This document shows, in pieces, positions 1-64,000 of a DNA stretch of 64,000 nt. The stretch is taken from assembly GCF_004118155.1 (NCBI RefSeq), contig NZ_SAIQ01000001.1:124001-188000 (forward strand), written 5' to 3'. Each line of letters begins with the position of its first letter. Position 1 is the first letter of the stretch. The notes beneath the pieces were generated by a model. It was not told the DNA's origin, made no database searches, and saw only the letters and a program-made list of their open reading frames with translations. The stretch comes from Edaphocola flava (GTDB lineage Bacteria > Bacteroidota > Bacteroidia > Chitinophagales > Chitinophagaceae). A program made the position numbers and the translations under genes.

Positions 1-217
1 GGAGATTATTCAGCAGGCCTCTATCCGCCAGGGCTTTATAGATCAGGCACAGAGTCTGAACCTGAACATCCCATCCAATATGCCGATCAAAGATGTAAAC
101 CGCCTGATGATCGAGGCATGGAAACTGGGTGTTAAAACGCTGTATTACCAACGTAGCCAGAGCGTATCGAAAGAACTGGTGAACAATCTGGTTACCTGCA
201 GCAGTTGTGAATCGTAA
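1..217 (+). CDS. nrdA: Ribonucleoside-diphosphate reductase, alpha (large) subunit, C-terminal fragment
   Basis: The reading frame is open from the window edge and ends at a TAA at 215-217, giving the last 71 residues of a protein that starts outside the window. The stretch IPSNMPIKDVNRLMIEAW, then LGVKTLYYQRSQS, and a C-terminal Cys pair (CSSC near the end) match the tail of class I ribonucleotide reductase large subunits. In that family the C-terminal cysteines pass electrons from thioredoxin or glutaredoxin to the active site that reduces NDPs to dNDPs. A strong terminator follows at once, so this is the last gene of its transcript. Confidence 0.85.
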   Translation, partial: EIIQQASIRQGFIDQAQSLNLNIPSNMPIKDVNRLMIEAWKLGVKTLYYQRSQSVSKELVNNLVTCSSCES

Positions 218-240
218 ACACTTATGAATACCATAACGGA

Positions 241-270
241 AAAATGCTCATCTCTGTATGAGCATTTTTT
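241..270 (+). terminator. Rho-independent terminator after nrdA
   Basis: Perfect 11-bp arms (241-251 and 258-268) enclose a 6-nt loop, and the right arm runs into a T tract. It lies 24 nt after the nrdA stop codon. Confidence 0.85.
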
Positions 271-338
271 ATGCCCTCAATTCTGTCTAAAGCTGTAAAT
301 TACACTTCCGCTTACACCAGAGCATAACGCATAAGATC

Positions 339-932
339 ATGATGAAAAAAGCGGCAGCCACCCGGCTGCATATCCTTCAGAAAGCATTTGAACTGATCTA
401 TACGAGAGGCTATCAGACCACAAGTATAGATGATATACTAGCGACCACACAGGTCACTAAAGGGGCCTTTTATTACCATTTCAAAAATAAAGATGAGATG
501 GGCGAAGCGATCGTGAACGAGATCCTGAAACCCACACTCACAGAGGGTTTCATTGGCCCGTTTAAACATGCCGCAGACCCTCTGAATACCATATATGATA
601 TGATGCATGGACTGCTGATGGAAAATGATTTTCTGAAAGTAGAATATGGCTGTCCTGCCGCTAACCTGACCCAGGAAATGACCCCCTGGAACAAAGATTT
701 CAGCAAGGCTCTAAATGAGCTGAACCAGCAATGGCAAAAGGTAATGATCGACTCTCTGAATGAAGGCAAGAAAAAAGGCATTGTCCGTAAGGACGTAAAT
801 GCCCGCCAGGTAACCCTCTTCGTTATGTCTGGCTACTGGGGCATCCGTAATTTCGGCAAACTGGAGAACAGTAAATCGGTATATCTTCCTTATCTGAAGG
901 AATTAAAAAACTATCTCAATATGCTGAGGTAA
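339..932 (+). CDS. TetR/AcrR family transcriptional regulator
   Basis: This 197-residue protein has the TetR layout: an N-terminal helix-turn-helix at about residues 10-55 (TTSIDDILATTQVTKGAFYYHF, ending in the typical YYHFKNKDE) and an all-helical ligand/dimer domain. Two ATGs in tandem (339 and 342) are both possible starts. A perfect palindrome resembling a TetR operator lies 12 nt after its stop, in front of the membrane-protein operon at 1001-2133. The gene therefore probably represses that operon, and perhaps itself as part of a read-through unit. The ligand cannot be read from the sequence. Confidence 0.85.
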   Translation: MMKKAAATRLHILQKAFELIYTRGYQTTSIDDILATTQVTKGAFYYHFKNKDEMGEAIVNEILKPTLTEGFIGPFKHAADPLNTIYDMMHGLLMENDFLKVEYGCPAANLTQEMTPWNKDFSKALNELNQQWQKVMIDSLNEGKKKGIVRKDVNARQVTLFVMSGYWGIRNFGKLENSKSVYLPYLKELKNYLNMLR

Positions 933-944
933 TTTTTTTGACAC

Positions 945-968
945 AAAACATACTAATCGGTATGTTTT
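945..968 (+). promoter_or_regulatory. Palindromic operator, likely TetR site, overlapping the promoter of 1001-2133
   Basis: Perfect 9-bp arms (aaaacatac at 945-953, gtatgtttt at 960-968) flank a 6-nt centre that carries the ACT..CGGT core typical of TetR-family operators. A Bacteroidota -7 element, TACCTTTG, lies at 975-982, 6 nt downstream. The palindrome therefore occupies the -33/-7 spacer, where a bound repressor would block RNA polymerase. The start codon used downstream is ATG 1001, since an in-frame TTG at 938 would place this operator inside the coding sequence. Confidence 0.7.
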
Positions 969-1000
969 TTAATTTACCTTTGCCCAGTCAACTGAAAATC

Positions 1001-1459
1001 ATGTATCAGACACTTACTGTTTATCACTCTTTGCTCCGCTGGCTGGTATTACTAAGCCTTATCCTCTCACTGATTACCGCCTGTACCGGTTTATGGAAAC
1101 AGCGCCACTTCGGCAAAACGGATAATGCTATTCGCCACTGGACGGCTACCATTGCGCATATACAGCTGATTGCCGGTATACTGCTCTATGCGCAAAGCCC
1201 TGTAACCCGGTTTTTCCGGGAGCATAACGCAGAGGCCCGGCAGCAGTTCGACATTACCTTTTTCAGTGTGATCCATGCAATACTTATGCTGATCGCAATT
1301 ATCCTCATCACCATAGGTTCGTCGCTGTCCAAAAGACAGAACAGCGACCGGGATAAATTCCGTACCATGGCTTTATGGTATGCATTTGCCTTACTCATTA
1401 TATTTATTGCCATTCCCTGGCCTTTTTCTCCCTTTGCCACCAGACCATATATCAGATAA
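1001..1459 (+). CDS. Four-helix integral membrane protein, unknown function
   Basis: The protein has 152 residues and four predicted membrane segments (about residues 10-32, 50-66, 89-110 and 125-145). Histidines sit near helix ends (YHSLLRW, RHWTATIAHIQ, VIHAILM), an arrangement that would suit heme or quinone binding, but no family signature is clear. I start it at ATG 1001, just after the operator and -7 element. It is first in a tight operon: 3 nt to the DUF3817-like gene, which overlaps the rhodanese gene. Control by the upstream TetR regulator is inferred from the operator. Confidence 0.6.
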   Translation: MYQTLTVYHSLLRWLVLLSLILSLITACTGLWKQRHFGKTDNAIRHWTATIAHIQLIAGILLYAQSPVTRFFREHNAEARQQFDITFFSVIHAILMLIAIILITIGSSLSKRQNSDRDKFRTMALWYAFALLIIFIAIPWPFSPFATRPYIR

Positions 1460-1462
1460 ATT

Positions 1463-1768
1463 ATGCTTGTATCCTTATGTAAAACGAAGATCGGCAGGCT
1501 GCGCATCATTGCATTCCTGGAGGGGATCTCCCTTATCCTGCTGTTGTTTATTGCCATGCCACTGAAATACCTGTTCCAGTATCCGCGACCGGTACAACTA
1601 TTAGGTTCCGTACATGGTGCTTTATTCCTGCTCTTTATTGTCAATACCCTGAGCACAGGTATAGAGCAACGCTGGCGCTTCCGGACTACTACCTGGAAGG
1701 TACTGCTGGCCTGCATTATCCCATTCGGAACATTTTATATAGACCGTCAAATTTTACGTAAACAATGA
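1463..1768 (+). CDS. DUF3817-like small integral membrane protein
   Basis: This 101-residue protein has about three membrane segments. The opening GRLRIIAFLEGISLILLL, a central PVQLLGSVHGALFLLF and the end IPFGTFYIDRQI match the DUF3817 pattern (an early RxxxxxEGxS and a mid-helix GxxHGxLF). The function of the family is not known to me. It lies 3 nt after the four-helix protein, and its last 4 nt overlap the start of the rhodanese gene (ATGA), so the three are very probably translated from one message. Confidence 0.65.
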   Translation: MLVSLCKTKIGRLRIIAFLEGISLILLLFIAMPLKYLFQYPRPVQLLGSVHGALFLLFIVNTLSTGIEQRWRFRTTTWKVLLACIIPFGTFYIDRQILRKQ

Positions 1769-2133
1769 AAGCCATAATGATTATTGCCAGTACTTTACTG
1801 CTGATCTACGCAGGTTACCGAACTTATCGTTATGCAACTATGACTAAAGGTCTGGACCAATTAATCGGGCGCGGGGCTGTAATACTTGATGTGCGCACAC
1901 CACAGGAGTATGCGACCGGCCATATTGAAGGCTCGGTCAATATATCGCTGGGAACGATTCGCGAACGCTATACAGAACTGGATACTGCCCAAACATATAT
2001 TACCGTATGCTCGCACGGATTAAGGAGTGTAAAGGTGCAGCAACTCTTAGAAGAAAGGGGCTTTAAGCATTTATATAACGGTGGCGCATGGGCCGATCTG
2101 GAGCAGATGATTAAGGCTGCTTTCAAAAAATAA
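1765..2133 (+). CDS. Membrane-anchored rhodanese-like sulfurtransferase
   Basis: An N-terminal hydrophobic anchor (residues 1-20) precedes a single rhodanese domain. DVRTPQEYATGHIEGSVNI (about 42-60) is the classic CH2A motif. The active-site loop is CSHGLRS with the persulfide-forming cysteine at residue 82. Single-domain rhodaneses carry sulfane sulfur or act in thiol redox chemistry, and the anchor would hold this one at the membrane. It is the last gene of the operon that starts at 1001 and overlaps the gene before it by 4 nt. The membrane side of the domain is not determined. Confidence 0.8.
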   Translation: MKAIMIIASTLLLIYAGYRTYRYATMTKGLDQLIGRGAVILDVRTPQEYATGHIEGSVNISLGTIRERYTELDTAQTYITVCSHGLRSVKVQQLLEERGFKHLYNGGAWADLEQMIKAAFKK

Positions 2134-2172
2134 ATGTGCTCTGCTGTAGTATCGTTTTATGCAGAATTGATA

Positions 2173-2180
2173 TACTTTTG
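2173..2180 (+). promoter_or_regulatory. -7 promoter element for the gene at 2199
   Basis: TACTTTTG fits the Bacteroidota -7 consensus TAnnTTTG and lies 18 nt before the start codon. No good -33 element is seen at the usual distance. Confidence 0.4.
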
Positions 2181-2198
2181 TGATCATACTCAGCAAAT

Positions 2199-2519
2199 AT
2201 GAATGCAATAGAAACATACGAACAGATCGGACAATCTGTACCCAATGCGGTATCCAGCCATATGTTCGGTAAGCCTTGTTTTAAAATTGAAGGGAAAGCA
2301 TTTGCCAGCTTTTTTCAGGAGGCGATGGTTTTTAAACTAACGGGAACCATACGGGAAGAGGCACAGCAACTGGAAGGTGCATTACTGTTCGACCCTTCCG
2401 GCAAGGGCCGTCCGATGAAAGAATGGATACAGGTCCCATTTGCCCATAAAGACAGATGGCCGGAACTGGCCGCAATTGCGGCGCAATATGTAAGAAGCCA
2501 GAAAACAAGAATGCAATAG
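2199..2519 (+). CDS. Small conserved protein, possibly TfoX/YjbR-like fold
   Basis: The protein has 106 residues and no signal peptide or membrane segment. MFGKPCFKIEGKAFASFF followed by MVFKLTG resembles the beta-rich start of TfoX-N/YjbR-type domains (MFGxxxxxxxGKxFA...LxLK). The family call rests on this local similarity only. It is a single-gene unit with its own -7 element upstream and a bidirectional terminator shared with tyrS downstream. No enzymatic residues can be pointed to. Confidence 0.45.
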   Translation: MNAIETYEQIGQSVPNAVSSHMFGKPCFKIEGKAFASFFQEAMVFKLTGTIREEAQQLEGALLFDPSGKGRPMKEWIQVPFAHKDRWPELAAIAAQYVRSQKTRMQ

Positions 2520-2536
2520 CAATCAGCATAGCGTAT

Positions 2537-2575
2537 ACTAAAAAGGGACTGATCTTCGATCAGTCCCTTTTTAGT
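2537..2575. terminator. Bidirectional terminator between the 2199 gene and tyrS
   Basis: Perfect 18-bp arms (2537-2554 and 2558-2575) with a 3-nt TTC loop. A- and T-rich flanks serve both strands, as expected between convergent genes. Confidence 0.9.
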
Positions 2576-2589
2576 AAAGTGCATTTTCA

Positions 2590-3873
2590 TTATTCAAACA
2601 CAGCCAGGTAATATTGTTTCTTACCTTTCTGGAACAATACATATTTATCATTCAATAACTGAGTAGCCTCCAGGCGTGCTTCAATACCCTGAATTTTATT
2701 TTTATTCATACTCACCCCACCGCTTTGCAGCATTTTGCGGGCCTCGCCCTTAGAAGGGAAGATACCGCTTTCGGCAAAGAAAGTGATCAGGTCTATACCC
2801 TCTCCTTCCAATGCCGCTTTGCTATAAGTTACCTGTGGCACGCCATCCATCACTTCCAGCAATTGCTGCTCGCTTAATGCGGTCAGTGCTTCTTCCGTAG
2901 CCTTACCAAACAAGATCTCTGTAGCCTGCTGTGCAAACTCCAGGTCTTCTTTAGAGTGCACCATAGTAGTCACTTCTTCAGCAAGGCGTTTTTGCAACAT
3001 ACGCAGGTGCGGTGCGGTATCATGTGCTGCAATCAGTTCATTGATCTCTGCAACCGGGATGAACGTAAATATTCTGATCAGGTTCTTAGCATCATCGTCT
3101 GTTACATTCAACCAGTATTGATAGAATACATATGGAGATGTTTTATTACGATCCAGCCAGATATTTCCACTTTCGGTTTTACCAAACTTACCACCATCTG
3201 CTTTTTTCAGCAGCGGACAGGTAAAGGCAAAAGCTTCGCCCTGAGCCTTGCGGCGAATAAACTCTGTACCCGTAACGATATTACCCCACTGGTCACCACC
3301 GCCGAACTGCAGTTTTACACCCTGTGTTGTATACAGGTGAAAGAAGTCATAACCCTGGATCAACTGGTAGGTAAACTCCGTAAAAGAAAGGCCATACTCC
3401 AGGCGCTTCTGTACAGAATCCTTAGCCAGCATATAATTCACGGTAATATGCTTACCTACATCGCGGATAAAATCCAGGAAAGAGAATTTGCCGATCCAGT
3501 CATTATTATTAACGATCTCTGCCTTATTAGCCAGTTGCTCATCAAAGTCAATGAATTTCTCCAGCTGCTTACGGATGCCAGCAATATTCTTTTCGATGGT
3601 TGCTTCATCCAGCAGGTTACGCTCCGCCGATTTGCCTGTCGGATCGCCAATCATGCCGGTAGCACCACCGATCAATGCGATAGGCTTATGTCCTGCCAGC
3701 TGCATGTGCTTTAATAATATAATGGGCAACATGCTTCCTATATGCAAACTGTCGGCAGTCGGGTCAAATCCCACATAACCGCTGACCAGTTCTTTCTCTA
3801 ATAATTCTTCTGTACCAGGAATTATATCCTGCAGCAATCCACGCTCCCGTAATTCCGGAATAAAGTTCTTCAT
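2590..3873 (-). CDS. tyrS: Tyrosine--tRNA ligase
   Basis: This cytoplasmic enzyme charges tRNA-Tyr with tyrosine using ATP. At 427 residues it has the bacterial TyrRS length. The HIGH-like motif HIGS is at residues 44-47 in the context [11 protein letters not shown], and the KMSKS-like motif is KFGKT at 229-233. GGDQWGNI, which helps bind tyrosine, lies in the Rossmann domain. An S4-like RNA-binding domain ends the protein (about 360-427, [13 protein letters not shown]). It is transcribed alone from a clear promoter at 3893-3923 and converges on the gene at 2199. Confidence 0.97.
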
Positions 3874-3892
3874 TGTTAAACATTAAGGTTCG

Positions 3893-3923
3893 CAAATTTA
3901 TTGAGAAATATCCGAACCGTCAA
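3893..3923 (-). promoter_or_regulatory. tyrS promoter
   Basis: On the minus strand TTG (3923-3921), exactly 20 nt, then TAAATTTG (3900-3893) matches the Bacteroidota TTG-N20-TAnnTTTG promoter. It ends 19 nt before the tyrS start codon. Confidence 0.65.
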
Positions 3924-3981
3924 CACGTTCTTGTAGTAAATGAATTACATTTTGTTAGTATATAACTCGTAATTTTTTTAG

Positions 3982-3989
3982 TATTTTTG
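3982..3989 (+). promoter_or_regulatory. -7 element upstream of porV2
   Basis: TATTTTTG matches TAnnTTTG and lies 36 nt before the ATG at 4026. A TTTG at 3951 is somewhat too far upstream (27 nt) to be an ideal -33. The element rules out the in-frame TTG at 3987 as the start. Confidence 0.45.
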
Positions 3990-4025
3990 TCGTTAAGTAC
4001 TCAAACCTCAAGCATCAGAAAGGAA

Positions 4026-5216
4026 ATGAAAATAAGAAATTTACACATTTTATCATTTATAACATGTTTTCCACTAGCTGTTAACGCACAATCTCGTATT
4101 TATGTGAATGAGTACCTGAACATCGGTGTAGGAGCAAGAGGACTAAGTATGGGTGGTGCACAATCTGCCGCTACCGGCGATGTATATTCTACCTACTGGA
4201 ACCCTGCCGGACTGGCCAATATGCAAAATGATGCGGAACTGGGCCTGATGCATGCCGAATATTTTGGTGGTATATCGAAATATGATTTCGGTGCACTGGC
4301 CATGAAACTGAAAGACAAAAAACGCATGATCGGTATATCCTTCATACGTTTTGCCACAGATAATATCCCTTACACACTTGATTATGTGCAGCCTGATGGC
4401 TCTTTTGATGATAGTAAGCTGAAGGCGATCTCTGCGGGAGATTATGCTTTTACTTTCAGCTATGCGCAACAACTGGACTGGTTTAAGCATAAAAAGAATA
4501 CTGAAGCAAGCCTGGGTGCTAATGCCAAAGTGCTCTACCGTAATGTGGGCAGTATGGCTAATGCCTGGGGTGCCGGCCTGGACCTGGGGCTTAAAATTCG
4601 CTCCGGCCAGTGGCAATTCGGGGTGATGGCGAGAGATATTACGACAACCATTACTTCATGGAGTTTCCACCTTACCGAAAAGGAAAAAGAAGTGTTCAAT
4701 AAAACCGGCAACGAAATTCCGATCAAATCCTATGAAGTGATGAACCCGAGACTGAATATCGGGATTGGCTATCACTTCCTGAAGCCGAAGAAAGATTTTC
4801 AATTGTATACAGAACTGGGAGCAGACCTTACTACCGATGGTAAAAGGCAGGCACTGATCAGTGGTAAACCGATCAGTATAGACCCGAGACTGGGATTGGA
4901 AGCGTCTTATAAAAATACAATCTTCCTGCGCGGCGGTATCAGTAATATGTACCAGACCGGCGACAATACCGATACGACTAATAGAAATAAGTACTTCGTA
5001 TTTCAACCGGCAGTCGGTGTAGGATTCAAGATCAAACAATTGCATATTGACTATGCTTTTACCAGCCTGAATATGCAGGACAACCCTTTATATTCTCACG
5101 TTGTTTCTCTGAAACTGAATTTCAATAAACAGAAAAAGAATACGGTAAACCCGCGGGAGGCACCTGTTGTACCCCAACCTGCGCCTGAACCATCTGCCAC
5201 ACCTGTTAAACCTTAA
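4026..5216 (+). CDS. porV2: PorV/PorQ-family outer membrane protein, PorV2-like
   Basis: The 396-residue protein starts with a signal peptide (about 1-21, cleaved near VNAQS) and continues with the PorV-family signature GARGLSMGGAQSAATGDV and YWNPAGLA. The rest alternates like a FadL-type beta barrel, and a Pro-rich tail closes it. PorV proteins are outer-membrane shuttle components that pass type IX cargo to the PorU sortase. ATG 4026 is chosen because it gives an intact signal peptide. It lies 12 nt before a PorU-like C25 protein, the arrangement seen for PorV2/PorU2 pairs. The symbol is by analogy. Confidence 0.75.
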   Translation: MKIRNLHILSFITCFPLAVNAQSRIYVNEYLNIGVGARGLSMGGAQSAATGDVYSTYWNPAGLANMQNDAELGLMHAEYFGGISKYDFGALAMKLKDKKRMIGISFIRFATDNIPYTLDYVQPDGSFDDSKLKAISAGDYAFTFSYAQQLDWFKHKKNTEASLGANAKVLYRNVGSMANAWGAGLDLGLKIRSGQWQFGVMARDITTTITSWSFHLTEKEKEVFNKTGNEIPIKSYEVMNPRLNIGIGYHFLKPKKDFQLYTELGADLTTDGKRQALISGKPISIDPRLGLEASYKNTIFLRGGISNMYQTGDNTDTTNRNKYFVFQPAVGVGFKIKQLHIDYAFTSLNMQDNPLYSHVVSLKLNFNKQKKNTVNPREAPVVPQPAPEPSATPVKP

Positions 5217-5228
5217 TTCCTGCACACC

Positions 5229-8200
5229 ATGCAATTCAATATCTACAAAAAACTAAAACAGTTGCTGCCTGCTTCGTTTGCGGTGGCAATACTACTCTCC
5301 GGGTATGGCGCCTTTGCCCAGCCTTATGGGAATGAGTGGATCAATTATAACCAGACCTATTTTAAAGTTAAGGTTGGAGAAAACGGTATTTATCGCATAC
5401 CCTATGCTGCACTACAGAGCTATGGTATGGGCAGTGTGCAGGGTACACAATTCTCTGTATTTCGCGATGGCGTACAGGTGCCGGTATATGTGAGCAATAA
5501 CGGTACTTTAGGCAGTAATGACTATATAGAGTTCTATGGTACTAAGGCTAATGGCAAGATGGATACAGAACTGTATAACAATCCGGGAGACCAGCCTGAT
5601 GTAGAGGTCAACGGCATTTCTGATACGGCGTATTACTTTATTACCTTCAACAGCACCGGTAATAATGCCCGCCTGACGCTGAACAATAATGTGATGCCTG
5701 GCACACCGCCGGCAGCAGAACCTTATTGTATGACTACGGTCTTACCGACCACGTCTTTACGCAGCAACTTTGCCCAGGGAGAATCTTATTATACTGGAAC
5801 AGAACTGGTCTATTACTATTCAGCTAAAAATGATAAAGGTGAAGGCTGGGGCATTACCTCATATGCTCCCATTAACCTTACTTATAATACACCTAATATC
5901 TATACCGGCGCCAACGCTACGTTGCAAACGGTAACCTTATGGAACTCCAAGTTGAACGGTAATAACCTGCAGTATTACATTAACGGGACTATGGTATTAG
6001 ATACTTCTGGCCTGGCACCTTATACCCTTGTCCGGAGGAATTTCAATATCAACAGTGCTTCTCTGAACAACAGTAATACCATCACGGTTTCCAACATTCA
6101 GCAATATGGCTTTACCGTACAGAAGGCGGGCCTGTACTATCCACGCACTTTTAACTTCGGATCGGTATCCAGTCTCAATTTTGATGTCCCAGCCAATAAT
6201 GCGGTGCAATTGCTGACTTTAACCAATACAAGCAGCAGTACACATTACGTATTTGATCAGGCCACCAACAATATTTACCACATCAATGGCTCGGGCACAG
6301 TTAATGTTGTATTACCGGCAACTGGCGGCAACAGCAGAAGTATTTATTATGCTCAGGCACCAAAAACAATCACCACACTGATCCCGGTTACATTTAAGAA
6401 TTATACCCAAAGTGCTAACCAGGGTAATTATCTTATCCTTACAGATAAGGCTTATATAAACATGCCGAACAGTGCAGTAGCAGACTATAAATCTTATCGT
6501 AGTTCTGCAGCAGGTGGCGCTTTCCAGGCGGTTATTATAGAAGCCAATGATCTTTATGACCAGTTTGGCTATGGTTATGAGTATAACGGACTTTCTATAA
6601 AGCGATTCCTGAAATACGCCCAAAGCAGCAGCAGCTGGAGCAATAAGCCGGAGTATATGCTTATTATAGGCAAGGGAATCAGTTATGAATACATAAGAGA
6701 TTATGTATCCAATCCTGCTACTTACCCATATCCTATGGTCCCTACACTTGGAACGCCAGGATCGGATAACCTATTAGCTGAAATAGGCTTCACTAATATA
6801 CCATCAATTGCTATAGGCAGGGTTTCGGTACAGAATAATACTGAAATTGCGAATTACCTGGAGAAGGTAAAATCTTATGAAGATGCCCTCAAAACGCCAG
6901 CTGTCCCTAACCTCACCAATAGTTTATGGAAAAAGAAAGGACTGCATATTGCCGGTTCTCAGGGTGTTACATTACAAGCAGAATTGTACGCAGGTCTGAA
7001 TACCTGTAAAGCAATTATAGAAGATACCCTTACCGGTGCAACCGTCATCACTACAGGAAAAAGCTCTACAGATGTTATAGAGAATGCAAGCGCCCAGATC
7101 GATTCACTGATGAGATCGGGAGTACAATACGTTAACTTTTTCGGACATGCATCGGCCAGTGGCTTTGATTATAACCTGAATAACCCTGAAAATAACAATT
7201 CCAGCCCCCGCTTCCCGGTGTTTATGGCACATGGTTGTGACATTGCGAATATTTTCACGCCAAGTACGACAAGGACAATCAGTGAGCGCTATATTGATGC
7301 GCCTAATGGTGGTTCCATTGCTATGATTGCCTGCGACAACTTCGGGTGGACCAGCTACCTGGCTAATTATATGAGGGGTATGTACCAGAATTTTGCCTAT
7401 AAAAATTACGGAAAAACGCTGGGCCAGCAATACCGCAGTAATATTGAGAATCTGCAGAATGTAAATCCCGGCAACATTTTCACATCTATTCATTCACAGA
7501 ATATGTTGTTGCAAGGTGATCCGGGCTTATCGGTATACAATCCTGACAAACCGGACTATTATGTAGATGAATCGCTTTTATCCAGCAACCCGGCTATTGT
7601 CAATACAACTATGGATACATTTACCCTGAGGGCAACCGTTTATAACCTCGGAAAAGCGATCAATGATTCTGTATATGTATACCTTGCCCATACCAAGGTC
7701 GGTTCTTCCGTAGTGCTGTTCCAGGACTCCATAAAAGTAAAGATCCTGAATCAGCAACAACTGTCGTTCAAGGTGCCTGTTAATCCACTTACCGATGTTG
7801 GCTTGAACAATTATACTTTACGCATCAATAAAAATGAGGTCAATGATGAGATTACATTCGCCAACAACAGCGCTACCCTGCAACTGTATATTTCTGAAAA
7901 CAACCTTACACCTGTATACCCTTACAACTTTTCCATCGTACATCAGCAGAATATTGAGCTGAAGGCCTCTACCCTCAATCCATTCCTGCATGAGACGCGT
8001 TTTATCATGGAACTGGATACTACAGAGCGCTTCAACAGTCCGATGAAGCAGACTAAGAATGTTACGAGTATGGGTGGTGTAATCAAGTGGACGGTTCCCT
8101 TCCAGATGACAGACAGTACAGTGTATTACTGGCGCACGACCATTGACACCTTAATTAATGGACAGTATGTATGGAACAATAGTTCCTTCATCTACCTGGC

Positions 8201-10241
8201 CAATGGTTCTGATGGATGGAACCAGTCGCATTACTATCAGTATGCCAAAAATACAAGAGTAGGACTGGACTTAACGGAAGCTAATCCTCAGTTTGAATTC
8301 GGAGCCAAGGATAATAATTTACGAGTGTTAAACCAGGTATTCGGTTTTAGTTCGACATATAGCTCAAACTTCCTGAATAATATAAACCTGGGTAATGCCG
8401 GTTGTGTATTTGAAGGAGGGGTACAATTTGTACTGATCAGTCCGCTCACAGCTACGGCAACAGTCAATACAGGACAGTATCCGGGCAGCACTCCAGTATG
8501 TTTAAACCGTATGTATCATATCGAGTTCCCGACTACTACTGCTCAGGGCCGTAAGAGTGCAATGGATTTTATCCAGAGCATACCGGACGGGACTTATGTG
8601 ATGATGAAATCAATTATGACGACAAGCTCTGGAGAAACTTATATTGATACATGGATGAACGATACCCTCACCTACGGTAGCGGACAGTCTTTATACCATA
8701 AAGTAAAAAGCCTGGGTTTTACAGAAATCGACCAGTTTACAAGTCGTAAGCCTTTTATCTTTTTTGGCCGTAAGGGCTATCAGGCATTTGTTCCATCGCA
8801 GGTAGTTGGTGCTCTGCCCGATTCCAAAATTGACATTGACCGCGATTTCAATTCGTACGATGATAATGGTAATATGAACAGTGTCGTAATCGGACCGGCT
8901 AAGTCATGGACGAAACTGCTGTGGCAGATAAAATCAAGAGATAACCACCTGGACTATGACAGTAATTCTGTAAAAGTATATGGTCTCTCCGGACCGGATT
9001 TTGCAACAGAGACCTTATTATTTTCTACGATGAATATGGACACTTCACTGAGCGGTATCGATGCTGCACAGTATAAAAAGCTGCGTATGGAATGGTATAC
9101 CAAGGATAGCACCTTGTCTACCCCTTCTGACCTGCGCTACTGGCGTGTATTGTATACTCCATTACCAGAGGCAGCCTTGAATCAGCTGGTGGCCATGGAA
9201 TTCAAAGATTCTATTCAGCAGGGAGAGCAACTGTCTTTGAAACTGGGTATTGAGAATATCAGTCATCTGCCGATGGATAGCATGCTGGTACGATACAAAC
9301 TTATTGATGCCAGCAACGTAACGCATACCCTGGCTTCGGTACGGTACAAACCTTTAGCAGCAGGCGATACACTGGTAGCCCAGTTCCAGTACAACCCTTC
9401 AGCTTATTCCGGTAAAAATGTATTGTATGTTGAGGCGAATCCTGATCAGGACCAGCCGGAAGAATACCATCCGAACAACCTGGGCTATCTTCCGTTCAAA
9501 GTGCAGTCAGACCTGACCAACCCGATCATGGATGTAACCTTTGACGGGGTGCACATCCTGAATAAAGATATAGTGTCGGCCCGACCGCTGATCCGTATTT
9601 TACTGAAGGATGAAAACAAACATAACCTGATCAATGATACGTCATTGATTCAATTAAGTATGAATAGCGAAACGGACCCAACTTTTGTAACCATTCCGTT
9701 TGATGGTACAATCTGTAAGTTTATTCCTGCAGAAAGCAATGGTAAGAATGAGGCTTATATTGAGTACAGACCAACCCTGGCGGACAATACTTATACCATC
9801 CAGGTGGCGGCCAAAGATAGAGCAGGCAACACGGTTGGGGCAACCAACAAAAAATATGAAATCGGATTCGTAGTATTTAACAAACCAACCATCACCAATG
9901 TGCTGAACTATCCTAATCCATTCTCTACCGCAACACAATTTGTGTTTACCATGACCGGGTCGGAGATACCAAGCCAGTTCAAAATCCAGATCATTTCGGT
10001 TACCGGTAAAGTGGTAAAAGAGATCACCAAGTCTGAACTGGGCAACCTCCATATCGGCAGAAATATCACTGATTACCGATGGGACGGAAGAGACCAATAT
10101 GGTCAATTGCTGGGTAACGGCGTGTACCTGTACCGCGTTATCACCAACAATAGTCAGGGAGAGGATATTGAACTGAACAAAAATAATGCAGTAGATAAGT
10201 TCTTTAAGAACGGCTACGGGAAACTGTATATAATGCGTTAA
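5229..10241 (+). CDS. porU2: C25 (gingipain-type) peptidase, PorU2-like type IX sortase
   Basis: This giant secreted protein has 1670 residues. A signal peptide (about 1-30, FAQ) is followed by a long beta-rich N-terminal region. The C25 peptidase core spans about 400-770, with the catalytic dyad readable as His640 (NFFGHAS) and Cys670 (MAHGC). CARDB/Ig-like repeats follow, and a FlgD-like Ig domain ends the protein (about 1560-1640, NYPNPFSTATQF, then WDGRDQYGQLLGNGVYLYRV). PorU cleaves the C-terminal sorting signal of type IX cargo and attaches it to lipid at the cell surface. This protein is much longer than classical PorU, so PorU2 is preferred. It follows porV2 by 12 nt. Confidence 0.8.
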   Translation: MQFNIYKKLKQLLPASFAVAILLSGYGAFAQPYGNEWINYNQTYFKVKVGENGIYRIPYAALQSYGMGSVQGTQFSVFRDGVQVPVYVSNNGTLGSNDYIEFYGTKANGKMDTELYNNPGDQPDVEVNGISDTAYYFITFNSTGNNARLTLNNNVMPGTPPAAEPYCMTTVLPTTSLRSNFAQGESYYTGTELVYYYSAKNDKGEGWGITSYAPINLTYNTPNIYTGANATLQTVTLWNSKLNGNNLQYYINGTMVLDTSGLAPYTLVRRNFNINSASLNNSNTITVSNIQQYGFTVQKAGLYYPRTFNFGSVSSLNFDVPANNAVQLLTLTNTSSSTHYVFDQATNNIYHINGSGTVNVVLPATGGNSRSIYYAQAPKTITTLIPVTFKNYTQSANQGNYLILTDKAYINMPNSAVADYKSYRSSAAGGAFQAVIIEANDLYDQFGYGYEYNGLSIKRFLKYAQSSSSWSNKPEYMLIIGKGISYEYIRDYVSNPATYPYPMVPTLGTPGSDNLLAEIGFTNIPSIAIGRVSVQNNTEIANYLEKVKSYEDALKTPAVPNLTNSLWKKKGLHIAGSQGVTLQAELYAGLNTCKAIIEDTLTGATVITTGKSSTDVIENASAQIDSLMRSGVQYVNFFGHASASGFDYNLNNPENNNSSPRFPVFMAHGCDIANIFTPSTTRTISERYIDAPNGGSIAMIACDNFGWTSYLANYMRGMYQNFAYKNYGKTLGQQYRSNIENLQNVNPGNIFTSIHSQNMLLQGDPGLSVYNPDKPDYYVDESLLSSNPAIVNTTMDTFTLRATVYNLGKAINDSVYVYLAHTKVGSSVVLFQDSIKVKILNQQQLSFKVPVNPLTDVGLNNYTLRINKNEVNDEITFANNSATLQLYISENNLTPVYPYNFSIVHQQNIELKASTLNPFLHETRFIMELDTTERFNSPMKQTKNVTSMGGVIKWTVPFQMTDSTVYYWRTTIDTLINGQYVWNNSSFIYLANGSDGWNQSHYYQYAKNTRVGLDLTEANPQFEFGAKDNNLRVLNQVFGFSSTYSSNFLNNINLGNAGCVFEGGVQFVLISPLTATATVNTGQYPGSTPVCLNRMYHIEFPTTTAQGRKSAMDFIQSIPDGTYVMMKSIMTTSSGETYIDTWMNDTLTYGSGQSLYHKVKSLGFTEIDQFTSRKPFIFFGRKGYQAFVPSQVVGALPDSKIDIDRDFNSYDDNGNMNSVVIGPAKSWTKLLWQIKSRDNHLDYDSNSVKVYGLSGPDFATETLLFSTMNMDTSLSGIDAAQYKKLRMEWYTKDSTLSTPSDLRYWRVLYTPLPEAALNQLVAMEFKDSIQQGEQLSLKLGIENISHLPMDSMLVRYKLIDASNVTHTLASVRYKPLAAGDTLVAQFQYNPSAYSGKNVLYVEANPDQDQPEEYHPNNLGYLPFKVQSDLTNPIMDVTFDGVHILNKDIVSARPLIRILLKDENKHNLINDTSLIQLSMNSETDPTFVTIPFDGTICKFIPAESNGKNEAYIEYRPTLADNTYTIQVAAKDRAGNTVGATNKKYEIGFVVFNKPTITNVLNYPNPFSTATQFVFTMTGSEIPSQFKIQIISVTGKVVKEITKSELGNLHIGRNITDYRWDGRDQYGQLLGNGVYLYRVITNNSQGEDIELNKNNAVDKFFKNGYGKLYIMR

Positions 10242-10276
10242 TAAAAAAAGGCCATCAGAGGATGGCCTTTTTTTAT
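10242..10276 (+). terminator. Terminator after porU2
   Basis: The arms aaaaaaaggccatc and gatggccttttttt flank a 4-nt AGAG loop, starting directly after the stop codon, with a T-rich tail. Confidence 0.9.
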
Positions 10277-10332
10277 TAAATTTAGACTGTACCTTTACCC
10301 CGGAGGACAATACACAAGTAAAACGAATAATT

Positions 10333-12441
10333 ATGGCTAAGAAGAATCAAGCTAAATCGAAATATATACCCAAAAAGCAAAAAAAATCTCCATTGACCGG
10401 ACGTAAAGTTTCCGGCAAGCTGGAAGTAGTCAAATCCGGAATGGGATTTGTAATAGTAGAGGGATGGGATAAAGACATCTTCATCCGCAGTAATGACATG
10501 AAAACCGCAATGGACGGAGATATCGTTGAAGTAATTGTCGAAAAAACAAGCAGCAGCGGCAGACCGGAAGGAAAAGTAGTTGATGTACTGAAGCGCGGAC
10601 AAAGCGAATTTACCGGAATACTGGAAGTATCGGACAACTTCGGGTTCCTGATACCGGATAAAAATAATGTGAACTTTGATATTTTCATCCCTTCGAAATA
10701 CATGAAGGGTGGAAAAACCGGCGATAAAGCAGTTGTAAAAATCACGGACTGGAGTGGATCCAACAAAAACCCACAGGGAGAAGTAGTAGAGCTGCTGACC
10801 GGCGAAAGAGATAACCAGATTGCGATGAAGGAAATCCTTTTAGACAATGGATTCCAACTGCGTTTTTCGGAAGAAGCGATGAAAGAAAGTGAAGCGATGC
10901 CCGATATACTGCCGGAAGAGGAAATCGCCCGCAGAAAAGATTGCAGAGATATTTTTACCATCACCATTGACCCGGTTGATGCCAAAGACTTTGATGATGC
11001 CATCTCTTTCCGCAAATTGAAAAACGGATCATTCGAGTTGGGCGTGCACATCGCCGATGTGAGCCACTATGTACGCCCCAATACTGCACTGGATAAGGAA
11101 GCTTATGAAAGAGCAACATCTGTTTATCTCCCGGATCGCGTATTGCCTATGCTGCCGGAACATATTTCCAATGTACTCTGCTCTCTGCGTCCGCACGAGG
11201 ATAAATTTACCTTCTCGGCCATCTTCCAGATCAATGAACAGGGAGAAGTGAAACAATATTGGGTTGGCCGTACCGTGATTCACTCCGATCATAGATTTAC
11301 CTATGAAGAAGCGCAACAGATCATAGAAACAGGTCAGGGCGAATATGCTGAGGAAGTGCTGACCATGCACCGTATAGCGCAGAACCTGCGTGCAGAACGC
11401 TTTACCAAAGGTGCTATCAATTTCTCCTCCCAGGAAATCCGCTTCAGGCTGGATGAACAGGGAGTACCTGTCGGTATCATTATAAAAGAAAGTAAAGAAG
11501 CGAATCAGCTGATTGAAGAATTTATGCTGCTGGCCAACAGAACGGTGGCTGCATATGTCGGAAAACGCGAGGTAAACCATGCCCCTATCCCATTCCCGTA
11601 TCGTATACACGATGTTCCGAATGAAGATAAACTGGCAAACTTTGCCCAGTTTTCAGCACGATTCGGCTACAAGTTAAATCTGAATAATCCGGATACTATT
11701 GCGAGTTCCTTCAACCAGATGCTGAAAGATGTACATGGCAAGCCGGAGCAACATATCCTGGAGCAATTGGGTATCCGCACCATGTCGAAAGCCATTTACT
11801 CCAGTGAGAACATTGGACACTACGGATTGGGCTTTGAAGACTACTGTCACTTCACCTCTCCCATACGCCGCTATCCGGATGTAATGGTACACCGTATTGT
11901 ACAGGAGGTTATAGATAATGAGGTGAAACCGGATAAACAAATGGAAGCCAAATGTGCGCACTGCTCAGAGCGTGAACGTAAAGCCATGGAGGCAGAAAGA
12001 ACTGCTGATAAGTATAAACAGGTAGAGTTTATGAGCAAACATATCGGTGATGTGTTTGAAGCGCTGATCAGTGGGGTATCTACGATTGGATTCTGGGCTG
12101 AGACGATTGAGCATAAATGTGAGGGTATGATCTCCGTTGCCGATCTTACAGAGTGGGATGACTTTACGTTTATAGAAAGTGATTATGCACTGGTGGGTCA
12201 GCAAACCAATCAACGTTTCCGCATAGGCGACAGGGTAAATATACAGGTAGTAAGAGCCGACCTGGAAAGAAAGCAGATTGATTTTGCTTATGTAGCTGAT
12301 CCTTCTCAAAAGCCAAGGGCTCCTAAAGAAACGAAGGATGGTGGAACTACAGCAAAGGCCGGCAGAAATGCCAGACAATCTAAAAGTGCCCCTCCGAAAG
12401 CTAAGAAAACGGCTAAAAAACCGCAAAAGAATAAAGAGTAA
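10333..12441 (+). CDS. rnr: Ribonuclease R
   Basis: RNase R is a processive 3'-to-5' hydrolytic exoribonuclease that degrades structured RNA. In its 702 residues, cold-shock-type OB domains (about 20-150) are followed by the RNB catalytic domain (about 200-530). The Mg-binding aspartates are in DPVDAKDFDD (residues 213-222), and HFTSPIRRYPD is the RNB hallmark. An S1 domain (about 570-655) comes next. The last 45 residues are Lys/Ala-rich and disordered, as in other RNase R proteins that unwind RNA. It is monocistronic between two strong hairpins. Confidence 0.96.
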   Translation: MAKKNQAKSKYIPKKQKKSPLTGRKVSGKLEVVKSGMGFVIVEGWDKDIFIRSNDMKTAMDGDIVEVIVEKTSSSGRPEGKVVDVLKRGQSEFTGILEVSDNFGFLIPDKNNVNFDIFIPSKYMKGGKTGDKAVVKITDWSGSNKNPQGEVVELLTGERDNQIAMKEILLDNGFQLRFSEEAMKESEAMPDILPEEEIARRKDCRDIFTITIDPVDAKDFDDAISFRKLKNGSFELGVHIADVSHYVRPNTALDKEAYERATSVYLPDRVLPMLPEHISNVLCSLRPHEDKFTFSAIFQINEQGEVKQYWVGRTVIHSDHRFTYEEAQQIIETGQGEYAEEVLTMHRIAQNLRAERFTKGAINFSSQEIRFRLDEQGVPVGIIIKESKEANQLIEEFMLLANRTVAAYVGKREVNHAPIPFPYRIHDVPNEDKLANFAQFSARFGYKLNLNNPDTIASSFNQMLKDVHGKPEQHILEQLGIRTMSKAIYSSENIGHYGLGFEDYCHFTSPIRRYPDVMVHRIVQEVIDNEVKPDKQMEAKCAHCSERERKAMEAERTADKYKQVEFMSKHIGDVFEALISGVSTIGFWAETIEHKCEGMISVADLTEWDDFTFIESDYALVGQQTNQRFRIGDRVNIQVVRADLERKQIDFAYVADPSQKPRAPKETKDGGTTAKAGRNARQSKSAPPKAKKTAKKPQKNKE

Positions 12442-12446
12442 ATGTT

Positions 12447-12500
12447 TAATACATAAAAAGCGCGCCGGACGAAATCGTCCGGCGCGCTTTTTATGTATTA
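12447..12500. terminator. Very long bidirectional terminator between rnr and the 12521 gene
   Basis: Perfect 26-bp arms (12447-12472 and 12475-12500) with a 2-nt AA centre. A GC-rich middle is bounded by A and T tracts on both sides, as expected between convergent genes. Confidence 0.9.
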
Positions 12501-12520
12501 AACTGCTTTTTTGAAAAAGC

Positions 12521-12709
12521 TTAGGATTTTGAAGCGAAGCTTGGAAGCTTGTCTTTAATATCCTGCGGCAATTTGTCTTTAATACGACTGCCTGCGTTAC
12601 GTACTGTTTCTTTCACTTTGTCTTTATCCTCTTTTTTCATCCCCCAGATCCAGTAAGCTGCTGCGGCCAGGCCTAATGCCAGTAATCCGCCTCTTTTTCC
12701 GTTTGCCAT
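12521..12709 (-). CDS. Small single-pass membrane protein (YtxH-like), unknown function
   Basis: The 62-residue protein has a hydrophobic N-terminal helix (about 8-24, GLLALGLAAAAYWIWGM) followed by a strongly charged amphipathic tail rich in Lys and Asp, with a DKLPQDIKDKLPSF repeat. This resembles small YtxH/CsbD-type stress proteins by composition, but no diagnostic motif is present. It is a single-gene unit that shares the 26-bp terminator with rnr. Confidence 0.55.
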   Translation of the reverse strand: MANGKRGGLLALGLAAAAYWIWGMKKEDKDKVKETVRNAGSRIKDKLPQDIKDKLPSFASKS

Positions 12710-12813
12710 AACAATAGTGTTTTATAAGATGAATAAATAGTTTTTCGTAACGAATGTAACTCATTTATCTCAATCAAGAACCTTTCATTATGTGAAATAA
12801 TCATTAAAAGCAA

Positions 12814-15075
12814 TTATCTCAGTACCAGTTTCTGGTTATATACTGCTCCGGCTGCGTTCACAAAACGGATGTAGTATACACCTTTACCTAAATGACCTAC
12901 CTGCACTGTTTTGCTGGCCTGTTGTCTGCTCAGCTCTTCAGTCCAGATTGTCTGGCCCAGCATATTCATCAACTGTATATTGCCATTACCGGCTTCTTTA
13001 TTTAAGCTAATGGTTACCTGGTCTGTAGCAGGATTAGGATAAATGCTGATACCTTCTGCTGTTGCCAGTTCCTTGATTGCGGTTGTACCTCCGGTATCAA
13101 TAGTCGGCACTGCACTAGCGGTATTACCAATCACCACATTTCTGCGGGATACAGAGAAGAAGATATTATTACTCGCTTTGATCTTTACCCTTGCTGTAGT
13201 ACTGGTGATATCCGGGATATTAACCAGTGCACTTCCCGTATTCGGTACATTTTGTGCCAGCACAATAGGATACGTTCTGCCGGTATCTACAGATAAGTAG
13301 ATATTCACAGTAGCACAGTTAATCGGTGCACTGCCGGTATGCGCCTGATCCCAATAGATCGTCGTCGCACTGTTTTTGATGATGCTATCGTTCGTGTTAG
13401 GATAAATAATCGCAAATGGTCTTGGCGTTGCAATTACATTGATATTATTATTCTGATCAGAAACATTTACTGCTCCCCATCCGTCTTTTACCTCTCTGGC
13501 TATGAATTTAAAATTATAGCTGCGGGCACCATTCGACAGGCGATGTCCTTTACCGGAAACGATACCGGATTTCAGGATAGCATAACTAGGGAAAGTACGG
13601 GTAGTAACGGTATCAGGAAATATGCTTCTGAAAACAGGGCCTGTTGTAAAATCAGAACCCAAGTTTTCATTCTCCTGGTAGTTACCTAAGTTATATTGCT
13701 CGATGGTATACGTGAGCGCACTGTTTGTATTTCCCGGAGTTACCGTTGGGAAATCAAACTCGAACGGTGTCATGTATGGAATATTATATACCGTGGCAGC
13801 ATCTACCGTAAAGTCAGGGGCTGAAATACCGGTTGCAGCTGTACCACAGGTAGAGGCTGAGCCACTAGCCAGGCTGATCGCAATCTCGTTAAGACTGGCG
13901 CTGTGAAAGTAAGCATCACTGTTAGATTGCAGGTTATTGGTTGTACCACAAATACCCGCATAAGCCATAATAGTAGCACCACTACCCGGCTCATATGCTG
14001 TAGACTGATTTTCGGTACCGCTACAAATATTGAAGGTATGGTTAGCACCAAACTGGTGTCCCATCTCATGTGCTACATAATCTACATCATAAGGGTCGCC
14101 AACAGGATTTGCACTACCGGTTACACCTCTTGCTTTAAAGTTGCTGCGGCACACCCCTTCCAGCATAGCGATACCACCACCGCCGGTACTGAAGATGTGT
14201 CCGATATCGTAACTGTTATTGCTGATTTTAGCAGCTGTATTATTTTGGTTTTGTGATAATAACTGGTCACCGTTATTGTTAGCCGTAAACGGGTCTGTAG
14301 CAGGATCTGTATAGATCAGCGTATCGTTATTCGGGATAAACTGCATGGTCACCGCCAGCTCTCTTTCATAAATACCGTTTACACGGTTCATAGAAGTCGT
14401 CATGGCAGAAAATACTGCTGCTTTGGTCGGATTGGCTCCGGCAACAGCAACGGCATATTCACCGGTACAGCTTAGTGCCAGGCGGTATGTTTTGCGGGTA
14501 GCACCATTGGTACGCAGCGCCGTCACGCCGCTATTCGCTTCCTCTACCCTTATCGGTTCCGCACCGGCAACCAGTGAAGATTCTGCCGCGGTATTTACAC
14601 AAGGCATAATCACTTGTCTTTTGGCATCAGCCTTATAAAAAGCTGCATAGCCATTAGTGCTCCCTTCTGTAGGATTGATCAGGAAAGTACGCGCTCCGTC
14701 ATACACCATTACGTGCAAGCCGAATGTGTTATAATCCAGTTTGGCACTGATACCCTTACTGTTTGCAGCAACGGCATCAAAAGTCTGTACTTCTGGAAAC
14801 TTAGCCTGTAATGCCTGTGGAATCAGGGTATTTTTCCATACCAGTAACTCCATTCTGCCCCCGTCCGGAGTAGGAATCGTCATACTTACGGCCTGCTCTT
14901 TGGAAGTACCTGCCTTTTGCAGCATTTGCAGTAATGCATGCTGGTCAACGGTAAATCCATAAGAAGGAATATCCATATTCCGCGCAGTCATGGACGTAGA
15001 CCAGAACTGGTCCTGAGCATTAAGAGCAACACAAAAGCTACCCAGTAAAATACCGGTTAAAAGTATTTTTTTCAT
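12814..15075 (-). CDS. Secreted zinc metalloprotease (reprolysin-like) with type IX sorting domain
   Basis: The 753-residue preproprotein has a signal peptide (1-20, cleaved near LNAQ) and a propeptide-like domain (about 35-150). The metzincin catalytic domain carries the zinc motif HEMGHQFGANH, with His336, Glu337, His340 and His346. A region of Ig/fibronectin-like strands follows (about 400-650). The end is a type A Por secretion tail (about 680-753, IYPNPATDQVTISL ... GKGVYYIRF). It should be exported by Sec, moved across the outer membrane by the T9SS, and released or surface-attached. A lipoprotein similar to its propeptide is encoded 22 nt upstream in the same direction. Confidence 0.9.
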   Translation of the reverse strand: MKKILLTGILLGSFCVALNAQDQFWSTSMTARNMDIPSYGFTVDQHALLQMLQKAGTSKEQAVSMTIPTPDGGRMELLVWKNTLIPQALQAKFPEVQTFDAVAANSKGISAKLDYNTFGLHVMVYDGARTFLINPTEGSTNGYAAFYKADAKRQVIMPCVNTAAESSLVAGAEPIRVEEANSGVTALRTNGATRKTYRLALSCTGEYAVAVAGANPTKAAVFSAMTTSMNRVNGIYERELAVTMQFIPNNDTLIYTDPATDPFTANNNGDQLLSQNQNNTAAKISNNSYDIGHIFSTGGGGIAMLEGVCRSNFKARGVTGSANPVGDPYDVDYVAHEMGHQFGANHTFNICSGTENQSTAYEPGSGATIMAYAGICGTTNNLQSNSDAYFHSASLNEIAISLASGSASTCGTAATGISAPDFTVDAATVYNIPYMTPFEFDFPTVTPGNTNSALTYTIEQYNLGNYQENENLGSDFTTGPVFRSIFPDTVTTRTFPSYAILKSGIVSGKGHRLSNGARSYNFKFIAREVKDGWGAVNVSDQNNNINVIATPRPFAIIYPNTNDSIIKNSATTIYWDQAHTGSAPINCATVNIYLSVDTGRTYPIVLAQNVPNTGSALVNIPDITSTTARVKIKASNNIFFSVSRRNVVIGNTASAVPTIDTGGTTAIKELATAEGISIYPNPATDQVTISLNKEAGNGNIQLMNMLGQTIWTEELSRQQASKTVQVGHLGKGVYYIRFVNAAGAVYNQKLVLR

Positions 15076-15097
15076 TCTTTTAATTGTTGTTTATTTA

Positions 15098-15703
15098 TTA
15101 TTCATTTACTTGTTTCTGATTTTCTCCGTTTTCAAAAGGGCTTTTAGTTTCGTTTGTGTTGTTCTTGTTGTATAGTAAGTAGTAGACGCTTCCATTTACA
15201 GCTTCCCATGGTGAAAGCAGGAAGGTTTTGTTCTGATAGGTAATCATAGCGGTCATATACTGCCCGTCGTAGTTAAGGCGTATATGAGCCAGGTTAGTAG
15301 TAGTGTTTCCTGAGAGGTTATAGAGGTTGGGGTATTTTTTGCGGAGCTCTGCTGAGAGTATCCCCGCATCTTTAGTAGTAAATGTTTGTGGCCCGATAGA
15401 TTCGGGTAAGGGTATGGTAAATGCCTGCACCTGTTCTGCCTGCTGAAAAGCAGTAAAAAAACGATTGATTGCCGTGTGGTCTATATGATAAACCTCATAT
15501 GCCGACGGTAATTTATGGTTGCGCCAGGTAGTATTCAGATGTACACCATCAGCCCGCTTCCATTCGGAAACAGTAAAGCCGGTGCCCTTCTGTGCTGTAC
15601 CTGTATGTTGTGCCATGCTTTTATGATGCGATTGTGCCGCGCTGCAAGACTGCAGGAACACTCCCGTCATACTCAAAGCCATCAGCACTAACCATTTATT
15701 CAT
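15098..15703 (-). CDS. Lipoprotein resembling the propeptide of the adjacent metalloprotease
   Basis: This 201-residue protein has a lipoprotein signal ending at Cys20 (GVFLQSC). Residues 68-180 align with residues 38-150 of the protease encoded just downstream, at an almost constant offset of 30. Shared positions are Tyr69/39, His76/46, Glu90-Gln91/60-61, TIP 96-98/66-68, Pro100/70, Leu143/113, Tyr145/115, Met153/123, TFL 160-162/130-132, Pro165/135 and Glu167/137. It has no protease domain. The gene is first in a two-gene operon (22-nt gap). A role as membrane-tethered inhibitor or folding aid is inferred; it could also be a degenerate duplicate. Confidence 0.7.
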   Translation of the reverse strand: MNKWLVLMALSMTGVFLQSCSAAQSHHKSMAQHTGTAQKGTGFTVSEWKRADGVHLNTTWRNHKLPSAYEVYHIDHTAINRFFTAFQQAEQVQAFTIPLPESIGPQTFTTKDAGILSAELRKKYPNLYNLSGNTTTNLAHIRLNYDGQYMTAMITYQNKTFLLSPWEAVNGSVYYLLYNKNNTNETKSPFENGENQKQVNE

Positions 15704-15831
15704 CCTTCAAATATACGTATCTTGAAAAAAGGTAAAAAATTATTAACAAACACATTTTCGATTTTAACATCCTTTTGAATACGGTAATACCGCACTTCTG
15801 ATTTAGCCGCTGTTATCTGCACGATAATTAT

Positions 15832-15839
15832 TACCTTTG
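15832..15839 (+). promoter_or_regulatory. -7 promoter element of pheT
   Basis: TACCTTTG, a perfect TAnnTTTG, lies 36 nt before the pheT ATG. No good -33 is visible 20 nt upstream. Confidence 0.5.
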
Positions 15840-15875
15840 ACACCTTATTATAACGCGTATTTTTTCTGAAAACAT

Positions 15876-18284
15876 ATGGAGATTTCATACAACTGGTTAT
15901 CACAATATTTACCCAAACCTGTAGCAATAGACGAATTAAGCAACATCCTGACCAGTATTGGCCTGGAAGTAGAAGGAATTGAGAAAGCAGAAGCTGTAAA
16001 AGGCAGTCTTGAAGGATTGGTGATCGGCAAGGTATTAACCCGCGAGCAACATCCGAATGCAGATAAACTGAGCCTGACTACGGTAGACCTGGGTAATGGT
16101 AATATTGTACCTATTGTATGCGGAGCACCTAATGTGGCTGCCGGTCAGCATGTTGTCGTAGCTCCTGTGGGTGCTATGGTTCATCCTACAGAAGGAGAAG
16201 CCTTCCAGATCAAGAAAGCTAAGATCCGTGGAGAAGTAAGTGAGGGCATGATCTGTGCCGAAGATGAAATCGGTCTGGGTACCGGCCATGCAGGTATTAT
16301 GGTATTGCCGGAAGATGCTCCTGTAGGTCAAGCTGCGGCGACATACTTCAACATTTCTGCTGCTGATCAGACGATTTCTATAGGCTTAACGCCGAACAGA
16401 ACCGATGCGATGAGCCACCTGGGTGTAGCACGCGATGTATGTGCTTACCTTACTCACCACACCGGTACCTTACACGAAACCGTATACCCTGCGGTAAACA
16501 TTCCGGAGACTACTGAGGTAACCTTACCGATAGCGATCAGTATTGAAGATACGGTGGCCTGTCCGAGATATATGGGCATTACCCTTTCCGGTGTTACCGT
16601 AGCTCCATCTCCGGAGTGGTTACAATTAAACTTAAAAGCAATCGGCGTACGTCCGATCAATAATATTGTCGATATCACCAACTTTGTACTGCATGAATTA
16701 GGACAGCCTTTACATGCATTTGACTACAAAGCCATCAGCGGTGCCCGCATCATTGTACAGAAGCTGGCTGAGAACACACCGTTCCTGGCACTGGATGATA
16801 AAGAGCGCAAGCTGCGCAGTGAGGATCTGGTGATCTGTGATGCAGAGAAAGGACTGTGTATTGCTGGTGTATTTGGTGGTGCTGGTTCGGGTATTACAGA
16901 TGCTACTACAGATGTATTCCTGGAGAGTGCCTATTTCGATCCGAAAACGATCCGTCGTACGTCTATGCACCATGGATTGAGAACTGATGCGGCTACCCAT
17001 TTCGAAAAAGGAGTAGATATGCAGATGGTTCCGGTTGCCCTGAAACGCGCGGTACAACTGATCCTGGAAATTGCCGGTGGTCAGGTTGCCGGTCCGGTAC
17101 AGGACATCTACCCTGCTGTGCTGGAACCAAGAAAGATAACGGCCAGCTATAATTTCATCAATACCCTCTGCGGCAAAACATTTGCCCCGGAAGTAACTGA
17201 TAATATTCTGAAAGCCTTAGGCTTTGAAAAAACGAAACAAGACGGCGATACTTTTGAAGTTATTGCCCCTACCAATAAAGCCGATGTACACCAGGCTGCT
17301 GACCTGGCAGAAGAGGTGCTGCGTATAGATGGACTGGACAATGTTCCGGTGCAGAACCAGATCTCTATGTCTTTAAATAAGCGCCCGGAGCCGGCTGACC
17401 GTAAATGGAAGGAGAAGATCGCAAATCATTTATGCCATATCGGGATGAATGAGATCATCACCAACTCTATTACCAACAGCAATTATTATCCTGAACATAC
17501 TAACCTGGTAAAAATGCTGAACAACCTTTCCAGCGAACTGGACGTAATGCGTCCGGAATTGATGGAAAGCGGCCTTGAGGTGCTGTCTTACAACATCAAC
17601 CGTAAGCAGCAGGACCTGATGCTGTTTGAACTGGGCAATGTATATGCGCAATCTGAAGTAGGTAAATATAGCCAAACGGCTAAGTTAGGCATATGGATTA
17701 CGGGCAACAGTGCTCCGCAACACTGGCAGGGCAAGGCTGTAGCCAGCTCTATATATACTGCAAAAGGCATAGTAGCACAATTATTAGCCATCAGTGGTAT
17801 ACAGAAATTCCAGGAAGCAGTAACAGATCAGCAGATCGAATGGCGCCGTGGCAAAACGGTACTGGCCAAAGCGATTGCTGTTGATGCGAAACGCTTAAAA
17901 GAATTTGACATCAAACAGGCGGTATACTATATAGAGGCTGATATTAAAAACTGGGTAGAAGCTGCAGAGACCGCTAAGATCAAGTATAGTGAATTACCTA
18001 AGTTCCCGGCAATGAAACGTGACCTGGCACTGGTAATAGACAAAGCTGTAAGCTACGACCAGGTGGCTAAAATTGCACAAAGCCAGAAATGGGATGCGTA
18101 CAAAGGATTTGAATTATTTGACATCTTCGAAAGTGAGAAACTGGGCGCTGATAAGAAATCTATGGCATTGAGCTTTATGTTCCAGCTGAATGACAGAACC
18201 CTTACAGACGAGGAAGTGGACGATATGATGAAAAAATTAATTCAGCAATACGAAAAAGAAATCGGAGCGACCATTCGTTTATAA
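15876..18284 (+). CDS. pheT: Phenylalanine--tRNA ligase beta subunit
   Basis: The 802-residue protein has the full bacterial PheT layout. A tRNA-binding OB domain (about 40-150, PNADKLSLTTVD) comes first. A B3/B4 editing domain (about 210-380, with RRTSMHHGLRTDAATHFEKG) hydrolyses mischarged Tyr-tRNA. A B5 domain (about 405-475) and a C-terminal ferredoxin-fold anticodon-binding domain (about 708-801, KFPAMKRDLALV) complete it. It forms an alpha2-beta2 complex with PheS, whose gene is not in this window. The small coiled-coil gene follows 19 nt later, probably in the same transcript. Confidence 0.97.
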   Translation: MEISYNWLSQYLPKPVAIDELSNILTSIGLEVEGIEKAEAVKGSLEGLVIGKVLTREQHPNADKLSLTTVDLGNGNIVPIVCGAPNVAAGQHVVVAPVGAMVHPTEGEAFQIKKAKIRGEVSEGMICAEDEIGLGTGHAGIMVLPEDAPVGQAAATYFNISAADQTISIGLTPNRTDAMSHLGVARDVCAYLTHHTGTLHETVYPAVNIPETTEVTLPIAISIEDTVACPRYMGITLSGVTVAPSPEWLQLNLKAIGVRPINNIVDITNFVLHELGQPLHAFDYKAISGARIIVQKLAENTPFLALDDKERKLRSEDLVICDAEKGLCIAGVFGGAGSGITDATTDVFLESAYFDPKTIRRTSMHHGLRTDAATHFEKGVDMQMVPVALKRAVQLILEIAGGQVAGPVQDIYPAVLEPRKITASYNFINTLCGKTFAPEVTDNILKALGFEKTKQDGDTFEVIAPTNKADVHQAADLAEEVLRIDGLDNVPVQNQISMSLNKRPEPADRKWKEKIANHLCHIGMNEIITNSITNSNYYPEHTNLVKMLNNLSSELDVMRPELMESGLEVLSYNINRKQQDLMLFELGNVYAQSEVGKYSQTAKLGIWITGNSAPQHWQGKAVASSIYTAKGIVAQLLAISGIQKFQEAVTDQQIEWRRGKTVLAKAIAVDAKRLKEFDIKQAVYYIEADIKNWVEAAETAKIKYSELPKFPAMKRDLALVIDKAVSYDQVAKIAQSQKWDAYKGFELFDIFESEKLGADKKSMALSFMFQLNDRTLTDEEVDDMMKKLIQQYEKEIGATIRL

Positions 18285-18303
18285 AACACACGTTTAATTC
18301 GGT

Positions 18304-18558
18304 ATGATGTTATATCAACTACAGGAGAAACTGAGTGTATTGATAAAGCAATATAATTTTGTAAAGCAACAATCAGAGCAGTTAAGCGAAAAAGTTGTTG
18401 CACTTGAAGACATTGTTGCGCTCCAGAAAGAAAGATTAAAAGAGCTGGAAGAAGAGCTGATGATTAAGAGAATGGGCGATAGTGGAGATCAGCAGGCACT
18501 CATCAAGTATATAGACAGTATTATCCGTGAAATAGATAATACTATTAAAAATCTGTAA
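18304..18558 (+). CDS. Small coiled-coil protein, possible cell-division-associated (ZapB-like)
   Basis: The 84-residue protein is almost wholly helical, with heptad repeats from about 5 to 55 (LQEKLSVLIKQYNFVKQQSEQ, then ALQKERLKELEEEL), and lacks a signal or membrane segment. In Bacteroidota a coiled-coil gene of this size often sits between pheT and zapA, which is the reason for the tentative division link; here no zapA follows. ATG 18304 or 18307 may be used. It is 19 nt after pheT and 5 nt before the DUF6452 gene. Confidence 0.55.
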   Translation: MMLYQLQEKLSVLIKQYNFVKQQSEQLSEKVVALEDIVALQKERLKELEEELMIKRMGDSGDQQALIKYIDSIIREIDNTIKNL

Positions 18559-18563
18559 GCATA

Positions 18564-19082
18564 TTGAAAACAATCTTACCTGTACTGTTATGCCTTATGG
18601 CTCTGGCCTCCTGTAACCCGGACAGCCAGGAGTGTTATGTACCTAAAACGGTTACAGCCCAGATAGGATTTACCATTATTGATACCATATTTGCCAAGGA
18701 TCAGCTGGGTAGAGATAGTATATATGTCAGTGTCAGGGATACCCCGCTGAACTACCCTTCTATGCTGTCTCTCGACAATGATACGGTAATCAGGTTTATG
18801 GGTGTATATAAAGGAACGCAGTTGCCGGTTATGTTCAATCCCGAAACGGATAGTATACGCTACCGCTTCCAGCCAGATTCGACACAGCAGATTTTTGATA
18901 CAGTTACCTTACATTACGATCACAATTACCACTTCATCTCCAATGCATGTGGGTATACCTATTACTATAATATCAATCGTGTAAAGATTACGCATCACCT
19001 GCTGGACTCTGCTCGTATTGCCACACCTTCGGTAACACAGAGTGCACAGGACAAACATGTTATTCTTTACTTTATAGACTAA
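18564..19082 (+). CDS. DUF6452-like lipoprotein
   Basis: The 172-residue protein has a lipoprotein signal (MKTILPVLLCLMALASC, Cys17) and a beta-rich body. The opening after the lipobox (PDSQECYVPKTVTAQIGF) and the CGYTYYYNI segment near the end fit DUF6452, a Bacteroidota envelope family of unknown role. The start is TTG 18564: no ATG is placed to give the lipobox, and the stop of the upstream gene is 5 nt away. The stop codon overlaps the start of the DUF6048 gene (TAATG), a pairing I know from other Bacteroidota. Confidence 0.7.
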   Translation: MKTILPVLLCLMALASCNPDSQECYVPKTVTAQIGFTIIDTIFAKDQLGRDSIYVSVRDTPLNYPSMLSLDNDTVIRFMGVYKGTQLPVMFNPETDSIRYRFQPDSTQQIFDTVTLHYDHNYHFISNACGYTYYYNINRVKITHHLLDSARIATPSVTQSAQDKHVILYFID

Positions 19083-19867
19083 TGCCAGACCATCTAATGT
19101 CCATACGTCATATCTTACTGCTGACAAGCCTGTGTACCGCAATGGGACTGCAGGCGGCCGCACAGGAGCAAAAAACAGATACCCTGACTACGGTTAAGGA
19201 TACGCTGAAGGCACCTGCTATAGCGAAAGACAGCACGGCAACCGTTAAGGACAGTACTGCCGTAGGTAAGAAAAAGCGTGCACCGTTTGAGCGGCAGTTT
19301 AGGTTAGGCGTTGATATCTACCGCCCTATTGCCAGCCTGGCCTATCGCAATCGCTATGGCCTGGAACTGATGGCTGACTATACCTTCAGAGAAGATAAGT
19401 ACCTGGTGCTGGAAGCCGGTTATGGCGGAGGAAACATCGACTACGATTACCTTAAATACAATACAAAAAATACGTTCATCAAACTGGGTATAGATGTATC
19501 GATGTTTGACAAACTGGACAATAAGGACTGGGACATTATTTTTGTTGGCTTCCGGTACGGACTGGGCATTGGCCAGAGAGGTCCGGCAACATTTACGGTA
19601 ACCAATCCGTTTGGTGGCGCTACAGAGGATGAGACTCCGGCCAGAAACTACTGGGCACATTGGGGCGAGATTACGGCAGGCATGCGTTTCGAACTGCTGC
19701 CCCGCTTTTTTGCCGGCTGGAATGTGCGGGCAAAATTCTTCCTCAATGCCAATACATTTGACGGAGCGGTAGCGCCCAATTATATTGCAGGCTATGGAAC
19801 AGGCGATAAATCAACCTCGTTTGACTTTAACTTCTACTGCGCTTATTCGATCAGGTGGTATAAATAA
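19082..19867 (+). CDS. DUF6048-like outer-membrane beta-barrel protein
   Basis: The 261-residue protein has a signal peptide (best with the start at ATG 19097, MSIRHILLLTSLC ... AAAQ). A Thr/Asp/Lys-rich linker (about 30-70) with a repeated KDST motif precedes a C-terminal barrel of about 185 residues (FRLGVDIYRPIASLAYRNRYG to FNFYCAYSIRWYK). The barrel pattern and the overlap with the DUF6452 lipoprotein gene support DUF6048. The two probably work together at the outer membrane; what they do is unknown. Confidence 0.7.
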   Translation: MPDHLMSIRHILLLTSLCTAMGLQAAAQEQKTDTLTTVKDTLKAPAIAKDSTATVKDSTAVGKKKRAPFERQFRLGVDIYRPIASLAYRNRYGLELMADYTFREDKYLVLEAGYGGGNIDYDYLKYNTKNTFIKLGIDVSMFDKLDNKDWDIIFVGFRYGLGIGQRGPATFTVTNPFGGATEDETPARNYWAHWGEITAGMRFELLPRFFAGWNVRAKFFLNANTFDGAVAPNYIAGYGTGDKSTSFDFNFYCAYSIRWYK

Positions 19868-19884
19868 TTAAAATAATATGTGTC

Positions 19885-19922
19885 AAAAAAGCACTTGTCT
19901 ATCATTTCGGCAGGTGCTTTTT
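19885..19922 (+). terminator. Terminator after the pheT-DUF6048 unit
   Basis: The arms aaaaagcacttg and caggtgcttttt (one G-T pair) flank a 14-nt loop and end in a T tract. Confidence 0.75.
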
Positions 19923-19984
19923 CGCTTTCCAGGCAGCACAAAAAGCATCCGACTGACAAAATAGGCAAATTGAGGCAATGGCAG

Positions 19985-19992
19985 TATTTTTG
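19985..19992 (+). promoter_or_regulatory. -7 promoter element of groES-groL
   Basis: TATTTTTG fits TAnnTTTG and gives a leader of about 75 nt before the groES ATG. No CIRCE-type inverted repeat (TTAGCACTC-N9-GAGTGCTAA) is present, so HrcA control is not supported. Confidence 0.45.
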
Positions 19993-20072
19993 CAGGATTA
20001 TGAACATCCGGCCAGTTCCGGATATTCAGCAAGAAACAATTTCAAAATTAATTTATAAAAATCCATAATTCG

Positions 20073-20360
20073 ATGGCAAAGAAACAACAAGCAAGCATTA
20101 CGCCGTTGCACGACAGAGTAATTATTAAACCAGCAGCAGCCGAAACTAAAACTGCAGGTGGAATCATCATTCCTGATACAGCAAAAGAAAAACCACAACG
20201 TGGTACCGTAATTGCTGCCGGTCCTGGTAAAAAAGACGAGCCGGTAACTGTAAAAGCCGGTGATGAGGTATTATACAGCAAATATGCAGGTACTGAAATC
20301 AACATCGATGGTGAAGAATTGTTGATCATGCGTGAAAGCGATCTGTTAGCGATCATCTAA
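20073..20360 (+). CDS. groES: Co-chaperonin GroES
   Basis: The 95-residue protein is a typical GroES length. The signatures [13 protein letters not shown], the mobile-loop region [19 protein letters not shown] and the dome segment [14 protein letters not shown] are all visible. Seven copies cap the GroEL ring and close the folding chamber. It lies 76 nt before groL in the usual order, downstream of its own -7 element. Confidence 0.98.
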
Positions 20361-20418
20361 TCGCAACACCCTTTTGTAAGCACTATGCTTACAGCTTTTC
20401 ATTAAATTATTATTTTAA

Positions 20419-22068
<1,650 letters not shown>

Positions 22069-22091
22069 TCATAACATATACAACCAATATA

Positions 22092-22125
22092 GAAAGCGCC
22101 CCGCATGCGGGGCGCTTTCCTTTTT
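22092..22125 (+). terminator. Terminator after groL
   Basis: Perfect 13-bp arms (gaaagcgccccgc and gcggggcgctttc) with a 2-nt loop are followed by a T tract. The T tract overlaps the stop codon of the convergent cytochrome gene. Confidence 0.9.
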
Positions 22126-22954
22126 ATAAACTGTTCAGGTAGGCAATCAGTTTGTCCATATCCTGGTCCGACAAATCGGGAAAATCTGGCATTACAGTAT
22201 AACCATCTTGTTCATTTCTTTTGGGAATATCCGGGTCACCTTCCTTAATCATAGTCGTAGAACTTCTGATCCAACGTTTCAACCATTGCGCACTATGACG
22301 CTTAGACACAGCAGCTAATTTAGGCCCCACTATATTAGTACTGGCACTATGACACATTGCACAATTAGCTAGAAACAGCTCCTCACCGAAACGATTATCT
22401 AAGTCAGCTTTCATCTTCCGGTAACTAGTTTCATCATGAACAATAGTCTTTATGATCCGTTCATTTTCATACTCTTCAGTATACATAGGCATACCGCTGA
22501 GCGTATCGTAATATAAGGTAGTATGCTGTTTTAGTCCATTCTTATAGGTTGTTTCTAGCAATAATGCTTCCGGCTTATAATACGTCCGCCAAACACCTAC
22601 AGGCGCTCCGTTATCATATTGCCCCATCACTTCTTTCCAGCCTTTAATGTTTATGATTGTATAAGGGCCTGTTGCACGACTTTCATTGTAGTACATAATG
22701 GTCGCTGTATCTCCATTAGGGTAAAAACGCACAGACATACCATGCAAGGAGATAGGTGCTGTATCTCTAACCTGCATATATTGGGTACGGATACCATCTC
22801 TGTACATTTCCCAGGCTAAAGTGTGGTGCAATGTGTCATAAAACTTACGTTCGGTATAACTCGTTTTTTCAAAAGACTGTGAAGACGAGGCTATAAACAA
22901 TCCGAAAGCAACACTGAGTGTATACAACGTTATTTTTTTCATCTTGGAAGACAT
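22124..22954 (-). CDS. Exported MORN/YwqK-like repeat protein fused to a c-type cytochrome domain
   Basis: The 276-residue exported protein has a signal peptide (start at 22954 or ATG 22942, MKKITLYTLSVAFGLFIA). Residues about 40-165 contain strand pairs of the MORN/YwqK kind (GQYDNGAPVGVWRTYY, ETTYKNGLKQHTTLYYDT). The C-terminal ~85 residues are a class I cytochrome c: CAMCH with Cys198, Cys201 and His202, then the GPKL helix, and a likely axial Met in VMPDFPDLS. It may be an electron carrier attached to a surface or partner-binding module. The fusion is unusual. It is a single gene. Confidence 0.75.
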   Translation of the reverse strand: MSSKMKKITLYTLSVAFGLFIASSSQSFEKTSYTERKFYDTLHHTLAWEMYRDGIRTQYMQVRDTAPISLHGMSVRFYPNGDTATIMYYNESRATGPYTIINIKGWKEVMGQYDNGAPVGVWRTYYKPEALLLETTYKNGLKQHTTLYYDTLSGMPMYTEEYENERIIKTIVHDETSYRKMKADLDNRFGEELFLANCAMCHSASTNIVGPKLAAVSKRHSAQWLKRWIRSSTTMIKEGDPDIPKRNEQDGYTVMPDFPDLSDQDMDKLIAYLNSL

Positions 22955-23048
22955 AATGCTTCACTCAAAGATAGCAAAAACACAACATTACTAATATGCT
23001 ATTTATCGTACATTAGCAGTCGGTTTTTTCACCATCAGAGGTAGCAGC

Positions 23049-24299
23049 ATGAGCATAAAATTAAAATTAACAGTCCTTAGTTTTTTCCAGTTTTTCGTAT
23101 GGGGCGCCTGGTTGATCACGATTGCCAATTATTGGTTCGGCACCCGCAACTGGGATGGTACACAGTTTGGACTGATCTTTTCCACCATGGGTATTGCCTC
23201 TCTGTTCATGCCCACACTGATGGGTATTGTAGCAGATAAATGGATCAATGCCGAAAAGCTCTACGGTCTGTTGCAGCTATTATATGCCGGTACCCTTTTC
23301 TGCCTGCCTATGGTCAATGATCCCGGAACATTTTTCTGGATCATGCTGCTGGCCATGTGCTTCTATATGCCTACACTGGCTTTGTCCAATTCCATAGCCT
23401 ATACACTGCTGAAGTCATCTGGAAAATTTGATGTGGTCAAAGACTTTCCGCCGATCCGTGTGTTCGGTACTGTAGGCTTTATCATTGCCATGTGGATCAC
23501 CAATCTGACCGGCAATAAGGCCTCCGCTAACCAGTTCTATATTGCCGGTACTGCTGCTGCCCTGCTTGGCTTATATGCGTTTTTTCTTCCTGGCTGTCCC
23601 CCTACCAAAACCATTAAGTCTACCCAGAAATGGACCGAAATGCTTGGCCTGAACGCCTTTAAGCTCTTCGCCAATTACAAGATGGCTATGTTTTTTATCT
23701 TCTCTATGTTCCTGGGTGCAGCTTTGCAGCTGACCAATGCTTATGGAGATCTGTTTATAGATGACTTTAAAAAAGTACCGGCATATGCCGATTCTATGGT
23801 GGTCAAGTACTCTACTATTATCATGTCCATTTCGCAGATATCAGAAACCGTATTTATCCTGGCCATTCCGTTTTTCCTCAAGCGCTTCGGGATCAAACAG
23901 GTGATGCTCATCAGCATGATCGCATGGGTGCTGCGTTTCGCACTATTTGCCTTTGGCGATCCGCATGATGGTTTATGGATGATTATCTTATCTTGCATCG
24001 TTTATGGCATGGCATTTGACTTCTTCAATATTTCCGGTTCTCTGTTTGTAGAAACGAATACAGATAAGCAGATCCGCTCTTCTGCACAGGGTTTGTTTAT
24101 GATGATGACCAATGGCATTGGTGCCGTATTCGGCAGCCTTACCAGCGGCTACCTTATCCAGCATTACTTTACCCTGCCGGATGGTGGTAAGATGTGGCAG
24201 GAAATATGGCTTTCCTTTGCCGCCTATGCTGCTGTTATTGCCATCCTGTTTGCCCTTTTCTTCCGGCATAAACATGAACCAGCAGCAGTAAAACGTTAA
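23049..24299 (+). CDS. Nucleoside permease, MFS (NupG/XapB type)
   Basis: The 416-residue protein has 12 predicted membrane helices. The N-terminus (SFFQFFVWGAWLITIANYWF) and the loop GIVADKWINAEKL are typical of nucleoside:H+ symporters of the NupG group. The long middle loop carries PPTKTIKSTQKW. It would import nucleosides for salvage across the inner membrane. It lies 19 nt before the HD-hydrolase gene, so the two probably share a message, which fits a nucleoside or nucleotide theme. No operator is seen upstream. Confidence 0.85.
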   Translation: MSIKLKLTVLSFFQFFVWGAWLITIANYWFGTRNWDGTQFGLIFSTMGIASLFMPTLMGIVADKWINAEKLYGLLQLLYAGTLFCLPMVNDPGTFFWIMLLAMCFYMPTLALSNSIAYTLLKSSGKFDVVKDFPPIRVFGTVGFIIAMWITNLTGNKASANQFYIAGTAAALLGLYAFFLPGCPPTKTIKSTQKWTEMLGLNAFKLFANYKMAMFFIFSMFLGAALQLTNAYGDLFIDDFKKVPAYADSMVVKYSTIIMSISQISETVFILAIPFFLKRFGIKQVMLISMIAWVLRFALFAFGDPHDGLWMIILSCIVYGMAFDFFNISGSLFVETNTDKQIRSSAQGLFMMMTNGIGAVFGSLTSGYLIQHYFTLPDGGKMWQEIWLSFAAYAAVIAILFALFFRHKHEPAAVKR

Positions 24300-24318
24300 T
24301 CTAAAATCTTATTACGAA

Positions 24319-24957
24319 ATGATCGATCAGGCAATAGCATTGGTACAAAAAACACTGGAGGGCGCGGAAGCAGGCCATGACTGGTTTCACATCGAAAGGG
24401 TATGGAAGCTGAGCACGCATATTGCGCAACAGCATCCTGAAGCCAATGCTGAAGTAGTTGCACTGGGTGCTTTGTTACATGATATTGCTGATGCTAAATT
24501 CCATAACGGAGATGAGCAATTGGGGCCGCAGATTGCCTCCCAATTCCTTCAGGAACATGGCGCAACACCGGAACTGATAGACCAGGTGGTGTATATTATC
24601 CGCAATATTTCTTTTAAGAACAGAAATGAGGTAAGCCACTACCCTATTGAGTTACAGATTGTACAGGATGCAGATCGCCTGGATGCTATCGGGGCTATAG
24701 GTATTGCCCGTACCTTTAATTTCGGTGGGTATAAAAATAATCCGATGTATGATCCGAAACAGGAGCCGCGCACCGATATGAATAAAGAAGTGTATAAAAA
24801 ATCTAATGGTACCACCATTAATCACTTCTATGAAAAACTGTTACTCCTGAAAGATATGATGCATACCGAAACAGCCCGAAAGCTTGCTGAAGAAAGGCAT
24901 CAGCTGATGCTCACTTTTCTCGATGCATTTTATAAAGAGTGGAATGTAGCCCTGTAA
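24319..24957 (+). CDS. HD-domain phosphohydrolase (YedJ-like)
   Basis: The 212-residue cytoplasmic protein has the metal-binding set of HD enzymes: His24 (GHDWFHIERV), His54-Asp55 (ALLHDIADAKF) and a late aspartate in QDADRLDAIGAIGI. The last motif and FNFGGYKNNPMYDP are typical of the YedJ/YpgQ group, which hydrolyse nucleotides or other phosphoesters. The substrate is not settled by the sequence. It follows the nucleoside permease by 19 nt. Its stop is only 3 nt from the stop of convergent pabB, with no hairpin between them. Confidence 0.85.
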   Translation: MIDQAIALVQKTLEGAEAGHDWFHIERVWKLSTHIAQQHPEANAEVVALGALLHDIADAKFHNGDEQLGPQIASQFLQEHGATPELIDQVVYIIRNISFKNRNEVSHYPIELQIVQDADRLDAIGAIGIARTFNFGGYKNNPMYDPKQEPRTDMNKEVYKKSNGTTINHFYEKLLLLKDMMHTETARKLAEERHQLMLTFLDAFYKEWNVAL

Positions 24958-24960
24958 GCG

Positions 24961-26241
24961 CTATGCTTTAAAAATTCGTTCCAGGGCAAGTGCCTTCAGC
25001 TGCACCTCTGCCCATTCCTTTTCCGGAATACTATCTATAGTCACGGCGCCACCTGTATGGTAAGACAGGCATCCCGTTTGCTCATTGTACAATAAACTAC
25101 GGATCACTACATTAAAATCAAAATCACCGGCTGGCGTTATATAGCCTACTGCACCGGAATAGAGTTCTCTTTTAGAGTGTTCTGTCTCCTCGATAATCTG
25201 CATCACCATATGCTTGGGTGCTCCGGTCATACTGCCCATAGGAAAGGCATCCAGCAATACTTCTGTAATACCTGCATACTCATCCATAGTTCCTTTAATC
25301 GTAGAAACCATGGTATGTACCGTAGGAAACGTTTGCACCCCAAACAGTTCTACGGCCTCAATAGTGCCCGTCTTACTGTGTTTGGCCAGGTCATTGCGCA
25401 TCAGGTCTGCAATCATTATATTCTCGGCACGCTCCTTCTCATCCGCTACCAGCTCTAATTTCAGCGCCGCATCCTCTTCAGGCGTAGCACCTCTGCGTAT
25501 CGTTCCCTTCATCGGTTGTGCGATAATTGTATCGCCTTGTTTATACAGAAAACGCTCCGGGCTGCTGCTCATCAACCAATGTTTTTCTTGCCTGTACAAG
25601 CAGGAAAATGGTGCCGGGTTTTGCTGATTTAAAGTATGGTATACCTGCAATGCCGGCAAATGATCAACCTTCGCAGCAGCACCCACACAGAGATTTAATT
25701 CATAGCAATCTCCGTCAACAATATGTTGCTGCACAGACTGCACTGCAGTGATGTACTCCTCTTTCGAAAAATTGCGCACGAAATCCGTCTCCGGAATATC
25801 GGTTGGTATATGTGCTGTCTCTGCTGTAATCTGCTGCCATAGCGCTTCGGGCAGCTCCTGTTCCGATTCTATAATCAGCTCCTGGCTACCATAAGGGATG
25901 TACATTACTATACCCGGCCTGAAAAAAGAGAGAAGGTCATTATCAAAATAGGCGGGTAATGAACTTTTCAGCCTCGGGTATAACTGATTCTTAAGATCAT
26001 AGTTAAGGTGACCGAATATCCAATGCTTACCAGCAGCGGCTTTCATTGATGCAGCATCAGTATACATTTCTGTAGCCTGAGCGCCGACAAGCAGCTCAAA
26101 GCGGTTATACAGTCCCTCGTAGGCATTATTATCCAGGTACGCAAAAATGCTGAATCGATTAACCCAATTCAGCATTTTCGTTTTAATATCTTTTATTGAA
26201 AAAGATGCTATGTCTATTGTGTGTTGATAACGCAACGGCAA
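24961..26241 (-). CDS. pabB: Aminodeoxychorismate synthase component I
   Basis: PabB aminates chorismate to 4-amino-4-deoxychorismate, the step into p-aminobenzoate and folate. The 426-residue protein has the chorismate-binding fold, with ENIMIADLMRNDL and PMGSMTGAPKHMVMQ. The key residue supports PabB over TrpE: the motif reads PMKGTIRRG, with the lysine that PabB uses (PIKGT), whereas TrpE has alanine (PIAGT). No glutamine amidotransferase gene (pabA) is adjacent, so the partner must lie elsewhere. The gene begins 9 nt after the charge-block protein gene upstream and is probably cotranscribed with it. Confidence 0.87.
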   Translation of the reverse strand: MPLRYQHTIDIASFSIKDIKTKMLNWVNRFSIFAYLDNNAYEGLYNRFELLVGAQATEMYTDAASMKAAAGKHWIFGHLNYDLKNQLYPRLKSSLPAYFDNDLLSFFRPGIVMYIPYGSQELIIESEQELPEALWQQITAETAHIPTDIPETDFVRNFSKEEYITAVQSVQQHIVDGDCYELNLCVGAAAKVDHLPALQVYHTLNQQNPAPFSCLYRQEKHWLMSSSPERFLYKQGDTIIAQPMKGTIRRGATPEEDAALKLELVADEKERAENIMIADLMRNDLAKHSKTGTIEAVELFGVQTFPTVHTMVSTIKGTMDEYAGITEVLLDAFPMGSMTGAPKHMVMQIIEETEHSKRELYSGAVGYITPAGDFDFNVVIRSLLYNEQTGCLSYHTGGAVTIDSIPEKEWAEVQLKALALERIFKA

Positions 26242-26250
26242 TACTTTTAA

Positions 26251-26670
26251 TTAAAAATCATCGTCGTCAAAATCATCAAAATCATCATTCAGAAAGCCCA
26301 AGTCCTCGTCGAAGTCAAAACTGTCATCGTCATCATCTTTAGAAGATTTCTTTTTACCGGTAGACGATTTTTTAGATTTAGGCAATTCAAACTCTTCAAA
26401 ATCAGGATCACTGAATTCATCCTCTTCCTTGTAGAAATCATCTTCTGTATCCTCATCCGCGTCATCATCATCGTCCTCATCGTCATTAGCTTTCTTAGTA
26501 GATTTGGAAGCAACCTTCTTTTTAGGGGTCTCATCCAGATCTTCTTCATCTAAATCATCATCGTCATCAGCCTTTTTCGCTGCAGTAGACTTCTTCACGG
26601 CAGCTTTTTTAGGTGCTGCTGCTTTCTTGGCAGTACTTTTCTTACCAGGATTAGAATTACTAGTGGTCAT
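26251..26670 (-). CDS. Charge-segregated, intrinsically disordered protein, unknown function
   Basis: The 139-residue protein has almost no hydrophobic residues until a short end motif. Residues 1-34 are Lys/Ala/Pro-rich (GKKSTAKKAAAPKKAAVKKS), like the tail of histone H1 or bacterial nucleoid proteins. The rest alternates runs of Asp/Glu with Lys/Ser blocks and ends in FLNDDFDDFDDDDF. Such block polyampholytes can bind nucleic acid with one half and proteins or cations with the other, but no family is recognised. It lies 9 nt upstream of pabB behind its own promoter. Confidence 0.65.
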   Translation of the reverse strand: MTTSNSNPGKKSTAKKAAAPKKAAVKKSTAAKKADDDDDLDEEDLDETPKKKVASKSTKKANDDEDDDDDADEDTEDDFYKEEDEFSDPDFEEFELPKSKKSSTGKKKSSKDDDDDSFDFDEDLGFLNDDFDDFDDDDF

Positions 26671-26705
26671 TTTTCAATACAATTTTTTACATTAAATCCG
26701 CAGTA

Positions 26706-26736
26706 CAAATTTCTTTATTAGTTGCGATATTTCAAA
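26706..26736 (-). promoter_or_regulatory. Promoter of the charge-block protein-pabB unit
   Basis: On the minus strand TTTG (26736-26733), 19 nt, then GAAATTTG (26713-26706) is one base from the TTTG-N20-TAnnTTTG consensus. The leader is about 30 nt. Confidence 0.5.
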
Positions 26737-26900
26737 AGCAAATTTTGCTCGTTTTCCTAAAATTACCAAATAAGAAACATAATTTTTTTTATTCCATTTA
26801 ACCTTTCTGTTCTATACCAGTCTCATACTTAGTGCACAACGAAAAAGGTGCGCTTCTTATTGTTAGCATTTTGATAAAAACCAAAAATCGAGTCACTTAT

Positions 26901-26932
26901 TTTGTTTTATCTGAATAAATAAAATATCTTTG
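26901..26932 (+). promoter_or_regulatory. Consensus Bacteroidota promoter for the sorting-domain protein gene
   Basis: TTTG at 26901-26904, exactly 20 nt, then TATCTTTG at 26925-26932. This is a textbook match on the plus strand and one of the best promoters in the window. The ATG follows 44 nt later. Confidence 0.8.
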
Positions 26933-26976
26933 TTACAAGACTTGAATTATATCATAAAAATATTACACTATAATAT

Positions 26977-27345
26977 ATGAAACTTCTTTATAAAATCTTT
27001 TTACTCGCTATGCTTCCTCTCGGATTTGTAGCACAAGACGTAAGCGCTCAGAATGTTGAGCAGCAGCGCACCTTAAGTGTCAGTGACCGTAAAATGACCG
27101 CATATCCAATCCCGGCTAATAATACGGTTTACTTAAAAATAAGCACCTCATTACGCAATGAAGCTAAAACAGTAGAACTGATGAATGTTATCGGTAAAAC
27201 GGTTGCGGTTCAAAACGTAAGCAGCGAAGGCAGCGATATCGTTTTCGGTGGTTTAAGCCAGTTTCCGGAAGGTATCTATATCGGGGTGATGAAAAATGCC
27301 GATGGCAAAATTATTCAAACCACTAAACTAATGATTCAACATTAG
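26977..27345 (+). CDS. Small secreted protein made almost only of a type IX sorting domain
   Basis: The 122-residue protein has a signal peptide (about 1-24, cleaved near VSAQN). After a short linker comes a complete type A C-terminal sorting domain (about 41-122): AYPIPANNTVYLKIS, VELMNVIGKTV and FPEGIYIGVM, then a final strand ending TKLMIQH. In normal cargo this domain is a tag removed by PorU; here nothing precedes it. It could be a decoy or regulator of the secretion machinery, a stable periplasmic protein, or a remnant of a larger gene. A consensus promoter and its own terminator argue that it is expressed. Confidence 0.75.
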   Translation: MKLLYKIFLLAMLPLGFVAQDVSAQNVEQQRTLSVSDRKMTAYPIPANNTVYLKISTSLRNEAKTVELMNVIGKTVAVQNVSSEGSDIVFGGLSQFPEGIYIGVMKNADGKIIQTTKLMIQH

Positions 27346-27363
27346 TTTTCTCAATATATTTAT

Positions 27364-27398
27364 AAACGGGAGCTGTTTACAGCTTCCGTTTTTTTTAT
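27364..27398 (+). terminator. Terminator after the sorting-domain protein gene
   Basis: The arms aacgggagctg and cagcttccgtt (one G-T pair) flank a 4-nt loop and are followed by eight or more T. Confidence 0.85.
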
Positions 27399-27446
27399 GT
27401 AACTTAGAGACAACTAAAAACCTTCGCAAATACTATTGCGATTACC

Positions 27447-27454
27447 TATTTTTG
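27447..27454 (+). promoter_or_regulatory. -7 promoter element of the Rel gene
   Basis: TATTTTTG lies 16 nt before the start codon, implying a very short leader. No good -33 is seen. Confidence 0.45.
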
Positions 27455-27470
27455 ACCTTTATTTATCAGT

Positions 27471-29720
27471 ATGGCGAGTTCGATTTTATACAAGAAAATT
27501 GATGAAGAACAAGAAAAGAAATTTATTCTCCGCGAATACAGGGCTTTATTAAAAGCACTGAAGGAACGTATTAAAAAAGGAGACCGCAAACTACTGCGCA
27601 GGGCTTTTGAATTAGCCGCTGATGCGCATAAGGAAATGCGGCGTAAATCAGGGGAACCTTACATACTCCACCCCCTGGCCGTAGCGCGTATTACAGTAGA
27701 AGAAATCGGTTTGGGTGTTACTTCAGCAATCTGTGCCCTGCTACATGATGTGGTAGAGGATACAGAGATCACCCTGGACGATATCAGCCAGGAGTTTGGT
27801 AGTGTTTATGCCCGCATTATTGACGGGCTGACGAAGATCAGCAATGTGGTAGACTTCAAAAACGGAGTTTCTATGCAGGCCGAAAACTTCAGAAAGATAT
27901 TACTGACCCTTGCAGAAGATCCTAGAGTAATCCTGATCAAACTGGCGGACAGGCTGCATAACATGCGCACCCTCACCAGTATGGCCAGGGATAAGCAAAT
28001 GAAAATTGCTTCCGAAACCTCGTTTATCTATGCTCCGCTGGCACATAGACTGGGATTGTACGAGATCAAATCTGAACTGGAGGACCTTAGTCTGAAATAC
28101 ACGCAGCCGGATGTATATATTGACATTGTACGCAAGCTGAGCGAAACGAAAAATAACCGCGCCAAGTATATCCGTGAATTCATCAAACCGGTAAAGCAGG
28201 AACTGGATGATCATAATTTCAAGTTCGAAATTTATGGCCGCCCTAAAGCCGTGCATTCTATCTGGAACAAGATGAAGAATAAGAATGTTGCCTTTGAAGA
28301 GGTATTTGACCTTTTTGCCATTCGTATTATTCTCGATTCACCGAGAGAGCAGGAAAAAGAAGATTGCTGGAGGGTTTACTCCATCATCACCAATTTCTAT
28401 CGCCCCAGCCCTGAACGCCTGAGGGACTGGATTTCCGTACCGAAAGGTAATGGCTATGAGGCTTTGCACACAACTGTAATGGGACCTTCGGGTAAGTGGG
28501 TAGAAGTACAGATACGTACCAAGAGGATGAATGAAATTGCGGAAAAAGGTCTGGCGGCACACTGGAAATATAAAGAAGGTACCCAAAGCGAAAGCAAGCT
28601 GGATGCTTTCCTGAAACATATCGGTGAAATCCTGAACAATTCAGAGGCGGATTCACTGGATTTCCTGCAGGATTTCAAGCTGGATCTGTTTACAGAAGAG
28701 ATATATGTTTATACTCCGAAAGGAGATATGCGCGTATTGCCTAAAGGCGCTACTGCACTGGATCTGGCTTTTGATATTCACTCTGCATTAGGTGCACGTT
28801 GTATCGGGGCTAAGGTGAACTTTAAGCTGGTGCCTTTAAGTTACGTGCTGAAGAGCGGCGACCAGGTAGAGATTATTACCTCTTCAAAACAAAAGCCTTC
28901 GGAAGACTGGTTAAAATTTGTGGTTACGGGTAAATCCAAATCAAGGATCAAGTATTACCTGAGAGAAGAAAAACGTACGATTGCGGAAGATGGGAAGGCG
29001 ATTCTGGAACGTAAGCTCCACTCCCTGAACCTGGAACCGAATACGCATAATATCAACGAGATCACGAACTTCTTCAAGTTCCCTTCACCGCTGGATATGT
29101 ACTATGCAGTGGCGGTAAGCAGTATTGATCTTAAAATACTGAAGACCTTTACGATCAACGGTGACAAATTCTATCAGCCGGCCAAAGAGGCCATAACGCA
29201 TCCGGAGCATAAGGAACAGGAAGGCGGCAAACCTTCTTTACAGAAAGGTGCTGAGCTGGTGATCTTCGGAGAGAGTTCTGATAAGATCCTGTATAAACTG
29301 GCTACCTGTTGTCAGCCGATACCGGGCGATGATGTATTTGGTTTTGTAACCTCTGGCGAAGGGCTTAAAGTACACCGTTACGACTGTCCTAATGCGCAGA
29401 GCCTGCTGGCTAATTATGCACATCGCATCGTGAAGATCAAGTGGGCCAAAAACAAGGAAATCTCTTTCCTTACCGGTATTCGTATTATCGGTCTGGATGA
29501 TGTGGGTATTGTACAGGGTATTACGCATGTTATTACAACAGAGATGCGCCTCAACATCCGCTCGATCAGTATCGATTCGCAGGATGGGGTATTTGACGGT
29601 ACCATTAAGGTATTCGTAAAAGATAAAGAAGAACTGGATACCCTTTGCACCAACATTGAGCGTATAGAAGGTGTACAAAAAGTATTAAGACTGGAAGCTG
29701 ACTCTGCAGCAGAATCATAA
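27471..29720 (+). CDS. Bifunctional (p)ppGpp synthetase/hydrolase (Rel/SpoT family)
   Basis: The 749-residue enzyme makes and degrades the stringent-response alarmone. The HD hydrolase domain (about 45-200) keeps its catalytic pair His92-Asp93 (ALLHDVVED). The synthetase domain (about 240-370) has GRPKAVHSIWNKM and the RLRDW segment of the bifunctional type (RxKD-like), then NGYEALHTTVMGP. A TGS domain (about 395-460) and a C-terminal ACT domain (about 665-740) follow, with a conserved CCQPIPGD segment between them. Both active sites look intact. The WbqC-like gene starts 5 nt after its stop. Confidence 0.95.
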   Translation: MASSILYKKIDEEQEKKFILREYRALLKALKERIKKGDRKLLRRAFELAADAHKEMRRKSGEPYILHPLAVARITVEEIGLGVTSAICALLHDVVEDTEITLDDISQEFGSVYARIIDGLTKISNVVDFKNGVSMQAENFRKILLTLAEDPRVILIKLADRLHNMRTLTSMARDKQMKIASETSFIYAPLAHRLGLYEIKSELEDLSLKYTQPDVYIDIVRKLSETKNNRAKYIREFIKPVKQELDDHNFKFEIYGRPKAVHSIWNKMKNKNVAFEEVFDLFAIRIILDSPREQEKEDCWRVYSIITNFYRPSPERLRDWISVPKGNGYEALHTTVMGPSGKWVEVQIRTKRMNEIAEKGLAAHWKYKEGTQSESKLDAFLKHIGEILNNSEADSLDFLQDFKLDLFTEEIYVYTPKGDMRVLPKGATALDLAFDIHSALGARCIGAKVNFKLVPLSYVLKSGDQVEIITSSKQKPSEDWLKFVVTGKSKSRIKYYLREEKRTIAEDGKAILERKLHSLNLEPNTHNINEITNFFKFPSPLDMYYAVAVSSIDLKILKTFTINGDKFYQPAKEAITHPEHKEQEGGKPSLQKGAELVIFGESSDKILYKLATCCQPIPGDDVFGFVTSGEGLKVHRYDCPNAQSLLANYAHRIVKIKWAKNKEISFLTGIRIIGLDDVGIVQGITHVITTEMRLNIRSISIDSQDGVFDGTIKVFVKDKEELDTLCTNIERIEGVQKVLRLEADSAAES

Positions 29721-29725
29721 ATTAC

Positions 29726-30358
29726 ATGACCCAAACTGATTATTTATACAAACAGGTAGTGGCTGCGCCACTACCCTTTCCTCCTGTAAGCTGGTGGCAA
29801 GAGGCCCTGAAAGCCCCGGTGCTCATCCTGGATGTGAAAGAGCATTACCAGAAAATGTCTTATCGTAACCGCTATTACCTGGCCGATAAGAAAGGGAAAT
29901 CCTTACTGAGTATTCCATTAAGCAGTGGCCGCAACCAGAAGATTCCTATGCAATCAGTGGGCATTTCCTATGCAGAACCCTGGCAGAAGGTACACTGGCG
30001 CACCATACAGACCTTACTGGGCAATGCCCCATTTTTTGAATATATCGATTACCAGCTGTTCCCTTTTTTTGAAGAGGAAACGGCCAATCTCTGTGACTGG
30101 AATATTGCGACCATACAGTGGGCCAACAGATTCCTGGGCAGTCCGCTGGAGATAAGGCTGAGCAGTGAATATATTGCAGCGTACGATGCCGACACCCTGG
30201 ACATCAGGGATACCATACATCCTAAAAATATACCAGATGCGGCACAGCGACCTTATTACCAGGTGTTCTCCGAAGATGCCGGTTTCCTGCCCGATTGTTC
30301 TATCCTGGATCTTATCTGTTGCGAAGGAAAATATGCCACACACATTTTAAAGTACTAA
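29726..30358 (+). CDS. WbqC-like family protein
   Basis: The 210-residue cytoplasmic protein shows features of the WbqC family: an early aromatic P-x-x-x-WW segment, HYQKMSYRNRYYLA, SIPLSSGRNQKIPM and WQKVHWRTIQTLLGNAPFFEYI. Members are linked to sugar-nucleotide or polysaccharide genes and some act as small-molecule ligases. A catalytic role cannot be read here. It begins 5 nt after the Rel gene, so it is cotranscribed with it, and a hairpin follows the stop. Confidence 0.8.
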   Translation: MTQTDYLYKQVVAAPLPFPPVSWWQEALKAPVLILDVKEHYQKMSYRNRYYLADKKGKSLLSIPLSSGRNQKIPMQSVGISYAEPWQKVHWRTIQTLLGNAPFFEYIDYQLFPFFEEETANLCDWNIATIQWANRFLGSPLEIRLSSEYIAAYDADTLDIRDTIHPKNIPDAAQRPYYQVFSEDAGFLPDCSILDLICCEGKYATHILKY

Positions 30359-30397
30359 AAAAGCGAGGACCGCAATATGCGGCCCTCGCTTTTTTTA
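30357..30397. terminator. Terminator between the WbqC-like gene and the CorC-like gene
   Basis: The stem aaaaagcgagg-ccgca pairs with tgcgg-cctcgcttttt, with one internal mismatch and a 3-nt loop. T tracts on both strands make it bidirectional. Confidence 0.85.
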
Positions 30398-30407
30398 CAA
30401 TGCTTTC

Positions 30408-31691
30408 TTACGAATGCAGTATTTTCAATTTGACGGTCTCTATACGGGTTTGTGTAGCCAGTAAGATCTCAAATTCAAATTTATTAATGATGATCCTTGT
30501 ATGCTGTTTCGGAATGGTCGTATAGTTCTTAATGATGTACCCGGAGAGTGTTTCTGTGTCTTTATCATCCAGGTCAATATCATATTTTTGTTTCAGGTAA
30601 TCCAGCTTCAGGCGGCCTGAAAAAAGATATTCATTTTCCGCGATCTGGCTTTCGGTGTATTCCTCAATATCATATTCATCTTTAATATCGCCGAAGATCT
30701 CTTCCAGCACATCTTCCATCGTCACAAAACCTGCGGTACCACCAAATTCATCTACCACCCAGGCAATACTCTTTCTTTCCTTGGTAAATAAGTGAATGAG
30801 ATCAATCGCATTCATCGTCTGTGGAACCGTAGGAATACTATGCAGTATTTCGCGCACTCCGGATGGATTTTTACCCAATTCCAGGTGATGCACATAGCCG
30901 ATAACAGAATCAATATCTTTTTCGTAAATAATGATCTTGGACAACTTGGACCGCACAAATGCATCACGTACAGACTGTGTTGGGCTACTTACATCCATAG
31001 CCAGGATCTCATTGCGCGGGATCAGGCATTTACGCACTTTTACCTGTGTCAGTTGCAATACTTTTTCGAACAGCTCCTTGTTCAGGGTATCATCATCATT
31101 ATGTCCGTGTATGGAATTACGAAGGAAAAGGTTAGGATCAGCGCGTTCAAAAACGGCCTGTCTCTTATTGGTTTTGATATTAAACAGGTATTTCAGGATC
31201 ACTTCTGAAAAGCTGATAAAGAAGCCTGCAATCGGATTGGTAAAACGGGTCACAAAATTGACGAATGGTGCCCAGGCAGCCATCTTGCTTTCCGGATTGC
31301 TTTCAAACCCTCTTTTGGCAATAAAACTGATGCCCAGCAGAATCAGCGATGAGGCCAGCATCCAGTCCAGGATCAGCTGGGTGTATTCAAATTCTCTCAA
31401 AACTTCCGGCAGCGTCTTCATCAGGTACCCGGACAGGTAATGCAGGGAAAGGCAAAAGCCGATCAGGGATACATAAAACCCGATAATAGTTGCCCCCCAG
31501 AAGCGCTCCGGGAACTCAAAAAAGTTGCCCAGCAAAATACCGGTACGGGTATGTTGCTTGCGTTTCAGTTCAATCGTTAATCTGTTCGCTGCGAAAAAAG
31601 CAAATTCCAGTCCGGCGAATACAATAATAAATATCAGGAAAAACAGTAAGAGAACGCTGGAAATAACGATAAAGGTTTGCATTACGGTCAT
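30408..31691 (-). CDS. CNNM/CorC (HlyC-like) transporter-associated protein with CBS domains
   Basis: The 427-residue protein has an N-terminal DUF21 membrane domain with about four helices (residues 5-150), a CBS pair (about 205-330; RNEILAMDVSSPTQSVRDAF, AWVVDEFGGTAGFVTMEDVLEEIFGDI) and a C-terminal CorC/HlyC domain (about 350-427). The family is linked to Mg/Co efflux, and the gliding protein GldE belongs to it, but I see no feature assigning this gene to GldE. It is a single gene convergent with the WbqC-like gene. Confidence 0.87.
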   Translation of the reverse strand: MTVMQTFIVISSVLLLFFLIFIIVFAGLEFAFFAANRLTIELKRKQHTRTGILLGNFFEFPERFWGATIIGFYVSLIGFCLSLHYLSGYLMKTLPEVLREFEYTQLILDWMLASSLILLGISFIAKRGFESNPESKMAAWAPFVNFVTRFTNPIAGFFISFSEVILKYLFNIKTNKRQAVFERADPNLFLRNSIHGHNDDDTLNKELFEKVLQLTQVKVRKCLIPRNEILAMDVSSPTQSVRDAFVRSKLSKIIIYEKDIDSVIGYVHHLELGKNPSGVREILHSIPTVPQTMNAIDLIHLFTKERKSIAWVVDEFGGTAGFVTMEDVLEEIFGDIKDEYDIEEYTESQIAENEYLFSGRLKLDYLKQKYDIDLDDKDTETLSGYIIKNYTTIPKQHTRIIINKFEFEILLATQTRIETVKLKILHS

Positions 31692-31820
31692 ACGTTATTA
31701 TTTCATAAATCTTGGTCAACAAATTACATTATGCGTAAAGATAACGGATAATTTGGTATGTAGCGCGTCAAAATTATAGGTATAAAATATGAATTATCCA
31801 TATTTTCAGTGATTAAATTG

Positions 31821-31828
31821 TACCTTTG
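31821..31828 (+). promoter_or_regulatory. -7 promoter element of nusB
   Basis: TACCTTTG, a perfect TAnnTTTG, lies 22 nt before ATG 31851. It falls inside an upstream in-frame extension starting at GTG 31809, which argues against that earlier start. Confidence 0.5.
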
Positions 31829-31850
31829 CTCTCCATTTTTAATTTTCCCA

Positions 31851-32795
31851 ATGATAAGTCGCAGAAATATCCGTGTTAAAGTAATGCAGGCCCTTTATGC
31901 CCTGGAATCGTTTGATGCATTTGACCTGAAAGATGCAGAAGCTCAACGTAAGAAAGGCTTACAATTGCTGACGGAAAAATTTGTTAATGCCGCTGAATTG
32001 TTCAACGTTTCGATGTTGTACCTGGCACGCATTGCACAATACGCAGAAACGGATTCCCGCCAGCGTTCTTCTAAGTACCTGCCGACAGAAGCGGATATGA
32101 ATGTAAATACTAAGCTCGCAGGGAACCTTTACCTCTGGGATATGCTGGAGAATGCTACCTTCCAGGAGCGCATCAGCGAAGATAAACTGGATCAGAAGGT
32201 GGAAATGGACCGGGTTAAGAAAACGTACCAGCACCTGTGTACTACTGAAAAGTACCTGAGCTATATCCAAAATGATGACCGCACTGCCGCAGAAGATAAA
32301 GCAATGCTGTACTTTATATGGAAGGAAGAAATGGCTCACAACGAGGACTTCCAGGAGTATATGACCGATACATTTGACGGTTGGGAAGATGATAAGGATA
32401 TGGTGATGATGCTGGTAGATAACTTTTTCAAAAGTCCTAAGAGCGTTAATTTCCTGCAATTTATATCCGGAGAAAAGAATGAATATGCACGCAGCCTGAC
32501 GACGACCGTATTGGAAAGAGATCAGGTACTGATGGAACTTATCGAACCTAAACTGAATAACTGGGATGCGGATCGTGTAGCGACGATTGATCTTATCCTG
32601 CTGAAAATGGGCGTATGTGAATTTTTATACTTCCCTACTATCCCTACTAAAGTTACGATCAACGAGTATATCGAGATCGCTAAAAACTACAGCACCCCTC
32701 AGAGCGGACAGTTTGTAAACGGCGTACTGGATAACCTGCTGAAAGAACTGAGCCAGGAAAATAAAATCAGAAAAATCGAACGTACGAAAAACTAA
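31851..32795 (+). CDS. nusB: Transcription antitermination factor NusB (long Bacteroidota form)
   Basis: The start at ATG 31851 gives 314 residues beginning MISRRNIRVKVMQALYAL, the usual NusB start. The C-terminal half holds the helical NusB domain, ending in the signature PTKVTINEYIEIAKNYSTPQSGQFVNGVLDNL. Bacteroidota NusB is about twice the length of the E. coli protein because of an extra N-terminal helical region. NusB with NusE binds boxA RNA and prevents early termination in rRNA operons. A lipoprotein gene follows 32 nt later. Confidence 0.93.
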   Translation: MISRRNIRVKVMQALYALESFDAFDLKDAEAQRKKGLQLLTEKFVNAAELFNVSMLYLARIAQYAETDSRQRSSKYLPTEADMNVNTKLAGNLYLWDMLENATFQERISEDKLDQKVEMDRVKKTYQHLCTTEKYLSYIQNDDRTAAEDKAMLYFIWKEEMAHNEDFQEYMTDTFDGWEDDKDMVMMLVDNFFKSPKSVNFLQFISGEKNEYARSLTTTVLERDQVLMELIEPKLNNWDADRVATIDLILLKMGVCEFLYFPTIPTKVTINEYIEIAKNYSTPQSGQFVNGVLDNLLKELSQENKIRKIERTKN

Positions 32796-32827
32796 TTGCA
32801 GCTTTTTATATCATTTTTGCTACTTTT

Positions 32828-33319
32828 ATGACTATGAAAATATTGACAGGAGCTAAAATACTGGGTGTTATAAGCGTTTTGCATATCGGATTTGCCTCAT
32901 GTGATTCTGCACAGCAGGATGCGAACAGGGGCTCCATTATACTGGGAGATCCGGCAACTATTGTAACCGAGACAGATACTCAATTCCTGGGCGATATTGT
33001 AATGGACCTGGAAGAAAAAGAACTGGCTCCTGCCCAGCCAACGGCAAAAGATACTTTTCATAATGTAGAAATGGCCAAACAACTGGCCGCTCAGCAAAAG
33101 AAGGACTCTGCCGCAGCACTGGCAGCCAGAGAAAAGCCACAGGCCAAGGAAGAAGCTCCTAAAAAACTGAGCAGAGCAGAACAGCGGGCTCAGAAGAGAA
33201 AGGAAGAGGAAGGAAAAAGGAAGCAGGAAGAAGCCGCTCGTAAGAAAAAGCAATCCAATACCCGAAAGTCAGGCAATAAAAAGATTGCACAGAAAGAGAC
33301 TACAAGGAAAAGAAGATAA
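32828..33319 (+). CDS. Lipoprotein with a strongly basic C-terminal tail, unknown function
   Basis: The 163-residue protein (start 32828 or ATG 32834) has a lipobox ending GFASC near residue 25. A short acidic middle (LGDIVMDLEEKELAP) is followed by a Lys/Arg/Glu-rich tail from about 75 on (KKLSRAEQRAQKRKEEEGK and similar), probably a long charged helix. No family is recognised. Such basic tails can bind peptidoglycan or other envelope polyanions, but that is inference. It follows nusB by 32 nt and ends in a 24-bp palindromic terminator. Confidence 0.6.
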   Translation: MTMKILTGAKILGVISVLHIGFASCDSAQQDANRGSIILGDPATIVTETDTQFLGDIVMDLEEKELAPAQPTAKDTFHNVEMAKQLAAQQKKDSAAALAAREKPQAKEEAPKKLSRAEQRAQKRKEEEGKRKQEEAARKKKQSNTRKSGNKKIAQKETTRKRR

Positions 33320-33322
33320 TAG

Positions 33323-33370
33323 TATATAAATAATAAAGCCCCGGTATACCGGGGCTTTATTATTTATATA
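33323..33370. terminator. Long palindromic terminator after the nusB-lipoprotein unit
   Basis: A perfect 24-bp self-complementary stem (33323-33346 and 33347-33370) has its GC-rich centre at ccggta/taccgg and AT-rich outer arms. Confidence 0.8.
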
Positions 33371-33619
33371 TCGATTGATTCTCCGCTTACAGAAAACAAC
33401 GATTTACCTTTTTCCTCGAGTTCCTTTTATGGCTGTATACATCCATGGCTAAAAATCAATTTGTCGGTCGGTTCCAAACCAGACTCACTTCGCTCAGACA
33501 GTGATCGACCGAGCCAATAATTTTATTAACGCCGGATGTACAAGGCCTTTCGAGTGATCTGCATGGTACGGATCGCTTATTGTTTTTATCACAGCGATAA
33601 CCAGTATATACTATTACGA
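33371..33619. other. Non-coding stretch with a nested inverted repeat
   Basis: No credible gene is seen in these 249 nt. A 7-bp inverted repeat (tcggtcg at 33464-33470, cgaccga at 33506-33512) encloses a second CACT/AGTG repeat, forming a possible two-tier hairpin. A weaker 6-bp repeat lies at 33572-33598. The content could be a small RNA, a decayed element or plain spacer. No T tract follows the hairpin. Confidence 0.35.
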
Positions 33620-35182
33620 CTAAGGTCCTGTGCGTGTAGGCTCTTTAGGAGAAGGCCATTTTTTAGGGGTACCTGTTTTCATGTCCAGCGGCATAACAAT
33701 CTGTTGTCTGCTCATCATTTCCGGCTCTTCACAGGCCATATACACCAGCATCGCAACCAGCATGGCATTATGCCTGATGTCTTCAAAAACGATCTTGTCA
33801 TACGTGTCTCTCTGTGTATGCCAGGTATAATCGCGGTAATGCCAGTTCTTGGCAGAAAGGTAAAACGCCGGAATGCCGGAAGAGACAAAAGAAACATTAT
33901 CCGAACCACCATTGTCCGGTGCGCCCGGGTACTTCATAGCTAACTCCTTTTTAAACGTTTCCGGAATGTAGTTAAGCCATTTATCAAAACAGGCATATGC
34001 ATTCAGAAAGCCTTGCGTATTGATCTCTGCAATACGGGCCGTTCCATTATCCTGATTCAGCACAAGGCTTATCTTGTCCTGCAGCTCCGGATGATCCTTG
34101 ACAAAAGAGGCTGAGCCATTCAGTCCCTGCTCTTCCCCACCCCAGTGACCTACCAGAATGGTACGTTTAGGATTAGGGTAAACTTTTTTCAAAATGCGCA
34201 TAGCTTCCATCATAGTCAGGACACCTGTTCCATTATCGGTAGCGCCTGTACCGGCATCCCAGGAGTCCAGGTGGGCCGATAACACAACATACTGATCCGG
34301 ATGTTCTGTGCCCTTCATTTCTGCAATGGTATTGTAAGTCGGCACATCTTCCCCGAAAGAAGATTCTGTAGTGATCTGCAGTTCCGGTACGGTACCGTAA
34401 GTAAGATAGCGGTACAGTAAATTATAATCTTCCAGCCCCAGCTCTACAGAAGGTATTTTCTTTGTTCTGGCAGAGAATACCCTTGTTACGCCCCAGCCTC
34501 CAGACCATGTATTGGCTATAATACCGGCAGCACCAGCGGCTTCCAGCTGCACCGGTAAGGTACGGGATGTAAAGCCTGTCTTTTTAATACGGTTCTGCCA
34601 GTTGCTGGTTAAAACACGTTGTGCATTTTTAAAACTGTCATAACGTTCAGCACTTACATTGGCCTGCCAGCTATCATCCGGCCGGCCTGATAATTGTGGT
34701 TGTGAGATCATCACCAGCTTACCTTTGGCCTCTTTACGCATCCACTGGTCGTACGATGCGGAGTCGGACAGGTCGGGCAAGGCGATAACTTTGGCTTTGA
34801 GCGCTTTATTACCTGTCGATGGTGACCAGGCCATTTGTGTACCTTCCAGGTTGATCCTGCGGGGATACAGCATATCGATATGGCTGATACCCCTCTGCCA
34901 GGAGCGCCAGGTACCCCATTGTTCATTACGGGCATCGATACCAAAACTGAGGTAGGAATTCTTGACAAAAAAATGAGCTCTTTCCATTTCCCGGGTTCCG
35001 ATCAGTCTTGGCCCTATTACATCCAGGAACTGATGCGCTCTTTCTTCCAGGCTTTTGTCAGTAGTGCCTTCCTGCCATATGGCATTGATTACAGACTGGT
35101 GGGGATTGGTTTGCTGGGCATGCAAAGTAGTAGTGCATATTCCTGCTGTAGCGAGGAATATGAAGTGGTATAATTTTCTCAT
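33620..35182 (-). CDS. Secreted M28-family zinc aminopeptidase/carboxypeptidase
   Basis: The start at ATG 35182 gives 520 residues and a clean signal peptide (MRKLYHFIFLATAG ... HAQ). A PA-type insert (about 150-260) is followed by the M28 metallopeptidase core. Its metal ligands are visible in order: LSAHLDSWDAGTGATDNG (His and bridging Asp), GHWGGEEQGLNGS (Glu pair), NQDNGTARI (Asp) and TWHTQRDTYDKI (His). No sorting domain is present, so it is probably periplasmic or outer-membrane associated. It would trim amino acids from peptides. It is transcribed alone. Confidence 0.88.
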   Translation of the reverse strand: MRKLYHFIFLATAGICTTTLHAQQTNPHQSVINAIWQEGTTDKSLEERAHQFLDVIGPRLIGTREMERAHFFVKNSYLSFGIDARNEQWGTWRSWQRGISHIDMLYPRRINLEGTQMAWSPSTGNKALKAKVIALPDLSDSASYDQWMRKEAKGKLVMISQPQLSGRPDDSWQANVSAERYDSFKNAQRVLTSNWQNRIKKTGFTSRTLPVQLEAAGAAGIIANTWSGGWGVTRVFSARTKKIPSVELGLEDYNLLYRYLTYGTVPELQITTESSFGEDVPTYNTIAEMKGTEHPDQYVVLSAHLDSWDAGTGATDNGTGVLTMMEAMRILKKVYPNPKRTILVGHWGGEEQGLNGSASFVKDHPELQDKISLVLNQDNGTARIAEINTQGFLNAYACFDKWLNYIPETFKKELAMKYPGAPDNGGSDNVSFVSSGIPAFYLSAKNWHYRDYTWHTQRDTYDKIVFEDIRHNAMLVAMLVYMACEEPEMMSRQQIVMPLDMKTGTPKKWPSPKEPTRTGP

Positions 35183-35283
35183 CAGTAATTTAATATTGCA
35201 AGCAATAAAAATAAACAATTTGGGAGAGAAACTAAAGTGTACCGCATTAAAAAAGACAGGAGTATCCTGCCTGAGTAGTTTTT

Positions 35284-35529
35284 TTATCGCGAAAGTTGTT
35301 TTAATCGTTCCTTCTCCTTTGCGGAAAGGCTGTCTATGCCGTTACGATTAATCTTCTCCAGCAGGTGATCCAGTTCCTGGGCCTTCCGCTGCCGGTCAAT
35401 ATTATAATGATCGTCGATCGTCATACGTTGCTGTTCACCTTTGGTAAAGGTGTTGCGTTTCGTGCGTCTGCTGCGCACGAACCATATAACTAATGCTACC
35501 AGTAAGAGTATAGCAAACAATGATTCCAT
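35284..35529 (-). CDS. Small membrane protein with a DUF6576-like tail
   Basis: The start at ATG 35529 gives 81 residues: one N-terminal membrane helix (LFAILLLVALVIWFV), a basic patch (RSRRTKRN) and a cytoplasmic tail with QELDHLLEKINRNGIDSLSAKEKERLKQLS. The tail matches the pattern of a short helical motif (xLDxLLxKIxxxGxxSLSxxEKxxL) found at the end of Bacteroidota rhomboid proteases. Its role is unknown. It has its own unit between the peptidase and the ribosomal protein genes. Confidence 0.5.
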   Translation of the reverse strand: MESLFAILLLVALVIWFVRSRRTKRNTFTKGEQQRMTIDDHYNIDRQRKAQELDHLLEKINRNGIDSLSAKEKERLKQLSR

Positions 35530-35664
35530 AGATGCAATATACAAAAAAACATACCAGGGAAAGACCCGGGTATGATCAATATTTTGCGAAAAATTTGGTG
35601 CAGCATAGAATTATACTGCACCAAACCAATATGTTATAAGACACCGTATAGCCGGTAATGCTAA

Positions 35665-35835
35665 TTATTTTTTAGCAAAGTAATCGCTCACTTTATCTTT
35701 GTGAATGATTGCTTCTTTAAAAGTATAAGCACCTGATTTAGGACTGCGAACAGCTTTAATTACTTTAGTGTAATTTTTCGCATCCAGGTTAGCGTTAGGA
35801 TCTTTCTTAATCGCGGTTTTCGCTGCTTTTGCCAT
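35665..35835 (-). CDS. DUF4295-like small protein, distal to rpmG
   Basis: A 56-residue basic frame runs from ATG 35835 to the stop at 35665: MAKAAKTAIKKDPNANLDAK, then YTKVIKAVRSPKSGAYTFKE and KDKVSDYFAKK. It fits DUF4295, a tiny Bacteroidota family usually encoded just after rpmB-rpmG, as here (45 nt after rpmG). The Lys-rich composition and the neighbours suggest a ribosome-associated protein. This is inferred from context. Confidence 0.8.
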   Translation of the reverse strand: MAKAAKTAIKKDPNANLDAKNYTKVIKAVRSPKSGAYTFKEAIIHKDKVSDYFAKK

Positions 35836-35880
35836 TTTAATACGTTTTTAAGAATGATAGTAACCTATCAAACAAAATTA

Positions 35881-36063
35881 TTATTTAATTTCTTTGTGTA
35901 CAGTTACTTTTTTAAGAATCGGGTTGTATTTTTTCAACTCGATACGCTCAGGCGTATTTTTCTTATTCTTAACTGTGATATAACGACTTGTTCCCGCCAT
36001 TCCAGAATTCTTATGCTCTGTGCACTCTAAAATAACCTGAACACGATTGCCTTTCTTAGCCAT
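35881..36063 (-). CDS. rpmG: 50S ribosomal protein L33
   Basis: The 60-residue protein has the L33 pattern [15 protein letters not shown] followed by [24 protein letters not shown]. Some L33 proteins carry four zinc-binding cysteines; here only one Cys (ECTEH) remains, so this is the zinc-free form. It is the middle gene of rpmB-rpmG-DUF4295. Confidence 0.95.
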
Positions 36064-36095
36064 CTCAGTAAATATTTTTAAATTTTAATACTAAA

Positions 36096-36332
36096 TTAGA
36101 TTTCTACACCCTTAGCACGCAGATCTTTCACTACTGCTAAAAGTCCTTTTTTGTTAATTGTACGGATTGCATCAGATGATACTTTCAGCGTCACCCAACG
36201 ATCCTCTTCTACTAAAAAGAAACGCTTAGTTTGCAAATTAGGCAAAAAACGACGTTTAGCTTTCTTGTTAGAGAAAGATACTTTGTGACCTGTAATAGGC
36301 TTTTTTCCGGTTACCTGACATACACGTGCCAT
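36096..36332 (-). CDS. rpmB: 50S ribosomal protein L28
   Basis: The 78-residue protein starts [29 protein letters not shown], the classic L28 opening, and continues with [10 protein letters not shown]. It is the first gene of the operon and is driven by the promoter at 36362-36393. L28 is a late-assembling large-subunit protein. Confidence 0.96.
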
Positions 36333-36361
36333 ATCTTACGAATATTTATTTTTTTGGACTG

Positions 36362-36393
36362 CAAAGGTGCGACTTTTATTTCACCCAGCCAAA
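36362..36393 (-). promoter_or_regulatory. rpmB operon promoter
   Basis: On the minus strand TTTG (36393-36390), exactly 20 nt, then CACCTTTG (36369-36362) is one base from TTTG-N20-TAnnTTTG. The leader is about 25 nt. Confidence 0.6.
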
Positions 36394-36427
36394 TTTTTTA
36401 AGAAAAAATATTAATTAATTTATGCTT

Positions 36428-37162
36428 TTAAGCGATCTCAGGATACAAAAGCTGGTCCAGATCAGCGATTCCGAGGTTTGTCTCGGAAATAAATCCCTCA
36501 CCGTAGGTTGTCCCGATCCGTTTGCCCAGCAAAGCTGCTCTTTCTTTTATTTTATCCAGGAACTTTTCGGAAGAGATATAGGTTACAGGTGCACCATCGT
36601 CATCTTTGCTAAAGAATTGAGTACCATAGCATTTAACCGATTCCATTTTAGCTTCCATGCTCTCCGTAACATCTACAATAAAGGATGGTTCCAGGAAGCG
36701 GTCCTGTATATAATGGAATACTCGCTTGGGTCTCCAGGCTGCCTGTGGCTGTCCCTCCCAGGCTGTTTCGATCTTAATCAGTCCACTGAGAAAGGCTGCA
36801 TCGCGGATCAGTGTCGCAGCACGTCCATGATCGGGATGACGGTCAGATGGTGCATTGGCCAGGATAATATCCGGCTGGTGCAGACGGATCACCTGTACCA
36901 GTTTCAGAACATTTTCACGGTTGTGCTGAAAAAAGCCATCTTCCATTTGCAGATTATGACGCTGTGCGATACCCAGCACTTTCGATGCCGCGGCTGCTTC
37001 TGCATAACGGGTATCTACCGTACCACGGGAACCCAGTTCACCTTCTGTAAGATCTACAATTGCGACCTGATGCCCTTTACGGACATGATTATATAAAGTG
37101 CCTGCACAACCCAGTTCCACATCATCGGGATGGGCGCCAATGGCCATTACATGAATTTTCAT
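36428..37162 (-). CDS. bshB1: Bacillithiol biosynthesis deacetylase BshB1
   Basis: The 244-residue enzyme removes the acetyl group from GlcNAc-malate to give GlcN-malate, the second step to bacillithiol. The zinc motif HPDDVE (His11, Asp13, Asp14) sits in AIGAHPDDVELGCAGT, the conserved start of the BshB1 group, and SDRHPDHGRA supplies the third ligand. GSRGTVDTRYAEAAAASKVLGI is also typical. The ATG is only 4 nt from a -7 element, so the mRNA may be leaderless. The other bsh genes are not in the window. Confidence 0.92.
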   Translation of the reverse strand: MKIHVMAIGAHPDDVELGCAGTLYNHVRKGHQVAIVDLTEGELGSRGTVDTRYAEAAAASKVLGIAQRHNLQMEDGFFQHNRENVLKLVQVIRLHQPDIILANAPSDRHPDHGRAATLIRDAAFLSGLIKIETAWEGQPQAAWRPKRVFHYIQDRFLEPSFIVDVTESMEAKMESVKCYGTQFFSKDDDGAPVTYISSEKFLDKIKERAALLGKRIGTTYGEGFISETNLGIADLDQLLYPEIA

Positions 37163-37166
37163 GACG

Positions 37167-37174
37167 CAAAAATA
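37167..37174 (-). promoter_or_regulatory. -7 element abutting the bshB1 start codon
   Basis: On the minus strand TATTTTTG is followed by 4 nt and the bshB1 ATG. A transcript from here would start at or next to the ATG. No -33 is seen at 20 nt. Confidence 0.4.
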
Positions 37175-37260
37175 CGGTTAATTCATTATGTTGTACCTAC
37201 AATGATTTAGTCGATAACAAAACATTAATGAATTAACCGTCAATAAGTTACTTTGAGCGA

Positions 37261-37914
37261 CTATTTGGTTTTCATCTTCCGGATCTGTACTCCCGGAACC
37301 TGATTATAATAGTATTTGGATTCTATTTCCTGAACAATCGTTTCGATCTCCCGGTCGCGGTTATAAGGATCGTACTGCTCTTTAAGGTTATTATCGAAAA
37401 AGTAAGCGGCAGTCTGAGACAGGCGTGCATTCAGGCCTCCTTTCATCTCTTTAATAATGGAATAACAGTCTTTGCCGGTCTGCCGGTTGATGAGTTTTAC
37501 CAATATAACCCCTTGAGTAGTAGACATATTCTTCAGCGGGTCTTTAAATTTGGCATTCAGCTGACTTTCTACCGCCCGGAGGTATTTTTTACGGTCTCTG
37601 CGGCCGTCTGCCTTCATCATTTCGACATCTACATCGTTCAGTATTTTGGCGGCGGCTATGGCATAGGGCCATACCGTCATTACATTATACCTGAGCCGGG
37701 CCATACGGTCTCTCTTGTTCTGATCCAGGTAAGTAGCCAGGGTCTGCACCTCTTCCAGGTAAAAATGGGGTAAAGTATCGCTACCCAGCACCACGCCATA
37801 AGTGATGATGGTATCGTTCACTCCACTCTTTTGCTGCGCCGCAGCGCGGAAGGAGCAACCCAGCATAAGCAGTACAGAACAGCATATGCCGGTTATTTTA
37901 TATTGTGTGGTCAT
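37261..37914 (-). CDS. DUF4294-containing exported protein
   Basis: The 217-residue protein has a signal peptide or lipoprotein-like signal (MTTQYKITGICCSVLLMLGCSFRAAAQ). Its body matches DUF4294: LPHFYLEEVQTLA, RLRYNVMTVWPYAIAAAKIL, GRRDRKKYLRAVESQLNAKF and LSQTAAYFFDNNLKEQYDPY. The function of this Bacteroidota family is unknown. A Cys at residue 20 within a hydrophobic stretch could be a lipidation site, though the usual box is not perfect. It is a single gene, divergent from upp. Confidence 0.75.
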   Translation of the reverse strand: MTTQYKITGICCSVLLMLGCSFRAAAQQKSGVNDTIITYGVVLGSDTLPHFYLEEVQTLATYLDQNKRDRMARLRYNVMTVWPYAIAAAKILNDVDVEMMKADGRRDRKKYLRAVESQLNAKFKDPLKNMSTTQGVILVKLINRQTGKDCYSIIKEMKGGLNARLSQTAAYFFDNNLKEQYDPYNRDREIETIVQEIESKYYYNQVPGVQIRKMKTK

Positions 37915-38091
37915 AGTACTCAGACTTAAAATGATCGTACATGATTACCTGTACGCAGATTGTATTGTAAAGTTATTAGAATATTTCTTTTCTGCAAGGT
38001 TTAAGCGGCCAAAGATATAACAGGAGCTTAATTTGCATAACTAGTGATAATTCCATATTTTGCAATTCAATATATAAAGGAAATCGGCTCA

Positions 38092-38745
38092 ATGATCACG
38101 AACTTAAGTCTTCAGAACTCCCTACTCTCTCAATGGTTGCATGAGATCAGGTCTGTTAGTAAACAGGTCGATCGTATGCGTTTCCGGAGAAATACTGAGC
38201 GTATAGGGGAAATAATTGCTTATGAGATCAGCAAAGTGCTGGACTATAACCATACGGATACGACTACCCCTCTGGGTAATAAACCGGTACAGACCATTTC
38301 GGAGCAGCCGGTACTGGCTACTATATTAAGAGCCGGGGTACCACTGCATCAGGGTTTGCTTAATTATTTTGACCATGCAGACAGTGCATTTATTGCTGCA
38401 TACCGTAAGCACAATAAGATTGACGGTACATTCGAAATTGAGCAGCATTATGTTACCTGCCCTGACCTGGACGGCAAGACCCTTATCATTGCAGACCCTA
38501 TGCTGGCAACCGGCGCTTCGCTCATCCTGGCTATAGAAGGTCTCCTGGAATTCGGGCAACCGAAAAGCATCCATATTGCCAATGTAATTTCCTGCACGGA
38601 AGGTATAGAAAATGTTCTGAGAAAATTCCCTGAAGCCCATATCTGGACAGGCGATATCGATGATGAGCTTACGGCAAAAGGGTACATCGTTCCCGGTCTA
38701 GGAGATGCAGGTGATTTGTGCTTTGGAAGTAAACTTCAATTTTAA
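38092..38745 (+). CDS. upp: Uracil phosphoribosyltransferase
   Basis: The start at ATG 38092 gives 217 residues. UPRT joins uracil and PRPP to UMP in pyrimidine salvage. The family motifs are present: ILRAGVPLHQGLLNYF near residues 75-92, the PRPP loop IADPMLATGASL, and the uracil-binding C-terminal segment YIVPGLGDAGDLCFG. An earlier GTG at 38044 would add 16 residues not expected in this family. It is a single gene. Confidence 0.92.
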   Translation: MITNLSLQNSLLSQWLHEIRSVSKQVDRMRFRRNTERIGEIIAYEISKVLDYNHTDTTTPLGNKPVQTISEQPVLATILRAGVPLHQGLLNYFDHADSAFIAAYRKHNKIDGTFEIEQHYVTCPDLDGKTLIIADPMLATGASLILAIEGLLEFGQPKSIHIANVISCTEGIENVLRKFPEAHIWTGDIDDELTAKGYIVPGLGDAGDLCFGSKLQF

Positions 38746-38886
38746 AAAGCAGTAAAATATTTTTCTATATAATCGCTAGGAAAATAAAAGAAAAAGTTAT
38801 AGTATTGTGAAGAAATTCCCGTATTTTTAGGGAACGGAATGAACAAGGAGATGTCCGATCTATCACCCCATAATATTCATAAATAG

Positions 38887-39942
38887 ATGAAAAAATTTTT
38901 ATGTAGCATATCCGCGGCTTTTTTATGTCTGAGCGCGGGGTCGTCATTTGCACAGGATTCCCATTTTACCCAGTACTTTGCCTCCCCATTAACACTTAAC
39001 CCGGCACATACAGGTCTTACTACAGGTGACTATCGCGTAAGTGTTATTGGTAGATCACAGTGGTATACGGTTACGAATAATCCTTATATGACTGGTGCTT
39101 TATCTTATGACATGCCAATTCTGAAAGGTAAATTACCTGAAGGAGATGCGGCAGGTTTCGGATTACAGGTATTATATGATAAAGCCGGTTCCGGTGCCTT
39201 ACAAAATATTACCAGTACTTTATCCCTGGCTTATCATAAAGCTTTGGGTGTTGAAAAGAATCACCGTATCTCTTTAGGGGTACAAGGTTCTCTGGTGCAG
39301 AAATCTATCCGTTTTGACAAGCTTGTCTTTGGTAATGAAATCGATTTCGGCAGATCTACCGTATACCTGCCTAACACTTCGGGTGAAGGGCTGCAAAACG
39401 CAGATCTGACCTACCCTGACTTTAATGCCGGTATCCTGTATTCTGGTCAGATCAATGAAAACACGATGTTATATGGTGGTTTCTCTTATTATCACTTAAC
39501 TCGCCCTACAGAAAAATTCACCAGCCGTGCTACGGATGTGTCTGTTAAAATCAACTCCCGTTACACTGCCTATGTAGGTGGTGCACTGAACCTGAACTCT
39601 CATACTGTTGCTTACCTGAGCACAATGTATCAGCAACAAGGTACTGCATGGGAATACCTGATTGGTGGTGCGGTAGGTTTCATCCTGAACCCGTACAACG
39701 ATGAGGATACTAAAAACACTACTTTATACCTGGGTGCATGGTACCGTTACGGTGATGCGATCGCTCCTTATGTAGGTTTCGAATGGTCTAACTGGCAGAT
39801 GGGCTTCACTTATGATGTGAACGTTTCTAAATTCCAGCAGGCAACTAACGGACAGGGTGCGGTAGAGTTCTCTGCTACCTACAACGGTATTATCGAGAAG
39901 ATTGTAAGAAAGCGTTACAACTTCGCTTGTCCTAAGTTCTAA
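38887..39942 (+). CDS. PorP/SprF-family type IX secretion outer membrane protein
   Basis: The 351-residue protein has a signal peptide (about 1-21, SSFAQDS) followed by the PorP/SprF opening HFTQYFASPLTLNPAHTGLTTGDYRV, with the NPAxTG motif. A 14-strand-type barrel pattern follows, ending in a short basic tail (KRYNFACPKF). PorP/SprF proteins are paired with particular T9SS cargo or with the motor, and genomes often carry many copies. No PorK/L/M/N or SprB partner gene adjoins it, so it is probably an accessory copy. Confidence 0.88.
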   Translation: MKKFLCSISAAFLCLSAGSSFAQDSHFTQYFASPLTLNPAHTGLTTGDYRVSVIGRSQWYTVTNNPYMTGALSYDMPILKGKLPEGDAAGFGLQVLYDKAGSGALQNITSTLSLAYHKALGVEKNHRISLGVQGSLVQKSIRFDKLVFGNEIDFGRSTVYLPNTSGEGLQNADLTYPDFNAGILYSGQINENTMLYGGFSYYHLTRPTEKFTSRATDVSVKINSRYTAYVGGALNLNSHTVAYLSTMYQQQGTAWEYLIGGAVGFILNPYNDEDTKNTTLYLGAWYRYGDAIAPYVGFEWSNWQMGFTYDVNVSKFQQATNGQGAVEFSATYNGIIEKIVRKRYNFACPKF

Positions 39943-39965
39943 ACCGATTTATTTTAAATAATTGA

Positions 39966-39998
39966 TAAAAAACCATACGGCATGTATGGTTTTTTTAT
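39966..39998 (+). terminator. Terminator after the PorP/SprF gene
   Basis: The arms aaaaaccatac and gtatggttttt flank a 5-nt loop. The T tract runs directly into the -7 element of the next gene. Confidence 0.85.
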
Positions 39999-40003
39999 TT
40001 TTG
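39996..40003 (+). promoter_or_regulatory. -7 element fused to the terminator T tract, upstream of the M3 peptidase gene
   Basis: TATTTTTG shares its first bases with the end of the preceding terminator. The start codon follows 19 nt later. Confidence 0.45.
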
Positions 40004-40022
40004 TGCAAATTCAAATTTTTCT

Positions 40023-41747
40023 ATGTCTCTGAACGCCCATATACAACCTGCTGCACGTATTTTTCTGCCACAGGATTTTAACATCACAACCTGGGAAGCG
40101 GTTGAACCCTATTTTGAACAATTAGTATCTGCATCTATCAGCAACAAAAGCGAGCTGGAGCAATGGTTACAGCAATGGAGTGAACTGGAAGCAGTGATCA
40201 GTGAAGATGCCTGCTGGAGACAGATCAAGATGACCTGTGATACGACCAATCCTGCACTGGAAGAGGCATTTAACTATTTCTGCCTGGAAATAGAACCAAA
40301 GTTAAAACCTTATAACAACCGCCTGCAGCAAAAACTGATGGATAGCCCTTTTACCAAGGAGCTGGACCAGGAACAATACTTCCCGCTGCTGCGCCAGATC
40401 GAAAATGCACTGAGCCTGTACCGCGAAGAAAATGTAGCACTGGAAGCCCAATTGAGTGTACTGCAACAGCAATACGGAGTGATCTCTTCCAAAATGACGA
40501 TTACGGTGAATGAGCAGGTATATACCCTGCAGCAAGCTGCTAAGTTCTTACAGGAGCCTGACCGTAAGCTGAGAGAAGAGGTATTTGTAAAGGTTAATGA
40601 AAGAAGAGGCGAAGACCGTGCCGAACTGGACAAACTCTTTGACCAGTTACTGGTATTGCGCCAGCAGATTGCAGAAAATGCCGGTTTTGACAATTACAGA
40701 GATTACAAATTCAGGGCTTTAGGCCGCTTTGACTATACACCGGAAGATTGTTATAACTTCCATAAGGCGGTTAAAACACATATTCTACCCTTACAGGAAC
40801 GCCTGCTGGAACACCGCAGAAAGCAACTGGGTCTTGTGGTATTAAGACCTTATGATGTGGATGCTGTTCCGGAAAATGAGCAACCACTTAAACCATTTAC
40901 CAATGGTACAGATATGCTGGACAAAAGCATTGAAGTGTTCAGCAAATTGCATCCTTACTTTGGCTCCTGTCTGCAGGTGATGCAAGATATGCAGCGCCTG
41001 GATCTGGATAGCCGCATTGGCAAGGCTCCGGGAGGCTATAACTGTCCGCTGGCCGAAACTGGTGTACCATTTATATTTATGAATGCCGTAGGTACCATCA
41101 ATGATGTGATTACGATGATGCATGAAGGTGGCCATGCGATACATTCTTTCCAATCACACCACCTACCCTTGAGTGCGTTTAAAGAATACCCGATGGAGAT
41201 CGCAGAGTTGGCGAGCATGAGTATGGAACTGTTCTCTATGGATCACTGGGATATCTTTATGCCGGAAGCGAATGATCTGCTGAAGGCCAAACAGGAGGAA
41301 CTGGAAAGGGTTATTGATGTATTGCCATGGATTGCTACGATTGATAAATTTCAGCACTGGATCTATACCCATCCGGGCCATACTGTAGCGGAACGTACAG
41401 AAGCGTGGAAAAGTATCTTTATGGAGTTTGCACCGAAGAATATCGATCGCAGCGGGCTGGAACAGTATTTTGAAGCCAACTGGCAAAGACAGCTGCACTT
41501 ATATGAAGTGCCCTTCTACTATATCGAATATGGTATTGCACAACTGGGTGCAGTAGCGATGTGGAGACAGTACAAAGCTAACCCGCAGGAGACCCTGCAA
41601 CGCTACCTGGATGCACTGGCATTGGGGTATACCAAAACCTTACCGGAGCTGTACCAGACTGCCGGTATCCGCTTTAGTTTTGATGCGGAATATATCCAGG
41701 AACTAAAAGGATTCCTGGAAGGAGAACTGGCAGCGGTAGGTCTGTAG
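40023..41747 (+). CDS. M3-family oligoendopeptidase (PepF-like)
   Basis: The 574-residue zinc peptidase cleaves short peptides in the cytoplasm; no signal peptide is present. The zinc motif is HEGGH (His367, Glu368, His371) in MMHEGGHAIHSFQSHH, and the downstream ligand Glu lies in EYPMEIAELASMSMEL, as in M3 enzymes. AEFxxDC-type insertions are absent. It is transcribed alone from the -7 element at 39996 and ends at a strong hairpin. Confidence 0.92.
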   Translation: MSLNAHIQPAARIFLPQDFNITTWEAVEPYFEQLVSASISNKSELEQWLQQWSELEAVISEDACWRQIKMTCDTTNPALEEAFNYFCLEIEPKLKPYNNRLQQKLMDSPFTKELDQEQYFPLLRQIENALSLYREENVALEAQLSVLQQQYGVISSKMTITVNEQVYTLQQAAKFLQEPDRKLREEVFVKVNERRGEDRAELDKLFDQLLVLRQQIAENAGFDNYRDYKFRALGRFDYTPEDCYNFHKAVKTHILPLQERLLEHRRKQLGLVVLRPYDVDAVPENEQPLKPFTNGTDMLDKSIEVFSKLHPYFGSCLQVMQDMQRLDLDSRIGKAPGGYNCPLAETGVPFIFMNAVGTINDVITMMHEGGHAIHSFQSHHLPLSAFKEYPMEIAELASMSMELFSMDHWDIFMPEANDLLKAKQEELERVIDVLPWIATIDKFQHWIYTHPGHTVAERTEAWKSIFMEFAPKNIDRSGLEQYFEANWQRQLHLYEVPFYYIEYGIAQLGAVAMWRQYKANPQETLQRYLDALALGYTKTLPELYQTAGIRFSFDAEYIQELKGFLEGELAAVGL

Positions 41748-41766
41748 AAATGATATACTAATCTTG

Positions 41767-41799
41767 TTGCGCGCCCTGAAATAGGGCGCGCAATTTTTT
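41767..41799 (+). terminator. Terminator after the M3 peptidase gene
   Basis: Perfect 11-bp GC-rich arms (ttgcgcgccct and agggcgcgcaa) with a 5-nt loop, followed by a T tract. Confidence 0.9.
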
Positions 41800-41806
41800 G
41801 TTAAAC

Positions 41807-41849
41807 ATATACCTAAGTTACCAATGTATTTAATGATTAGGTATATTTG
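41807..41849 (+). promoter_or_regulatory. PadR operator-like inverted repeat overlapping the -7 element
   Basis: Perfect 10-bp arms (atatacctaa at 41807-41816, ttaggtatat at 41837-41846) lie 30 nt apart start to start, about three helical turns. The right arm overlaps the -7 element TATATTTG (41842-41849), so a protein bound here would block transcription of the PadR gene at 41865. An in-frame TTG at 41847 lies inside the -7 element and is not the start. Confidence 0.6.
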
Positions 41850-41864
41850 ATTTCAAATAGGCGT

Positions 41865-42197
41865 ATGAACAAACAATCTTTATATAAAGGATGCCTGGAG
41901 CCGATTGTCCTGCAGCTACTGGGCAATCATGATCGTATGTACGGTTATGAAATAACGGTAAAGGTGAAAGAATTGACCAAGGGGGCACTACAGATTACTG
42001 AGGGGGCACTCTACCCTTTGCTGCATCGCCTGGAAGGTGAAGGTGTACTCACTGCCGAAATGGAGCATGTGGGCAACCGCATGCGTAAGTATTACCGGCT
42101 GACACCTGTAGGACAGGCGACCCGGAAAAACGCGTTAAATGAGCTGAACGACTTTATCGCTACCCTGCAATTATTTAATAAACCCGCAATTTCATAA
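41865..42197 (+). CDS. PadR-family transcriptional regulator
   Basis: The start at ATG 41865 gives 110 residues with the PadR winged helix: LQLLGNHDRMYGYEITVKV, ITEGALYPLLHRLEGEGVL and RKYYRLTPVGQ. The short form has one dimerising C-terminal helix. PadR proteins usually repress themselves and adjacent genes. An inverted repeat overlaps the -7 element just upstream. The stop codon overlaps the start of the HAAS-like membrane protein gene (TAATG), so the two are coexpressed. Confidence 0.88.
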   Translation: MNKQSLYKGCLEPIVLQLLGNHDRMYGYEITVKVKELTKGALQITEGALYPLLHRLEGEGVLTAEMEHVGNRMRKYYRLTPVGQATRKNALNELNDFIATLQLFNKPAIS

Positions 42198-42916
42198 TGA
42201 TGCATCCTGAAACACAATCGCTTACCGAAACGGAAATGAATTACCTGTATCAATTCTGCCGGAAACACTATATCCGATATTATGATGTGCAGGTCGAACT
42301 GGTCGATCACCTGGCCAATGCCACAGAAGCATTGATGCAGGAGCGACCAGAATTAAGCTTTACTGCAGCGGTCGACACGGTATACGCAGGATTTGGCAAA
42401 ACCGGTTTCCGTAAGATTATTGCTGCGAAAGAAGAAGCACTGGAGCAGCAACATAAGTTGTATTACCGCAATACCTTCCGCTCCTATTTTACGATTTCAC
42501 GGATACTCATGATGGTTTGTGCCTTTGCATTGATATGGAGTTTGCACCGCTTTACTGAAGGCCATACGGTACTCCGGGCCAGTGTTTTACTGGGCGTTGC
42601 CGGCGCAGCATTACTTTATGAAATCGGATTGCCTATATACCTTTATTATGCTTACAAACGTCCGAAACAGGAGCTGATCAGCAGACAGGTACATCGTCCG
42701 TACTATTATTACCTTACGATATTCTGTTACCCTGAGCTGAAGTTCGTTCTGAATTATTTCTGGGATCATGAGCGTTATCTGTATCTCGCAGAGCATTACT
42801 TTATCCTGATCGGTTTGTTTTGTATGCTGGGGGTACTCCTGCAACTGGTACATCAGGAGGTCAGTAAGAAAATATACCGTAAAGCATTTGAAGATTATCC
42901 ACTGGCTTATGCTTAA
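42197..42916 (+). CDS. Membrane protein with an N-terminal HAAS-like domain, PadR partner
   Basis: The 239-residue protein has a cytoplasmic N-terminal region (about 1-85) that looks like a HAAS domain: YDVQVELVDHLANATEALMQ, then a helix pair. About four membrane segments follow (near 102-120, 127-155, 170-195 and 200-220). HAAS proteins are typically encoded next to PadR regulators and are thought to sense or transmit envelope state; that role is inferred here. Translation is coupled to PadR by the 1-nt TAATG overlap. A 21-bp hairpin ends the unit. Confidence 0.7.
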   Translation: MMHPETQSLTETEMNYLYQFCRKHYIRYYDVQVELVDHLANATEALMQERPELSFTAAVDTVYAGFGKTGFRKIIAAKEEALEQQHKLYYRNTFRSYFTISRILMMVCAFALIWSLHRFTEGHTVLRASVLLGVAGAALLYEIGLPIYLYYAYKRPKQELISRQVHRPYYYYLTIFCYPELKFVLNYFWDHERYLYLAEHYFILIGLFCMLGVLLQLVHQEVSKKIYRKAFEDYPLAYA

Positions 42917-42927
42917 ACATGTATAGA

Positions 42928-42972
42928 ATTAAAAGTGTTGCGCCCGGCTATGCCGGGCGCAACACTTTTAAT
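42928..42972 (+). terminator. Long terminator after the PadR operon
   Basis: Perfect 21-bp arms (42928-42948 and 42952-42972) with a 3-nt loop and an AT-rich base. Confidence 0.85.
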
Positions 42973-43277
42973 AGCACTGTCCTTGATCCGGTCGTGGCCA
43001 TATCTTAGGGCAATGCAGATAATACAACGATGCAGGTAACTATGAATATCTCAACAGACAATGCATAGCACTAACTAATATTCTTATTTTATATATCAAC
43101 TATTTAGTTTTGACCTTAACTAAAGCAAAAAAAACAGGTCAGAAGAAAATAGATGGACACATCTGAACGCTCTAAAAGATAATGAAACAGCCTAAGGAAA
43201 GATGAACATCGTATGTATATATTATACACCTCATTCCAACCTGTCATTGCACATTTTTAATTCAACAAACACCTTTT
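42973..43277. other. AT-rich upstream region of the lipoprotein-CPBP pair
   Basis: These 305 nt hold no credible gene or RNA. A -7-like element, TAGTTTTG, is seen at 43105-43112, which would give a leader of about 160 nt; no -33 pairs with it. Confidence 0.35.
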
Positions 43278-43784
43278 ATGAACAAAAAATTGCTCATTGC
43301 AATGACTATTGCCTACACCGGTATAGCCAGCACTTTTATTGCTTGTCAAAAAGCAGAAAAGAATACAGAAAGAAATTTAACTCCAATATCAGGAAAAGGA
43401 GAAGTAACCTATAAAGTAAGTTTTGATGCAGGTCATCCTTCTGAACTATGCCATGGCCAAGGACTCTGTACAGGATTCATTGCCGGGCATCAACCCAGAT
43501 GGGTCCATGTAGCATGTCAGGGCCCAGGAAAGGAATGTCATCACGAAATAACTATCAGTATTCCTATTTTTAGGGAAGTATATGAAAGTGGCCCAACAGA
43601 TGTTCATATGCCAATAGTTAATTACAGCGGAGATGAATTTCTTATGCCTGATAGATCTCTATTGATTGCAGAAACGGGTAAATACGTAAATATACCCAAG
43701 CAGGTATTAGAAAAAGATAATGCGGGAAGCTATATTTTCAAAAGTGTAATTATTTCTGATACTCCAAAATACATAAATGAATAA
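43278..43784 (+). CDS. Cys/His-rich lipoprotein, unknown function
   Basis: The 168-residue protein has a lipoprotein signal ending FIAC (Cys23). Residues about 55-90 carry a cysteine/histidine cluster: ELCHGQGLCTGF, then HVACQGPGKECHH. It suggests two disulfides or a metal site. The remainder is beta-rich (ITISIPIFREV, KVSFDAGH). No family is recognised. Its end overlaps the start of the CPBP protease gene by 8 nt, so the two are translationally coupled. Codon use looks more AT-rich than in the neighbours, which may indicate recent arrival. Confidence 0.65.
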   Translation: MNKKLLIAMTIAYTGIASTFIACQKAEKNTERNLTPISGKGEVTYKVSFDAGHPSELCHGQGLCTGFIAGHQPRWVHVACQGPGKECHHEITISIPIFREVYESGPTDVHMPIVNYSGDEFLMPDRSLLIAETGKYVNIPKQVLEKDNAGSYIFKSVIISDTPKYINE

Positions 43785-44583
43785 TAAAATCAATATTAAA
43801 CATATTAAAACACTGCTAAGGGTATCTGTCCAAATACTCTTAGCAGTGTTTATATATTATGTCTTTATGGGTCTACAAACCTATTTATTCAATAGGCTGC
43901 CCTATAATTTAAGCCTGCTTGGTCCTTTGGTAATATTGAGTACCTACATCCTGCTTAAGCGCAAATGGCTGCGACAAGGATACAGCCTGCTATATGGATT
44001 AAAGCGTACTGTGTACATTTTCGTTGTTACCATCTTAAGTTTTTTTGTATTTACGATAGTGTATATGTTAGCAAATGCTGTCTATACGCATACTATTTCC
44101 GAACTGTTCGCCAATTATACCAATCTGCTTAAATCGATACTTCCACACTTCAATCAATGGCTCACGACCGTTTTTGCTGCCGGTATGGAAGAGATATTAT
44201 TCCGGTTTATTATCCTTTCTTTACTTATATACAATGGTGTAAACCGTTATCTTGCCATGCTGTTTAGTTCGGTGTTATTCGCGATGGTGCACCTGCAATA
44301 TAACCTATATGTTTTAGGTCATATTGTGCAGATTGGTACAGCACTATCCATGTTGTACCTGATTTTCCGCAACCTGGGTGTGGCTATAGGCATGCATGCC
44401 GCACATAACTATATCATTGATGCAGATCACAGCTTTCAAGAAACCAACTATACGCCACATAGTTTTATGGAGGTATTACAGGATAATGTAACTGTCTCAA
44501 TAGTATGTTGTCTCGTTATCCTGCTCTGGATCTACACCCAATACATCCGGCCGCGATTGCAGAAGCAACAGATAAGTTTATAA
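43777..44583 (+). CDS. CPBP-family (CAAX/Abi) intramembrane metalloprotease
   Basis: The 268-residue protein has about seven to eight membrane helices and all three CPBP motifs: EExxxR (Glu138, Glu139, Arg143), FxxxH (Phe168, His172) and HxxxN (His207, Asn211). Members process prenylated proteins or peptide pheromones, or give immunity to bacteriocins. Which of these applies is not known. It overlaps the Cys-rich lipoprotein gene, which is therefore its likeliest partner or substrate. A 17-bp stem-loop follows. Confidence 0.85.
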   Translation: MNNKINIKHIKTLLRVSVQILLAVFIYYVFMGLQTYLFNRLPYNLSLLGPLVILSTYILLKRKWLRQGYSLLYGLKRTVYIFVVTILSFFVFTIVYMLANAVYTHTISELFANYTNLLKSILPHFNQWLTTVFAAGMEEILFRFIILSLLIYNGVNRYLAMLFSSVLFAMVHLQYNLYVLGHIVQIGTALSMLYLIFRNLGVAIGMHAAHNYIIDADHSFQETNYTPHSFMEVLQDNVTVSIVCCLVILLWIYTQYIRPRLQKQQISL

Positions 44584-44620
44584 ATCACACAGGGTCAGCA
44601 TAGTGCTGACCCTGTGTGAT
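44584..44620. terminator. Strong stem-loop between convergent genes
   Basis: Perfect 17-bp arms (44584-44600 and 44604-44620) with a 3-nt loop, but little T tract on either strand, so termination efficiency is uncertain. Confidence 0.55.
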
Positions 44621-44641
44621 GAAATGTATTTGCTATAATTA

Positions 44642-45631
44642 TTAGTAAGCTGGATGTAATGGTTTGGTACCCATAATGGTATCAATTTCTCCCAGTACTT
44701 CTGCCGTCAGTTTAGGCAGGATGTCCAGTGCTTTTAAATTCTCTGTCAATTGTGATTCTTTGGTAGCACCAATGATGGCTGTGGTCACATTCGGGTTGGC
44801 GATGGTCCAGGCCAGGCTTAAAGTAGCCAGTGAGGTACCCAGTTCATCGGCCACTTTTTTCAGGTTGCGTACATCCTGTAATTTCTGATCGGTGATGGTT
44901 TTATCTTTCAGCCATTCAAAGCCTTCAAGAGACAAGCGAGAACCATCAGGTATACCATCGTTATACTTACCGGTCAGTAAACCGGAGGCCAGTGGGCTCC
45001 AGATGGTGGTACCCATACCTACCGTTTTAAAGATCTGCAGGTACTCCTGCTCCATTTTATGGCGGTTGAAGAGGTTATACTCCGGCTGCTCCATCTTAGG
45101 GCCTTCCAGTCCCAGACGTTGTGCTACAGCATGGGCTTCCATGATCTCTACACCACTCCATTCGCTGGTACCCCAGTAGAAGATTTTGCCCTGCTGAATG
45201 AGTGTATTCATCGTGCGTACGACTTCTTCAATAGGTACATGCTTATCGGGACGGTGGCAGAAATAAAGATCCAGGTAATCTACCTGCAATCTTTTCAGCG
45301 CCTCATCACAGGCTTCCATTATATGTTTGCGGCCCAATCCGTGCTGGTTAGGCTTATTTTCTTTCCCTCTCCAGCCAAAGAAGACTTTGCTGGATACTAC
45401 ATAGGATGTACGATCCCAGTTCTTTGTTTTCAGCACACGGCCCATCATTTTTTCAGATTCGCCCAGTGCGTATACCTCTGCATTATCAAAAAAGTTAACC
45501 CCGTTCTCATAAGCAATGCTCATCAGCCGGTCAGAGATGCCATCATCAATCTGTTTGTGGAAAGTAACCCATGAACCGAATGATAATATACTCAGATCCA
45601 GGCCGGTATTACCCATTTTACGATATTCCAT
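44642..45631 (-). CDS. Aldo/keto reductase, potassium-channel beta-subunit-like group
   Basis: The start at ATG 45631 gives 329 residues and the usual beginning MEYRKMGNTGLDLSILSFGSW. The catalytic tetrad is readable: Asp49 and Tyr54 (FFDNAEVYALGESE), Lys82 (SSKVFF) and the histidine in YFCHRPDK. NADPH-contact segments include TTIWSPLASGLLTGKYNDG and a late AIIGATKESQL. It reduces aldehydes or ketones; the nearest groups are YghZ-like and Kv-beta-like enzymes. An extension to 45664 is not needed. It is a single gene. Confidence 0.88.
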   Translation of the reverse strand: MEYRKMGNTGLDLSILSFGSWVTFHKQIDDGISDRLMSIAYENGVNFFDNAEVYALGESEKMMGRVLKTKNWDRTSYVVSSKVFFGWRGKENKPNQHGLGRKHIMEACDEALKRLQVDYLDLYFCHRPDKHVPIEEVVRTMNTLIQQGKIFYWGTSEWSGVEIMEAHAVAQRLGLEGPKMEQPEYNLFNRHKMEQEYLQIFKTVGMGTTIWSPLASGLLTGKYNDGIPDGSRLSLEGFEWLKDKTITDQKLQDVRNLKKVADELGTSLATLSLAWTIANPNVTTAIIGATKESQLTENLKALDILPKLTAEVLGEIDTIMGTKPLHPAY

Positions 45632-45661
45632 ATTTGCTTGATTATTATTTTGTTGAAGATA

Positions 45662-45669
45662 CAAATGTA
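45662..45669 (-). promoter_or_regulatory. -7 element of the aldo/keto reductase gene
   Basis: On the minus strand TACATTTG fits TAnnTTTG and lies 30 nt before ATG 45631. It falls at the 5' end of the longer frame, which supports the shorter start. Confidence 0.45.
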
Positions 45670-45741
45670 GACTAATGATCTGCAGTAAAACGTTAGTTTA
45701 TTCTTAAGCAGGCATCAATAAATATGATATAATCGTCCCAT

Positions 45742-45782
45742 AAAAAAAGCGGGCCGCATATAATAATGCGACCCGTTCTTTT
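45742..45782 (-). terminator. Terminator after the 45802-46437 barrel gene
   Basis: On the minus strand aaaagaacgggtcgcat pairs imperfectly with atgcggcccgctttttt, with a T tract at the end. It lies about 20 nt after the stop. Confidence 0.7.
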
Positions 45783-45801
45783 GTATTTTATATTGTATAA
45801 A

Positions 45802-46437
45802 TTACTTGCTTCTGTCAAATTTATATCCGATACCAACCTGGATATTATTTGTTGCACCCAGATCGTTCACACCGAACACACGGTCATATGGTCTTGGAGC
45901 GATGTAGTTATATCTTGCTTCTACAAAGAAACCTTTTACGATATAATAGTTTGCTCCTACCACACCACCAATCTGGAATGGGTTCAGGTAATCGCTGGTC
46001 TCTGTTCTGTCTCCCTGGGTAGAACCTGTTTTCAGGTTAGTATTAGAAGCCAGGTTGAAGTTAAAAGTAGGCCCTGCAAATACGCTGAAAGAAGGTGTAA
46101 TAAAATATTTTGCTTCCAGTGGTACGCTGATAGAATGGAAACGGTTGATAGATACTACAGTTGCATTATTAACCGTAGCTTTCGTTCTCAGGTTGTAAAA
46201 ATCGTAGTTCGCCTCTAATTGCAGTTTGAATTTATCACTTGGTTTCTTGAAGGAGAACTCTACTAATCCACCGGCATAACCACCTACACCGAATGGAGAT
46301 GTAACGCCTGAAGTTTTATTTTCCAGCATAGAGTTAGAAAAGTTTGCCCCTCCTTTAACTCCGAATCTAACTGATTGTGCATTTGTCGTCGTTGCAACAG
46401 CGGCCAGGGCTGCTACTGATAAAATCATCTTCTTCAT
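45802..46437 (-). CDS. Outer-membrane beta-barrel protein (porin-like)
   Basis: The 211-residue protein has a signal peptide (MKKMILSVAALAAVATTTNAQ) and the eight-strand barrel pattern of the Bacteroidota outer-membrane beta-barrel family: FGVKGGANFSNSM, GGYAGGLVEFSF, LEANYDFYNL, FFVEARYNYIA and a final IQVGIGYKF ending in basic residues. The function is unknown; it could be structural or a small porin. It is a single gene. Confidence 0.8.
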   Translation of the reverse strand: MKKMILSVAALAAVATTTNAQSVRFGVKGGANFSNSMLENKTSGVTSPFGVGGYAGGLVEFSFKKPSDKFKLQLEANYDFYNLRTKATVNNATVVSINRFHSISVPLEAKYFITPSFSVFAGPTFNFNLASNTNLKTGSTQGDRTETSDYLNPFQIGGVVGANYYIVKGFFVEARYNYIAPRPYDRVFGVNDLGATNNIQVGIGYKFDRSK

Positions 46438-46602
46438 AAAATTGCTATTTTGTTTGTTTTTGTTTGTTTACTACACGGTGCATAAAGCAGGCATGTCATT
46501 CATTTACAAAGGCAAAATAACGAAGCCGATGACTACAAAAGTCGGCCGGACGTGATTTTAGGATGTCTTTAACGGTGCATCCCTATTGAGCGGCATTTAT
46601 TT

Positions 46603-47301
46603 TTAACGTACATTAAACAAATACATCAGCTTTACACTCCACACATTATTGAACTGCTCATCCCTGCCGAAACTGCTCAGTGCGGCATTCGGTTTACGGA
46701 TAGATGCCAGGGAATACTGAAACCTGGGCGAGACAAAAAAGCCATAGCCGACATGAAAATTAGCGGTAGCGAGAAAGCTCACATCCAGTTTACGGAAAGG
46801 AAAATTGTATACCTGTCCGCTTACAGTACTGATCTGCTCTTCTGAGGCTCCGAGGTAGCCCAGTGCAAAACCGGCGCCATATATGCTCTTGCGTGGCCCG
46901 CGCCAGTAATTAAGCTGTAACGGGATCTCTGCATAGATCAAGGATATTTTCTGCTGTTGCACGTTTGTGGCGATACCACTACCGGAACCAAACGCACCTT
47001 TTCCGGCATACAGCACTTCCATGCTCCAGGCCAGGGTACCCTCAACAGGCAATCCGGCATTACGCACCGGCAGGTATAGTATACCGCCACCAGCCGGGCT
47101 GATCTTGTTATACCCTTTATACCCATCACCATCTACCTGTGTAAAGTTGGCCCCGGCCAGCAGTCCGCCCACAGGGCGGGCATTATCATAATCATATTGT
47201 GCGCTGGTCAATGGCATATTAACCAAAGAAAACAGTACAATTAAGATAACTTTACTACCTTTATCCGATAATATTCTGAACATATTTCTGATCATAGGCA
47301 T
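46603..47301 (-). CDS. Outer-membrane beta-barrel protein
   Basis: The 232-residue protein has a signal (hydrophobic KVILIVLFSLVNMPLTSAQ) and the barrel pattern GLLAGANFTQVDGDGYKGYN, SLIYAEIPLQLNYW, GAGFALGYLG and FFVSPRFQYSL, with a C-terminal VKLMYLFNV. The lead-in resembles the common barrel family in which GxxxGxNxSQxDGDxxxGxxK is typical. It is divergent from the gene at 47310 with only 8 nt between starts, so promoters must lie inside the neighbouring coding sequence or be shared. Confidence 0.78.
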   Translation of the reverse strand: MPMIRNMFRILSDKGSKVILIVLFSLVNMPLTSAQYDYDNARPVGGLLAGANFTQVDGDGYKGYNKISPAGGGILYLPVRNAGLPVEGTLAWSMEVLYAGKGAFGSGSGIATNVQQQKISLIYAEIPLQLNYWRGPRKSIYGAGFALGYLGASEEQISTVSGQVYNFPFRKLDVSFLATANFHVGYGFFVSPRFQYSLASIRKPNAALSSFGRDEQFNNVWSVKLMYLFNVR

Positions 47302-47309
47302 ATATCTAT

Positions 47310-47618
47310 ATGAGTTTCAAATATACACCAAACACCCTTAAAAAAATGGAACAGCTTTTTGATGAAGCGAAGTACATTGTGCGATATGAGAAAGGTACTT
47401 TTTCATCTGGTTACTGCATCCTGGAGCACAAGAAAGTGGTGGTGATCAATAAATTCTTAAATACAGAAGGACGTATCAATGCACTGATTGAGATCCTGCC
47501 TGATATTAAACTGGACGAAGACAGCCTGAGCGGTGAAATGCAAAAATGGTATGCACAACTGGGTCAGCGCCCGCAGGGAGACGATAACGGATCGGTACAA
47601 TCTGAACTAAATCTTTAA
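47310..47618 (+). CDS. Small conserved cytosolic protein, unknown function
   Basis: The 102-residue protein lacks signal and membrane segments. It has a helical start (NTLKKMEQLFDEAKYIVRYEKG), then GTFSSGYCILEHKKVVVINKFLNTEGR and a helical end. The pattern (Leu-x-Glu-x-Lys-x-Val-x-Val-Leu-Asn-like centre) is one I have seen as a conserved Bacteroidota hypothetical. It is followed 16 nt later by the MBL hydrolase and waaA genes, probably in one operon. Confidence 0.6.
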   Translation: MSFKYTPNTLKKMEQLFDEAKYIVRYEKGTFSSGYCILEHKKVVVINKFLNTEGRINALIEILPDIKLDEDSLSGEMQKWYAQLGQRPQGDDNGSVQSELNL

Positions 47619-47634
47619 CACTCAAACCTTTTCT

Positions 47635-48396
47635 GTGAATATTACTTTTCTTGGCACCGGAACGTCTCAGGGTGTTCCCATGATCGGCTGTGGTTGCGAG
47701 GTCTGTACCTCTGCTAACCCGAAGGACAACCGGTTACGATCGGCGGTCTGGCTGCAAAATGAAGATACCAGCGTGGTCATCGATAGCGGACCAGACTTCC
47801 GCTACCAGATGTTGCGGGCCAAAGTAGAAACCCTGGACGGTATTGTATTTACGCATGGCCATAAGGATCATGTAGCCGGGCTGGATGATGTGCGGGCCTA
47901 TAACTACTGGACGCAGAAAGACATTGACATATTTGCAAATCCGGATACGGAAGAGATATTAAGAAGAGAGTTTCAATATGCCTTCAGCAATATCCAGTAC
48001 CCTGGCTTGCCGCAGTTGGCTATCCACTCCCTGACCGGACAGGACTTTACTGTCGGCAGTATGGATTTCCGTACAATTAAAGTGCTGCATTATAAACTGG
48101 AAGTATTTGGTTACCGCATTGGTGACTTTACTTATATTACAGATGCCAATTACATTGCTCCTGAAGAGATGGATAAGATCCGCGGGACAAAAATCCTGGT
48201 CTTAAATGCGCTTCGTCATGAAAAGCATATTTCTCATTTCACCCTGAACGAGGCTATTGAGATTGCCCGGGAGATCGGGGCCGAACAAACTTATTTTACC
48301 CATATCAGCCATCAGTTAGGCCTGCATGATGAAATTAATGCATCGCTGCCCCAGGGGATATTCCTGGCCTATGACGGACTGAAGTTAACTTGCTAA
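47635..48396 (+). CDS. MBL-fold metallohydrolase (PhnP-like phosphodiesterase)
   Basis: The 253-residue protein starts with GTG 47635 (no alternative ATG keeps the conserved FLGTGTSQGVPMIGCGCEVC start). The HxHxDH metal motif is at residues 74-79 (FTHGHKDH). YITDANYI and THISHQLGLHDE supply later ligands. The cysteines in CGCEVC are typical of the PhnP/YycJ-type group that hydrolyse phosphodiesters. The stop overlaps the waaA start (TAATG), so translation is coupled. Confidence 0.87.
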   Translation: MNITFLGTGTSQGVPMIGCGCEVCTSANPKDNRLRSAVWLQNEDTSVVIDSGPDFRYQMLRAKVETLDGIVFTHGHKDHVAGLDDVRAYNYWTQKDIDIFANPDTEEILRREFQYAFSNIQYPGLPQLAIHSLTGQDFTVGSMDFRTIKVLHYKLEVFGYRIGDFTYITDANYIAPEEMDKIRGTKILVLNALRHEKHISHFTLNEAIEIAREIGAEQTYFTHISHQLGLHDEINASLPQGIFLAYDGLKLTC

Positions 48397-49649
48397 TGTT
48401 TTTGCTGCAGCTGTTCTTATATAATCTTTCTATTCAACTGTATGCTGCGGCGGCGGCTGTCATGGCTTTATTTCAAAATAAAGCCCGGCTTTTTGTGCAG
48501 GGACGGAAAGGTTTATTATCCCGCATTCAGAAAGACATGCAGGCAGAACAGCGCAAACGTATATGGATGCACTGCGCCAGCCTGGGCGAGTTCGAACAGG
48601 GCAGGCCCCTGCTGGAGCAGCTGAAAGCCTCCTACCCTGACTATTGCATTGTACTGACCTTCTTTTCGCCTTCCGGATATGAAGTGCGCAAAAATTATAA
48701 TGGGGCAGATTATGTTTATTACCTCCCCCTGGATACACCGGGCAATGCCCGGAAATTCGTAAAAGCTGTGGCGCCACAACTGGCGGTATTTGTCAAATAT
48801 GAGTTCTGGTATCATTACCTGCGCCAGTTACATAACCAGAAGATACACACAATCATTATCTCTACTATTTTTCAGCAAAGACATGCGTTCTTTAAATGGT
48901 ATGGCCAGCTGCACCGTAAAATGCTGGGCTATTTCGACCACCTTTTTGTACAAACCGAATTATCGGTACAGTTACTGGATACTATAGGGGTACGCCATTG
49001 TACGCTTGTGGGAGATACCCGCCTGGACCGGGCAATGGCTATTGCTGCTGAACAAAAGGAAATAGAGGGGATTGCTACATTTAAAGGCAATGATCAGGTG
49101 ATCGTAGCTGGTAGTACCTGGGCAGCCGATGAGCAACTGCTGGCAGAAACATTGAGCACCCTTCCCGAAGGCACCAAGTTGCTGATGGCACCGCATGAGA
49201 TTGACGAGGTGCATATCAGGCAGATACAAGAGCTGTTCGGTTCGCAAAGCTGCCTGTACGATCAGCCCGAACGCTTTGCGTCAAGTCGTGTACTGATCGT
49301 CAACAAAATAGGACTACTGGCCTATCTATATCGTTATGCTGATTATGCCTGGATTGGTGGTGGCTTCAATAAAACGGGCATTCACAACAGCATCGAAGCA
49401 GCAGTATATGGCAAGGCATTGTGCTGGGGACCTAATTATGATCGCTACCAGGAGGCGCTGGACCTGATCGATTGCCAGGCGGCAAAATCATGTACACATG
49501 TTGAGGAGCTGGCTGCACAACTCCGTGAATGGCAGAGTGATACACAAAAATACACCTTTGCATCACAGGCATCATTAACATATGTCCTGAAACACAAAGG
49601 TGCAACACTGCGTATTATGCAATACTTAGCTACGCAAAATATTTTTTAA
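48396..49649 (+). CDS. waaA: 3-deoxy-D-manno-octulosonic acid (Kdo) transferase
   Basis: WaaA adds Kdo from CMP-Kdo to lipid A at the inner membrane. The start at ATG 48396 gives 417 residues, with a short N-terminal anchor (LLQLFLYNLSIQLYAAAAAV). The N-terminal glycosyltransferase half shows WMHCASLGEFEQGRPLLE, FVKYEFWYHYL and GDTRLDRA. The C-terminal half has VAGSTWAADEQLL, APHEIDEVH and GGGFNKTGIHNSIEAAVYGKALCWGPNY, the classic family motif. It overlaps the MBL hydrolase gene by 1 nt. Its 3' end overlaps the convergent gene by 20 nt. Confidence 0.93.
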   Translation: MFLLQLFLYNLSIQLYAAAAAVMALFQNKARLFVQGRKGLLSRIQKDMQAEQRKRIWMHCASLGEFEQGRPLLEQLKASYPDYCIVLTFFSPSGYEVRKNYNGADYVYYLPLDTPGNARKFVKAVAPQLAVFVKYEFWYHYLRQLHNQKIHTIIISTIFQQRHAFFKWYGQLHRKMLGYFDHLFVQTELSVQLLDTIGVRHCTLVGDTRLDRAMAIAAEQKEIEGIATFKGNDQVIVAGSTWAADEQLLAETLSTLPEGTKLLMAPHEIDEVHIRQIQELFGSQSCLYDQPERFASSRVLIVNKIGLLAYLYRYADYAWIGGGFNKTGIHNSIEAAVYGKALCWGPNYDRYQEALDLIDCQAAKSCTHVEELAAQLREWQSDTQKYTFASQASLTYVLKHKGATLRIMQYLATQNIF

Positions 49650-50571
49650 CGGTGGTCAGTAAGGACTGATAGGTTTCATCTTCTTCCGACCAGTTATATT
49701 GTCCGCGCGCTTCATTGGCAATCCATTCTTCTGCTTCATCTAGTGTACTACAGAAGTTTATCTTATCCAGGGTTGTCTCGTAAGCTGTTTTATTATTCGA
49801 AAACAGTTCATTCATAAACTGGTACTTATCATTGATCCCGATAAAAGAGCGTACATCTTTAAATGATTTCTGAAACAAATATCCGGATGTAGCATTATGT
49901 TCCGGTGCTGATTTTCGTTCCCGTTCCGGCTCCGCTACTATTACCGGCTCAAGCTCCTGCTCTTCAGCGGCGGCAGGCAGCTCCAGGTGTATTTCAGACT
50001 GGATCGGTTCATCCATATGTTCCAGCACAGGCTTTAAAGCTTCTTCTTCCGCTTCCGGCATGGTCTGCACTTCAGCTACCGGCTCTTCTTCGGCCGGCAA
50101 TACGGGTTCTTCGGTGGTAATCTCTGCTACTTCATCGACTACATGCGGTACCACTTCCTGCGGAGTTTCAGCAACGGCAACTTCAGTTTCTGCTTCAGCA
50201 GTTTCTTCTGCCACTGGCATTTCTGCTTCCGGTTCTTCCGTTTGTTCCGGCTCAGGAGGAATAACCTCCTGCACTGTATTGGTCACCACAGGAATGGGCT
50301 CGGTTACGGGTGTCGGTTCAGGTGCTGTTGGTTCAGCATCCTGCACAACTGTTTGTTCTTCAGAAGCGTGAGCAGCTGTAACAGGCTCTGCTGGCCATTC
50401 CGGGGCCGTAACAGCAGTATCTTCTGTAGCTTTACGCCATTCCAGCAGATCGGCATATAATACCCTGGTATAATCCAGCATAAGGTCTATATCTATTACT
50501 TGCTTATCGCCCTTCTGGTAATAAACATCCTGTATTTTCCGCAATAAGTTGTGTATCCGTTCCATGCTCAA
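49630..50571 (-). CDS. Protein with a long Glu/Pro/Ala-rich linker and conserved ends, unknown function
   Basis: The 313-residue protein has a helical N-terminus (about 1-45, ERIHNLLRKIQDVYYQKGDK) and a disordered, acidic Pro/Glu/Val/Ala-rich linker (about 50-225) with many PEPE- and VAE-type repeats. A compact C-terminal domain (about 235-313) reads DVRSFIGINDKYQFMNELF, TLDKINFCSTLDEAEEWI and YQSLLTTVKKYF. The C-terminal domain recurs in Bacteroidota by my recollection, with no known function. The length suggests a tether between two folded parts. Start 50571 or 50565. Confidence 0.7.
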   Translation of the reverse strand: MSMERIHNLLRKIQDVYYQKGDKQVIDIDLMLDYTRVLYADLLEWRKATEDTAVTAPEWPAEPVTAAHASEEQTVVQDAEPTAPEPTPVTEPIPVVTNTVQEVIPPEPEQTEEPEAEMPVAEETAEAETEVAVAETPQEVVPHVVDEVAEITTEEPVLPAEEEPVAEVQTMPEAEEEALKPVLEHMDEPIQSEIHLELPAAAEEQELEPVIVAEPERERKSAPEHNATSGYLFQKSFKDVRSFIGINDKYQFMNELFSNNKTAYETTLDKINFCSTLDEAEEWIANEARGQYNWSEEDETYQSLLTTVKKYFA

Positions 50572-50601
50572 TGTAGTATAGCTACAAATATAAAAATCTT
50601 C

Positions 50602-51390
50602 TTAAAAAGTGAGTCCTAAAAGTAAGCCAATAGTTAAATGTTGGTCGAAATATTTTTCTTCTGCTATAATGGTCCGATCTCCGCCTCCTTTAAAAATGGC
50701 TACCTGAGCCGCATTGGTACTGCCATAACGGTTAGCCCCTACTTTGGTAGAAATATCCAGGCCTACCCTTATTGCTGAGCGGCCAAACAGCGGACGGCTT
50801 TGATAGACAGGTGTTACACTGAAGAGCGATAAAATACCGCCTAGATCTACAGGCTCTGTACCACCATAATCATAATCGATATACGCTCTTACATCTTCAG
50901 CCGGTTGTCCGCTAAGCATATAGCCTTGCTTTACCAGCACAACATCTGTTTTGTTATTGTTGGAAGAGAGGGCGGTATAGTTCAATTCCAGGCCCAGACG
51001 GCTACCGTTTTGCCAACGTTTGGCAATAATGCCTGCACCTACCTTTATTGTAGTATAATAATTGGTAAAATCGGAGCGATACAGGACTGTATGTTGCTCA
51101 GGATCGGTTACGGTAAATGCTGAGGGCTGCTGCAATATACCCAGTCCAAACCGCAGATAAAATCCGTTTTTCTCCCCTGTTGCATTCAGTGATAAGCCCA
51201 GGTTGCTTTTTGCCGGCAGGCTGATCAGTCCTCTTTTAGCCCCTTGTATATCCATGCCATTGATTTGCTGTTGCCAGGCTCCTTCAGCAAAAAAGCGAAA
51301 GGTAGTTTTCTTTTTCTGTGCCGATGCATTGATGCCCGGTGCTGCAATGCCCATCAAAGTCAGGCAGCAGATGATGTTCTTTATATTCAT
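50602..51390 (-). CDS. Exported beta-barrel-like protein, unknown function
   Basis: The 262-residue protein has a signal peptide (MNIKNIICCLTLMGIAAPGINASAQ) and alternating hydrophobic/polar strands (FRFFAEGAWQQQ, FYLRFGLGILQQ, TTIKVGAGIIAKRW, LGLELNYTAL, IRVGLDISTKVG, LTIGLLLGLTF) ending in Phe, as outer-membrane barrels do. No family is recognised. It lies 11 nt after the lipoprotein-like gene upstream (51402-52028), so the two form an operon. Confidence 0.68.
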   Translation of the reverse strand: MNIKNIICCLTLMGIAAPGINASAQKKKTTFRFFAEGAWQQQINGMDIQGAKRGLISLPAKSNLGLSLNATGEKNGFYLRFGLGILQQPSAFTVTDPEQHTVLYRSDFTNYYTTIKVGAGIIAKRWQNGSRLGLELNYTALSSNNNKTDVVLVKQGYMLSGQPAEDVRAYIDYDYGGTEPVDLGGILSLFSVTPVYQSRPLFGRSAIRVGLDISTKVGANRYGSTNAAQVAIFKGGGDRTIIAEEKYFDQHLTIGLLLGLTF

Positions 51391-51401
51391 ATTGCTCTGG
51401 T

Positions 51402-52028
51402 TTAGTAAATGCGAAAAGTATAGGTTGTATCTCTGAATATAACACCGTCTGTGGTCGTCAGTTCAGTAATAAACTGCTGTTGACTACCCGGTACAGCAGG
51501 TCCTTGTTTTAACCTGCAGAATACGGCCGGAACAAAATATTCCTGTGCGATATTCATCGATTGCAACACGGTATTATACGCCGCAGCATCAAGCCAGTTA
51601 CGGCTATCCTCATCCATAAAGTCGCAGATGGCACTGATCTCGTCACCAGCATGATAGCTAGCATTATAATCATTCAGGGTATAGATATGAAAGGACCGGA
51701 TCTGCTCCAGGAAATTATATCTTGGTGGGCCCGGTTTAAAGGCCAGGGCCTGATTGCCCAGGTGCAACTGATTGATCCCAGTCAGGAATTTGTGGGTTTC
51801 GATTTGGGTATTAATACCTAACTGATGGTAGCTGATTGTATCAGATTCCTGGATAACCTCCCGGGTAGAAAAACCGGATACGTTATCTTCAACATACCGT
51901 ACAGGATAGCTATTGAGATTCTTGATCAGTACATTATAGGTATTGCGGGCACAGGAAGTAGCCCCTATGATCCAGGCAGTCAAGGTAAGGCCCGTAAAGG
52001 CAAAAGAGGTCAGTATCAGTTTTTTCAT
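51402..52028 (-). CDS. Lipoprotein-like exported protein, unknown function
   Basis: The 208-residue protein has a hydrophobic lead and a possible lipobox ending GATSC (Cys26). The body is mixed alpha/beta, with YNVLIKNLNSYPVRYVED and TTDGVIFRDTTYTFRIY at the end. No family is recognised. It is the first gene of a two-gene unit with the barrel-like protein at 50602-51390 (11-nt gap), suggesting an outer-membrane lipoprotein/barrel pair. Confidence 0.62.
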   Translation of the reverse strand: MKKLILTSFAFTGLTLTAWIIGATSCARNTYNVLIKNLNSYPVRYVEDNVSGFSTREVIQESDTISYHQLGINTQIETHKFLTGINQLHLGNQALAFKPGPPRYNFLEQIRSFHIYTLNDYNASYHAGDEISAICDFMDEDSRNWLDAAAYNTVLQSMNIAQEYFVPAVFCRLKQGPAVPGSQQQFITELTTTDGVIFRDTTYTFRIY

Positions 52029-52110
52029 AAAAGGTAAATAAGGGTTGATAAGGAATATATGTCACTATATATAGACGTAAGGCCGTTATTGTTTCTTAGG
52101 GTGCATTCAT

Positions 52111-52143
52111 AAAAAAAGGAGCATTTGTAATGCTCCTTTTTTT
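52111..52143 (-). terminator. Terminator after the nucleoid-associated protein gene
   Basis: Perfect 14-bp arms (52111-52124 and 52130-52143) with a 5-nt loop lie immediately after the stop codon, which the arm overlaps. The A and T tracts make it usable on both strands. Confidence 0.9.
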
Positions 52144-53158
52144 ATTGCTCTACATCGTAGAAGATCTTGTAGTATTTACGCCCCTCTTCATCAATCCCCT
52201 GTTCGATCTGGCTGCGGTCACCGTGAATGTAAATATGAAAATTCTTATCCAGTTTGATCACACTTTTAAAATTACGGGCCTGCTTTTTGAGGGCTGCTGC
52301 AGAGATGTCAAATTCATTTTCTACCTGCACTTCATACTGCTGCTCATAGCCCTGCTTATATTGCGCAAAGCGGTCTATGATATCGGGCTGTGCCATTACT
52401 TCCTGCTCAAACTCATCCATACTGAAAGTTTCATGCTCTTTAAAGTACTGCACGGAGCGGTTCAGCAGATCGGCCTGATCGGCTTTAGACACATCAAAGG
52501 CCTGCGGCAGATCCTCCATCACAAAATTCTTGTACATAGACAGGGTTTGCGAGGTATGAAAATACTCATTCTGCTGTTGCTGTACTTTCAGGAACTCGTC
52601 AAACCAATATTGTGCTTCGGTAGATTTGTTGAGGTTATCAACAACGGCCACAATCGGGTGCTCATCCTGCGGGCGCTTAATAATCAGGCTTCCCTTATCC
52701 AGTTTATTAATGTTTACACCTTCTTGTTTTTCGATAGAGAAGTTATCATTTTTCGGATGCACCTTCAGGAACACATCTTTATTTTCTGATTTAAAAATGC
52801 CTATTGCCGGTACTTCCTCACCCTGAAAAACATAGTCAGGGAAGTATACCACATACAGTTCCCCACCCTTTACCTTAGGGTGAATACTCTTCTGGTACAA
52901 ATGCTTGGCAATGGCCCTCGATTGCTCATGCAGGGTTTCCGGTGCTTCAAATATCTGTTGTGCATAAGTATAGACTTCGTTCAGCGACAACTGCGTTTCA
53001 TGATAAAATTCGTAAAGGGTATCGAATTTAAAGGGAGATAAGAAATAGGTCTGCAATAAAGCATCTATCTCCTCCTCCAGGTGCAGCAGTCCATCCGATA
53101 GAAAATATCCTTCATCATTCGTCTTATTACCTACCTTATGTAAAGCGATTTGTAACAT
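52142..53158 (-). CDS. Nucleoid-associated protein, NdpA/YejK family
   Basis: The 338-residue protein matches the NA37/YejK family: LHKVGNKTNDEGYFLSDG at the start, a central GGELYVVYFPDYVF and IGIFKSENKDVFLKV, then LNKSTEAQYWFDEFLKV and a basic, Phe-rich end (NFKSVIKLDKNFHIYIHGD). YejK binds the nucleoid by an unknown mechanism. It lies 20 nt after the MFS exporter gene and probably shares its message, an odd pairing. Confidence 0.87.
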   Translation of the reverse strand: MLQIALHKVGNKTNDEGYFLSDGLLHLEEEIDALLQTYFLSPFKFDTLYEFYHETQLSLNEVYTYAQQIFEAPETLHEQSRAIAKHLYQKSIHPKVKGGELYVVYFPDYVFQGEEVPAIGIFKSENKDVFLKVHPKNDNFSIEKQEGVNINKLDKGSLIIKRPQDEHPIVAVVDNLNKSTEAQYWFDEFLKVQQQQNEYFHTSQTLSMYKNFVMEDLPQAFDVSKADQADLLNRSVQYFKEHETFSMDEFEQEVMAQPDIIDRFAQYKQGYEQQYEVQVENEFDISAAALKKQARNFKSVIKLDKNFHIYIHGDRSQIEQGIDEEGRKYYKIFYDVEQ

Positions 53159-53178
53159 ATATCAATCCTCTGTGTTTA

Positions 53179-54459
53179 TTATACGGTTGTGGAACTATTC
53201 TTTTTGTCTTCTTCTCTCTTAGCCAGCTGGCGGTTATAATGAAACAGGCGACCACGGGTAAAGGTGTAATATGCCAGCAGGGCACTCAGTCCCATCAGCA
53301 AACCACCCAGCACAAATGAAGCCCCCGGGAAATATACCGGTGCTTTTTTATGGGTAAAGAAGTAGAATGTATTGGTCATCAGCGGAGGACCGATGATAGA
53401 AGTAGCACTCATCAGGCTGGTCAGTGCCCCCTGCAGCTCACCCTGCTCATTGGCCGGTACTTTCGAGGTAATCACTGATTGCAATGCCGGTCCTGCAATA
53501 CCACCCAGGCAATACGGGATCAGGAAAGCGTACATCATCCAGCTTTGTGTAGCCCAGGCGAAGAGGAACATACCTATGGTGTATAGTCCCAGTCCCATGT
53601 AAATACTTTTCTCATTACCCAGCTTCGGATTGATCCAGCGGATCAGTACACCTTGTACCAGCCCCACCAGCACACCCATTACACCCAGGGAAATACCAAT
53701 GGTTTTTTCAGTCCAGCCGAATCTGAACATGGTAAAATAGCTCCAGTTGCTTTGTACGGCATGAGAACCTACATATACCAGGGTAAGGGAAATAATGAGC
53801 CATAACAGTTCGGGATACTTTTTCAGGCTCAGCAGGGAACCGATAGGATTGGCTCTCTTCCAGTCGAAAGGGCGACGCAGCTCGGGTCTAAGAGACTCCG
53901 GCAGTATGAAGAAACCATACAGGAAATTGACCAGGCATAAAATGGCTGCTGCCATAAAAGGCACTTTAGGCCCCAGGCTACCCAATAGTCCGCCTAATAA
54001 TGGTCCGATAATGAACCCTAAACCAAATGCAGCCCCGATCAGACCAAAATTCTTGGCACGATCTTTTTCTGTACTGATATCGGCAATATAGGCACTGGCA
54101 GTGGTTACGCTGGCACCGGTAATACCGGCCAGTACACGACCGACCATCAGCCAGGCAAAAGTTGGTGCGAAATAAAGGAATACGTAGTCGAGCGAGAAGC
54201 CCACTAAAGAAAGTAAAATAACAGGTCTGCGTCCGAATTTATCACTCAGATTACCTACTACCGGGGCAAATACAAACTGCGTCAGCGCATAGGCGAAGGT
54301 AAGCCAGCCACCATAGGTAGCCGCACCGCTGGCATCAACATGCAGCATATCTTCCAGTAATTTGGGAATAACCGGTATGATAATGCCCCATCCGATAATA
54401 TCGATGAGTAAGGTGATAAAAATAAACCCGATTGCAGCATTCTTCTTGTTTTTTTGCAT
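53179..54459 (-). CDS. MFS exporter of the tetracycline-resistance (TetA/TCR) type
   Basis: The 426-residue protein has 12 membrane segments and begins like Tet exporters ([24 protein letters not shown]). MFS motif A is [14 protein letters not shown] (69-82). Motif C of drug:H+ antiporters appears as [20 protein letters not shown]. Tet-like proteins of this type are widespread in Bacteroidota and do not in themselves indicate tetracycline resistance; the substrate is unknown. A -7 element, TATCTTTG, lies 17 nt before the start. Confidence 0.87.
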
Positions 54460-54476
54460 AGATCTTTGATTTTGAG

Positions 54477-54484
54477 CAAAGATA
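54477..54484 (-). promoter_or_regulatory. -7 element of the MFS exporter-NdpA unit
   Basis: On the minus strand TATCTTTG fits TAnnTTTG and lies 17 nt before the start at 54459. No -33 is seen at 20 nt. Confidence 0.45.
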
Positions 54485-54565
54485 AATGCATTAAAACGAT
54501 TTTCCCTATAGGCTTAAAGAGACTTATCCAAAAGATTATATGTTATAAATTGACATTAATTCTCA

Positions 54566-55450
54566 TCAGGATATTTTTACAGAAGTCATGGTCAGTGAGC
54601 CGGCTACAGCCTTATCATTAAACAGATCAGTAGCTTCGTTTTTTTCCTGCAAAGCCAGGACATAGAGCAAGGGTAAGTAATGCTCGGGAGATGGGATGGC
54701 CAGGTCAAATGCACGGCCTTGCTTACGGAATTCGACCAGTGCTTTATGGTTGCCGTTCAGGATAAAATCTTTCATTTTACCGTTGGCTTCCAGGGCCCAG
54801 TCATATGCATAATTATCTTTATCAAAGTTCTGCCAGTCTACTGCACCAAGGTTGTGTACCATATTGCCACTACCAATGATCAGTACGCCTTTCCTGCGCA
54901 ATGCTGCCAGTTGCCGGGCTATTTCATAATGCCTTTCCGGGCTTGCGGTGTAGTCAATGCTCATTTGTATGACCGGCACATCTGCATCGGGATACATATG
55001 TTTGATCACACTCCAGGCACCGTGATCCAGTCCCCAGCGGTCATCGAGGTGCACATCTGTTCCGGTAAGCAGGTCTCTGGTCATACGGGCCAGTTCCGGG
55101 CTGCCTTTTGCAGGGTATTCCACAGCGAAGAGCTCTTTCGGGAAACCACCGAAATCATGAATTGTCCTGGGCATTTCCATAGCCGTAACCATGGTTCCTT
55201 TTGTCTCCCAGTGTGCAGAGATGCAAATGATCGCTTTAGGCTTGGGTATACCTTTAGCCGCATTGCGGAATCCCTGTACAAATTCATTCTCCTCAATTGC
55301 ATTCATCGGACTACCGTGTCCTAAAAACAAAACAGGCATTTTGTCTGTAGGGGTAAAGGTATCCGTCATCGTCTGCAGGGCGCCTAATTTAGTCGCTACA
55401 CCTGCCAGGGGTAAAAGTGCCATAGTTCTTAAAAAATGCTTTCTGTTCAT
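54566..55450 (-). CDS. ygiD: DODA-type extradiol ring-cleavage dioxygenase (YgiD-like)
   Basis: The start at ATG 55450 gives 294 residues with a signal-like N-terminus (MNRKHFLRTMALLPLAGVA). The body matches YgiD/LigB-type dioxygenases: LFLGHGSPMNAIEENEFVQGF (metal His), ICISAHWETKGT (second His), DHGAWSVIKHMYPDADVPVIQMS and GSGNMVHNLGAVDWQ (third His). YgiD opens L-DOPA-like catechols using a divalent metal. An N-terminal signal is unusual for the family, so export or a membrane anchor is possible. A hairpin lies just upstream. Confidence 0.87.
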   Translation of the reverse strand: MNRKHFLRTMALLPLAGVATKLGALQTMTDTFTPTDKMPVLFLGHGSPMNAIEENEFVQGFRNAAKGIPKPKAIICISAHWETKGTMVTAMEMPRTIHDFGGFPKELFAVEYPAKGSPELARMTRDLLTGTDVHLDDRWGLDHGAWSVIKHMYPDADVPVIQMSIDYTASPERHYEIARQLAALRRKGVLIIGSGNMVHNLGAVDWQNFDKDNYAYDWALEANGKMKDFILNGNHKALVEFRKQGRAFDLAIPSPEHYLPLLYVLALQEKNEATDLFNDKAVAGSLTMTSVKIS

Positions 55451-55470
55451 GATAATCAGGTACAAAATAG

Positions 55471-55495
55471 GAGCGATGTCCCTTAAACATCGCTC
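55471..55495 (-). promoter_or_regulatory. Hairpin in the leader of the dioxygenase gene
   Basis: Perfect 9-bp arms (gagcgatgt at 55471-55479, acatcgctc at 55487-55495) with a 7-nt loop lie 20 nt before the start codon. It could be a leader structure, or a weak terminator of the yceI transcript; there is no T tract. Confidence 0.4.
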
Positions 55496-55594
55496 TGCAC
55501 GGGATCAACCGGTAAACTAGTGGACAATCATTGCTGATCCAGGCACTGTTTCATTCAGTACCGCGCAGAGCGAGGGGTATAAAGGATAATTATT

Positions 55595-56125
55595 TTAGGC
55601 GGGTTGCTGTACAAACTGTACTTCTGCGTCGATTTTCACCTCTTCACTCACCAGTACACCACCTGTTTCCAGTGCAGCATTCCAGGTCAGACCGAAATCG
55701 GTACGGTTGATCTTACCTTTCACAGAGAAACCAGCTTTCTGATTACCCCATGGATCTTTGTTCACACCGCCATAAGTAACCTGTAAGCTTACTTCTTTGG
55801 TAACATCTTTGATGGTCAGATCACCGGTCAGGGTGTACTCATCATCATCAACTTTCTTGAACGATTTGCTGGTAAAGGTGATTGAAGGATATTGTGCCGC
55901 ATCGAAGAAATCAGGGCTTTTCAGGTGACCATCACGATCGTTGTTGTTGGTAAATACAGATTCCGTATCGATTTTCACTGTAACCGGAGCGCTGGTAAAA
56001 TCTTCACCATCGATTGCAGCACTGAACGTGCGGAATTCACCTTTCACATTAGTGATCATCAGGTGTTTTACTTTGAATAACAGTTCGCTGTGTGTTGGGT
56101 CCAGAGCCCATTTTACATTTGCCAT
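55595..56125 (-). CDS. YceI-family lipocalin-like protein
   Basis: The 176-residue protein begins WALDPTHSELLFKVKHLMITNVKGEF, the YceI family hallmark. It continues DRDGHLKSPDFFDAAQYPSITFTS, LTGDLTIKDVTKEVSL and GFSVKGKINRTDFGL. YceI proteins fold as an eight-stranded barrel that binds polyisoprenoid or quinone-like molecules. This copy lacks a signal peptide, so it is cytoplasmic. It is the last gene before the dioxygenase, downstream of the AraC-type regulator gene. Confidence 0.93.
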   Translation of the reverse strand: MANVKWALDPTHSELLFKVKHLMITNVKGEFRTFSAAIDGEDFTSAPVTVKIDTESVFTNNNDRDGHLKSPDFFDAAQYPSITFTSKSFKKVDDDEYTLTGDLTIKDVTKEVSLQVTYGGVNKDPWGNQKAGFSVKGKINRTDFGLTWNAALETGGVLVSEEVKIDAEVQFVQQPA

Positions 56126-56224
56126 AGTATTTTTTTGTTTAGATATTTACGTTTGATTTACAATGCAAAGATCCGACACAAAACATATGCGCTGGTTACA
56201 CTTTTGAGACAAAGTGTTGTAAAA

Positions 56225-57055
56225 TCAGGAAGCGATCTTTCTCATTTCTTCCCTGAACTCGGTCGGCGTCATGCCGCTTTTCTTCTTGAAAACATTGGTA
56301 AAATAAGATTTCTCTTTATAGCCCAGGTCGAAACCGATCTCAGATACCGTTTTATCTGTACTCACCAGCAAATGCTTTGCTTCGGTCAGTTTACGGGTCT
56401 CAATGATCTCGGAAATGCTTTGCTGCATGATGTTTCGGGCTATGAGGTTGAGGTTTTTGGTACTCATAAAGAGCATTTCGGCATAATAATTTACACCAAG
56501 CGGCCGCTTGTAGTTATCCTCCAGCAATTGCAGGAATTGCTTAAAGGTTTCATTCTGGGTTTGTACAATTGTATTGTGCTCAAGGTCCTGCTTGCGGCGC
56601 TCCGCTTCCATCATCGCGAAAAGGGCGCTCAACAGGTAGCGCAGCACGGTTTCATCCGGTGCAGGAGCCAGGGTCTCATCATGCATGATCTCACAGAGCT
56701 TGGCCATGCGTTCGAAACAGAAATCTTTGGGCAGGATAATGTTGGCACTATCGTGATAGAAGGCATATAAGTGAAATATCAGTTCCGGGATAAACTCGCT
56801 GCGAAAGCGCAATACCCAGAACTCCAGTTCCCCGTCTATAGCATGGGACTGTACCTTATGTAGCTTACCTTTGGCAATAAAGCTTACAAAAGGGGCATCC
56901 AGCTCTACCGACCGGAAGTCGATAAAATGGGTCAGATGCCCCTTTACTCCTATAATCAGTTCTTCGTAGCTGTGAAAATGCGGATTATTACTCCCCTGTT
57001 CTATGCGTAATGCCTCTTCGGGGGTTAATTTGAATATCCTTAGTTTTTCCTGCAT
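56225..57055 (-). CDS. AraC-family transcriptional regulator
   Basis: The 276-residue protein has an N-terminal cupin-like sensor (about 1-160, PHFHSYEELIIGVKGHLTHF) and a C-terminal pair of helix-turn-helix motifs (about 180-276): YYAEMLFMSTKNLNLIARNI and VSEIGFDLGYKEKSYFTNVFKKKSGMTPTEFRE. It lies just upstream of yceI in the same direction, separated by 99 nt, and is a candidate regulator of yceI. The ligand is not known. Confidence 0.9.
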   Translation of the reverse strand: MQEKLRIFKLTPEEALRIEQGSNNPHFHSYEELIIGVKGHLTHFIDFRSVELDAPFVSFIAKGKLHKVQSHAIDGELEFWVLRFRSEFIPELIFHLYAFYHDSANIILPKDFCFERMAKLCEIMHDETLAPAPDETVLRYLLSALFAMMEAERRKQDLEHNTIVQTQNETFKQFLQLLEDNYKRPLGVNYYAEMLFMSTKNLNLIARNIMQQSISEIIETRKLTEAKHLLVSTDKTVSEIGFDLGYKEKSYFTNVFKKKSGMTPTEFREEMRKIAS

Positions 57056-57128
57056 AATGATGTAACCGGGCTTTTATGATGGATAAAAAGCAGAGATGTG
57101 GGAGTAGCTCTGTATGCTGTTTGTACAA

Positions 57129-57584
57129 TTAGAGACCAAACTGTTTAAAATGATGGTCCAGGTGTTTGGCCAGCATGGTATTCCATTGTCCCGAACTCAT
57201 TTTACCGAAAGAGTGCGATTCTTTACCTTCAAAATGAGCAGCACCCAGTTGTTGTACCTGGTGCATAAACCCGGTCAGGCACACTTTTTCCCGCTCAAAA
57301 TTACGACTATCAGTAATGATAAAGCTGGGAGCGGTAGGCATACCCTCTTTATATGGCTTCGGACTGGTCACTATAGACTTCACCAGCCACTTCAGCATCA
57401 GTTTACGTAAACCCTTCGGAGCCGGATGTTTTTCCGGTTCAAAGATCATTTCATAAGCTACATTCAGGTGCGCCAGTACCTGTGGCGCATTCATTTTGCC
57501 CCATTTAGGCTGTGTTTCCGGTTTTAAGTTCTGCAAACGATCGAGATAAGACTGTACAACGTTTGCATCAAAGATGTTATTCAT
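57129..57584 (-). CDS. DUF1569-like (DinB-related) protein
   Basis: The start at ATG 57584 gives 151 residues. The pattern (KWGKMNAPQVLAHLNVAYEMIF, HFEGKESHSFGKMSSGQW, LAKHLDHHFKQFG) fits DUF1569, a DinB-like four-helix bundle with potential metal-binding histidines at VLAHLN and KHLDHHF. Its role is unknown. It lies 73 nt upstream of the AraC regulator and may be transcribed with it. Confidence 0.75.
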   Translation of the reverse strand: MNNIFDANVVQSYLDRLQNLKPETQPKWGKMNAPQVLAHLNVAYEMIFEPEKHPAPKGLRKLMLKWLVKSIVTSPKPYKEGMPTAPSFIITDSRNFEREKVCLTGFMHQVQQLGAAHFEGKESHSFGKMSSGQWNTMLAKHLDHHFKQFGL

Positions 57585-57805
57585 ATACACATTGATTTAT
57601 TCCGGCAAAAGAAACGAAAAAAGCAGACATTCCATGCATCGGCATGGTAACAATTTACGAAATAATCTGCGGTTAATATATAGTGTTCAACAAATCAATA
57701 ATATATTAAAATAATACATATATTAACGTTCAAATAACATCATTCGCACACGAATATGAGAAAAAAGTAAATAATTTCATGCTTCACATTAAAAATATAA
57801 CATCT

Positions 57806-58150
57806 ATGATTAAAAAGATTTTTGCTTTATTAAGCCTTATTTTAGCGACAGTAACTAATAATATTGCATTTGCTTACGTAGAAATGGGTAATGCTTACGT
57901 TATGGGAAAATCTCTTTATTGTAGCGGGATGGCTCCATGCTTTTCTGATTTCAATAACGGATGCCAGCAATTTCAAAGTGGCACCAAGTACAAAATTTAT
58001 AATGTTGATGGTAAAGGTGGCTGGACGGAATACATTATCTATTCAGAAAATGACGATGCAATTAACGAAAATAACAGAAAAAGCCAGCAACAGGGCTTTA
58101 ATGAAGGCTCTACGTTCACAGTCGAACCGGTATCTGCTACTGCACATTAA
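57806..58150 (+). CDS. Small exported cysteine-containing protein, unknown function
   Basis: The start at ATG 57806 gives 114 residues with a signal peptide (MIKKIFALLSLILATVTNNIAFA). The mature part of about 90 residues has three cysteines close together (LYCSGMAPCFSDFNNGCQQF), then a Gly-rich turn and polar end. Its layout (small exported peptide, Cys cluster, beta-propeller-like gene following) resembles NVEALA-type peptides of Bacteroidota, but the NVEALA motif itself is not visible. The region is AT-rich. An earlier in-frame ATG at 57779 is less likely. Confidence 0.6.
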   Translation: MIKKIFALLSLILATVTNNIAFAYVEMGNAYVMGKSLYCSGMAPCFSDFNNGCQQFQSGTKYKIYNVDGKGGWTEYIIYSENDDAINENNRKSQQQGFNEGSTFTVEPVSATAH

Positions 58151-58169
58151 TGAATCATATCCTATTCAA

Positions 58170-58202
58170 ACCGATCGCTGTTTATCGTAAACAGCGATCG
58201 GT
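58170..58202 (+). terminator. Strong hairpin between the small Cys protein gene and the propeller-like gene
   Basis: Perfect 15-bp arms (58170-58184 and 58188-58202) with a 3-nt TCG loop. Only GTCTTT follows, so it may terminate weakly and let some transcription continue into 58218. Confidence 0.65.
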
Positions 58203-58217
58203 CTTTAACCTGCATTT

Positions 58218-59603
58218 ATGAAAGTTGTTTACCATTTCCTGTTATGCCTACTCTGCTGCGGGCCCCTATTGGCACAGAACAATTTGTTCATCGCTTTTAA
58301 CATCAACGATTGCGCTTCCTGCAGCCGCAATATGAGCTATATAGCGCACCTTAATCCGAAGATCAAAAGGAATATTATCCTATCACAAAACCTGCGTAAG
58401 GATTCAGCTTATATTGCCGAGAACTTTTACCTGAATCAATATGGATTCAACTATATCTGGTCAGACAGCATGTATAAGCTGTATGCACCAGAAGGCTATT
58501 CCTCCATTGCCTTATTGCAGGATGACCAGGAGCATAGACTAATGATGCCACTAAAACAATTTATTCAGACCGGAGTTACTCTATTAAATATGTTGTCTCA
58601 GCCTTTGCTGGCCATAAATGCCGACAGCATGGACATCAACCCTCTAAGGTTGCAGAGCGAAGGCCTTATGCTCTGGATACAGGACCGTATAGGCATGCGC
58701 ATTTACGCATATCACTTATTGACCCAAACCCACTTCATGCTGGAGTGTACAGATTCGATCAACAGTATGGCCTACGATATATTCAGGGGACCAAAGTCTT
58801 ACAAAAAGGAGATGGGTGAACTGGCCAAACTAGGTGTACCTAAAAAGAATGCAATTGAAGATTTCTGGTATGATGGAGACAGCATTTTTATCCTTTGCAA
58901 ACATAAATACGTCGACAGCACTATTAAAATCTATAATGATATAGTGGTCAATTATTTTTATTCGATTAATAAGTTCACTAAAAACGGCAGACATATCAGT
59001 ACAAGCACATTACCAGTAAGCCTGCATACAATAGATAGTAATTACTATTATTTGCCTCGTCTGTATCAATATGAGGGTATAATATATAGTGCAATCGGAC
59101 ATGCTAACCGGTATCAGGCAGACAGAAAATATCTCTGTACCATACAGCAACAAGGAAATTCGTACCAGGCAAGTAGCTTATTACCCTTTACCCTTCCTCC
59201 AAAACATTATCGGGACGGGTTAAACCACTCGATCGCCTTGTATGACAAAAACTATTGTATGCTCCCTCTGGAAGGTGTTATCTATGACATGCAGAACCTG
59301 AAAGTGGCCTATGACCTGCACCTGGTTCCTGAAAACAATAAAAGCAGTACACTTTTTGAACAGCCGGAAATGTACATTGCAGATTTCAAAGTAAGCAAAC
59401 AAGCCATCAGGGTTTTATATGCAGACAACCGGGACCATCAATATCACCTGGCCCTCTATAATCGTCAGGGCCTGCATCTGATAAAGGATACTGTTTGCTT
59501 CCCTATTGACCCAGTGACGGTATCGCCTGTTATCTGCGACTACAATTACAATATGCTGGTATTTACAGAGGCGGGTAAAATATGCATTAAGAAAGTGCTT
59601 TAA
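58218..59603 (+). CDS. Exported protein with thioredoxin-like CxxC start and propeller-like body
   Basis: The 461-residue protein has a signal peptide (MKVVYHFLLCLLCCGPLLAQ). The N-terminal part (about 22-120) reads LFIAFNINDCASCSRNM, a CxxC motif in a thioredoxin-like position, then strand/helix alternation. The remainder (about 150-461) has repeated beta strands such as LMLWIQDRIGMRIYAY, SIFILCKHKY and NMLVFTEAGKICIKK, suggesting a six-bladed propeller of the BF3164/TolB-like type found beside NVEALA peptides. The assignment is tentative. It lies 67 nt after the small Cys protein gene, across a hairpin. Confidence 0.6.
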   Translation: MKVVYHFLLCLLCCGPLLAQNNLFIAFNINDCASCSRNMSYIAHLNPKIKRNIILSQNLRKDSAYIAENFYLNQYGFNYIWSDSMYKLYAPEGYSSIALLQDDQEHRLMMPLKQFIQTGVTLLNMLSQPLLAINADSMDINPLRLQSEGLMLWIQDRIGMRIYAYHLLTQTHFMLECTDSINSMAYDIFRGPKSYKKEMGELAKLGVPKKNAIEDFWYDGDSIFILCKHKYVDSTIKIYNDIVVNYFYSINKFTKNGRHISTSTLPVSLHTIDSNYYYLPRLYQYEGIIYSAIGHANRYQADRKYLCTIQQQGNSYQASSLLPFTLPPKHYRDGLNHSIALYDKNYCMLPLEGVIYDMQNLKVAYDLHLVPENNKSSTLFEQPEMYIADFKVSKQAIRVLYADNRDHQYHLALYNRQGLHLIKDTVCFPIDPVTVSPVICDYNYNMLVFTEAGKICIKKVL

Positions 59604-59608
59604 TAAAT

Positions 59609-59645
59609 AAAGAGGGATTTACGTTGTATCGTAAATCCCCTCTTT
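59609..59645. terminator. Terminator between the propeller-like gene and the 59666 lipoprotein gene
   Basis: The stem aaagaggg-atttacg pairs with cgtaaatcccctcttt (one bulged base), with a 6-nt loop and AT-rich flanks; usable on both strands. Confidence 0.75.
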
Positions 59646-59665
59646 GTATCTTATAAAATTGATGC

Positions 59666-60397
59666 CTAGTTTTGCTCTACTGCACGCATTACTACTTCGT
59701 AACCGTGCTTGTAGCCAATATTAGGTTGATAGTACCAATAAATACGCTCTTTGTAGATCAGGCCTTTGCCATAAGCATAGATCGCCTGAGAATAATTACG
59801 GTCTGCATAGTTATCCCCAACAGGTACATTCGTTGTCTCATCCACTTCATTTACCGTAACTGTATTATAAAACGGATTGTTACCCGGATCATATGTAGCT
59901 CCTAAATTAGCATACTTATAATTCCATCCGTACTTATCTACCATGTATTCGTCCAGCTGAGGATCCAGTGTAGATACGGCAGAGTTACCATTCCAGTTAG
60001 CACCTTCTGCAACCGGGAAGATCATTTTCAGCAGGCGTACATTACCTTGTACCCATTCCAGTCCTGTAGCGGTTTTGGTTACCTGTATTACATCGCTCGG
60101 TACAAATTCCTGGCTTGAATTCTTGCGCCACATTACATTAATCGTATAGCTCAGACGGCCCTGGTTATCCTTGAAGCTGTCTACAACATCGTAACGCATC
60201 TGCGAGTGATATGAAACAGACGTTTTATTGAAGTCATCATGCTTGATTGAATCCACATCGTAAAGGATGTATTTTCCGGTTTGCAGGGGAAAATAGTTCG
60301 TATTATCGTATGGGGCTTCAGTTTCCTTTTTACAGGAAGCTAACATGAACACAGAACCGGTGGTGAGCGTTGCTACTACTTTAAATATATTGCGCAT
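59666..60397 (-). CDS. Lipoprotein, unknown function
   Basis: The 243-residue protein has a lipobox ending LASC (Cys22, LASCKKETEAPYD). The mature part reads YFPLQTGKYILYDVDSI, RYDVVDSF, MIFPVAEGANWNGNS and IYAYGKGLIYKERIYW, a beta-rich pattern I have seen in Bacteroidota lipoproteins without known function. The YFPLxxGxYxxYxVDS start is the most distinctive feature. It lies 56 nt downstream of mnmA in the same direction and could share its message. Confidence 0.7.
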   Translation of the reverse strand: MRNIFKVVATLTTGSVFMLASCKKETEAPYDNTNYFPLQTGKYILYDVDSIKHDDFNKTSVSYHSQMRYDVVDSFKDNQGRLSYTINVMWRKNSSQEFVPSDVIQVTKTATGLEWVQGNVRLLKMIFPVAEGANWNGNSAVSTLDPQLDEYMVDKYGWNYKYANLGATYDPGNNPFYNTVTVNEVDETTNVPVGDNYADRNYSQAIYAYGKGLIYKERIYWYYQPNIGYKHGYEVVMRAVEQN

Positions 60398-60453
60398 TAT
60401 TGAAATCTGTTAAAAACCGGGACTAAGATAAATCAAAAATATTTTATTATGAA

Positions 60454-61563
60454 CTATTTCAGGGAAATATTTCCGGAACGGATGATCCCTCCTGCGATTA
60501 CATCATCTCCTTCATAAAAAACAGCTGACTGGCCCGGTGCAATACCGCTTACCGTATCGTAGAAGTTCACACGGATATTACCATTTTCTTCATTATACAG
60601 ATTGCTCAGGCTTGGTGCCGTTTTGTAACGGATTTTAGTATCCGCTTCCATACCATCAGAAATGCCGGCATATTTTACATAATTAAGTCCTTGCACAATC
60701 ATTTCGTTCTGCTCCAGGTCTACAGAGTCACCCAGTACTACCGTATTGGTTTCCGGAATGATCTGTGTTACGAAAGCAGGTTTACCCAGGGCTATATCCA
60801 GACCTTTACGCTGGCCGATGGTATAGAAAGGATAACCTTTATGTTTGCCCAGTATTTTACCTGTTTTATCTACAAAATTACCTCCGGATACAGCCGCTTC
60901 CAGCCCGTCTACATTACGTTTCAGGAACCCGCGGTAGTCATTGTCCGGTACGAAGCAGATCTCGTAGCTTTCTGCTTTTTTAGACAGTTCTATATAGCCC
61001 ATATCAGCGGCCAGCTGGCGCACCTCTGTTTTGAGGTAATCACCCAGCGGGTAGATGCTGCGGCTCAGGCAGTCCTGCTCCAGGCCCCAGAGCACATAAC
61101 TCTGATCTTTGGTCAGATCGCGGGCTTTGGAGAGTACAAAACGTTCGTTCTCTTCACGCACTTTTACATAGTGTCCTGTCGCGATAAACTCACAATCCAG
61201 GGCATTGGCACGCTTCAGTAAAGCAGACCATTTGATATGGGTATTACACAATACGCACGGATTAGGTGTACGACCGGCAATGTATTCATCTACAAAATTC
61301 TGAATCACCGCACCGCCGAATTCCTCCCGGATATCCAGGATATAATGCGGAAAGCCGTGATGCACCGCAGCCTGGCGAGCATCATTAAAGGAGTCGATAT
61401 TACAGCAGCCGGTCTCCTTCTTACTTCCCCCGGAACTATCATAGTCCCAGGTTTTCATAGTGATTCCTACTACCTCATATCCCTGATGATGAAGCATTAA
61501 TGCCGATACCGTGCTGTCGATCCCACCACTCATGGCCACTAACACTCTGCCTTTTTTACTCAT
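60454..61563 (-). CDS. mnmA: tRNA-specific 2-thiouridylase MnmA
   Basis: MnmA adds sulfur to U34 of Lys, Glu and Gln tRNAs. In its 369 residues the ATP PP-loop is SGGIDS (12-17). The catalytic cysteine pair is Cys106 (NPCVLCNTHIKW) and the second Cys in SYEICFVPDNDYRGF. The C-terminal domain has YTIGQRKGLDIALGKP and PGQSAVFYEGD. All catalytic residues are present. A -7 element, TAATTTTG, lies 31 nt upstream of the start. Confidence 0.96.
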   Translation of the reverse strand: MSKKGRVLVAMSGGIDSTVSALMLHHQGYEVVGITMKTWDYDSSGGSKKETGCCNIDSFNDARQAAVHHGFPHYILDIREEFGGAVIQNFVDEYIAGRTPNPCVLCNTHIKWSALLKRANALDCEFIATGHYVKVREENERFVLSKARDLTKDQSYVLWGLEQDCLSRSIYPLGDYLKTEVRQLAADMGYIELSKKAESYEICFVPDNDYRGFLKRNVDGLEAAVSGGNFVDKTGKILGKHKGYPFYTIGQRKGLDIALGKPAFVTQIIPETNTVVLGDSVDLEQNEMIVQGLNYVKYAGISDGMEADTKIRYKTAPSLSNLYNEENGNIRVNFYDTVSGIAPGQSAVFYEGDDVIAGGIIRSGNISLK

Positions 61564-61594
61564 GACTGCTTTTTGATAAATGAATTTGAACCTG

Positions 61595-61602
61595 CAAAAT
61601 TA
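61595..61602 (-). promoter_or_regulatory. -7 element of mnmA
   Basis: On the minus strand TAATTTTG fits TAnnTTTG. The best -33 candidate (TTG) is about 25 nt upstream, longer than usual. Confidence 0.4.
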
Positions 61603-61683
61603 CGAAAATATATGTTGATGGCTATTGCAATAAACTATAGTGCTATCAAGAAGCTTTCATACAGGCCAAATGCACATAAGCAC

Positions 61684-61714
61684 TTGATGTGAAACACAAT
61701 AATCTTTACCTTTG
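61684..61714 (+). promoter_or_regulatory. Consensus promoter of the leucyl aminopeptidase-hydrolase unit
   Basis: TTG at 61684-61686, exactly 20 nt, then TACCTTTG at 61707-61714, with ATG 61732 following 17 nt later. Confidence 0.7.
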
Positions 61715-61731
61715 ACCAAATTTTCAAGAGT

Positions 61732-63159
61732 ATGTTTTTTAAAATTCAAAAAGCGCCGAAAGGCAATATTGTATATATCATTGATGCCAAAACCTCACTG
61801 ACAGACACAGGTTTGAGCAAAGAAGAACAGGCTTATGTAACACAGCAGTTCAAAAATGAAGCCAAAATTTGCTCGGTTAACCAATATACCCACCAGGTAT
61901 ACCTGGTTATGCTTACAGCCAAAACGGAAGAGTGGCAGACTGCCGAACTGATCCGCAAACAGGGTGCCAGCCTGTGTACACAGCTGAATCAGCAAAAACT
62001 GACCGATATCCATATCCATAACTTATCAGGAAACAAACGTGCTGCTTACTTACTGGCAGAGGGTTTATCCCTGGCCAACTACCAGTTTCTGAAATACAAA
62101 TCCACTGCTAAGAAGCTGACCAACAGCCTGCAGGACCTGTTTTTCTCTACCCAGAGCATTACTGTTAAGGAGTTGAACGAGCTGCAAACCATTGTAGATG
62201 CGGTATGCCGTGCCCGAGACCTGATCAATGAACCGCTGCAGTACCTGACTGCTGAACAATTAGGCAAAGAGCTGCAGCAGATGGGCAAAACCGGTGGTTT
62301 TAAAGTACAGGTACTGGGCAAAGCAAAGATCGAACAAATGAAGATGGGTGGTATACTGGCTGTGAATGCCGGTAGTGTACTGCCTCCGACCTTTACCATT
62401 ATGGAGCATCGTCCGCAGAAGTTCATCAACAAAGCGCCGATTGTACTGGTGGGTAAAGGTATCGTGTATGATACAGGCGGATTGAGCCTGAAACCGACGC
62501 CGAACTCTATGGACCGTATGAAAAGCGACATGAGCGGTGCGGCAGTTGTAGCAGGTATTATGTATGCTGTGGCTATGCTGGACCTGCCTTTGCATGTAAT
62601 CGGACTGGTGCCGGCTACAGAAAATCGTCCGGGCGAAAATGCTTATGTACCCGGCGATGTGATTACCATGTATGATGGTACTACCGTGGAAGTACTGAAT
62701 ACTGATGCTGAAGGCCGTCTGGTACTGGCTGATGCGCTGCATTATGCTAAAAAATTCAGACCGGAACTGGTAATGGACTTTGCAACCCTGACCGGTGCAG
62801 CGGCCAATGCCTTTGGCGATGTGGCCATCTGCGCTATGGGCACTGCAGGCCAGGCCACAAAAGATAAAATTCGCAACTGCGGACTGAACCAGTTTGAAAA
62901 AGTTGTCGAACTGCCTTTATGGGAGGAATATGGCAATATGATTAAATCAGATATCGCGGATCTGAAAAATATAGGCGGACCGGTTGGCGGTGCGATCACT
63001 GCGGGTAAATTCCTGGAGCATTTCACTGATTTCCCGTGGATGCACTTCGATATAGCGGGTGTATCGCATCATATCTCCGGCAAGGATTACCGCCCTACAG
63101 GCGGTGTGGCTATGGGTGTGCGCCTGATGGTCGATTTCCTCATGAATTTCGGCAAGTAA
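61732..63159 (+). CDS. Leucyl aminopeptidase, M17 family
   Basis: The 475-residue cytoplasmic enzyme removes N-terminal residues from peptides using two metal ions. An N-terminal regulatory domain (about 1-150) precedes the M17 core with IVLVGKGIVYDTGGLSLKP (metal-binding Lys and Asp), MKSDMSGAAVVAG, the signature NTDAEGRLVLADAL and a C-terminal PTGGVAMGVRL. A consensus promoter lies upstream. It is followed 1 nt later by the alpha/beta hydrolase gene. Confidence 0.95.
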   Translation: MFFKIQKAPKGNIVYIIDAKTSLTDTGLSKEEQAYVTQQFKNEAKICSVNQYTHQVYLVMLTAKTEEWQTAELIRKQGASLCTQLNQQKLTDIHIHNLSGNKRAAYLLAEGLSLANYQFLKYKSTAKKLTNSLQDLFFSTQSITVKELNELQTIVDAVCRARDLINEPLQYLTAEQLGKELQQMGKTGGFKVQVLGKAKIEQMKMGGILAVNAGSVLPPTFTIMEHRPQKFINKAPIVLVGKGIVYDTGGLSLKPTPNSMDRMKSDMSGAAVVAGIMYAVAMLDLPLHVIGLVPATENRPGENAYVPGDVITMYDGTTVEVLNTDAEGRLVLADALHYAKKFRPELVMDFATLTGAAANAFGDVAICAMGTAGQATKDKIRNCGLNQFEKVVELPLWEEYGNMIKSDIADLKNIGGPVGGAITAGKFLEHFTDFPWMHFDIAGVSHHISGKDYRPTGGVAMGVRLMVDFLMNFGK

Positions 63160-63160
63160 A

Positions 63161-63940
63161 ATGAATCATTTTTCTCCTTTACCGGAGCAGGATGTCCTGG
63201 TTAAGGGCATCCGTATACATATGGCTATGCAGGAAGGCAATGGTATGCCCATCATCTTCCTGCATGATTCGCTGGGCTGCATCCGCCTCTGGCGCGATTT
63301 TCCGCAGCAAGCGGCTGCACTGACCGGCCAAGCGGTATATCTCTACGACCGTCAGGGATACGGACAGTCGCAGGCATTCAGCACTCAGTACCGGGAGCTG
63401 GATTATATGCACCGGGAAGCTGATACTCTGATCGATTTTATGGATACCTGTGGCCTGGATAAGGCTGCATTATTTGGCCATAGCGATGGTGGCAGTATAG
63501 CCCTGCTGGCTGCAGCAAAGTATCCGCAGCGCATACAGGCCATTATTACCGAAGGGGCGCATATTTTTGTGGAAGACATTACCCTGAACGGTATACAGGA
63601 GGCGGTGGAACTATACAACACCACTGCATTGCCCCGGAAACTGGCCAAATACCATGGAGACAATACCGATCCGGTGTTCCATGCCTGGGCAGATACCTGG
63701 TTGCGACCGGATTTCAGGAACTGGAATATAGAAGATGCACTGCATCATATTTCCTGCCCCACCCTCGTCTTACAAGGCGAAGAGGACGAATACGGCAGTC
63801 CGATGCAGGTGCAGCGCATACAGGAGCAGGTATCCGGACCGGTGGAGACCTGGCTTATACCCGGGGCTAAGCATACACCACATAAGGAGCAACCCGAAGT
63901 TGTATTACAGCGTTGCGTCGCTTTCTTACAAGAACAATAA
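63161..63940 (+). CDS. Alpha/beta hydrolase
   Basis: The 259-residue protein has the alpha/beta-hydrolase pattern: an oxyanion-hole segment IIFLHDSLGCIRLWRDFP, YDRQGYGQS, the nucleophile elbow GHSDGG with catalytic Ser, a late Asp (LVLQGEEDEYG) and the catalytic His in PGAKHTPHKEQP. There is no signal peptide, so it acts in the cytoplasm on an unknown ester or amide. ATG 63161 is 1 nt after the M17 stop, so the two genes are coupled. Confidence 0.9.
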   Translation: MNHFSPLPEQDVLVKGIRIHMAMQEGNGMPIIFLHDSLGCIRLWRDFPQQAAALTGQAVYLYDRQGYGQSQAFSTQYRELDYMHREADTLIDFMDTCGLDKAALFGHSDGGSIALLAAAKYPQRIQAIITEGAHIFVEDITLNGIQEAVELYNTTALPRKLAKYHGDNTDPVFHAWADTWLRPDFRNWNIEDALHHISCPTLVLQGEEDEYGSPMQVQRIQEQVSGPVETWLIPGAKHTPHKEQPEVVLQRCVAFLQEQ

Positions 63941-64000
63941 TTTTCACGGACTATCCGCAAGTAGGCAACGATTTTATTCGTCCTTTTGTCCGGCAACAAA
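63941..64000. other. Window end, non-coding as far as visible
   Basis: Nothing beyond the last stop codon can be assigned. No terminator is seen in these 60 nt, so transcription may continue past the window edge. Confidence 0.4.

Follow-up and report, generated by a model that had tools for sequence, protein, structure and literature searches.

In a 64,000-nucleotide stretch of Edaphocola flava DNA (contig NZ_SAIQ01000001.1; here the window), a small lipoprotein is encoded directly before an M12B-type metalloprotease with a type IX secretion tail (Table 1), and sequence and profile comparisons place it beyond doubt as a homologue of the prodomain of that protease. This homology, together with the side-by-side position of the two genes in several Bacteroidota groups, suggests that the stand-alone protein probably has the specific task of inhibiting or chaperoning the protease.

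Table 1. Positions in the window of the two genes and of their sequence features
Feature	Position	Strand	Basis
Stand-alone prodomain lipoprotein, 201 aa	15098..15703	(-)	ORF; homology to protease prodomains
Lipoprotein signal peptide, lipobox LQSC (Cys20)	15644..15703	(-)	Read from sequence
Prodomain-like domain, aa 61-182	15158..15523	(-)	hhalign; model pLDDT mostly >90 there
Phe190-Glu191 of lipoprotein C-terminal tail	15131..15136	(-)	Joint alignment; near protease M-x-C / F-x-C place
Intergenic gap between lipoprotein and protease, 22 bp	15076..15097	(-)	No terminator-like site inside
M12B-type metalloprotease with type IX secretion tail, 753 aa	12814..15075	(-)	Pfam; HEMGHQFGANH intact
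Protease prodomain, aa 20-158	14602..15018	(-)	BLASTP, hhalign, model
Cys159 (MPC), candidate cysteine switch	14599..14601	(-)	Cys after prodomain in 47/50 protease rows
Reprolysin_4 catalytic domain, aa 193-384	13924..14499	(-)	Pfam, 2.2e-34
Por_Secre_tail, type IX sorting domain, aa 678-751	12823..13044	(-)	Pfam 3.6e-14; NCBIfam

Homology to the prodomain of the neighbouring protease

An earlier note on this DNA had aligned the two proteins at an offset of about 30, and BLASTP returned the same register, pairing lipoprotein residues 59-192 with protease residues 30-161 (25% identity, E 8e-5 as a single comparison). Used as a single-sequence query against its own genome, the lipoprotein matched the adjacent protease with an E value of 2.5e-3 and a second genomic protease with one of 5e-4. 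The profile comparison that the note had named as a check bore the relationship out, as hhalign joined the stand-alone profile (25 sequences) to the prodomain profile (28 sequences) with a probability of 99.4 and an E value of 2.4e-21 over 138 columns. With the two Edaphocola rows removed, the stand-alone profile scored 30.7 bits on the window protease (10.2 for the top of 4000 shuffles), and the prodomain profile scored 56.2 bits on the lipoprotein (top shuffle, 10.1). A chance resemblance is ruled out by the hhalign result and these reciprocal searches. Separate models of the lipoprotein and of the protease prodomain also show the same succession of secondary-structure elements (E-H-E-E-H-E-E-E-E-E).

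The note was also right that the lipoprotein of E. flava has a lipobox and lacks a protease domain: no Pfam family scored above its curated cut-off (the best match, at E 0.034, was below it), and a comparison with NCBIfam found no family. Neither a family nor a type IX sorting domain was found when 25 stand-alone members were scanned against Pfam (E 0.01), so such genes are probably unannotated. The two genes share a strand and are separated by 22 bp, in the operon-like arrangement that the note had described; a promoter and terminator scan gave no more sites than were present in shuffled sequences. As for the partner, Por_Secre_tail was found in all seven proteases scanned with Pfam, and the HExxHxxGxxH zinc site is kept in 29 of the 29 partner proteases compared, so that an active enzyme is available for control. 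When the protease model was compared with viral models by Foldseek, nothing was found at E 0.001.

Distribution and ancestry of the gene pair

Stand-alone copies, counted as matches whose frame is open over 102-319 aa at a cut-off of E 1e-15 that can miss divergent copies, are present in 30 of 394 genomes of the family, in ten genera; matches to the prodomain profile occur in at least 174 of the 394, far above that number. The gene order, on which the earlier note had staked its reading, is kept: 27 of the 29 testable family genomes have the stand-alone gene immediately upstream of a protease and in the same orientation, with G411 and G271, whose protease frames are broken, scored as adjacent by position only. 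No protease adjoins the stand-alone genes of G105 and G181. Within the family the pair occupies two or more distinct genomic contexts (the gene names pheT and copper-ATPase are presumed assignments), and it also occurs in a Cytophagales MAG, a Salibacteraceae MAG and G822. Seven same-locus proteases, at hand-picked rather than systematically chosen loci, have no stand-alone gene (G003, G004, G024, G194, G320, G348 and G372). ORFs were called by longest frame, which placed some starts too far upstream; the stand-alone gene of G257, overlain by a longer ORF on the opposite strand, was read directly, and the set of 36 stand-alone sequences used below excludes G411. A literature search that combined Edaphocola or Taibaiella with type IX metalloproteases gave nothing about the gene pair among the matches listed.

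In trees, from which the stand-alone protein of G241 and the proteases of G411, G653 and G390 were left out as too short, the stand-alone proteins of the family form a clade of their own (UFBoot 99). This rules out a recent copy of the adjacent propeptide, which is what the note had taken the lipoprotein to be; judged by the trees, the duplication that gave rise to the stand-alone family is ancient. A second, independent duplication beside a protease was found in another family (G475 and G481).

Between E. flava and Edaphocola aurantiacus, 2 of 132 residues differ in the lipoprotein domain (aa 61-192; dN 0.0098, dS 0.073, 9 nucleotide differences) and 11 of 60 in the fast-diverging N-terminal part, with a whole-gene dN/dS of 0.51 for the stand-alone gene versus 0.039 for the protease. 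In the G184/G108 pair the whole-gene dN/dS of the stand-alone gene is 0.084. A mirror-tree analysis (Spearman, 24 pairs) correlated stand-alone divergence with that of the partner catalytic domain at 0.57, of the prodomain at 0.28 and of the C-terminal part at 0.34. The C-terminal part retained a partial value of 0.21 (p 0.02). When genus g72 was omitted, the correlation for the catalytic domain dropped to a partial value of 0.26. The signal is thus weak, leaning on genus g72, and shared ancestry may account for it.

Candidate switch cysteine, C-terminal tail and membrane anchor

Of 50 protease rows, 47 have a cysteine after the prodomain, two are cut short and one lacks it; in the 28 rows of alignment A3 the residue is invariant. 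It is a candidate cysteine switch, in a linker with pLDDT <50 in the protease model. It is missing from all 28 family stand-alone proteins whose tail is visible, which rules out a plain replica of the propeptide; of the replica proposed in the earlier note, the body of the prodomain stood and the cysteine behind it did not. Near the place of this cysteine, 19 of the 36 stand-alone tails carry Phe-Glu or Phe-Asp (F[ED]), and 17, including all those of genera g2 and g72, do not; a looser motif (28/36) also catches unrelated places and was not relied on. F-x-C is common in the putative switch segment of other proteases (seen by eye in 22 of 39 rows), so the F[ED] tails resemble this segment minus its cysteine. 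The partner protease of the Cytophagales MAG itself lacks the cysteine and reads FFEE there.

A different cysteine, on the N-terminal side of most stand-alone domains, was considered as a permuted switch and dropped: 24 of 26 proteins have it along with another cysteine and the two Edaphocola proteins have neither, which points to a disulfide. Residues near-invariant in the prodomains are mostly lost in the stand-alone proteins, which retain the PDG glycine in 26%, the GFHA motif in 8-47% and the I-D-P aspartate in 6%, so the docking surface may differ.

A clear lipobox was read by eye in 21 of 36 homologues and was lacking in 15. The pattern itself had flagged 20, from which G199 and G481 were removed and to which G137, G068 and G105, whose ORFs begin too early, were added. 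The membrane tether, a central part of the earlier proposal, is therefore not conserved, and we rejected it as an essential feature. Lipoproteins can bear an acidic surface-export signal after the lipobox cysteine, and none was seen by eye in these proteins.

Known counterparts and possible roles

In a Foldseek search with the lipoprotein model alone, six chains of 6o38 (117-130 residues), which we take to be CpaB, were among the first seven matches, with probabilities of 0.97-1.00 and weak E values of 0.05-0.18; TM scores were 0.53-0.62 by target and 0.38-0.42 by query. Searches of PDB sequences with both profiles (stand-alone A4 and prodomain) gave no credible match, so that the resemblance to CpaB comes without sequence support.

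KLIKK proteases are type IX cargo. They carry a C-terminal sorting domain according to the accessible part of PMC4404884, and that of PMC7296668 describes the potempins of Tannerella forsythia, lipoproteins encoded directly before them, as their inhibitors; the statement in the earlier note that no such system was described for type IX cargo was thus too strong. In both cases the gene of a small lipoprotein immediately precedes that of a secreted protease bearing a sorting domain (here LQSC, the short gap and Por_Secre_tail). They differ, in a comparison by description only, in that the accessible part of PMC7296668 does not mention propeptide homology, whereas the proteins described here are paralogues of the protease prodomain. 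CpaB, the Acinetobacter chaperone of the adamalysin-like CpaA, is also an envelope-held protein encoded beside a secreted metzincin, and its fold may be similar, by the weak Foldseek match. Excerpts report that it is required for CpaA stability and secretion and that its tail blocks the active site (PMC7542363), and that CpaA secretion fails without it (PMC4713064). The latter excerpt also gives CpaB a transmembrane anchor, type II secretion and a downstream gene, unlike the lipobox or signal peptide and the upstream gene found here.

SUB1-ProM of Plasmodium, as outlined in the available text of PMC6993865, is a propeptide homologue without a protease domain that adjoins subtilisin-like protease genes and inhibits SUB1. 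The likeness lies in a stand-alone propeptide relative lacking a catalytic domain and encoded beside its cognate protease, and the difference in a eukaryotic host and a serine protease. We know of no relation between SUB1-ProM and the metzincin prodomain. Bfi and Bti, directed at C10 proteases of Bacteroides, and Spi of SpeB are small (putative) inhibitors co-transcribed with proteases, and the B. thetaiotaomicron inhibitors comprise two predicted lipoproteins and one protein with a signal-peptidase-I site, as far as the consulted portion of PMC3462683 goes. This mixture of lipidated and non-lipidated forms recurs in the present family; unlike it, these inhibitors are directed at cysteine proteases and, in Bacteroides, resemble staphostatins, and a lipoprotein nature is predicted for the Btp proteases too. 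By analogy, then, prodomain-type control in trans would be a mode with described counterparts in potempins, SUB1-ProM and CpaB.

We are evenly divided on the reading that we prefer, in which the stand-alone protein acts as a prodomain in trans. It would be co-transcribed with the neighbouring type IX metalloprotease and, held in the periplasm (here by a lipid anchor), would bind its catalytic domain and keep it silent inside the envelope, or upon escape at the surface. Its globular body would contact the catalytic domain in the manner of M12B zymogens. The C-terminal tail, which often retains Phe of the putative switch segment and lacks the cysteine, would reach into the active-site cleft or its vicinity, comparable to the CpaB tail in CpaA (PMC7542363, excerpt). 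A folding or secretion-chaperone role in addition to inhibition is quite possible. That the protein is mainly a foldase or secretion chaperone of the CpaB or Lif kind, which folds the protease in the periplasm and hands it over to the type IX system with inhibition secondary, seems rather unlikely. The weak fold match to CpaB and the failure of CpaA secretion without CpaB favour it, and a periplasmic location suits lipidated and non-lipidated homologues alike, but the readable partner proteases retain prodomains of their own and the same-genus, same-locus proteases of G003 and G004 do without the gene, so the protein is no obligate foldase; the anchors of CpaB and of the lipoprotein differ as well.

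It is doubtful that the mature type IX metalloprotease is re-inhibited in trans for self-protection, the carboxylate of Phe-Glu/Asp replacing the cysteine at or beside the zinc in a 'carboxylate switch' that would have evolved at least twice, although FFEE in place of the lost cysteine in the Cytophagales partner speaks for it. We consider it very unlikely that the protein is a receptor, anchor or decoy at the surface, retaining the mature protease, or the propeptide cleaved from it, on the cell by prodomain-prodomain or prodomain-catalytic contacts and leaving catalysis unblocked. The lipobox of many copies would suit such a role and loss of the cysteine would permit binding without inhibition, but the non-lipidated copies, with no sorting domain or Pfam family among the 25 scanned, could hardly anchor at the surface, and the acidic export signal was not seen. 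Least credible of all is that the gene survives, without a function today, as a neutral leftover of an old tandem duplication. Its patchy presence beside same-locus proteases, the fast N-terminal divergence and the high whole-gene dN/dS in Edaphocola would fit, but the domain is nearly constant, the G184/G108 ratio is low, the frame is open in ten family genera and in taxa named for three orders, and paired copies arose twice.

To our knowledge, there has been little work beyond the potempins on how the periplasm is protected from type IX cargo proteases in transit. The pairing of prodomain paralogues with M12B-type proteases, seen in taxa named for three orders, would offer a genetic and biochemical handle on this protection, and the family would show the conversion of a cis propeptide into a trans regulator.

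Homology and ancestry of the stand-alone prodomain

The two open reading frames described in the earlier note, a lipoprotein and an adjacent M12B-type metalloprotease, were both present as given there (see table). Residues 59-192 of the lipoprotein aligned with residues 30-161 of the protease at 25% identity (E 8e-5, a single BLASTP comparison). The homology to the protease propeptide claimed in that note was upheld by profile-profile comparison of alignments of 25 stand-alone proteins (prodomain homologues without a protease domain) and 28 protease prodomains, with a probability of 99.4 and an E of 2.4e-21 over 138 columns. Moreover, after removal of the Edaphocola rows the stand-alone profile scored 30.7 bits on the window protease (best of 4000 shuffles, 10.2) and the prodomain profile 56.2 bits on the lipoprotein (best of 4000 shuffles, 10.1). 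Strands and helices of the prodomain came in the same order in the AlphaFold2 models of the lipoprotein (pLDDT 83, pTM 0.74) and the protease (pLDDT 74, pTM 0.80).

A tree built from 123 columns of 76 prodomains placed the 28 stand-alone proteins of the family Chitinophagaceae in one clade (UFBoot 99), apart from the prodomains of their neighbours. As they cluster away from the adjoining prodomains, the lipoprotein is an old paralogue and not, as had been proposed, a copy of the adjacent propeptide. With three taxa added, a second tree (82 rows) recovered the family clade at 93 and its grouping with a Salibacteraceae protein at 98, its deeper nodes being weak. The stand-alone copies of genomes G475 and G481 grouped in the 76-prodomain tree with their own adjoining proteases (support 98) and are a second, independent duplication.

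The solved fold that best matched the lipoprotein model was that of the short chains of 6o38, at an E of only 0.05; from their length and a paper linking 6O38 to CpaA-CpaB work, these chains are taken to be CpaB. A PDB sequence search found no sequence support for this match. ADAM17 prodomain entries stood lower in the same match list (prob 0.2-0.4), and the pro-catalytic model of the protease matched ADAM17 complexes and profragilysin (E 9e-9 to 2e-5).

Coordinates of the window genes and of related features in other loci and genomes
Feature	Location	Strand	Description
Lipoprotein	window 15098-15703	minus	ORF, 201 aa, lipobox LQSC
Protease	window 12814-15075	minus	ORF, 753 aa, reprolysin-like domain and type IX sorting tail
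PorU2-like type IX sortase	window 5229-10241	opposite	1670 aa, past RNase R gene (NF052324, 660 bits)
Second protease of the same kind, own genome	L023:5208-7472 (C1 near 1271977)		754 aa, prodomain matches lipoprotein
G024 short ORF	L021:5824-6123		lipobox, no prodomain; between copper-type ATPase and protease
G190 M1 peptidase gene	L074:931-3321		type IX tailed (Pfam), near pair
G457 stand-alone prodomain	L124:3507-4031		ends about at expected place of protease cysteine
G475 stand-alone protein	L120:2432-3007		basic, Lys-rich tail
G481 stand-alone protein	L121:3892-4452		basic, Lys-rich tail
Cytophagales MAG protease	L060:6671-10558		FFEE at place of cysteine

Distribution and gene order

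The lipoprotein gene recurs in the same-genus genome G001 at 92% identity. Among 59 relatives, a single-sequence search picked up stand-alone copies in G001, G005 and G030 in addition to that of the window; when 394 family genomes were searched with a profile, 30 of them, from ten genera, had a match whose open frame was short, as in a stand-alone copy. The gene order is conserved in relatives: the protease lies directly downstream on the same strand in 27 of the 29 family genomes with a visible downstream side, including two (G411 and G271) in which its frame is broken. Two genomes of one genus, G105 and G181, carry the stand-alone gene without an adjoining protease; in G241 it reaches the contig edge and its downstream side is not visible. 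The pair adjoins what we take to be pheT in Edaphocola and genus g2; in other genomes, G030 among them, its neighbour is presumably a copper-type ATPase gene. Genus g104 genomes have ORFs near the pair that appear similar to the M1 peptidase gene of G190 (genus g110).

Among the unpaired proteases looked at, seven occupy these same loci without a stand-alone neighbour, at pheT in G003 and G004 and at the copper-type ATPase in G024, G194, G320, G348 and G372; because of these, the stand-alone gene is dispensable over evolution. The prodomain profile matched at least 174 of the 394 family genomes at E 1e-3, most of them without a stand-alone gene. No stand-alone gene adjoins the second protease of the window's own genome. 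The short ORF of G024 sits where relatives have the stand-alone gene, and is perhaps its remnant.

Outside the family, pairs were found in G475, G481, a Cytophagales MAG, a Salibacteraceae MAG (Flavobacteriales) and G822, the last being the only new short-frame stand-alone match in a 375-genome phylum sample (E 1e-10), in which the G937 match is 362 aa long and at a contig edge. The order is reversed in G457, with the stand-alone prodomain 3' of a protease fragment, and the G418 contig ends at the stand-alone gene.

Candidate switch cysteine and stand-alone tail

Of 50 protease rows, 47 have a cysteine after the prodomain, two are cut short and one, from the Cytophagales MAG, lacks it. A linker cysteine is also present in 38 of 39 rows from other loci (all except G264, L104), at least four of which were already counted among the 50, and has the form F-x-C in 22 of those 38 by eye; the linker is poorly modelled in the AlphaFold2 protease model. 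This residue resembles the cysteine switch of ADAMs. It also resembles the one reported, in excerpts of PMC8259862, for the Tannerella forsythia protease mirolysin.

The tails of the stand-alone proteins contain no cysteine in 33 of 36 cases; G241 is cut before the tail, and in G475 and G481 the Lys-rich tail, with one cysteine each, replaces the usual ending. F[ED] occurs in 19 of the 36 tails, those of the Salibacteraceae and G822 proteins included, versus a mean of 6.8 and a maximum of 16 in 2000 shuffled-tail rounds, although the sequences are related and the count is not independent. Compared with the F-x-C linker of other proteases, the F[ED] tail has the look of a switch segment lacking the cysteine, and a tail carboxylate may be a candidate ligand at the zinc in its place. 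Most stand-alone proteins have lost the PDG glycine and the GFHA motif found in protease prodomains, and several prolines and tyrosines are kept. A cysteine pair common to 24 of the 26 proteins of the first set is missing from the two Edaphocola proteins. Inspection by eye gave a lipobox in 21 of the 36 stand-alone proteins, G481 adding a further, doubtful one.

Selection and proposed role

The domain of the lipoprotein is conserved between the two species of Edaphocola, with 2 changes in 132 residues (dN 0.0098, dS 0.073, from 9 nucleotide differences), but the first 60 residues, with 11, are not; whole-gene dN/dS is 0.51 for the lipoprotein versus 0.039 for the protease. The zinc site is kept in all 29 partner proteases compared. 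Across 24 family pairs, Spearman coefficients between the stand-alone pairwise distances and those of the partner were 0.57 for the catalytic domain, 0.34 for the C-terminal part and 0.28 for the prodomain; the corresponding partial values were 0.54 (permutation p 0.0005), 0.21 (p 0.02) and -0.03. The catalytic-domain partial was 0.26 without genus g72 and 0.45 with one pair per genus (9), so it is only suggestive that stand-alone divergence tracks the catalytic domain more than the other two parts.

Several known systems offer parallels, each here as described in excerpts of the papers. The gene of CpaB adjoins that of the secreted protease CpaA, whose secretion requires CpaB and whose active site is blocked by the CpaB tail (PMC7542363, PMC4713064). 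Genes for potempins, inhibitory lipoproteins, precede those of the KLIKK proteases in T. forsythia (PMC7296668), and in Bacteroides, staphostatin-like inhibitors bearing signal peptides of either kind are co-transcribed with C10 proteases (PMC3462683). For SUB1-ProM, a stand-alone propeptide-like protein, inhibition is proven (PMC6993865). No prodomain paralogues of type IX metalloproteases were found in a literature search by title and start of abstract, most subscription journals being outside its scope.

A stand-alone protein next to a protease could also be its obligate foldase. This is less likely, because the protease retains a prodomain itself and relatives of it occupy the same loci with no such gene alongside. 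The best reading of the lipoprotein is a putative trans-acting prodomain that would silence the adjacent protease. The periplasm is the most likely place for this, as homologues with neither lipidation nor a sorting tail could act only there.
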